Source of the DNA: a virus
Virus record (IMG/VR): IMGVR_UViG_3300021076_000190
Location: 1-32,802 of that record
DNA: 32,802 nt
Strand: one strand, 5' to 3'
Positions 1 to 32,802 of the stretch are shown piece after piece. Every line of letters begins with the position of its first letter. The stretch's first letter is position 1. The position numbers and the translations under genes were made by a program. Below the pieces are notes generated by a model that worked only from the letters and a program-made list of their open reading frames with translations, was not told the DNA's origin and ran no database searches.

Positions 1-1777
1 TATATATACTAGTTGAAGAATTCCCGACAAATATACCAATATTCGAATTACCTGAAGCTGAGCTACCAGCGGCGTTCGGTGCATATAAAAGTACTGTACC
101 ACTTCTTGATGTATCACTTGAATATGTGTAAATTGAGGTGACAGTTGAGCTATTTCCTAAAGCAAATACACCTATTGCTGAGTTACCAGTTGCGGCACCA
201 AAATTCATAAATGAACTTAACGTATGCCCAGTTGTAACAAGGTCGCCGGAATAGGTGTATTTATTAGTTCCAAGCTCACTAATACCAAATGGAAATATTC
301 CCACCGTGGCGTTGCCAGTAGCTGCGCTGTCTAATGATATATTTGACAGTGAAGTTGCCGAAATAACAGTATCCCCGGAATATGTATATTTGTTGGTAGT
401 TACGGTGGAATTACCTATTCCAAATATACCAGAGATAGAATTACCAGTTGCCTGTCCATAAGTTAATGCAGCCAATAGTGCTGTTCCAGAAGCAACTGCA
501 TCGCTAGAGAAGGTATATTTATTGGTAGTTGTAGTTCCATTACCTAATGCAAATATACCTTCAGTTCCATCATTTATTGATGACGCAGTTATAGATGCAG
601 TTGCCGAAGCTCCAGTTCCACCTCCCCCAGTAAATCCTACTGTAGGCGCAACAGTGTACCCAGTGCCACCAGCAGTAACCGCAGCACTGGTTACTGAACC
701 CGATGATCCAATATCTGACCATGCAAACGTATATGGAGTTGTTCCACCAGTCGGCGTCACTGTAACATTACCAGTAGTAGCAGTTCCTGCACCAGTAATC
801 ACATCAGATATACTCAGAGGTGCCACTACGATCGATAATGGATTTGTTACCGGGGAAGCTGGTGGTGTAAATGATATAGAAAAACTACCAGCATTATATG
901 TTGTAGTTCCAGGATACGGAACTACCCCTGCTGATTTTACATACCCGACATTTGCTGTTACTGTTCCATCGAATGTAGCAGAATATGAATTTACTAAATA
1001 GAATACAAAATTTATTTTACCATCAGTCCCGGCAGTTGAATTTAAACTTGCGGTCACAGCAATAAAATTATTTGGATACGCAGAACTCAGACTCGGCACA
1101 TTGAAAAATACTTCCTGAGGAGTAGTTGTTAAACCATAAAATCCAATGCTCGAATTTAACCCACTTCCTGTAGATGTTGTAGATGTAGAATTAAAACTAA
1201 CAGTCCCCATATCGCCAATTAATGTTTGCCAAAACAAATCTTCTGGATCACTAGTCCCAACCGTCATTGAAGCACCAAGTGTTACTGATCCTCCAAGATT
1301 AAAGAAATATCTTGCATTATTCCAAGATCCAAAATCTATTTGCCAGTTATATGCTAACCCAGGAGTAGACCACGAAGTGCTATATGTTGCCGCCGGTTCA
1401 GATTGAGATGCCAACTGTCCGCCGGCAACATTCAGTCGATTAGTTCCTAAGCTACTAATAATTTGAGATAAAGTGTGGGTGCTGACATTATTGTATGCTA
1501 CGATTAATTGTCCAGGAGCAGCGGCAGATGGAATTGGTGAAGTGCTTGTTCCCTGGTGTATGCCGGAATTAGTTACAGCACTAAATAATGACGACCATTC
1601 CGCAGCAGTGACTATTGAACTAGCAGCTACAGTGGTTAATGCTGTCTGGCCATATCCATAATCGGCCTGAGACTGAATTGTTGACCCTTGATTAGTATCA
1701 GCAAAAATTTCATTTATTTGGGAAACAAACCCATTGTAATCAGTTGCTTCAATCAGTCCCGATGTTTGATATGCCAT
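1..1777 (-). CDS. Repeat-rich fibre-like structural protein, C-terminus beyond the window
   Basis: The frame is open from an ATG at 1777 down to the window edge (about 592 codons seen), preceded by a Shine-Dalgarno-like AAGGCAAG. The N-terminus (MAYQTSGLIEATDYNGF) and the Ser/Thr/Gly/Asn-rich composition suit a virion fibre or adhesin. The last 190 or so residues are tandem units of about 42 residues built on GIFxxGNSxxxTNKYTYSGDxVxxxTxL, with four full units and part of a fifth between positions 1 and about 570. Such units are common in phage tail-associated proteins. It lies 23 bases downstream of the fibre gene at 1801-2766 and is probably co-transcribed. There is no in-frame CGG. The specific receptor or role cannot be told. 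Confidence 0.75.
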   Translation of the reverse strand, partial: MAYQTSGLIEATDYNGFVSQINEIFADTNQGSTIQSQADYGYGQTALTTVAASSIVTAAEWSSLFSAVTNSGIHQGTSTSPIPSAAAPGQLIVAYNNVSTHTLSQIISSLGTNRLNVAGGQLASQSEPAATYSTSWSTPGLAYNWQIDFGSWNNARYFFNLGGSVTLGASMTVGTSDPEDLFWQTLIGDMGTVSFNSTSTTSTGSGLNSSIGFYGLTTTPQEVFFNVPSLSSAYPNNFIAVTASLNSTAGTDGKINFVFYLVNSYSATFDGTVTANVGYVKSAGVVPYPGTTTYNAGSFSISFTPPASPVTNPLSIVVAPLSISDVITGAGTATTGNVTVTPTGGTTPYTFAWSDIGSSGSVTSAAVTAGGTGYTVAPTVGFTGGGGTGASATASITASSINDGTEGIFALGNGTTTTNKYTFSSDAVASGTALLAALTYGQATGNSISGIFGIGNSTVTTNKYTYSGDTVISATSLSNISLDSAATGNATVGIFPFGISELGTNKYTYSGDLVTTGHTLSSFMNFGAATGNSAIGVFALGNSSTVTSIYTYSSDTSRSGTVLLYAPNAAGSSASGNSNIGIFVGNSSTSIY

Positions 1778-1800
1778 CTTGCCTTATTCCTGTAATTAAA

Positions 1801-2766
1801 TTATTTAACGCCCACTACTGCTAGTAATTGTCCTAATTTGTCTGTTAATTTATCTTCAAGAGCACGACCAATAATTTGAACTGAACTATATAGATGTAAA
1901 TCAGTAGGATTAACAGCTTCGGCTACTCCAGGTGTTTTACTAGCTACTAATCTCCATCCCTTTTTCGCTTTTCCAGTAACATAAACAGGTACTCGGCCAC
2001 TTAATGCTACATATGGATGTGTATCGTCATTGCCAGCTTTGGCATTTAACATGAATCCAGGGGCCGTACTAACTACACCGAATACATTCTTATCACCTTG
2101 TTCAGTAGTTCTTGTAATTTCAGCTTCGCCACCAAGTGCCACCACAGTTCCTGATTTCATTGGTTTATCGGCAGCATATCTTTCTGCTAAGTCGGAATAG
2201 TCAGCTGATGTTGCTACACCGTAAAATGTTCCACCAAATATATTAGTAGCAAAAATATCAGCTACTGGCTGTCCACTTGATCCAATTGAATTAGCAATCA
2301 AATTACCTGAAATAGTAGCACTTGTCGAGGCCATATTTCCTGTAAAGATACCATTGGTGGCATTAATATTACCTGTAACCGTTACGCCACCGCCAACTAT
2401 TAAGTTTCCAGGAATATTAGCATTGCCAGTTGAACTAATGGATGCTAATGACATCCAATTTGCAGATTCAGGAGAACCAGTAGTTTGAAACTTCACATAC
2501 ATGGTTTGATTTGTAGTGTTGAAAAATAATTGGCCTTGCTGTGTCCAAGACGCACTTGGTAGTGCAGGCCCGGCAAAATTTTCTAACATTTGTAAGAAAT
2601 TTTGTGCTATTGCAGCACCATAGTCGATCGCATTTCGGCCAACAAACTGGACACCAACTTGATTTACTGAGTCATAATAATTTGTATCAATTGCGTTATC
2701 TGGAATAGTGACTGTTCTGTCGCTTGGTGATAAGCCTGTATTTGCTTGCTGTATTTGGTATGGCAT
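1801..2766 (-). CDS. Tail fibre-like protein with a tail-fibre C-terminal domain
   Basis: 321 aa. The N-terminal part has short repeats of the type found in fibre shafts (GNLIVGGGVTVTGNINATNG). The C-terminal third, from about residue 185 (YSDLAERYAADKPMKSGTVV), followed by GVVSTAP, ALSGRVPVYVTG and LLAVVGVK, is the module seen at the end of many T4-like marine phage fibres, related to the self-processing chaperone (peptidase G2-like) domains of tail spikes. I have not identified the catalytic residues. The start is supported by AAGGAAATAAACAA before the ATG. Two GATAAATA late-promoter motifs lie upstream, at 2788 and 2830. It is probably a virion surface protein made late in infection. Confidence 0.75.
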   Translation of the reverse strand: MPYQIQQANTGLSPSDRTVTIPDNAIDTNYYDSVNQVGVQFVGRNAIDYGAAIAQNFLQMLENFAGPALPSASWTQQGQLFFNTTNQTMYVKFQTTGSPESANWMSLASISSTGNANIPGNLIVGGGVTVTGNINATNGIFTGNMASTSATISGNLIANSIGSSGQPVADIFATNIFGGTFYGVATSADYSDLAERYAADKPMKSGTVVALGGEAEITRTTEQGDKNVFGVVSTAPGFMLNAKAGNDDTHPYVALSGRVPVYVTGKAKKGWRLVASKTPGVAEAVNPTDLHLYSSVQIIGRALEDKLTDKLGQLLAVVGVK

Positions 2767-2787
2767 TTGTTTATTTCCTTAATATTA

Positions 2788-2795
2788 TATTTATC
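2788..2795 (-). promoter_or_regulatory. Late promoter motif GATAAATA
   Basis: An exact GATAAATA on the minus strand lies 21 bases before the ATG of the fibre gene at 2766. It differs by one base from the T4 late promoter TATAAATA, which gp55 recognises. The same octamer precedes several other minus-strand structural genes here. Confidence 0.55.
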
Positions 2796-2829
2796 GGAAT
2801 ATTAAAATATTCCGCATTATTCTTTACAT

Positions 2830-2837
2830 TATTTATC
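2830..2837 (-). promoter_or_regulatory. Late promoter motif GATAAATA (second copy)
   Basis: A second exact GATAAATA between the virion protein (ends 2846) and the fibre gene (starts 2766), 63 bases before the ATG. Together with the copy at 2788 it would give tandem late promoters. Confidence 0.5.
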
Positions 2838-2845
2838 ACCGGGTT

Positions 2846-3628
2846 TTATGATGAAAGTGGTCCCATTTGTATGCGAATAGTATAACCGGATTTCAATGCC
2901 GACGGTTGCCGCGACTTCTGTATGGGAGAAAACACAATATGTGTAATCATTGTTTTTGTATGAGTTCCTGGTATAGTTGAGAAATTTGTTCCTGTATTAA
3001 CAAAATTATCAACGTCTTGTATTGTTGCGGTCGATTGGCCAGAAAAAATATTATCAGAACCTACATATAGCGCAATTTCATTAAATACCAGTGTTGTTGG
3101 ATCAAAGGTTGATGGCAACGGATTTGGTGTAGAAGCCGTTCCTACAAATGATGAATTATCCAATACAGTCTGTGTTATTGCTGTTCCAGTAGTTATAGCA
3201 GTAGGTGGTTCTGAATAGTCTAAAATTACATTCACTATTATATCTTCATAATTTACCGCAGGATTATCGGGTGCAACATACGCTACTGAATTCGGATTAT
3301 AAGACGATGATCCAGTTGAATCATTAGATAGCAATTTCACATAAACTGTATTATACAAATTTGCGTTTGGATTTTTTACCAGACTATTTGCGCCACCCAA
3401 TGATGGTTTATACACAATATTACCAGATGGGTCTATATAGGCGCCGCCGTTACCGAAACCCATATATGCAAGAAAAGCATTTCCATTTCCAACAAGTGCC
3501 TGCGCAATTACTTCAGACATATTACCATACAATATATCATTATGCTGATCAAGTAAAATTTCACCTGTATCCTTGTCTTTTATTGTTAAGTGCCCTTTTA
3601 GTGCATATGAAATTAAATCAGTTAGCAT
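2846..3628 (-). CDS. Virion structural protein, needs three +1 shifts near its C-terminus
   Basis: An uninterrupted frame gives 260 aa, but the last part is best read with three +1 shifts at CGGC (2908-2911), CGGC (2898-2901) and CGGT (2885-2888). This gives 259 aa ending SGNRGIEIGYTIRIQMGP plus LSS. The unshifted reading there, SRQPSALKSGYTIRIQ, does not look like the pattern I recall for this family in T4-like phages, which ends in forms like NRxIEIxYTIRIQM. Because the three shifts total three bases, the frame returns to its start and hides them. The N-terminus is MLTDLISYALKGHLTIKDK. The gene starts one base after the stop of the 44-aa gene at 3630. Its exact place in the virion (tail or baseplate) is unknown. 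Confidence 0.75.
   Translation of the reverse strand: MLTDLISYALKGHLTIKDKDTGEILLDQHNDILYGNMSEVIAQALVGNGNAFLAYMGFGNGGAYIDPSGNIVYKPSLGGANSLVKNPNANLYNTVYVKLLSNDSTGSSSYNPNSVAYVAPDNPAVNYEDIIVNVILDYSEPPTAITTGTAITQTVLDNSSFVGTASTPNPLPSTFDPTTLVFNEIALYVGSDNIFSGQSTATIQDVDNFVNTGTNFSTIPGTHTKTMITHIVFSPIQKSRQPSALKSGYTIRIQMGPLSS
2885..2888 (-). other. CGGT +1 shift site (Gly247 of the virion protein)
   Basis: Third site in this gene. After two earlier shifts the frame reads ATC CGG TTA; dropping the C gives ATC GGT TAT (Ile-Gly-Tyr) and returns to the original frame, giving GYTIRIQM. Confidence 0.75.
2898..2901 (-). other. CGGC +1 shift site (Gly243 of the virion protein)
   Basis: Second site. After the first shift the frame reads CGT CGG CAT TGA; dropping the C gives CGT GGC ATT GAA (Arg-Gly-Ile-Glu) and avoids the stop. 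Confidence 0.75.
2908..2911 (-). other. CGGC +1 shift site (Gly240 of the virion protein)
   Basis: First site. The frame reads TCG CGG CAA; dropping the C gives TCG GGC AAC CGT (Ser-Gly-Asn-Arg). Taken alone, this CGG could be read as arginine. It is included because the next two in-frame CGGY sites follow exactly. Confidence 0.7.
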
Positions 3629-3629
3629 T

Positions 3630-3764
3630 TCACCCTCTTTTGTTTAGTATAATTTTATTCGTATCTCGATCTTTTATTAAGATATGGGCTTGTGGATTTA
3701 CATTTACGGTATCAACCGGCCCTGGAGATTTAGTTTTTGGTTTATCGTTGTTAATATTTATCAT
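3630..3764 (-). CDS. Small 44-aa virion-associated protein
   Basis: 44 aa, MININ at the start and the C-terminal half VNVNPQAHILIKDRDTNK followed by IILNKRG. The tail of the protein, with its hydrophobic-charged alternation ending in NKRG, is like small proteins that precede tail or baseplate genes in T4-like marine phages, but I do not recall a function. It sits between the giant structural gene (ends 3788) and the virion protein, whose ATG lies one base after its TGA, which suggests translational coupling. Its first codons happen to contain GATAAATA. Confidence 0.65.
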   Translation of the reverse strand: MININNDKPKTKSPGPVDTVNVNPQAHILIKDRDTNKIILNKRG

Positions 3765-3787
3765 TAAATTAAATACCTATAAAATAG

Positions 3788-6700
3788 TCATTGTATAATC
3801 TGTCCCGGCCCTTGTTTCAAGAATATAGCTTGAGGTGTCTGGGCCCACCATAGACCGCCTAAAGAAACAACATCAACAGTTGGATTAGCAAGATTCCATA
3901 TAACATCATTTGAATCAGGTGGGAAATTTTGACCCAATTCGGCATACACATTGGTGGAGCTATCTGCTATATGGTCATCTGGTGCTGTTCCATTAGTCCC
4001 TCTTATCAATGTGCCAAATTCCCATACATTGCTTGAAATTTCAACTTTACTTCTATACTCAATTCTCTCGCCGCCAATCCATAATGCACCTGGTGTCGTA
4101 GTTGTCGGTGACTGAAATACATTCGGGGACTGAACCTGGAATGATGCAGTCGTTGGTGCTATAGCCGGGGTAGTTGGATTACCACTATGGTCTTTTCCAC
4201 TTAATAATACGCCGGCAACTGAATTATTATTTCTATAGAATGCAACATTACCTGATCCTGTATTTTCTTTAGAACTAATATAATATGGAAGATTAACAAT
4301 TAAATTAATTGAATCTTGATCCCAATAAGTGCTACTATCCCATCCGTATTCGATGCTATTTTCTGATAATATATTCTCAACTACTGGATCTGATAAATCC
4401 CAAGTTTGATTTATTATTGACATTCCGCCGCCAATTTGATTCACTACAAATTCAGTATCGACATTAATTACTAAATTATCTCTTGAAGATCCTGAAACAA
4501 TTTCATTTCTATAAGGATTAAATCCAAGTGTAGCAAAACTTCCACTATCAAATAACACATACGCAACCGGGGGTATTTGTGATGGATTAATAACAGTATT
4601 CATCGGATCACTATAGAAATATACAGTATAAGTATCATCGGTATTCAATTCAACATAATAATCCTTTCCATATAATAAAATTATATCTACAATTTGAATT
4701 GCTATTATATTTGTAGGAACCACAAATGGCATAGTTCCCAATAAGCTAAATGTATAAGGATATAATTGTGATGCACCTTTCTTACTTGGATCATAAGTAG
4801 TCAATGAAATTTGATAGATAGTTTCATCAGACACATATTGCTGAATTGTGGTTACAAAAGTTTCTGCGTCTAATACATTTCCATATAATCCTACCCAGGT
4901 TGGCATTCCAGAATCCCATCCATTAGTATCCCATAAATGACCCTCGGATGTATCAAGTTCAGTGTCCCACTCTGCTGGCCATTCATCGCCGCCACCAGGC
5001 CCAAATGATAGAGTAATTTGTTGATTTAGTGTATCAATCGCAGTTCCTTGTGCTAAATCTAAATTAGTATAGCTTTCTAAATAGTCTCTAATTTGAGTAT
5101 GGTAAGGCTTAACATCATTAATATATCCAATAATATTAGTAATCTCATCAGGCACATAGAATTTTGTCTGAGTCAATGGAATATCATTTTCTTTAATGTA
5201 AATATATGATGTTTTAAATACCCAATTTGGATTTTTTTGCTCACTTAACACATAATTTAACATTGAGAAAAATAATAGATTTGTGTCAACTAAATTACTT
5301 TCAACAAACACTTCAGTATATAATGCATACAGTATTTGTCTTAATTCAGTAGATAATTCATATATAAATTTATCAGTGTAAATGGTTGGCAATATTTGAA
5401 TGGCGCTTAATTCATATCCAATTAATTCTAAATAAAGAGAGTTTGCTGAACTATTTGCTACCACATATAATGCATATCTCTGATCAGCAACTACTGGTTC
5501 ACTTGTGCCTTGTATAACAATAACAATTTCATTCAGGGTTAAATCTCCGGCCAATAAGGCTGCATTAGCTTCGGCTAAGGTTTGATATTGAACTTGTGGT
5601 TTAACATTTGCGTATCCAGGAGCATACCAGTTTACATAGGTCCAATAGTTGTCAGTTAATATATTATCATTCCATCCCGGGTTTGTATCACGAATAGGTA
5701 TGTTCAATAATAATGCATTTACTGCCTGATAGAAAATTTTTCTTGCGGCGTAAATATTTCGGAACATACCTTGTCTTGGACGATATTGAACACCATATTT
5801 TTCAGCATCACTTAATGATGGATCTGGAACAGGGAATATTTTTCCATAAACTGGAATTGTGCTCGAAGTGGCATCATCCCACGGTGAAATATCCCAGGGT
5901 GCAGTGTCCCATGGATTAAAATTACCAATTATAATGCCGTTACTATAATTATCAGACACTGGCAATACGTCTGTGTAGCCACAAATACTATCGACAAATT
6001 TATTCCAATAACCTACAGGTATTAATGAGTTTACATCATTTTCTCTATATAATCCCCATTGGGTATGTTTTTGGTCGTCTCTTTGTGATGTTCTATATTG
6101 AACTTGAACATTGTTTCCTTGATAAATTAATATGTCTTGAACATTATAAAATAGGTAAGAGTTATTTATACTAGTTTGTTGGATAGGCGCAAAATATGTA
6201 TAACCCTGAGTATTTGGATTAGTTAATAAATTTGAAACCTGAATCGCAGGTAATGTTCTATTCTGTAAGTTTGGCTGATTGGTAGTATTTAAAACCCAGA
6301 AATAATAAAGTGTTACAAAAATATTGGTTGCTGAATTAAAAGTTGTTATCTGAACTGCATCAGATGTCGATCTCGGTGTCCCAGGTCCAGTATATTGATC
6401 CGGCGTAACAGTGCTTTCAACCCATTCATAGATGTCTATTGATGAGCCTGGAAATAATTGACCCCAATTATTTCTTATATAGACTAAGTTATCAGTTGAA
6501 GTCTCCGATCCATCTAACGCAATTGGTTGTTCATAATAAAAATATCGGCAATTTGTAAAATCCCACCACAATTGACCCACTTGCGTTGGTCCAAAAGTTA
6601 TACTCGAACTATATAATCTTGGATTCGAAGTAATATTATATCTTGCAGGATCCTGAAATGAAAAATATGTAATATTTTGTCTGGCCAAGTTTGGTAATAT

Positions 6701-9700
6701 ACCTCTAAATGGATCATACACGGGTAGCAATATTTCCTGCAACTCTGTTTTAAATTGATAAATTTGTGCATTCAAGAACAATGAAGTATCAATTAATGGC
6801 TCTTGCTCCCTATATAAAGTTGGAACAGTTGCACTGATGCTATTTAAAGAAATAGTGTAAACTCCCCATTTACTATTCGGATCGATATCAATCCACACTT
6901 TATCATTATTTTCAACATAATATGGAAAAGTTGATGGCAAAGTCATAAATCTCATTGACTTGAAAACCAATAATGAATTTATAAATTGATATTCTGCTAA
7001 TTGTGTAGAGTCTAATGGATTTCCAGAACTATCTAATAATGAATAATTATTCCAAGTTAATACTACATTATATGTATTCGAATCCAGTGAATCGTCAACA
7101 ATAGTCACTTGCTGAGTAGTCACACTTGTCCCGAGCGACTGTAATGATACCAGGTAGGAATAAATTGGTTCCGGGGAGCCTGTCACTACATATTGTAATG
7201 ATACTAGATTAATATCATTGGCTGCTATCAGATCAATACCAATAACACTCAATATTAAATTACCGGATGAATCAGTATTAAATACAAATCCTTGATCCCA
7301 TAGTGTTACTTCATTATTTGTGATAGGAATTGATGGATCAACGGCAAATATTGTATCCCACGGCTGATCTTCATCGATAAATGGCGGTTGTAAAAATTGG
7401 TCCCAACGACTTTGAGCAATAGTAGCATCATAGGAAACTAACTTATAAATACCCCAGTCTAAATTCGAATTACTAGCAATCCATACTGTCTGACCTTCAA
7501 TAGGGTTTAATACTGGTGTATTCCAATTTGTAAAGGCAGAATTGAAATTAAAAGTTAGCCAAGTTACATCATTTCGGTTAGCATATCCTGCATTTGGAAT
7601 ATCATAATAAATGTTGTCAGTTGTAGGAAATACTAATGTGTATTCTGGCTCTGGCGGCCTTACAGTCCACACATTAGTTTCATCAATATCAATATCAATA
7701 ATATTATTTACAGGAGTATCATTAATTATTTCACCTTGATAGATTGAATATAATATATCAAGATTTGAAGGAGCCGACCCTGCATTTATTGTCACTAATG
7801 GATCATAAGTATATCCATATCCTGGGTCAGAAATATCAATTCTTGCTATCGTACCAGTAGAGGAATTTAATATTGCGTAAGCAGTTGCCTGTCTAATCGG
7901 ATATAACAATCTTGGATCGTCTGGCGACACATCTGGTGCGCCGATAATAATCAATGGTGGAGTTGTGTAACTATTCTGAGCATTTAAAATATAAATGCTT
8001 TGAACAAATCCTATTACATTCGGAACATAATTTAATCTTGCGACAATTACATTACCAGCATTTGGTATTGGTTCCAAAATAAATTCAGTTGAGACTTGTT
8101 GAATTGTATTACCAAATTCGCCAAGCAATAATGCCCATTCTTCGTATATGCTTACAGATTCGTTAGTGGTAACATTATTAAAATTACCAAACGCAGTATT
8201 ACATCTGAATAATTTATCAAATGACTGAATTGTCCCTTTTTGTCTAATAGCGCCTTGATAAAATAGATATTGAATATCGTTACTTAATTCTAAGTTATCT
8301 AAATAATCAATATTCTGAAATCCAATTAGGTGTCTAGCTAATGCTTCTGCACTTGGATTATCAATTTGAACATTTGGGTCATAGAAATATCTAATGTTAT
8401 CCACTAATGTGTTGTAATTTGGCAGTAATTGGTTATCCAGAATAATATAACCAGGTGCTTCCATTTTTCCATACCAATTACCACTTCTGAAACCATTGAA
8501 TAATAATCTTAACTGTCTTGATTGTAACAATGGATCATAAATTATATCATTAAAATCAGTTTCATTATCAAATATTAATATGTGTTCTATTTCAATTGCG
8601 CTAACTTGTAAATAGAAAATTCCACCGGCAGTTAAATCACTTGGTGTTACAGTAATTGTCTGCCCGCTTCTATTTATGGTTGTTTCAGATGGACTAATAG
8701 CAACACCATATTGGTTTAATATGCTATATACGCCATTTGATATTTTTTCTACATTATCAGGATACCCTTGAGCGACTGTGATTGATGCTACATTTGCCAA
8801 TGGACTAAGTTGAATTGATGCATCTGGTGCCCAACTCGAATTAATCCAAAACAAGAATTGTTTTGCAGAATATAACCAATCACTAATCATCGAAGTTGTA
8901 GGATCAACAACTGTAAAATCCCAACCTTGGGCAGATAAGAAATCTCCCCATCCAATTAAGAAATCAAACACGGCCTGCACATTCGCTAACACAGTCCCGT
9001 ATTGGATTTTCATTATTGTAGTCGAAGGATTTGGGTTATAAGATACTGTCACTCCACCAACAGTTGGTAATGCACCCAATTTTGTCCATAATAATGCATT
9101 AAAGGATGAAACATTTACTTGAGCATAATTACTCTCATAATACGCACCATTGTATCTTACTATATTGCCAGGATTATATGATGCACCAGTTTGAAAATAC
9201 GTCCAGGTTGCAGGTTGTCCACCTATAGTAATTTGTTGCGAACTACCAGGCTGACGAGTGTAAATAGTAAATTCTGAATTTACTAAATCGTACCCATAAA
9301 CTGCGAATGTTCCATTCGCTAATGCTCTTATTATCACGCCACTATAGGAATATGTCGCAATCGGGTTGCTTGTATGTAAGTCAACTTCGAAATTATTCAA
9401 TGGCACTGAGAGACTGGTGCTACTTGTGCCTGGAGAAACAGATTCGAGATAAACAGTGCATGTTGATTGGTTTGTGAATCCTGCAAATTTATTAGCAAGA
9501 TTCACATCTAGTGTTCGAATTTTTTGTCCAAAATACTGAGTTATATCTTCGCCTAAGTATAATAGATAATCACTAATCCATCTTTGGTATCCGAATCTTA
9601 TGGTAATAGTCCCGTCCGGTAATGTTTCTGCATGAACAATCTGATCAGAATTCTTTGGTCTCATCCAGGAAAAATACGGGTCGCCAGAACCTATAGCACC

Positions 9701-12700
9701 ATTTTGAAAATAATCATCAACTTGAACATAAAAATCATAAGGAAGATATGTGCTATTTTGAACATATTGGCCACTTGGCATATATTCAGTTCCAATGGTA
9801 TCCCAATATAATTCACCAAATTGTGATGGATTCATTAAGTATAAAAATTCCTGAACACTAAATGGGTAATCAGAGCTATTATACCATGCCTGTTCCACTG
9901 GAGATCCATCACCATACACCCATGGATCCATAAATCCTTCAAATGGTTCATAATTACTTGCTACTGCGACATTGAATATGGTTGGAACAGGTCTTATATT
10001 TCCGGCACTATCCACGGGGATGATTGATGATAAACCAGGTCTAGCCCATAATTCATTCGGTAATGGGTCCATTGTCACTGGATCAATAATTGCTCGAGGA
10101 CCTTGTCTAATAATACCTGCTTGTAAATCATTCCACAATCCAGTATTAGTCGAGCTCCAATTTGACCCATATTGTGTTATCCACCAACTCGGCATTTGTG
10201 AAAATCCCAACATTTCCCATGGATTTGTGTCTGGATAAATGGTATCATAATACCAATAAAAAATTCCTCTCCAATTACCTGGAAGATTTAATGGAACATC
10301 ACTAACATTTACGGCAGAAGTATAATTCCATAGCATCCATTGCTGACCAGAAGGCACCAATAGTGAAAATGTAGAATACTCATTTTGGCGATAATCAACA
10401 CCATACTTTGCAGACCATTTATTTAAATATGATTCGGTGATTGACAAATATTCTTGTCGTGGGTATCTCGTTTCTCTAAAATATCCAGGTTTGATTTGTG
10501 CTAAATCTAAAGGAATGTTATATTGATTTCTAAATAAGAAATTTATACCATTGAATATGCGTTTTTCAAGTTCAAGTAATAATTGATCTCTATAATCGCC
10601 AAATACAACTGTTCTTGATCCATCGTGGCCGACTATAACATTTGTAGGAATTGCGTATGATGTATCTAATACAATTTGTGGTTCATATGTCATATATGTT
10701 CCAATTTTACTTGGTGTAGAAGGAACATATGTAGGTAGTGGATTTTGATAAAATTCAACAAATATCGAATCACCAACATCGACACTATTAAGATTGAATA
10801 CTACTGTAATAGGTGAAGAGGTTGTTGGCTGAGTAAGCAAATAATCATAACCAATTAATAATAATCTTTCATCGCCGGGTGCTGAACCAGTGGTATCATA
10901 GAAATAGATGATATTTCTTGGATCGGAAGTGTCAATGTAAGTGTTTAATTGTAAAGGCAATGAATACCCAGAATTATGTGGATCGACTGCTGGAACAATG
11001 TCTGATTCGGATGCGAACACTGCACTAGCTGCAACCATAAATGAATATGCGAATGAATTTGAAAATTCTTTAGAAATATTCAATATAGCAAATATTTGAT
11101 CTACCCAATAACTAATTACAACTTCATTATTTTGAATTTGAGCAGGTGTAAATTTTTGGTTTATTAATTGCTTTGCGGTATTTAAATATTTCGTTTTAAA
11201 ATTAGTGTATTGTAGTTCACTAAATCTCACCGAATTAATAATATCCAAATCATCTGCTGATGAAATTAACATTGTTTTTAATAATGGTGCGTTATTTTGT
11301 AGAATAAAAGATCCTAAAGAAATATTCTGTGGACTATCTTTATAGTTATTAGTTCCGCCATACGCAGTTCCAGTAAAGCCAAATTGATTTTGAATGATTG
11401 ATACAAATTGCTCACTTAAGTCACTACCGGAAATAGAAAATATTTCCTGTTGATTTGGATTAGCACTTAATTGTTGAGGTATTTCAAAATACCCTGGTGC
11501 CGCAGATTTTAATGGTGCATGAGTATAGGTCTGCACTTCAACAACTGGTGGTGGCGATCCTGGTGGCAATGAAGCAATATATGGTGTTAAATATGAAGAC
11601 AAATCTAGATATACATTTCCATTTATCTCTCTTGCAATAACATAATTAGCAATACTGATTATTGTTCCATCTACAATTACAGTTATGTCGGAACATCCTT
11701 CATCATATCCATATGGTATTACACTTAATTCGAATATGTATAATTGGTCCAATGATACATTAAATTGCGGCCCTACTGAATTATAGCCAACTACATATTG
11801 ATCAATTACTCGTTGTTTACTTGTATATACTGGTGTAACTGTAGAACAAGCACCAGTGGAAGGAATTGTCGGCTCGTATGGATTCCATGCATTTCCATAT
11901 GTGGCAGGAACATCGTCATATCCTAAACTCTTATAATAATAGTATCCATATATTGGATACTGCCCGTTATTATAAGTATATCTCTCAGTCATCAAGTCAT
12001 TATCAAATAGAATATCAGTAGCCTGACCTAATCCAGTATACACAATAGGAAACCCTAAAATTGGATCTACAAATGCACCGGGTTCTGTGTTAATCTGATA
12101 CGAGAATATTTCACTGCCAGCAAAATTATTATTCGGATATACACTTGGATCATTTAGTCTTACAAAATTATAATCAAATAATTGAAACAATGGCGGCTGA
12201 TTTGATTTGTATTTGTCATTATCGACTTCCTGCCAGGTCCCATATTGATAATACCAAGTTTCGCCTGCTAATGGTGTTTTTGCTATTCCAGAACTTTCAG
12301 TAATAAGAACTATATCACCAGGCAATACTGGTGTAGAAAAATTAGTGTATGGTAAAAATAATGCTAAATTATCTGTAGTGCTCACTACTTGAAAAATATA
12401 TTGATTTACAATATTAGTTTCGACATCACTTGTATCCCACACACCGACTACATATACAATTCCGGTTTCTGGATCAATTATCAAATCATTTGGTAAATCG
12501 TCTGGATTTAAGCCTGCAGAACTGATATCTGTTTCCATAACAAAGTCCCATGGAGCGACATCCCATTCTGGCTGGTCTAATGTAATTCCATTACTGTCAT
12601 TAAAGAAAACAACAAGGTCACCAGGCATTAAACTTATTAAAAGATTATCATTAATAAGAGTAAATGGCTGTAATTGATACGTTGATAATTCAACTGATGC

Positions 12701-13750
12701 ATTATTTTGATCAATTGTGAATCCATAATTTATATCTGATCTAAATTGTGTTCCAGCATCAAATAATTCTAGGTCAGCGTTAAATTGTATAATTGGTCGA
12801 GATGCTCTGATAGCACCACTAGGCCAAGTGGTATTTGTTAATCCAATTGTTGCGTTAATTACATCCACACTATACCATTTATTTGTTCTAGACCAGGCAT
12901 TCTGATCTAATGAACTACGATCAATTGTAATGTAATCACCCGTGCTGGCTACTGCCTGAACATCCCAAGGTAACTGATCCCACTTTGTGTTGTTTATGGT
13001 GGTGCCATTTGATAACTGAAATGTGCCATCCCATGGTAAAAATTGAAATTGGCCTCTTGCTGTATAATCTGGATAGTCAGGCACTAAACGAATGCCACCA
13101 GGAATTCCAATATTATCTACGGTATGTGGCTGTAGATAATTTGAATCCTGTGTTAATATAATTCTCATTCCAGTCTGCAATGTTAAATTTGGAGGAATTG
13201 CGGTCGAAGGAGTAGTATAGGAATTCAGACCTAATATATCAGATGCTAGGATAGGAGAATGCCCAGTGCCACCAGTTATTGATATTGCAGGAATTCGCTG
13301 CTCAACCCAGTAATAATTTTGATAATTTACAAACATATCAACATTAATTGGTGGACACCAGCTATAATATTTTGACTCAAATAATCTATCTTGATTTGAA
13401 ATATCACTTCCATAATACTTAAGCTGATTCAACAAATCTTCATAGAAGAAAATATTATCTCTTATATTATTAACATCACGAACATATGACGTCGGTTCCA
13501 ATTGCCAAACAGTTCGGTCTTTAGTAGGTTCCGAAACATAGTAATCAGAAATAGGATTATAATAACCACTAGCTCGTTCACCAAGATAACCAGTAATTAA
13601 TTCACTCTGATCTTGACTAAAAACTTGATCAAATGTGGCATCAAAGAACTGTTTTTCAGTCTCTGTTTGGAATACACCTGGCAAGAATTTAATATAACTA
13701 TTTTCTTGACTCAAATTACTTTGGTTAATTGGTTGTCCTGAATTTGCCAT
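3788..13750 (-). CDS. Giant structural (baseplate or tail) protein, 3320 aa
   Basis: One uninterrupted frame of 3320 codons. It opens with a KFLPGVFQTETEKQFFDATF segment (about residues 22-41) like that which starts very large structural proteins in T4-like marine phages. The body is rich in Asn, Tyr, Thr and Trp. It holds several Trp-Asp-rich stretches: WDQLPWD near 256, PWDTAPWDISPWDD near 2612, and WDTELDTSEGHLWDTNGWD near 2927. A short carbohydrate-binding-like module with conserved Trp and Tyr lies near 1510-1555 (pattern Y-x2-G-x2-V-x-Y-x-G-x-Y-Y-E). It stands 9 bases downstream of gp6 and is probably part of the baseplate periphery. Despite its length I found no in-frame CGG. The exact subunit identity is uncertain. 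Confidence 0.8.
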   Translation of the reverse strand: MANSGQPINQSNLSQENSYIKFLPGVFQTETEKQFFDATFDQVFSQDQSELITGYLGERASGYYNPISDYYVSEPTKDRTVWQLEPTSYVRDVNNIRDNIFFYEDLLNQLKYYGSDISNQDRLFESKYYSWCPPINVDMFVNYQNYYWVEQRIPAISITGGTGHSPILASDILGLNSYTTPSTAIPPNLTLQTGMRIILTQDSNYLQPHTVDNIGIPGGIRLVPDYPDYTARGQFQFLPWDGTFQLSNGTTINNTKWDQLPWDVQAVASTGDYITIDRSSLDQNAWSRTNKWYSVDVINATIGLTNTTWPSGAIRASRPIIQFNADLELFDAGTQFRSDINYGFTIDQNNASVELSTYQLQPFTLINDNLLISLMPGDLVVFFNDSNGITLDQPEWDVAPWDFVMETDISSAGLNPDDLPNDLIIDPETGIVYVVGVWDTSDVETNIVNQYIFQVVSTTDNLALFLPYTNFSTPVLPGDIVLITESSGIAKTPLAGETWYYQYGTWQEVDNDKYKSNQPPLFQLFDYNFVRLNDPSVYPNNNFAGSEIFSYQINTEPGAFVDPILGFPIVYTGLGQATDILFDNDLMTERYTYNNGQYPIYGYYYYKSLGYDDVPATYGNAWNPYEPTIPSTGACSTVTPVYTSKQRVIDQYVVGYNSVGPQFNVSLDQLYIFELSVIPYGYDEGCSDITVIVDGTIISIANYVIAREINGNVYLDLSSYLTPYIASLPPGSPPPVVEVQTYTHAPLKSAAPGYFEIPQQLSANPNQQEIFSISGSDLSEQFVSIIQNQFGFTGTAYGGTNNYKDSPQNISLGSFILQNNAPLLKTMLISSADDLDIINSVRFSELQYTNFKTKYLNTAKQLINQKFTPAQIQNNEVVISYWVDQIFAILNISKEFSNSFAYSFMVAASAVFASESDIVPAVDPHNSGYSLPLQLNTYIDTSDPRNIIYFYDTTGSAPGDERLLLIGYDYLLTQPTTSSPITVVFNLNSVDVGDSIFVEFYQNPLPTYVPSTPSKIGTYMTYEPQIVLDTSYAIPTNVIVGHDGSRTVVFGDYRDQLLLELEKRIFNGINFLFRNQYNIPLDLAQIKPGYFRETRYPRQEYLSITESYLNKWSAKYGVDYRQNEYSTFSLLVPSGQQWMLWNYTSAVNVSDVPLNLPGNWRGIFYWYYDTIYPDTNPWEMLGFSQMPSWWITQYGSNWSSTNTGLWNDLQAGIIRQGPRAIIDPVTMDPLPNELWARPGLSSIIPVDSAGNIRPVPTIFNVAVASNYEPFEGFMDPWVYGDGSPVEQAWYNSSDYPFSVQEFLYLMNPSQFGELYWDTIGTEYMPSGQYVQNSTYLPYDFYVQVDDYFQNGAIGSGDPYFSWMRPKNSDQIVHAETLPDGTITIRFGYQRWISDYLLYLGEDITQYFGQKIRTLDVNLANKFAGFTNQSTCTVYLESVSPGTSSTSLSVPLNNFEVDLHTSNPIATYSYSGVIIRALANGTFAVYGYDLVNSEFTIYTRQPGSSQQITIGGQPATWTYFQTGASYNPGNIVRYNGAYYESNYAQVNVSSFNALLWTKLGALPTVGGVTVSYNPNPSTTIMKIQYGTVLANVQAVFDFLIGWGDFLSAQGWDFTVVDPTTSMISDWLYSAKQFLFWINSSWAPDASIQLSPLANVASITVAQGYPDNVEKISNGVYSILNQYGVAISPSETTINRSGQTITVTPSDLTAGGIFYLQVSAIEIEHILIFDNETDFNDIIYDPLLQSRQLRLLFNGFRSGNWYGKMEAPGYIILDNQLLPNYNTLVDNIRYFYDPNVQIDNPSAEALARHLIGFQNIDYLDNLELSNDIQYLFYQGAIRQKGTIQSFDKLFRCNTAFGNFNNVTTNESVSIYEEWALLLGEFGNTIQQVSTEFILEPIPNAGNVIVARLNYVPNVIGFVQSIYILNAQNSYTTPPLIIIGAPDVSPDDPRLLYPIRQATAYAILNSSTGTIARIDISDPGYGYTYDPLVTINAGSAPSNLDILYSIYQGEIINDTPVNNIIDIDIDETNVWTVRPPEPEYTLVFPTTDNIYYDIPNAGYANRNDVTWLTFNFNSAFTNWNTPVLNPIEGQTVWIASNSNLDWGIYKLVSYDATIAQSRWDQFLQPPFIDEDQPWDTIFAVDPSIPITNNEVTLWDQGFVFNTDSSGNLILSVIGIDLIAANDINLVSLQYVVTGSPEPIYSYLVSLQSLGTSVTTQQVTIVDDSLDSNTYNVVLTWNNYSLLDSSGNPLDSTQLAEYQFINSLLVFKSMRFMTLPSTFPYYVENNDKVWIDIDPNSKWGVYTISLNSISATVPTLYREQEPLIDTSLFLNAQIYQFKTELQEILLPVYDPFRGILPNLARQNITYFSFQDPARYNITSNPRLYSSSITFGPTQVGQLWWDFTNCRYFYYEQPIALDGSETSTDNLVYIRNNWGQLFPGSSIDIYEWVESTVTPDQYTGPGTPRSTSDAVQITTFNSATNIFVTLYYFWVLNTTNQPNLQNRTLPAIQVSNLLTNPNTQGYTYFAPIQQTSINNSYLFYNVQDILIYQGNNVQVQYRTSQRDDQKHTQWGLYRENDVNSLIPVGYWNKFVDSICGYTDVLPVSDNYSNGIIIGNFNPWDTAPWDISPWDDATSSTIPVYGKIFPVPDPSLSDAEKYGVQYRPRQGMFRNIYAARKIFYQAVNALLLNIPIRDTNPGWNDNILTDNYWTYVNWYAPGYANVKPQVQYQTLAEANAALLAGDLTLNEIVIVIQGTSEPVVADQRYALYVVANSSANSLYLELIGYELSAIQILPTIYTDKFIYELSTELRQILYALYTEVFVESNLVDTNLLFFSMLNYVLSEQKNPNWVFKTSYIYIKENDIPLTQTKFYVPDEITNIIGYINDVKPYHTQIRDYLESYTNLDLAQGTAIDTLNQQITLSFGPGGGDEWPAEWDTELDTSEGHLWDTNGWDSGMPTWVGLYGNVLDAETFVTTIQQYVSDETIYQISLTTYDPSKKGASQLYPYTFSLLGTMPFVVPTNIIAIQIVDIILLYGKDYYVELNTDDTYTVYFYSDPMNTVINPSQIPPVAYVLFDSGSFATLGFNPYRNEIVSGSSRDNLVINVDTEFVVNQIGGGMSIINQTWDLSDPVVENILSENSIEYGWDSSTYWDQDSINLIVNLPYYISSKENTGSGNVAFYRNNNSVAGVLLSGKDHSGNPTTPAIAPTTASFQVQSPNVFQSPTTTTPGALWIGGERIEYRSKVEISSNVWEFGTLIRGTNGTAPDDHIADSSTNVYAELGQNFPPDSNDVIWNLANPTVDVVSLGGLWWAQTPQAIFLKQGPGQIIQ

Positions 13751-13759
13751 TGATTAAAC

Positions 13760-16700
13760 CTAATTTAAATTACTCATTGTAAGATTATTTACTATCTGAA
13801 CATTTGCGACCGAAGCCGTACTAAGAAACAATTCAGTTGGACCTGCAACAATTTCAAATAAATTTCCAAATGTCGACGAAGCGTTTGTTGGTGTGATAAC
13901 AACAGACCCTATTATGGTAGATAATTGTTGATGTATATATGCTGCCAATTCAGTATAATAGAATGTTTCACCAAAATCCCAATTCTGAATAGCAAAATAT
14001 GCGTCAATTGCTTGTATCACTTGTGTCTTTACTACATTATCCGATACATTAGTTCCTGGCGCCTTTACTACTAAGAATGATGCTTGTAATTCAGGTGCTG
14101 CTTGAGATCCAAATAATATTTTAAATGTTCCCGAATTCCAAATCATTGCATCAGACACCATTTTATAATTATCTAAATTACTAAAATTAGTTCTTAATTC
14201 CTCAGTAGTCGGCGGCACAGGCATTGTTGCTAATGATCCATTTTGACTTTTCCAAATTAGCATTTGTTGATAATACGAATCAACCAATACAACCATATCG
14301 ATAATATTAGATGGCGCTGGATCGATTCTTTGATCAATCGGACAATAATGACTCCATTTAAAATAAAATGGTTGTTGATTTAAAGTAGGAACAGATTCAT
14401 TCTGTGTAAATACTTTTCCATTTTTATCAAAATGATTTTGATCAGTTGCACCAACTGTAATTTGTCCAGTCGGAAATACATTAATATTATTTGTTGCTTG
14501 AAATTCTAATATCTTATAAACTCCATACCCTGGCTGATATAAATTACCAAATTGGTCATATGTAATGAAGAATGATTTACTTAAAAAATATGTGTTGATA
14601 ATGGTTTGTTTATTTGCTACATCAGCTGTCCCTGCCAACCATGGATATGCGGATAATGAATTAGCGGTGGGTCCATTAAAGAACGCAGATATCTGATTAG
14701 CAATTGTTATAGGATATCCGTTACCAAATTCTAATTGAATATCACTATTTAAGAATACTAAATCAACTTCGTCCATATATAAAATCGTACCATTGAATGT
14801 GCTCGGATTAGATGGATCTGCTAATGTCGGACTATTTGATATAAATGGTGGACCATACAATTGTGTTGGATCTAATGGATCTACAGGAAAATGAACATAC
14901 ATATTTCCTGTAATATTTTGTAATTCTTGACCCCAAGAAGCAATCCAAGGTCTAGTGCCTTCATATGAAGTGACTTCATCTTGATAATATTCAAACACAA
15001 TTGTATCAGTGGTCGACACAATCAGATCAAACCCATTTGGCTGATCCGGAATATTATCACCATTATTGTCAACTAATGATACCTGAACTTTCGATGGATC
15101 TTGATATCCGTCATCATCAATAAATACTCCAGATATGTTAAAAGTTACTGGCACTTCTAAAAATGGTTTCTGATCTTGCGGAGTGTCGGGTATTAAATTA
15201 TTTTCAACACCGCCCGGATTATTATTATCGACAGTGCTATTTGTGTTTATCCACGGCATAATTTCGATAGTATCTTGTAATGCTAATCCAGTAGTATTAT
15301 CAATAATAATTTGATTCGGTTCCCAGAAGAATCTTACATTTCGGTATGATTCAAACACAAATACTCTGCCCCTATTTGTAATGGTGAATGTCGAAAACCC
15401 AGTTTGATTATTGCTTGTGATTTGAACATACATCATCCACGAATTCGGAGCTACTGAGAAATTCGAATATATACTACTTGGTAATGGTGGTGGATATATG
15501 AATGGTTGCTGTGTTGGATTAGTAACTAATCCTACAAAGGTAGAAACTCCCCATACATCGTTAATTAAATCGTAATATATCCAGAACGAAATACCATTCG
15601 TAATTGCTGCATTGATATTATTAATTTCAGTTTGATTCAATGCGGTCCTAAATGCAGGATATACCATTACTGCTTCGTATAAATTCTGGACTTGTATTCC
15701 AAGTTCAACTGGCCCTATGTTACTTACCGTTGGATCCAATGGTTGACCATTTTGAATTACACTATTAACTGGTGCAGCAACTTGCGTACTATAATTTGGA
15801 ACCCAATCACCATCAGTCAACGTAGAGCTTGCGAATTCAACAATTGATCCAGTAGTAATGAAGCTATACGGCGTAAACCCTGTCAGATTTGCTAATAAAA
15901 CATATGCTCCATTTGAGTTTACAAAATACCCTGTTGTGTTTCTAAATGTTGTGGGACTTGTTTTCCAAAATATAGGCATTCCATAATTTGGATTAGTTAA
16001 ATCTAACAATGAATATCCAGTTGGATTTGGAGTAGTTGGATTTACTCGCACCACAGATTCAAATTGAGTTAAATATTCATCATAGAAAAATTTCTGCAAA
16101 TTTGGATCTAGTAATTGATTCTCGATTTGATTTAATACTAGTAATGCTATGTTTCCAGAATTTGATCCATTCTGAGTAATAATACTTTGTTGATTATCAT
16201 CATCTCTGTATAAGGCACCATCTTGGCCGAATATAAGTAAATCTCGATGGAAACCGGTAGGATCAGTAGGATCGATATATCTACTTTGACCACTGAAGGT
16301 TCTATCAATGGCTTGAATTTTATCAATTTGATTTCCATAGACTAATGGTAATACATTATAATCGCTGGAATTTACCATTCTGTCTTGTGTAGAATATACT
16401 GCTGGTGCATTCTGCTTAATTTGATCATTAGTTTCAGACGGTGATGCATTATTGACTGTATACTCTAAATCAAATGTAACTGTTAAATTATAAATTACTC
16501 CGTCAGTTCCATAGTAAGGAATTGCAATTTGCAGACCTTGTGCATTTTCCGGACGAATAATTAAATTTTGATTGGCACTAACTCGAACCCAAAATCTAAA
16601 TAATCCAGTTGGGACATTTCCAAAATTTCCATCGGGGAATCTAATTGTTATTGTATCATTCAATCCACTTATTACATCAAAAATATTTCGTTGTCCATAC

Positions 16701-17665
16701 TGGATGCTGTTATAGATAATATTTTGACCAGCAAGTTGCGGAACCATTTGCCATTGAGCTAAAACATTACCATTGTCATCAGTTGACTGAACATAAACAT
16801 CGGTATTATTTATATTTTGATTAGCAATTTCAAATAATCGATTTGGAATAGGAAATTGAAAATTTGAATCAATGTTGGTTAAAGTCCCTTGTCTAAAATA
16901 GAAGAAAAATCCAGTATTATTAGAATTCACACCGAGATTATCATTTCGATAAATAAAATTCATTTGATTATTTGGATCAGGATCTCTTTCAAAGAATTGC
17001 ATTGAATCGAAATTAGGATTAACTACATCAATCGGAAATGTCTGTCCATTAATAGGCACAGTGATAGGGTAAGTAACATTCTGCATTAATACACTATTCA
17101 GCGCATATAAATCAGTTGGTATATTCCCAATTATGCCAGATTGTGATGGATTTCCGAATGGGTTAGTTGAATTAAATGCTTGATTTAAAATTTGGATAAA
17201 TTGATCAAACCAATTTACATTATTTGGATCATTCCAAAAAATTGTCGAATTTGTTATTTGATTGCCATTGGTATCTACTGTAACTTGATTAGTTTGAACT
17301 GCTGAAAATTTAAATAATCCATTGGCTGCAAGATTTCTACTTGGAACATAGTTAACCATTCTTGCCAGACGAATAATACTTTCTCTTCGTTCGGCTGTAT
17401 CGATAAAATTTTCTCTGCTATTTAGATCAGTTCTGAATGCTAAACTTGTTCCTAAATACGCAATTAATTCTATTAACGCAATAAATTCGGATGATTCTGT
17501 CCAGTCGGAAAAATTTTCAGAATAATATGTCTGTATATAATTTACGAGTGCCTGTTTTAATGTATCGAAATCATAAGCGGTATAATCTATTTGAGAATAT
17601 GCCTGAAATACGACCTGATAATATTCACCGGCAAATAAATTATTTTGACGAATTGATGCAGACAT
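13760..17665 (-). CDS. gp6: Baseplate wedge protein, gp6-like
   Basis: 1301 aa. The N-terminus (residues about 20-130) carries the gp6/baseplate-J type pattern: DFDTLKQALVNYIQTYY, then DWTESSEFIALIELIAYLG, FRTDLNSRENFIDTAERRES and ARMVNYVPSRN. T4 gp6 has about 660 residues, so this is a long form, as in other marine T4-like phages. gp6 forms the inner ring of the baseplate wedge that couples tail sheath contraction to the hub. It lies directly after gp25 and before the giant structural gene, a T4-like order. Its ATG overlaps the stop codon of a 19-aa ORF (TAATG). No in-frame CGG. Confidence 0.85.
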   Translation of the reverse strand: MSASIRQNNLFAGEYYQVVFQAYSQIDYTAYDFDTLKQALVNYIQTYYSENFSDWTESSEFIALIELIAYLGTSLAFRTDLNSRENFIDTAERRESIIRLARMVNYVPSRNLAANGLFKFSAVQTNQVTVDTNGNQITNSTIFWNDPNNVNWFDQFIQILNQAFNSTNPFGNPSQSGIIGNIPTDLYALNSVLMQNVTYPITVPINGQTFPIDVVNPNFDSMQFFERDPDPNNQMNFIYRNDNLGVNSNNTGFFFYFRQGTLTNIDSNFQFPIPNRLFEIANQNINNTDVYVQSTDDNGNVLAQWQMVPQLAGQNIIYNSIQYGQRNIFDVISGLNDTITIRFPDGNFGNVPTGLFRFWVRVSANQNLIIRPENAQGLQIAIPYYGTDGVIYNLTVTFDLEYTVNNASPSETNDQIKQNAPAVYSTQDRMVNSSDYNVLPLVYGNQIDKIQAIDRTFSGQSRYIDPTDPTGFHRDLLIFGQDGALYRDDDNQQSIITQNGSNSGNIALLVLNQIENQLLDPNLQKFFYDEYLTQFESVVRVNPTTPNPTGYSLLDLTNPNYGMPIFWKTSPTTFRNTTGYFVNSNGAYVLLANLTGFTPYSFITTGSIVEFASSTLTDGDWVPNYSTQVAAPVNSVIQNGQPLDPTVSNIGPVELGIQVQNLYEAVMVYPAFRTALNQTEINNINAAITNGISFWIYYDLINDVWGVSTFVGLVTNPTQQPFIYPPPLPSSIYSNFSVAPNSWMMYVQITSNNQTGFSTFTITNRGRVFVFESYRNVRFFWEPNQIIIDNTTGLALQDTIEIMPWINTNSTVDNNNPGGVENNLIPDTPQDQKPFLEVPVTFNISGVFIDDDGYQDPSKVQVSLVDNNGDNIPDQPNGFDLIVSTTDTIVFEYYQDEVTSYEGTRPWIASWGQELQNITGNMYVHFPVDPLDPTQLYGPPFISNSPTLADPSNPSTFNGTILYMDEVDLVFLNSDIQLEFGNGYPITIANQISAFFNGPTANSLSAYPWLAGTADVANKQTIINTYFLSKSFFITYDQFGNLYQPGYGVYKILEFQATNNINVFPTGQITVGATDQNHFDKNGKVFTQNESVPTLNQQPFYFKWSHYCPIDQRIDPAPSNIIDMVVLVDSYYQQMLIWKSQNGSLATMPVPPTTEELRTNFSNLDNYKMVSDAMIWNSGTFKILFGSQAAPELQASFLVVKAPGTNVSDNVVKTQVIQAIDAYFAIQNWDFGETFYYTELAAYIHQQLSTIIGSVVITPTNASSTFGNLFEIVAGPTELFLSTASVANVQIVNNLTMSNLN

Positions 17666-17724
17666 TATGATAATTCCTTTATTTGCGGATCTAAAATCCA
17701 GATATAATTTACAATTCTATTCAT
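17665..17724 (-). CDS. Possible 19-aa ORF coupled to gp6
   Basis: A 19-codon frame (MNRIVNYIWILDPQIKELS) fills the gap between gp25 and gp6. It has a Shine-Dalgarno-like AGGAAA before its ATG, and its TAA overlaps the gp6 ATG as TAATG. It could be a leader peptide that couples gp6 translation, or just a chance frame in a short gap. No homologue is recalled. Confidence 0.35.
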   Translation of the reverse strand: MNRIVNYIWILDPQIKELS

Positions 17725-17734
17725 TATTTTCCTA

Positions 17735-18148
17735 TTAAAATGATTCTGCACTTTCAGTAGTAAATGTCAAGAATAAATTATCTTGGATACTTTCGGGTAA
17801 AAACATCAAAGTTATGACGATATTTATTGCTTGGTCCTGCGAATACATTTGTAAATCAACTAAACGAACACGGGGTTCATTGTTGATAATATTGATGGCA
17901 TCATTTCTAATATTGTCTTGGGTGATTTCATCTAATGGATCCATTACATATAGTGGAATGTTCGACCCAAAATTTGGCAACATTACTCTTTCACCAGGCA
18001 CAGTCATAAATTGGTTTAATAAATCCCTTTTTATTAATTCTAGATTGGTTAAACTATACGGTGGCGTAGGTTGATCAATAGTATTAAACCCAATGAAATA
18101 CGGTGGCGGTGTAATTAAATTATTTTGAACGGTTCCGGGATTAGCCAT
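17735..18148 (-). CDS. gp25: Baseplate wedge protein gp25
   Basis: 137 aa, the usual size for gp25. Recognisable parts are the central LIKRDLLNQFMTVPGERVML followed by PNFGSNIPLYV (about residues 38-70), a DDIRN-like acidic helix and the EPRVRLVDLQMY segment near 90-105, which match the gp25/GpW family. gp25 joins gp6 and gp53 in the wedge core where sheath assembly begins. It has its own GATAAATA motif 32 bases before the ATG, after a hairpin that follows the gp5 gene. Confidence 0.85.
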   Translation of the reverse strand: MANPGTVQNNLITPPPYFIGFNTIDQPTPPYSLTNLELIKRDLLNQFMTVPGERVMLPNFGSNIPLYVMDPLDEITQDNIRNDAINIINNEPRVRLVDLQMYSQDQAINIVITLMFLPESIQDNLFLTFTTESAESF

Positions 18149-18179
18149 AAGATAATTCTCTTTTTATATTCTATTATCT

Positions 18180-18187
18180 TATTTATC
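18180..18187 (-). promoter_or_regulatory. Late promoter motif GATAAATA before gp25
   Basis: Exact GATAAATA in the 120-base gap between the gp5-type gene and gp25, 32 bases before the gp25 ATG and downstream of a hairpin at 18242-18264. It is likely to start a late transcript for gp25, gp6 and the giant protein. Confidence 0.6.
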
Positions 18188-18241
18188 ACCGGTATTTTGA
18201 TGATGATTTTAAAATTTATAAGGATACATTGAAACAGGAAG

Positions 18242-18264
18242 CCTGTGGATCTTTAGTCCACAGG
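18242..18264 (-). terminator. Hairpin after the gp5-type gene
   Basis: CCTGTGGA and TCCACAGG form a perfect 8-bp stem around a 7-base loop, five bases beyond the gp5 stop codon on the minus strand. The bases after it (CTTCCTGTTTC) are only partly T-rich, so it is a probable but not classic intrinsic terminator, or a transcript-end stabiliser. Confidence 0.55.
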
Positions 18265-18268
18265 TAGT

Positions 18269-20899
18269 TCACACTATTTGAATTTTTAATACTACTGGTA
18301 ACATTACGCCAGTAGTCATAATTTGTCCATCTTCAACTGCTCGATTTTTTACATAACCTTTCCACCATTGGTTATTACCGATTAATGATCCAGCAGTAGT
18401 ATAATCTCCAGCTTGTAATGCTGCTATAAGACCAGGGAATCTTTTTTGAACCTTTGATACGGATCCGGACCCAATATTATATAAAATGTCACAGTAAGCT
18501 GCTTTTCGATTATCATTAAGGGCATCCCAACAAGCATTACCAAGCTGACTAATTGCTCCTGCGACTACTGATGCTAAATTAGATGCAAACCATGCATTTC
18601 TTACAGTTAGAGGAATTGGTGTTCCAGAATTGGCATTCCAATATTGTTGTGTATAAGCTGGATATAATGCAATTTCAGATGGCGTCATTAAATGTCCAAT
18701 TCCACCAGTTGGATTATTTTTTGTATCTAAATATGAATGCGGTATTGAAGCCTCGTGATAGATAATTAATTGTTGAACTACAGTGGTAAAATTACTACCT
18801 GAATTAGTGATTACTGTCGTAGCAGTCGGCCCATCACTTTGTACACTTGTATTACTTGCTCCAGGTTGTGTATCATCGGGTGGTGGAGTAGTTGCATCTG
18901 GATTATTGGCTGATCCAACATATACACTTGTTTGTGGTGCAATATTACCAGCTATCGTTGATAGTTTTGTTCCGATATTTTCTGGGCACGGCTCGAATGT
19001 CGGCAATCGACTAACTGTTGTGAGGAATGCTTCTGAATTTCTTACAAATTTATCAATTGGAATATATATTTGCCATTGCTGTGAATTAAAAGTGGATACA
19101 TTGTTTGGGATATTCACTAATGCTTGATAAGTTTGTAATTGATATGTTACAATAGTTCCTTGGTTATATGCAATATTTGGTTGCCACGCAGGGTATGACA
19201 GAGATGTTGTCCAATCTGGCAACACATTAATTTTATTATTTAATGGCTTTACTTCTGCAACGGGTGACATAGCTGCCGGCCAAGGAGCTTGTGGTGTAGG
19301 TGGTGTTGCAGGTGCAGCGGGTGTGGGGACTACCCCAGATCCATTCAAATCTACATTGCCACCAGATGCTATAACTGTTCCACCACCGCCATTTATTCCT
19401 ACGGTATTTGATTGTGCTGATATAATTCCTCCGCCACCATTTATACCTACCATATTGCTTCCTTGTAAAATAATTAAGGGGGTGCCGACTTGAAAACTAC
19501 TTCCGGATTCGACTAATATATCTGTTGCAGAATTTATGCCAATTGCGCTAGAGGTGCATAGATTTATATTTGATTGTGCCGATATATCAATATTACTATT
19601 TGACCCCACCCTTATGGCCCCAGTGGTCGCAATATCTAATGCTGCATTAGTCGTTAATTTTATTCCCTTATTTGAATTAAAATCTTGACCACCGTTCTGA
19701 GTAGTAATACTAAGATTATTATTTATATCAATATTCAAATTATCTTGTAATATTGTTATGTATGCATTATTTTGAATTGTGGTTTGTAGATTATTTAATG
19801 CTTGAATAACTACGTCGCCACCTTCTCCCTGGCCTTCTCCTTGGTATTCCCAAAATGGTATAGTTTTAGTTACATTTGCGCCATTTACATCATATGTAAA
19901 TTGAGTTGTAGTTTGGGTAGTATCAGCTGCCGCTTTTATGAATATATTCTGGCCGGCCTCTATATTAATATTTCTATCAGCTCTTAGATTGATGTCTTTT
20001 TGTGCTCTCATTGATATATCAGTTGCGCCGAAGATATCAATGTTACCTTCAGCATCCATTTGAATCCAAGCTGTTCCGTCTCTGTTAATAAGAAATATAA
20101 ATCCATTGGTTTCATCTATTTTTATTTGGGCTCCAGTCTTTGTAGCAAATTGAACATATTCACTACCGGTGCCATCATCCATAATAAATGAACTACCACC
20201 CATTCTTCTATCAGTAGACCCCGGTTGTAATGGACCTGGAGTTAATATTCCGTATGTTTGCGATGGGGCTTCTCTTCTTGCGCTAGTAGTGGTTGTTCCT
20301 CTAATAGGATCCTGAAGCAATCCTTGATTGCCGACTCCTTTAAATTTTGTCTTTTCAAATGGTTTTGTTGTCGAATCTGGATCTGTTACACCTCTGGTCC
20401 ATTTATTATATTCTGCAACAGGCACGGTGTGACCTGATGTAGTCGAAGTTGTGCCATATTGATAATTATTAGTAGATGAGGCCATTCCAGGAACCATTTC
20501 ATTCATATATTCCTGATATAAGCATCCTATCCAAATGCCCTTTGATGCATCACCGCCTATAAACATAACAATAACTTGATTTTCTAGATCTGGCGGCACC
20601 ATCCACATTCCATAAGATGTTTGCGTTCCTTCAAATGACTGAACATTATTTTTGTCTTCAGTCATAGGATTAGTTGCACCTGCAAATGGCGAACAATAAC
20701 TTACTGTAATCCAACTTTCAATATCATTTGGTAAAGATCCAAATTCAGGTATCCAGATTTTTAATCTTCCCATTCTTTGAACATCAGTATTATCTTTAAC
20801 AAATCCTATGAACACACCTGACAGATTATTAACTCTGCCCATAGGATTAAACTGTAATTGTTTAGCTGGTTTATTTGTGCGGCTATATGAATCGAACAT
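18269..20899 (-). CDS. gp5: Baseplate hub spike, gp5-type, with C-terminal lysozyme domain
   Basis: 876 aa. Residues about 25-170 form the gp5-type OB region (GVFIGFVKDNTDVQRMGRLK, then WIPEFGSLP and YCSPFAG). Residues about 230-520 are a beta-helix spike with many short Asn/Ile repeats, ending in Gly-rich INGGGG copies. A short chitin-binding-like module follows (W572 to about 613). The C-terminus from about 705 is a T4-lysozyme-type (GH24) domain with Glu716, Asp725 and Thr731 (HEASIPHSYLD, PTGGIGHLMT), spaced exactly as T4 lysozyme Glu11, Asp20 and Thr26. The spike punctures the outer membrane and the lysozyme cuts peptidoglycan. In T4 gp5 the lysozyme sits between the OB domain and the beta-helix, so the order here is rearranged. 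No in-frame CGG. Confidence 0.88.
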   Translation of the reverse strand: MFDSYSRTNKPAKQLQFNPMGRVNNLSGVFIGFVKDNTDVQRMGRLKIWIPEFGSLPNDIESWITVSYCSPFAGATNPMTEDKNNVQSFEGTQTSYGMWMVPPDLENQVIVMFIGGDASKGIWIGCLYQEYMNEMVPGMASSTNNYQYGTTSTTSGHTVPVAEYNKWTRGVTDPDSTTKPFEKTKFKGVGNQGLLQDPIRGTTTTSARREAPSQTYGILTPGPLQPGSTDRRMGGSSFIMDDGTGSEYVQFATKTGAQIKIDETNGFIFLINRDGTAWIQMDAEGNIDIFGATDISMRAQKDINLRADRNINIEAGQNIFIKAAADTTQTTTQFTYDVNGANVTKTIPFWEYQGEGQGEGGDVVIQALNNLQTTIQNNAYITILQDNLNIDINNNLSITTQNGGQDFNSNKGIKLTTNAALDIATTGAIRVGSNSNIDISAQSNINLCTSSAIGINSATDILVESGSSFQVGTPLIILQGSNMVGINGGGGIISAQSNTVGINGGGGTVIASGGNVDLNGSGVVPTPAAPATPPTPQAPWPAAMSPVAEVKPLNNKINVLPDWTTSLSYPAWQPNIAYNQGTIVTYQLQTYQALVNIPNNVSTFNSQQWQIYIPIDKFVRNSEAFLTTVSRLPTFEPCPENIGTKLSTIAGNIAPQTSVYVGSANNPDATTPPPDDTQPGASNTSVQSDGPTATTVITNSGSNFTTVVQQLIIYHEASIPHSYLDTKNNPTGGIGHLMTPSEIALYPAYTQQYWNANSGTPIPLTVRNAWFASNLASVVAGAISQLGNACWDALNDNRKAAYCDILYNIGSGSVSKVQKRFPGLIAALQAGDYTTAGSLIGNNQWWKGYVKNRAVEDGQIMTTGVMLPVVLKIQIV

Positions 20900-20905
20900 A
20901 GATTT

Positions 20906-23407
20906 TTAGGGTAATAGATTAGGTAATGTTGTTTGGGCAGTTGATATAAATGGTGAACCATTTCCGACACCAATTTGATTTATCATATTAGTATTTATTC
21001 CTGGAACTTGTAATGATTTTTGTGTATTATTTGACGCCAATGAAGGTATAATACTTGAATATCCCGGATCTATAACTGGTAAATTATTATTTATAATTGG
21101 ATTAGTTTTAATAGAATTCGAAGGTATCAGATTACTGGTATTCGGGACATTATTTCCTGATTGATTGAGTAAAGTTTGGGCATTAGTGGATTCATAGGCT
21201 TCTATATCTTTTAAAAATTTTGAAACATCAATTACAGGATCTACAATAGCTTCTACCTCCTGAGTAAATAGTCCATTCATAAAATTATGGATTACTGATA
21301 TGACTTGATACACTCCATTTATTGTATCAACATCAGTGTAAGGATCCATGGTGTTTAATCCATTCGGTCCGTTTGGTGGATCTACAAATAACCTTGGTGT
21401 TCTCATTCTTAATAAAAAGAAATTATCAGTAGTGTCAAAGTTGGCGGTATTATATTGTCTATTTACAGATGCAACTGTCGGCTGTGGAAATACCATTATA
21501 TCTCTACTGATTGGTGCAGGTTGTATCCAAAATGGGTCACCTTTAATCGTCATTTTAATTCTTAATAAGTCTCCACCTATTCCTTGATACATGGCTTGAG
21601 TGAATAAGGCACTAACTTGATTCTTTCCAGGTCCATACGATTGCTCAATGCCATATCCTAGCGAAGTTTCTACTGGTTGTTCAGAAAAAGTTACCGGCTT
21701 TATTTGTCCGGCAGTCAATTTTGATGCATATTGGCTATTTTGTGGCTGAACTTGTGTAACAAATTGTAATGGGTTATTCTTTATTGTTTGCTGATTTTGT
21801 TGTTCTGCACTTGTTGCTATTCCGCTTACATTCAATCTGCTTGGATTTTTGGCAACTGATAGGTATTTCTGATACTGTGCTTGCTGAGTCGCTGATAGTT
21901 TATTACTATTTACTGCATTGGCTGCGGCTTGTTCTGCATTCTTAACATCACTATCACTAGAGTCTGGTGAATTCTTTAATCTGACTAATTTCACTAATGA
22001 CTCAACCGCTAATTGTTCTGCATCTAATGCTTCGTGCTGATTTTTACCTAAATTACTTGATGATGAATTATAATAGATACCATCAAATCTGGCTAATGTA
22101 TTGGTAAACGCCATATTGAATTTAACATCAAAATTAAGCACCTGGTCATTTAATCCAGTAAACAAATAATTATATTGTTTCTTCAATATGCCTTTTTGCT
22201 TATAAGTGTCATACCTTTTTTTACCATCAACTGGTGCTTCGGAAGTTTGAGCAGTGTTTGATGGTAAATTACCCTTCTGATATGGTATAATTATAATTTT
22301 GAAATGATTAGCATTATTATTTCTGCCTGGATCGAATGCAATTGGCCACGAATAAGTAAGAACTCTCCATAATTTCTTCATATCATCCATTGAGGTTTGA
22401 TTTGTAGATTTATTATCCTGAGATGTAACCGAACCTTTTGATAATTTTTGAAAATATTCTGTGTTGGCTAATATTGTATCGACCATTCTATCAATACTTG
22501 TACCGGTACTGAAATGCAGAGATTTTGATTTCGCATCATAATAATTACCCGATCTAGATGAATTTATACTATCATTTGCAGGAAATAAATTAAGATTAGC
22601 CAATGATGGATCAATTTCAAATTCATAAAAATCAGGAATTGTATATCCTGATACGATCTTTTCAACTTGATCTAAATTTATCTTCTGGAATAGTTGACTT
22701 AGGGCATCGGTTACTGTATTAATAACTTTAGGGGTAGGACTATTTTGGGACTTGCCATCGACTACTAAATTATGTTGAACAACAAAATATTGGTCTGATT
22801 GGGCAATATTATCATATAATAATGCCGACACAGTATAAATGGTTCCGACTTTATCAACTTGGGCCTCAATTTGTTTAATTGCTATTGGCCATACCCATCG
22901 ATTGCCTCCTATATACCCAGATGGAGTAGTATCGGTACTCGATACTACTGGTGCAGATATTGATGGAGATCTAGCTCTAAATGATAACTCAATGTAGTAT
23001 GGAGATTTATTCCAATTTCCGATGCCTAATTGTAAACTTGCGTAATACATATCATCCATTAATCTTGCACCAGCAGGCTCAGTCAATTTGAATGTTAATT
23101 CAGTTGAAGTTCCAGTCCCTGTTTCGTGTGTAGGCCCTGCTAATGTTCTAATTGACACATCATCTATAACAATATCAGATATACCGGTTTCAGCAATCAC
23201 TGTTTGGTATGTAGGATTTATCCAGTCACCTGTATTCTGAGCTGCTGTCGACACCATAAAAAACCTAAAATGGTATGTCGACAAATCATAATTGTCAAGT
23301 GGGTTTGATTCGAATGCAAAAGTTGCATCTAAATTATTGTTAGTGACTGGATAATTATTTCCTAAGCCACTTGTGGTAGTATTCGACGATTGAGATTTTG
23401 TTGCCAT
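20906..23407 (-). CDS. Large baseplate hub-like structural protein
   Basis: 833 aa. The N-terminal part (NPLDNYDLSTYHFRFFMVS) and the segment ELTFKLTEPAGARLMDD, then YASLQLGIGNW, resemble a large structural protein of marine T4-like phages found next to gp5 and gp53. The C-terminal half contains LLRIKMTIKGDPFWIQPAP and GVYQVISVIHNFMNGLFTQE, the type of segment that forms hub beta-barrels. It may fill the gp27 role beside the gp5 spike. That is inference from position and general pattern. Its ATG overlaps the gp53 stop (TAATG) and it ends six bases before gp5, so the three genes form a tight translational unit. No in-frame CGG. Confidence 0.65.
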   Translation of the reverse strand: MATKSQSSNTTTSGLGNNYPVTNNNLDATFAFESNPLDNYDLSTYHFRFFMVSTAAQNTGDWINPTYQTVIAETGISDIVIDDVSIRTLAGPTHETGTGTSTELTFKLTEPAGARLMDDMYYASLQLGIGNWNKSPYYIELSFRARSPSISAPVVSSTDTTPSGYIGGNRWVWPIAIKQIEAQVDKVGTIYTVSALLYDNIAQSDQYFVVQHNLVVDGKSQNSPTPKVINTVTDALSQLFQKINLDQVEKIVSGYTIPDFYEFEIDPSLANLNLFPANDSINSSRSGNYYDAKSKSLHFSTGTSIDRMVDTILANTEYFQKLSKGSVTSQDNKSTNQTSMDDMKKLWRVLTYSWPIAFDPGRNNNANHFKIIIIPYQKGNLPSNTAQTSEAPVDGKKRYDTYKQKGILKKQYNYLFTGLNDQVLNFDVKFNMAFTNTLARFDGIYYNSSSSNLGKNQHEALDAEQLAVESLVKLVRLKNSPDSSDSDVKNAEQAAANAVNSNKLSATQQAQYQKYLSVAKNPSRLNVSGIATSAEQQNQQTIKNNPLQFVTQVQPQNSQYASKLTAGQIKPVTFSEQPVETSLGYGIEQSYGPGKNQVSALFTQAMYQGIGGDLLRIKMTIKGDPFWIQPAPISRDIMVFPQPTVASVNRQYNTANFDTTDNFFLLRMRTPRLFVDPPNGPNGLNTMDPYTDVDTINGVYQVISVIHNFMNGLFTQEVEAIVDPVIDVSKFLKDIEAYESTNAQTLLNQSGNNVPNTSNLIPSNSIKTNPIINNNLPVIDPGYSSIIPSLASNNTQKSLQVPGINTNMINQIGVGNGSPFISTAQTTLPNLLP

Positions 23408-23700
23408 TAGGTCTGAGCTTGTAAAATATTAGTTGGTAAATATATTTGTAGTCCTGCTACAAAATCATTTATAGGATCTGGCAATAAATCTGGGTTTCTT
23501 ACAGCGAATACCCACCATAGTCCGGGTGTTCCATATTGTTGGTAACTTAATTTGTCCGGTCTTAAATTCATAGATGGTGGAATGATAAATAAGGCATCAT
23601 ATGGACTCGATGGAACCGTTCTTGGAACCCATATATCTAAATACCAATTTTTAATAGGGGTTAGTAGATATTGACTTGTATCTTTAAAAGTAGTTGCCAT
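23407..23700 (-). CDS. gp53: Baseplate wedge protein gp53
   Basis: 97 aa. The sequence follows the gp53 pattern: a short N-terminus with YLLTPIKNWYLDIW, then MNLRPDKLSYQQYGTPGLWW, VFAVRNPDLLPDPINDF and a final AGLQIYLP, a LysM-like fold. T4 gp53 is about twice as long, and the marine forms are shorter. It clamps the wedge inner ring with gp6 and gp25. Its TAA overlaps the ATG of the next gene, and it starts three bases after the tube-cap-like gene ends. Confidence 0.8.
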   Translation of the reverse strand: MATTFKDTSQYLLTPIKNWYLDIWVPRTVPSSPYDALFIIPPSMNLRPDKLSYQQYGTPGLWWVFAVRNPDLLPDPINDFVAGLQIYLPTNILQAQT

Positions 23701-23703
23701 GAA

Positions 23704-24384
23704 TTAAATCCATCCTTGATCGAGTGATTGTCCAGTGCGAAATGTATTTAAATTAAATGTATCTCTTAATGCGACAGGAGTGTATTGGGTATCCATTTCT
23801 ATACTAACTGTAATGTGGGTAGGCACATATGTCCAGCCTGGATTTTTTGTAACACCGGCCGGACTTACACCAGTTATATTAGCAATTGTGAACGCTTGTG
23901 TATTTACAGGAACATAATCAACTGTTGCATCTAAATTGTAACTGAATTTTTGTATAATTACAGGAACATTATTAAATAAACTCGAGCCTAAATAATTAAA
24001 AAGCAATACAGGTGGTGGTGTTCCAGATTCTTGATATGTCTGGGCACCAAAATATGATTTGGTGACTACTCTGAAAAAATGTAATACTGCTAGAAGATAA
24101 TATGCTTCTGGTATAGTTTGTGCGGTAAATTCTGCATCAATTTTTAATGATTGCGGTTGTGATCGAACGTATGCATTATATCCATAAATTGAATGTGTAA
24201 ATGTATATGGTTCATAAATTGCTTCACTACCAGTGCTAACTGATGGAGTATAAGGAAATAGAACACCACTTGTTGCGAACAGAGGACTCAGGATATTATT
24301 TGCCGTATTGGGGCCGAGTAAGGCAGGAATACCAGCAGCACCACCTTTAGCTGTGAGCCTGGCTCGATAATCAATTTGCGACAT
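23704..24384 (-). CDS. Tail tube cap or baseplate protein, gp48/gp54-like
   Basis: 226 aa. Key segments are GVLFPYTPSVSTGSEAIYEP, the central FTAQTIPEAYYLLAVLHFFR followed by a TKSYFG loop, GTPPPVLLFNYLG and VPVIIQKFSYNLDATVDYVP. This pattern matches proteins annotated as baseplate or tube-cap (gp48/gp54) in marine T4-like phages. I cannot decide between gp48 and gp54. It is the first gene of the left-hand minus-strand block and has a GATAAATA motif 18 bases before its ATG, with GGAG as ribosome binding site. Confidence 0.6.
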   Translation of the reverse strand: MSQIDYRARLTAKGGAAGIPALLGPNTANNILSPLFATSGVLFPYTPSVSTGSEAIYEPYTFTHSIYGYNAYVRSQPQSLKIDAEFTAQTIPEAYYLLAVLHFFRVVTKSYFGAQTYQESGTPPPVLLFNYLGSSLFNNVPVIIQKFSYNLDATVDYVPVNTQAFTIANITGVSPAGVTKNPGWTYVPTHITVSIEMDTQYTPVALRDTFNLNTFRTGQSLDQGWI

Positions 24385-24401
24385 AATAGATCTCCATATC
24401 T

Positions 24402-24409
24402 ATTATTTA
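24402..24409 (-). promoter_or_regulatory. Late promoter motif GATAAATA at the head of the structural block
   Basis: Exact GATAAATA 18 bases before the ATG at 24384. It lies back to back with the sigma70-type promoter at 24439, so this 100-base gap holds a divergent late/early promoter pair. Confidence 0.6.
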
Positions 24410-24438
24410 TCAATGAAAAATTAAGGTTTATTTAAAAA

Positions 24439-24467
24439 TTGACATCCTAAGTGAAAGATGTTATAAT
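24439..24467 (+). promoter_or_regulatory. Sigma70-type promoter for the gp55-gp47-gp46 operon
   Basis: TTGACA at 24439-24444 and TATAAT at 24462-24467 are both perfect consensus hexamers with a 17-base spacer, and TG before TATAAT makes an extended -10. A strong host-polymerase promoter here fits early or middle expression of the sigma factor. AAGGAG follows at 24481, five bases before the ATG. Confidence 0.85.
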
Positions 24468-24490
24468 CAATAAATATGTAAAGGAGAAAT

Positions 24491-25410
24491 ATGGCAAAAA
24501 TATCACAACCTAAGAAAGTGAATTATCTTAATAATGTCGATATGTTAAAGGAAATTCATAAAAGTAAAAATTCTTTTAGTGAATATCTAGAACCAAAATA
24601 TCAAGACTATGATATTATTGTTGATAGCAAAGAATTAATTTATAAAGAAGGTGAGTATAAATTAATTCTAGTAGAACGGTGAAGAAATTCAAAAATACAT
24701 ACCGTCAAATATCGAACAGGCTCAGATAAATCGATCTAATAGATTAGCTTCAATTGAATACGAATTAGCATTAGCAAAATCAACTTCAAAATTAAACAGA
24801 CCTAAGTTGGCAGAGTTTAAAGTTGATCCAAAAACAATACCAGTAACTGATTTAGTTTTTCGAGTAATTACATTCGAACACATTCCATTAGCGCCTGATC
24901 GTAAAAAAAATCCCAAAAGTGAAGCTGATAGGTATGCTAAACTTAATTTTCTTCCATATAAACATTTTATAATTGAAAATAATCAATTAAAAGAGGTTGG
25001 CGCTTCTCATCAAAAGAATGGAAAATATTGTATAATACACGGATCTATCACTAATAAATTGGCACAAATGTTCATTCTAATGGTGAACAAATACGCGCAG
25101 AGAGCCAATTGGCGCCGGCTATACTTATATTGGTGAAATGCAAGGTCAGGCATTACTTCAATTGGCACAAATAGGATTACAATTTGATGAGTATCGAAGT
25201 GATAATCCGTTTTCATATTACACTATGATTATATCAAATAGCTTTACTCGAGTATTTAACATTGAAAAGAAAAATCAAGATCTCAGAGATGATTTACTAA
25301 TTAATTCTGGGTCTTTACCTTCATTTTCACGTCAATTGGATTTAGAAAATGAAATTAGGCTAATGAGAGAAGAAGTTGAATTATCAAAAGAAACTACAAG
25401 TGAAGAATAA
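24491..25410 (+). CDS. gp55: Late-transcription sigma factor, gp55-like, needs two +1 shifts
   Basis: Three pieces in three frames join to a 305-aa protein if the C of CGGT (24677) and of CGGC (25116) is skipped. Without shifts translation stops after 63 residues. The N-terminus KKVNYLNNVDMLKEI resembles the gp55 start. The core around residues 188-260, with NKLAQMFILM, the NWRGYTYIGEMQGQ that spans the second site, LQFDEYRSDNPFSYYT and FNIEKKNQDLRDD, matches the sigma-2-like part of gp55. About 120 extra residues lie between these parts, and T4 gp55 is only 185 aa. gp55 directs host polymerase to TATAAATA-type late promoters, and GATAAATA copies precede several structural genes here. It leads the operon with gp47 and gp46, a conserved T4-like neighbourhood. 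Confidence 0.85.
24677..24680 (+). other. CGGT +1 shift site (Gly63 of gp55)
   Basis: The frame reads GTA GAA CGG TGA, a stop right after CGG. Dropping the C gives GTA GAA GGT GAA GAA and opens a 146-codon frame that leads into the conserved sigma core. Confidence 0.88.
25116..25119 (+). other. CGGC +1 shift site (Gly209 of gp55)
   Basis: The frame reads TGG CGC CGG CTA and stops seven codons after CGG. Dropping one C gives TGG CGC GGC TAT ACT, the WRGYT motif of this sigma family, and the frame runs on to the stop at 25410. Confidence 0.9.
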
Positions 25411-25418
25411 TCAATATA

Positions 25419-26435
25419 ATGTCTAATTTATTTACAAAGGCTATGGTGTTTACTGATTTACACCTTGGAGCTAAGAATAATTCAAAATTACACAATCAGG
25501 ACTGTTTGGATTATCTTGAATGGTTTATAAGAGAAGCTAAGAAAAGAGATGTCGATACTTGCATCACAATGGGAGATTTTCATCATCACCGAAATCAACT
25601 TAATGCGCATACTCTTGAATATAGTATCAAATTTCTTTCTACACTAAATAATTCTTTTAAGAAAATTTATTTTATATTAGGTAATCACGATCTTTATTGG
25701 AGGGAGAGTAGAGATGTCACATCTACTAAATTTGCGACATTGTTTCCTAATATTATCTTCATTGATAAACCATATGTGGATAAAAATGTCGCATTGATTC
25801 CATGGTTAATTGAAGAGGAATGGAAAGTAGTATCAAATATAAAATCTAAATATATGTTTGGGCATTTTGAGTTACCAGGTTTCAAAATGAATGCTATGGT
25901 TGAAATGCCAGATCACGGTGGATTAAATAAGACATATTTTAATAAAGATATTGAGTATGTTTTTTCAGGGCATTTTCATAAACGTCAAATTCAAAATAAT
26001 ATTCATTATATAGGAAATCCATTTGGGCATAATTACTCTGATGTATGGGATTTTGATAGAGGTGCAATGTATCTTGAATGGGATAAAGAGCCGGAATATT
26101 TAAATTACGAAGATGGGCCTCGTTATATATCAATAAATTTATCAGCATTATCTACCAACCCAGAATTGTATCTTAAACCAAAAACATATTTACAAGTTAT
26201 TCTAGACCCGGGAGTCGTCTATGAAGATGCATCATTTATTCGAGATACGTATTTAGAAAATTATGATATTCGAGAATTTAAATTATTACATCAAAATGAA
26301 GAAGAATGGGTGTCTGAATTCAATGGCGATATTGAATTTTTATCAGTTGACCAAATTGTATTTGCTGGTATGAAGACATTAGACTCAGCAACTTTTGACA
26401 CAAATAAACTCATTAAAATCTATCAAGGACTTTGA
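25419..26435 (+). CDS. gp47: Recombination nuclease subunit gp47 (SbcD/Mre11-like)
   Basis: 338 aa, the usual size for gp47 (T4, 339 aa). The metallophosphatase motifs are in order: FTDLHLG (about residue 11), MGDFHHHR, LGNHDLY, FGHFELPG and FSGHFHKRQ, which hold the Asp, His and Asn ligands of the two-metal site. With gp46 it forms the nuclease that resects DNA ends for recombination-dependent replication. It begins eight bases after gp55, and its TGA is followed at once by the gp46 ATG. It is intact with no in-frame CGG, although an ordinary His-Gly pair (CAC GGT at 25914) contains CGGT out of frame. Confidence 0.93.
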   Translation: MSNLFTKAMVFTDLHLGAKNNSKLHNQDCLDYLEWFIREAKKRDVDTCITMGDFHHHRNQLNAHTLEYSIKFLSTLNNSFKKIYFILGNHDLYWRESRDVTSTKFATLFPNIIFIDKPYVDKNVALIPWLIEEEWKVVSNIKSKYMFGHFELPGFKMNAMVEMPDHGGLNKTYFNKDIEYVFSGHFHKRQIQNNIHYIGNPFGHNYSDVWDFDRGAMYLEWDKEPEYLNYEDGPRYISINLSALSTNPELYLKPKTYLQVILDPGVVYEDASFIRDTYLENYDIREFKLLHQNEEEWVSEFNGDIEFLSVDQIVFAGMKTLDSATFDTNKLIKIYQGL

Positions 26436-28210
26436 ATGCTAAGAATCAAAAATTTAACATTAAAAAATTTCATGAGCGTAGGTGCAATCACTCAATCTTT
26501 AGATTTTAATATGGATGATTTAGTCTTAGTATTAGGCGAAAATCTAGACTTAGGGCGGTAACGATAATAGAAATCGGCGTTGGTAAAACATCTATATTAA
26601 ATGGGCTATCATATGCATTATATGGAAAGCCATTAACTTCTATTCGAAAAGATAATTTAGTTAATAAATCAAATTTAAAGAATATGATTGTTACCATAGA
26701 TTTTGAAAAAGATGGAATTGATTACAAAATCGAAAGAGGCAGAAAACCTAATATTTTTAAATATATCAAAAATGGTATTGAAAAAGATGCTGGTAGTTCC
26801 GATGATGAATCACAAGGCGAAGGAAGACACACGCAGGAAGAAATTGAAAGATCGATAGGTATATCTCACGATATGTTCAAGCATATTCTTGCGTTGAATA
26901 CTTATGTAGAACCATTTTTATCATTGAAGACTAATGATCAACGAATTATTATTGAGCAATTGTTAGGAATTACTAAACTTTCAGAAAAGGCCGAAAAATT
27001 AAAAGAAGAAATTAAAAAAGTAAAAGAAGAATTAAAACAAGAAGAATTTCGAATTACAGCCGTAACTGAAGCAAATAAGAGAATCAAAGAGAGTATAAAA
27101 TCAATTGAACTCAAATCAATTGTTTGGGAAAGACAACATAATGATAAATTAAATGTAATCCAGCAGCATATTACAAAACTATTAGAAGTTAATATTGATG
27201 AGGAAATTGAATTACATAAAATTAAAAAAGAAATATCAGAAGTATATGCTGAATATAATTCATTAACATCAGAATTAAAAAACGTATCGCAGGAAATAAA
27301 AAACTATGATAAGCAAATTAATCAATTAAAAAGTCATCTAGCCATAACTTCAGATAGTATTTGTCCGATTTGTAAACAAGATATGGATAAAGAAACACAT
27401 ACTAATGTTCACGATGAATATCAGAGACAAATTAATGAATTATCTTTAAAATTAGAAGAAAAATATATTAAACAAATAGAACTTACTGATACTAGTGATT
27501 CTATAAAAGATAATATGCCGGATATGCCGGAAACATTTTACAAAATTGTAGATGACGCGTATAATCACAAATCTACATTAGATACAATGGCTAATTCATT
27601 AGAAAAAGAATTAGATAGTGTAAATCCATATATTGAACAAATTGAAAGTTTAAAAAATCATGGCCTGCAAGAAATTGATTTAACTAAAACTAATGAATTG
27701 GTTAATCTTAAGGACCATCAAGAATTCTTATTGAAATTATTAACTAATAAAGATAGTTTTATAAGAAAGAAAATCATAGATCAAAATTTGTCATATCTGA
27801 ACCATAGACTTGCTCACTATTTAGAAAAAATGGGTTTGCCTCATTTAGTAAAATTTAAATCTGATCTAGAGGTCGAAATATCATTATATGGGAAAGAGTT
27901 TGATTTTGATAATTTAAGTCGTGGTGAAAGAACAAGGCTTATTTTATCTTTATCTTGGTCATTCAGAGATGTGTATGAAAGCTTATATGATAAAATTAAC
28001 CTATTGTTTTTAGATGAAATTTTAGATCAAGGATTAGATTCAAGCGGCGTAGAAAATGCCCTTTCTATATTAAAGAAAATGTCAAGGGAAAATAAAAGAA
28101 ATATTTATTTGGTGTCGCACCGAGATGAATTAATGGGAAGAGTAACTAATGTATTAAAGGTAATAAAATCTAATGGATATACTTCATTAGAATTGTTTGA
28201 CGAAGGTTAA
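26436..28210 (+). CDS. gp46: Recombination nuclease ATPase gp46 (SbcC/Rad50-like), needs two +1 shifts
   Basis: The ATG at 26436 follows the gp47 stop directly. The first frame stops at TAA after 41 codons. Skipping the C at 26556 and at 26575 gives a 590-aa protein, close to T4 gp46 (560 aa). It reads MLRIKNLTLKNFMSVG, then the Walker A region GENLDLGGNDNRNGVGKT (residues 34-51), in which Gly41 and Gly47 come from the two shift sites. A long coiled coil follows, with the zinc hook CPIC (C309, C312), the signature LSRGERTRL near 493 and Walker B LLFLDEILDQGLD. Without both shifts there is no P-loop and so no ATPase. An internal start at 26684 could give a 508-aa form that lacks Walker A. Confidence 0.9.
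26556..26559 (+). other. CGGT +1 shift site (Gly41 of gp46)
   Basis: The frame reads TTA GGG CGG TAA, a stop right after CGG. Dropping the C gives TTA GGG GGT AAC GAT, restoring the LDLGGND part of the gp46 Walker A region. Confidence 0.9.
26575..26578 (+). other. CGGC +1 shift site (Gly47 of gp46, in Walker A)
   Basis: In the frame set by the first shift the sequence reads AGA AAT CGG CGT TGG TAA. Dropping the C gives AGA AAT GGC GTT GGT AAA ACA, the RNGVGKT of Walker A. Six codons separate the two sites. Confidence 0.92.
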
Positions 28211-28227
28211 CTTATAAAATAAAAATT

Positions 28228-28763
28228 ATGACTACTGAAAAAGAATTTAACTCAAGTGAGAATCCAGAATTAGCAATGCCGTTTTTTAATGAATTATGGC
28301 CAAAGGCTTATCCATTATATAGTAAAATACCATTAGCCACAGAAGTTGCAAGAAAATTTGTAGATGATGGTGTTATTACTATTGGTGGATTGTTAGAGAG
28401 ATCGATAGCAAAGGCTGGCCGGCTTAGTTCGAACGCCGACTATGGGTAAAGATTTCAGTGATTTATCAGATGCAAAAAGCATAACAGTGAGAACTTGCCG
28501 GTTATGGTAAACATTATGCAGCACCAGTCACTAATATTCATAATAAAAAAGGATATCTTAGAGTTATGTGTTTTGAGAGAAAATATAATAAATTTTATTA
28601 TTTCTTTATTCCATACTCTTCATATGCTCATATCCCCAAGACAAGTAATATAGAAATACCTTTCGAACTAGATGGCACACCAAGAAGAAAAAATAAATGT
28701 AAGATAAATTGGTGGAGTCACGAAGTTAAATCGTTTGAGGAAATTTGTCAACCGATTCCGTAG
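28228..28763 (+). CDS. Unknown phage protein, possible nuclease fold, needs two +1 shifts
   Basis: The first frame stops after 73 codons. Skipping the C of CGGC (28420) and of CGGT (28499) gives a continuous 177-aa protein. Around the first site it reads LLERSIAKAGGLVRTPTMGK, then FSDLSDAKSITVR (about residues 76-88), and after the second site CGYGKHYAAP, KKGYLRVMCFER, FYYFFIPYSSYAH and WWSHEVKSFEE. The DxSDAK stretch could be the D...(D/E)xK core of a restriction-like nuclease, but this is weak. It follows gp46 by 17 bases in the same operon, so a job in DNA processing is plausible. The 3' end overlaps the convergent nuclease gene by 38 bases. Confidence 0.7.
28420..28423 (+). other. CGGC +1 shift site (Gly65 of the 28228 gene)
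   Basis: The frame reads GCT GGC CGG CTT and stops seven codons later. Dropping one C gives GCT GGC GGC TTA GTT CGA and a frame open to the second site. Confidence 0.8.
28499..28502 (+). other. CGGT +1 shift site (Gly91 of the 28228 gene)
   Basis: The frame reads ACT TGC CGG TTA TGG TAA. Dropping one C gives ACT TGC GGT TAT GGT AAA CAT, and the frame runs to the stop at 28763. Confidence 0.82.
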
Positions 28764-29257
28764 CATATTTTTTCATATTATCTATATTGCTGGGATGATT
28801 CCAAAAATCATCCCAGCTTGTAAATATCCAATCTTTATAATTAATAGAAATTTTAGTTGTAAATAAATTAGCATCCTCATATAAGACCCACTTCCCTTGA
28901 TTATTGATTTTTATAAAAATAATATTCAGATCTCCAGTATTACAGGTTTCTTTAACTTGTTCTATCCACTTATCTAATAGTTTTACTTCTCCAGTAAATA
29001 ATTGATGATACGGAAATGCACCGATAAGATTTGCATTCGACATTAAAATATTTCCAATTATCTGGTGGGTGGATATCTCCCTTCTTACTCTGGATTTGCG
29101 CATCATCAAGTAAGGCTTTTCGTATATTATTTTTTCCACCGAACAAATGCACCGGCTTGACGGAATTCTTAAAAAAGAAGCGTCAAATGTTTTGCTTAAA
29201 AATTCAGCAATTTCACGTTCAAAACGATTGCCGTTTACTCTTACTTGGGCTTGGCAT
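28726..29257 (-). CDS. PD-(D/E)XK nuclease, resolvase-like, needs four +1 shifts
   Basis: The best start is the ATG at 29257: AAGGA lies nine bases before it and GATAAATA 26 bases before it. Reading +1 at CGGC (29230), CGGT (29151), CGGT (29138) and CGGT (29020) gives 175 aa. It opens MPSPSKSKGNRFEREIAEF, then IPSSGAFVGGKNN (31-43), KGDIHPPDNW (58-67), NVECKSYGAFPYHQLF (71-86) and LLDKWIEQVK. Asp60 and Glu73-x-Lys75 form a PD-(D/E)XK active site, as in Holliday-junction-resolvase-like and related phage nucleases. An unshifted frame from 29331 to 28726 is open for 201 codons but replaces the whole catalytic core with unrelated residues, because its last three shifts total three bases. The gene converges on the 28228 gene with a 38-base overlap. 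Confidence 0.82.
29020..29023 (-). other. CGGT +1 shift site (Gly78 of the nuclease)
   Basis: Reads AAA TCT TAT CGG TGC; dropping the C gives TCT TAT GGT GCA TTT, right after the ExK catalytic motif. Its downstream bases (CGGTGCATTT) match those of the site at 29151. Confidence 0.85.
29138..29141 (-). other. CGGT +1 shift site (Gly39 of the nuclease)
   Basis: Reads TTT GTT CGG TGG; dropping the C gives TTT GTT GGT GGA AAA, restoring the VGGKN segment. It is four codons after the site at 29151. Confidence 0.87.
29151..29154 (-). other. CGGT +1 shift site (Gly35 of the nuclease)
   Basis: Reads TCA AGC CGG TGC; dropping one C gives TCA AGC GGT GCA TTT, restoring the PSSGAF segment typical of this nuclease group. 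Confidence 0.87.
29230..29233 (-). other. CGGC +1 shift site (Gly9 of the nuclease)
   Basis: From the ATG at 29257 the frame reads AGT AAA CGG CAA and stops four codons after CGG. Dropping the C gives AGT AAA GGC AAT CGT TTT, the KGNRFERE opening usual for this type of nuclease. If translation instead starts at 29307 this site is not needed. Confidence 0.75.
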
Positions 29258-29282
29258 TTCTTATTTTCCTTAATTGTATTAG

Positions 29283-29290
29283 TATTTATC
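29283..29290 (-). promoter_or_regulatory. Late promoter motif GATAAATA before the nuclease gene
   Basis: Exact GATAAATA 26 bases before the ATG at 29257, followed by AAGGA at 29267-29271. The spacing matches the other copies in the window and supports the 29257 start over one at 29307. Confidence 0.55.
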
Positions 29291-29313
29291 TGTTCAGAAA
29301 TGGTCATAAAACC

Positions 29314-29580
29314 AAAAGGAATCAGATACACGACGCCGACTTTCTTCGGAAATTAGTGCGTATAAAAGGAATCAGATATAGGTTACCAAAAGGAATCAGA
29401 TACACGACGCCGACTTTCTTCAAAAGGAATCAGATACAACGACAAAAACCACGGTTTTTAATCAAAAGGAATCAGATACAAAAGGAATCAGATACAATGG
29501 CAGAAATCAGTCAAAAGGAATCAGATACAATGGCAGAAAACCATGGTTTTTCGCTTGGAAACCACCAAAAGGAATCAGAC
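29314..29580 (+). repeat. Eight iteron-like direct repeats, candidate replication origin
   Basis: AAAAGGAATCAGATAC occurs at 29314, 29388, 29422, 29464, 29480 and 29513, with a final T in place of C at 29364 and a shorter copy ending AGAC at 29567. All share AAAAGGAATCAGA in the same direction, with start-to-start spacing from 16 to 54 bases. Two copies carry the same 18-base extension (ACGACGCCGACTTTCTTC, at 29328 and 29402). Between copies lie a perfect palindrome AAAACCATGGTTTT (29537-29550) and a similar AAAACC-A-CGGTTTT (29445-29457). Iterons upstream of an AT-rich tract and a replication-type gene are the layout of many plasmid origins. Most of the 458-base stretch from 29258 to 29715 consists of this and the AT-rich tract. 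Confidence 0.7.
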
Positions 29581-29581
29581 G

Positions 29582-29690
29582 AGTACCTATATATAATCTA
29601 TATTTATTATATATTATATATCCTATTAGTAAAAAGAAAATAAAAATATTTATATTTTTAAAAAAATATCTGTAGTATTTCTTAATAAAT
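29582..29690. other. AT-rich tract next to the iterons
   Basis: More than 100 bases with very little G or C, mostly alternating TATATA and runs of A, lie between the last iteron and the promoter of the 505-aa gene. It could be the unwinding element of an origin. I see no gene in it. Confidence 0.5.
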
Positions 29691-29692
29691 TA

Positions 29693-29701
29693 TGTTATAA
29701 T
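29693..29701 (+). promoter_or_regulatory. Extended -10 promoter before the 505-aa gene
   Basis: TGTTATAAT is a perfect -10 hexamer with the TG extension, the same nonamer as in the gp55 promoter. No good -35 is seen at 17 bases. The ATG follows 14 bases later with a weak AGGT as ribosome binding site. Confidence 0.55.
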
Positions 29702-29715
29702 GAGCAGGTAAATAA

Positions 29716-31233
29716 ATGGACAACGCAATGTTATTAAACCAATTAAAATATAAATTAATTAAACGATTCCCAGAAATGAAATCGTTTATAGCCGAGAGAA
29801 TATGTTCGAAATATATAAATGAAGTAATAATTGAAATCGCTACACAAATAATTTTAATGACTCCTGCACAAAGAAAAACAGGAGAAATGCCATTTAATTG
29901 GGATAATGTTCGTGAAAGATGTGGCAGAACAAATTACCCTACTAAAAATACTGATATACTAAATTTAATGCAAGATAACACAGATCATACAACATCACTC
30001 ATAATTAGAATGTTCAAAGGTAATCTTGGAAAATATAGTCGAGTTGTTTATAATCTTAATTATTGGAATGATATAATGGATGAATTAAATAAAATAGATA
30101 TAAAAAAATTAACAATACCATATTTACAAGAATTAGAAGATAAATCTAATGCTGATTGGGATATTGATGTAGAATCACTAAGATCATATATTTCAAAAAC
30201 AGAATCAGATTTACAAGCAAGAGGTCATAGTCAAAATTATTATGAAAAATTAACAAATAATTTGTTATTGAGTAAAAAATTATTATATTCATACAAAATT
30301 GATAAAGATGGCACTCATTATGTAAGTGAATATTGGGAAGAAATTGATAGTGGTAGAATTTATGGCCACGGACTTAGTTTACAAATTCTTCCAAAAGAAG
30401 TTAGAAATGCAGCATTAGGACATTGTTACAAATATGATTTTAAAGCTTGTTCATATGCAGTGATGGCATCACTTGCTAAAAAAATTGATCCATCACTAAA
30501 AATTGGTGCTGTAATAGAATATATACAACACAGAAATGATGTAAGACAAAATATAGCTCAGTGTATAGCTCTTGAATCTGACTCAATCTCTTGGGTAGTT
30601 GAGCAAGTTAAGGAAGTATTTACAGCCTATGGGTTTGGTGCAGAATTAAATAGTAATCCTTATAAATCAATCCATAAGAGATTAGGCGAAGATCGATTTC
30701 AAAAATTAATGCACAATGATAATTTTAATTATATTATTACGGGTATGAAAGAAATTAATAGAGCAATTGATTCTGCTTATCCTAACTCTGAATTTGTATT
30801 ATGTGGTAGAAAATATTCACCAATTAATCCTAAATACGATTCAACAATGCCAGAGAGAGGAAAGAATAAGCAAATAAGGGATAATAAAAAGAAATTGGCG
30901 TGGATCTTTCAGTGTATGGAAGCTGATGTAACTTCAAAATTTGTTAATTACATTAACAATCTAGGAACTCATAATATCAAATTAATATGCCACGATTGTG
31001 TATATGTGGATAAGCCTTTAAATTCATTTCAACAAGCAGATATGAAATGGATGTTAAGAAATGAATATGCCTATATAGATTTTGAAGAGACTATAATCTA
31101 TCCTATTCACGCAGAAAGCGATAAACCAGTTAATTTAGAAAAGGAAGCACAAATTGCACATAGTGAATTTATTCAACTTGAAGAATTAATTGCTGCCGAT
31201 TATATCAGTGAATTAATCAAGAAGGACATATAG
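29716..31233 (+). CDS. Putative replication protein with a polymerase-palm-like core
   Basis: 505 aa. I do not recognise it as a T4 gene. Three segments look like the motifs of family-A-type polymerases: GHCYKYDFKACSYAVMASLA (235-254, Asp241) for motif A, WIFQCMEADVTSKF (396-409) for the helix before motif C, and IKLICHDCVYVDKP (421-434, His426-Asp427) for motif C. A GRIYGHGLSLQILPKEVR segment (213-230) precedes motif A, as in small phage and plasmid polymerases or initiators. The N-terminal 130 residues may hold a DNA-binding domain (residues 61-100, NWDNVRERCGRTNYP). Directly upstream are eight iterons, an AT-rich tract and its own promoter, which suggests that it acts at that origin. It has no in-frame CGG. 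A plasmid-like module captured by the phage is possible. Confidence 0.55.
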   Translation: MDNAMLLNQLKYKLIKRFPEMKSFIAERICSKYINEVIIEIATQIILMTPAQRKTGEMPFNWDNVRERCGRTNYPTKNTDILNLMQDNTDHTTSLIIRMFKGNLGKYSRVVYNLNYWNDIMDELNKIDIKKLTIPYLQELEDKSNADWDIDVESLRSYISKTESDLQARGHSQNYYEKLTNNLLLSKKLLYSYKIDKDGTHYVSEYWEEIDSGRIYGHGLSLQILPKEVRNAALGHCYKYDFKACSYAVMASLAKKIDPSLKIGAVIEYIQHRNDVRQNIAQCIALESDSISWVVEQVKEVFTAYGFGAELNSNPYKSIHKRLGEDRFQKLMHNDNFNYIITGMKEINRAIDSAYPNSEFVLCGRKYSPINPKYDSTMPERGKNKQIRDNKKKLAWIFQCMEADVTSKFVNYINNLGTHNIKLICHDCVYVDKPLNSFQQADMKWMLRNEYAYIDFEETIIYPIHAESDKPVNLEKEAQIAHSEFIQLEELIAADYISELIKKDI

Positions 31234-31294
31234 TATTCTTATAGATTCGTTTAATTAATTTTTTGATATCTGGATTAGTTTCTAACAGTGAACT

Positions 31295-31329
31295 ACCGCG
31301 CAGCTAAAGCAACGCGGTTTTACGCGCGG
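31295..31329. terminator. GC-rich hairpin between convergent genes
   Basis: ACCGCG (31295) pairs with CGCGGT (31313), followed by TTTTA on the plus strand. CCGCGC (31296) can instead pair with GCGCGG (31324). The two stems exclude each other. The element fills the 99-base gap between the 505-aa gene (ends 31233) and the 43-aa gene (ends 31333), so a terminator is likely. It is strikingly GC-rich for this region. Confidence 0.5.
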
Positions 31330-31332
31330 GTG

Positions 31333-31464
31333 TTATAAACTCCATTTGATATTTTGAGAATCAAATAATCTTGATGCATCATATACCCAATTATGTTTTG
31401 GATACAGATACCAGCAATCGACATCATTTAGCGGTATCTTTATATCTATCGATTGCTTATCCAT
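31333..31464 (-). CDS. Small 43-aa conserved-type phage protein
   Basis: 43 aa: MDKQSIDIKIPLNDVDCWYL, then YPKHNWVYDASRLFDSQNIK and WSL. The CWxLYPxHxWVYDxSRLxDxQxIxWS pattern resembles a small protein I recall among T4-like marine phages near gp26 and the baseplate genes. No function is known to me. It starts six bases after the stop of the gp51-like gene. ORF finders with a higher length limit would miss it. Confidence 0.6.
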   Translation of the reverse strand: MDKQSIDIKIPLNDVDCWYLYPKHNWVYDASRLFDSQNIKWSL

Positions 31465-31470
31465 TTTTTA

Positions 31471-31701
31471 TCACATATATTCTTTTGTGTCGCCAGATTG
31501 TTCTTTCAATCTTTTATTTAATATCCTAACAATAATTTCTCTATCAACAAAACTGAGATTCCAACCTTCTTCCCAAGACACACCACCTCTCATAAAATAA
31601 CATATATCTGTGATTTGCTCTCTTAATGACAATTCTTCATTAGAATATATATTAAGAAGGTCTTTAATTTCCTCAGGTGGTGCTGATATTAAAGACCTAA
31701 T
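31471..31701 (-). CDS. gp51: gp51-like baseplate hub assembly protein, probable ATT start
   Basis: 76 aa if started at ATT (31699-31701): RSLISAPPEEIKDLLNIYS, then LSLREQITDICYFMRGG, VSWEEGWNLSFVDREII and VRILNKRLKEQ. The E-x2-W-x(1)-L/MS-x2-DRE-x4-ILNKR pattern is like small hub-assembly proteins found directly after gp26 in T4-like phages. Upstream in this frame there is no ATG, GTG or TTG before a stop. The next ATG is 39 codons in, within the conserved part. ATT lies just before the gp26 stop (13-base overlap), which suits coupled start. T4 baseplate gene 26 is known for an internal AUU start. The name gp51 is tentative. Confidence 0.55.
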   Translation of the reverse strand: MRSLISAPPEEIKDLLNIYSNEELSLREQITDICYFMRGGVSWEEGWNLSFVDREIIVRILNKRLKEQSGDTKEYM

Positions 31702-32555
31702 GAAAAATTTACAGGATTTAAGTCAATATCACTATTCCATTTATGATTACATTTTTCACAAGTAGCTTCGTGCGTCTTTTGTATTCCGATTAGATTTATT
31801 TCTTTAATTAACTCATTAATTTTTTCAACAGTTGAAATATCGACATTTTGTAAAAAATCAAAAATATGTTTCTTATCTGTTACTTCAATATTTTGTGATT
31901 CATTTATAATTTTGATAATTGAAGTTGACACCAATTCAACATTCAATTTCGCAGCATCTTTAAATACCTTACCAAATATTTTTAATTTTTCTTCTTCACT
32001 AATTTTTTCATTCTGAATAGATTTTACTAATTTACTATTTTCGAATTGGGCATGTAATGATTTGATAATTTCTGGAAACGCAAGTGGTTTAACATATACA
32101 CTTAATTCATTTTCTAAATGAATCACATACTCATCTTCTAGAAAAGTCATTGTATCAATTGCATGTTGTAAATTAAGTTTGAATTTATTCTCAAATTCGC
32201 AAGCTGGGCATTTAACTTTACTTTCTAAATTATCTTGATAGGTAACGTGTCTTATTGCCGTAATTAGCGCATCGATATCATTGGTTAATAATACCTTTGG
32301 ATTTTTTATGGAAGGTGCGCAACTTTTAATTACTTCGACGAGTGCTTCGCCATTTAATAATGCGTCTGGGTTCTTTAAAATTAATTCATCATTGCCAGTC
32401 ATTGCCATAATGCCAACTTCACCAGCTTCATTAAAATCTATTGCATTCTTATCGTAGTAATGAGTGCCGCTTGGCAATCTCATATACATTTTTATTCCTC
32501 TAAAATATTGCTTCAGAGGATTTTGGGGTGACATTTGAGGTTTGATATTTTCCAT
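31689..32555 (-). CDS. gp26: Baseplate hub assembly protein, gp26-like
   Basis: 288 aa. It fits the T4 baseplate protein family that includes gp26: an N-terminal LPSGTHYYDKNAIDF and IMAMTGNDELILKNPDALLN, then IDALITAIRHVTYQDNLESK. It has two CxxC pairs, CPAC (VKCPACEFE, near residue 118) and CEKC (near 266), that could bind zinc. T4 gp26 is shorter (208 aa). In T4 the protein takes part in hub assembly. The ATG at 32555 has AAGGA nine bases upstream and a GATAAATA motif 26 bases upstream. It overlaps the following gp51-like gene. No in-frame CGG. Confidence 0.75.
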   Translation of the reverse strand: MENIKPQMSPQNPLKQYFRGIKMYMRLPSGTHYYDKNAIDFNEAGEVGIMAMTGNDELILKNPDALLNGEALVEVIKSCAPSIKNPKVLLTNDIDALITAIRHVTYQDNLESKVKCPACEFENKFKLNLQHAIDTMTFLEDEYVIHLENELSVYVKPLAFPEIIKSLHAQFENSKLVKSIQNEKISEEEKLKIFGKVFKDAAKLNVELVSTSIIKIINESQNIEVTDKKHIFDFLQNVDISTVEKINELIKEINLIGIQKTHEATCEKCNHKWNSDIDLNPVNFSLGL

Positions 32556-32563
32556 TTCGGTCC

Positions 32564-32596
32564 TTAACAGAGTATATAATTATTTATCTCTGTTAA
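32564..32596 (-). terminator. Inverted repeat with a late promoter motif in its loop
   Basis: TTAACAGAG (32564) and CTCTGTTAA (32588) form a perfect 9-bp stem with a 15-base loop, 12 bases beyond the stop of the gene ending at 32609. The loop and stem edge contain GATAAATA (32581-32588, minus strand), 26 bases before gp26. It could end the upstream transcript, start the gp26 transcript, or both. Confidence 0.5.
32581..32588 (-). promoter_or_regulatory. Late promoter motif GATAAATA before gp26
   Basis: Exact GATAAATA 26 bases before the gp26 ATG, at the same spacing as that before the nuclease gene. It sits in the loop of the inverted repeat at 32564-32596. Confidence 0.55.
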
Positions 32597-32608
32597 AATA
32601 CTGAATAG

Positions 32609-32802
32609 TTATGTATGTCTATACCAATCACGGTATGGATATTTACTTAAGATTATTGGTTCGGCTTCTGGCCAGCGCCCTTGAATCACATTCATTGCAT
32701 ACGAATATGCAGGCCCGGGTTCTGTCATTATATATGGTTCAGCTTCCGGCCATCGTCCTTTGATTACCTGATAGGTATACCAATATGCCGCTTGCGGGTC
32801 TT
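32609..32802 (-). CDS. C-terminus of a GRWPEAEP-repeat protein
   Basis: Only the last 64 codons lie in the window. Two tandem copies of a unit of about 27 residues are seen: AYWYTYQVIKGRWPEAEPYI and AYSYAMNVIQGRWPEAEPII, followed by LSKYPYRDWYRHT. Such A-x-x-YA-x-x-VI-x-GRWPEAE repeats are frequent in proteins of unknown function in large T4-like phages. No role can be assigned. There is no in-frame CGG in the part seen. Confidence 0.7.
   Translation of the reverse strand, partial: DPQAAYWYTYQVIKGRWPEAEPYIMTEPGPAYSYAMNVIQGRWPEAEPIILSKYPYRDWYRHT

Follow-up and report, generated by a model that had tools for sequence, protein, structure and literature searches.

Polymerases of the TV-Pol family, such as those of the Microcystis phage Ma-LMM01 and of Sputnik, are built on an A-family core of about 500 aa with two catalytic aspartates and a conserved arginine on a hairpin; they are carried by mobile elements, often in the company of resolvases, integrases or transposases, and are already known from one large myovirus (PMC2579912). 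The CCPol of the staphylococcal cassette SCCmec, which has been counted among the TV-Pols, acts as a primase together with a partner protein MP; the start sites that CCPol-MP prefers lie within a direct-repeat origin to which the Cch2 helicase binds (PMC7581432; for related pairs see PMC10061031). Direct repeats linked to a replication gene are likewise found in the iteron origins of phages and satellites (PLE RepA, PMC7145576; phage P1 RepA), the initiators of which are Rep proteins and not polymerases, while in iteron plasmid origins of the Rep_3/RepA type an AT-rich tract adjoins a series of direct repeats.

The locus described here lies in a 32,802-nt stretch of viral DNA (the window; IMG/VR record IMGVR_UViG_3300021076_000190) and comprises an array of direct repeats, an AT tract and the gene of a 505-aa protein, referred to below as the module (Table 1). 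The protein shares with the TV-Pols the core, the aspartates, the arginine and the mobile-element carriage, but here the array and the AT tract adjoin the gene, which is accompanied by neither a recombinase nor a D5 helicase. As in SCCmec, a predicted A-family primase-polymerase of mobile-element type is linked to a putative short-repeat origin, whereas no MP/SSB or Cch2 gene is seen, the carrier is a phage rather than a cassette, and the repeats, which lie upstream of the gene, differ in sequence, number and position. The nearest plasmid relatives of the protein (26-30% identity over partial length) are encoded by the Polaromonas plasmids pW9NP1 and pH8NP1 (PMC6015842), which differ in carrying also a RepA_C initiator and, before the polymerase gene, a gene of ~125 aa (weakly DUF669-like in pH8NP1). 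Unlike textbook iterons, the repeats are irregularly spaced and not helically phased, and no Rep-family initiator is adjacent.

The coupling of a TV-Pol-like mobile-element polymerase to an iteron-like array in a T4-like jumbo phage is unusual, although the family itself is already known. Our preferred reading, to which we give about an even chance, is that a replication module of mobile-element type has been captured by such a phage and works there as an origin with a priming polymerase.

Table 1. Features of the module and of its edges (positions in the window).
Feature	Position	Strand	Remarks
PDDEXK nuclease gene, divergent, left edge of module	28726..29307	-	in relatives too
37-nt exact duplication, repeat and 21-nt extension	29311-29347 = 29385-29421	+	
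Eight-copy AAAAGGAATCAGA direct-repeat array, iteron-like, irregularly spaced	29314..29579	+	all copies exact
Near-palindrome AAAACCACGGTTTTT	29445..29459		imperfect centre
Perfect palindrome AAAACCATGGTTTT	29537..29550		left half GAAAACCA(C/T)GG also in L064
Junction CAAAAGGAxTCAxACGAGTACCTATATATA, last repeat into AT tract	29564..29596	+	alignment with L064
AT tract, candidate unwinding element	29580..29715		85% AT overall; also present in L064
Extended -10 promoter TGTTATAAT of polymerase gene	29693..29701	+	read from sequence
505-aa TV-Pol-like A-family polymerase gene	29716..31233	+	
Broken 191-aa gene remnant, right edge of replacement	31232..31467	-	

Carrier phage and genomic context

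By its gene content the carrier belongs to the T4-like jumbo phages; the earlier note had already spoken of a T4-like phage. The window contains matches to the T4_baseplate and SbcC/SbcD domains in a gene order shared with jumbo phages, and the relatives of its hub and SbcC proteins belong to T4-like jumbo phages (PA5oct, Atu_ph07 and contigs of 363-385 kb), the hub being 39% identical to that of PA5oct; a peptide-pattern search for hub relatives in viral_contigs returned none. PolB is present in three relatives of 363-385 kb and in one of 210 kb, and no gene of the 505-aa polymerase family was found in the six jumbo relatives searched. Among the baseplate/tail genes of the window, a single, unusually long ORF of 3320 aa occupies positions 3788-13750 (minus strand).

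The order of the backbone genes in relatives is sbcD-sbcC-nuclease-endolysin (GH108)-191-aa gene-hub, with the endolysin and the 191-aa gene, both near full length, in all 23 relatives that span sbcC to hub. A search of relatives for the module, proposed in the earlier note, found neither it nor the array in any of these 23, the only relative with the module being the closest one, the phage of contig L064. The PDDEXK nuclease, which also occurs in relatives, is therefore part of the phage backbone. In the window the endolysin gene is absent and the 191-aa gene is reduced to an N-terminal piece (31467-31339, ~46 codons) and a C-terminal piece (31279-31232, ~16 codons, overlapped by the 3' end of the polymerase gene). 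Between them a GC-rich hairpin with TAACA/TGTTA flanks (about 31296-31329), which had no exact match in viral_contigs, stands for ~110 codons. Since relatives have both genes at near full length, the module has replaced backbone DNA and, on this comparison of gene orders, is a real gain at a backbone slot.

An assembly artefact, by which a plasmid was fused to a phage, is the least probable of the readings considered. Both the window and an identical contig are metagenome assemblies and the latter ends at 30082, the right junction being based on this assembly and on synteny. However, that contig is a separate record matching across the left junction at 100%, the same order is found in a different phage (L064), and phage genes of conserved order, including the remnants of the 191-aa gene, stand on both sides. 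A 'WPEAEP' repeat protein is encoded at both contig ends (window 32609-32800; L064 10010-10086; both minus strand), and repeats of this type may cause assemblies to stop here.

The neighbours of the polymerase gene are the PDDEXK nuclease and baseplate genes, with neither an SSB nor a helicase gene beside it. The module could also be a selfish TV-Pol element, its repeats being the recombination ends for its own movement and the phage a mere carrier. The removal of the endolysin gene and the breakage of the 191-aa gene would agree with this, as would the recombinases that often accompany TV-Pols (PMC2579912). Yet no recombinase adjoins the module (between it and the flanking phage genes no ORF reaches 60 aa), matching repeats are absent at the right edge, and a second phage has the module in the same sbcC-nuclease neighbourhood, together with which it has diverged; we consider such an element improbable.

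The module in a sister phage

The proteins flanking the module are 70-88% identical between the window and L064, and the L064 polymerase is 71% identical to the 505-aa protein. In L064 the module adjoins the same sbcC-nuclease block and consists of three diverged TCAAAAGGACTCA repeats, the same junction, an AT tract and an extended -10, while the intergenic DNA outside these elements is mostly diverged. By this alignment the module is kept as a unit in two phages. The repeat words have changed while the layout has stayed, as would be expected if a cognate binder reads the repeats. The carriers amount to two phage types only, both of them with contigs in a single metagenome (IMG 3300021083).

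The L064 contig has two further peculiarities. A second, 17-nt repeat family, TGCGATATAATGTCGCA, is present at 8123-8203 in two exact copies and one partial copy with 32-nt spacing, accompanied by a TATAAT inside a short inverted repeat. At 4731-7523, sbcD and sbcC are split over several frames and the nuclease ORF is short, reflecting either indel errors of the contig or decaying genes.

Repeat array, AT tract and promoter

The eight direct repeats described in the earlier note are all confirmed: the exact copies start at 29314, 29364, 29388, 29422, 29464, 29480, 29513 and 29567, and the rest of the window contains none. When the window was simulated 200 times with an order-2 model, 13-mers stayed at three copies or fewer, and AAAAGGANTCA does not recur elsewhere in the identical 38.8-kb contig. 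The extension of the duplicated copy, given as 18 bases, is in fact 21 nt following the 13-mer. Of the two AAAACC...GGTTTT palindromes put forward, the one at 29537-29550 is perfect, being one of three perfect 14-nt palindromes in the window, and the other is near-perfect only; AAACCNNGGTTT occurs solely in these two elements. Single-strand folding of the array was not clearly better than that of shuffles (z -1.33), and the Rfam and tRNA scans were empty. Two copies of AAAAGGAATCAGA lie 22 nt apart in each of two other viral contigs, L013 (reverse strand, 66-100) and L014 (7587-7621), where the gene that follows encodes a large protein; from its CDYDSD motif this protein looks like an RNA polymerase of the YonO/crAss type. 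The polymerase-family profile does not match that protein, and the pairs were taken as coincidence and not as a related system.

Within the AT-rich tract, at about 29594-29702, lie the 100 nt of highest AT content in the whole window (91% AT). The promoter claimed to precede the gene is borne out by an extended -10 whose counterpart in L064, TGCTATACT, occupies the equivalent position; the extended -10 is not among the hits of a simple -35/-10 scan. Judged from the position of the counterpart, the conserved start codon of the gene is probably 29728 (501 aa), which aligns with L064 8477. The GC skew of the window follows gene direction and is uninformative on an origin.

The distances between successive repeats (50, 24, 34, 42, 16, 33 and 54) are irregular and out of helical phase, which counts against the origin reading. 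In the main rival reading the region is one of control, the repeats being operators through which a protein of the phage or of the module regulates the divergent nuclease and polymerase genes. Irregular spacing would suit operators; the array fills the gap between the two genes, beginning 7 nt from the nuclease start codon (29307), the conserved extended -10 lies downstream of it, and L064 has its 17-nt repeats in the same intergenic region. On the other hand, eight 13-bp sites over 266 bp, together with a long tract of 85% AT, are more than an operator usually needs, and the strongly kept piece is the junction of repeat and AT tract, about 110 bp from the -10. This reading seems unlikely, but is to be taken seriously.

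The 505-aa protein

Pfam, NCBIfam and PHROGs gave neither a named family nor a Rep domain for the 505-aa protein, the PDB sequence search with the protein and its profile yielded nothing relevant, and neither a near-identity search at the DNA level nor tblastn with the protein gave a match in the phage collection. In the predicted structure (mean pLDDT 62.7, with higher values over about residues 140-355) it has the fold of an A-family (Pol I/T7-type) polymerase. The best Foldseek match of the model is Bst Pol I (E 1.2e-5), and in VIA its residues 143-456 matched Pol theta with Z 14.1 (rmsd 5.1 over 278 residues), with similar Z for Klenow and T7 DNA polymerase; matches in the viral structure library included, besides phage proteins that are uncharacterised, the replication protein of the Zamilon virophage. 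The N-terminal ~135 residues (pLDDT 48.7) are modelled too poorly for a structure search.

Invariant in 14-15 aligned relatives are SGRxY, Asp241 of motif A, His426-Asp427 of motif C, which takes the form HD(G), and a KxxxxxxxYGA helix. The conserved residues of the catalytic core thus include the two metal-binding aspartates (Asp241, Asp427) and the template-contacting arginine (Arg214). As to the RxxxK motif in the fingers of TV-Pols, an invariant Arg277 and a near-invariant Lys299 are 22 residues apart, and there is no literal RxxxK ahead of the YGA motif, nor is there one in Ma-LMM01 gp030.

A T7-like RNA polymerase with the repeats as its promoters is a very unlikely reading of the protein: the repeats precede no other gene, either in the 32.8 kb of the window or in the 38.8-kb contig, and the model matches DNA polymerases at E values near 1e-5 but mitochondrial RNA polymerase only weakly (E 0.25). 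Of the Rep-driven origin suggested in the earlier note, the replication-type gene stands, with a polymerase fold in the place of a Rep domain. A plasmid iteron origin in the narrow sense, with an initiator of the Rep family, has the layout seen here (array, AT tract and adjacent replication gene) but is disfavoured to much the same degree as the RNA polymerase: the protein lacks a Rep domain and has a polymerase fold, and the plasmid relatives encode a separate RepA_C. The captured replicon of the earlier note is borne out in part, as an acquired module with mobile-element relatives; a plasmid origin proper, of Rep and iterons, is not.

Relatives of the polymerase

Sequence relatives of the protein are rare and comprise, besides the sister phage, two Polaromonas plasmids, 12 bacterial-genome contigs (mostly of Burkholderiales) and one virus-classed contig, which matches a Simplicispira locus. 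Among 399 genomes of the order to which Simplicispira belongs, the already known member was the only one found; in that order the family is thus rare. The relatives in the Polaromonas plasmids are annotated as hypothetical or Clp-like.

When the family profile was run against 50 kb of Ma-LMM01, gp030, which adjoins transposases, was the sole significant ORF (E 4.8e-7); gp030 also matches the relative in pH8NP1 (E 2e-4). By its size, its position by a transposase and the profile match, gp030 would be the TV-Pol element reported in this phage by Iyer et al. (PMC2579912). On this match we call the 505-aa protein TV-Pol-like, a predicted primase-polymerase; its sequence relatives lie on plasmids and other likely mobile elements. 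Comparable repeats were found neither before the polymerase-family gene in the Polaromonas plasmids nor upstream of gp030; the array is hence no trait of the family but, as far as seen, special to these phages.

In three Burkholderiales loci (L018, 1384-4049; L010, pW9NP1; L011, pH8NP1) the polymerase gene is preceded by the ~125-aa gene, which in two of the three cases shows a weak, sub-threshold similarity to DUF669. It may encode an SSB partner, that is, form a Pol-SSB pair outside Bacillota.

Proposed function of the module

Binding, melting, priming and origin use are what we infer from the parts and from the precedent of SCCmec CCPol. An initiator would bind the direct repeats, a part that could fall to a partner helicase or to the 505-aa protein itself (its N-terminal ~135 residues), whereupon the AT tract beside the array would open; the TV-Pol-like polymerase would make primers on the exposed strand, and the PolB replicase of the phage would extend them. 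As the promoter is located between array and gene, binding to the array could also adjust expression of the polymerase gene. The missing adjacent SSB or helicase gene, unlike in SCCmec, counts against the origin reading, as do the lack of comparable repeats before the TV-Pol relatives in plasmids and Ma-LMM01 and the carriage of the module by two phage types only. A more specific form of it, which we advance tentatively and with somewhat less than even confidence, is a self-contained second origin with a TV-Pol-like primase-polymerase beside PolB-type replication, the repeat recognition of which drifts between sister phages in the manner of plasmid compatibility groups.

If the module is an origin, a large T4-like phage would have adopted a mobile-element priming system beside its own replisome, losing its endolysin gene, and, should the kit work as its parts suggest, would have gained a second way to start DNA copying. 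With the diverged repeats of the two sister phages one could ask directly if the repeats are read by the polymerase, or by its N-terminal part, and if modules of this kind decide the compatibility of co-infecting phages. The repeat array and the AT tract provide a DNA-level landmark for a polymerase family with almost no biochemistry.
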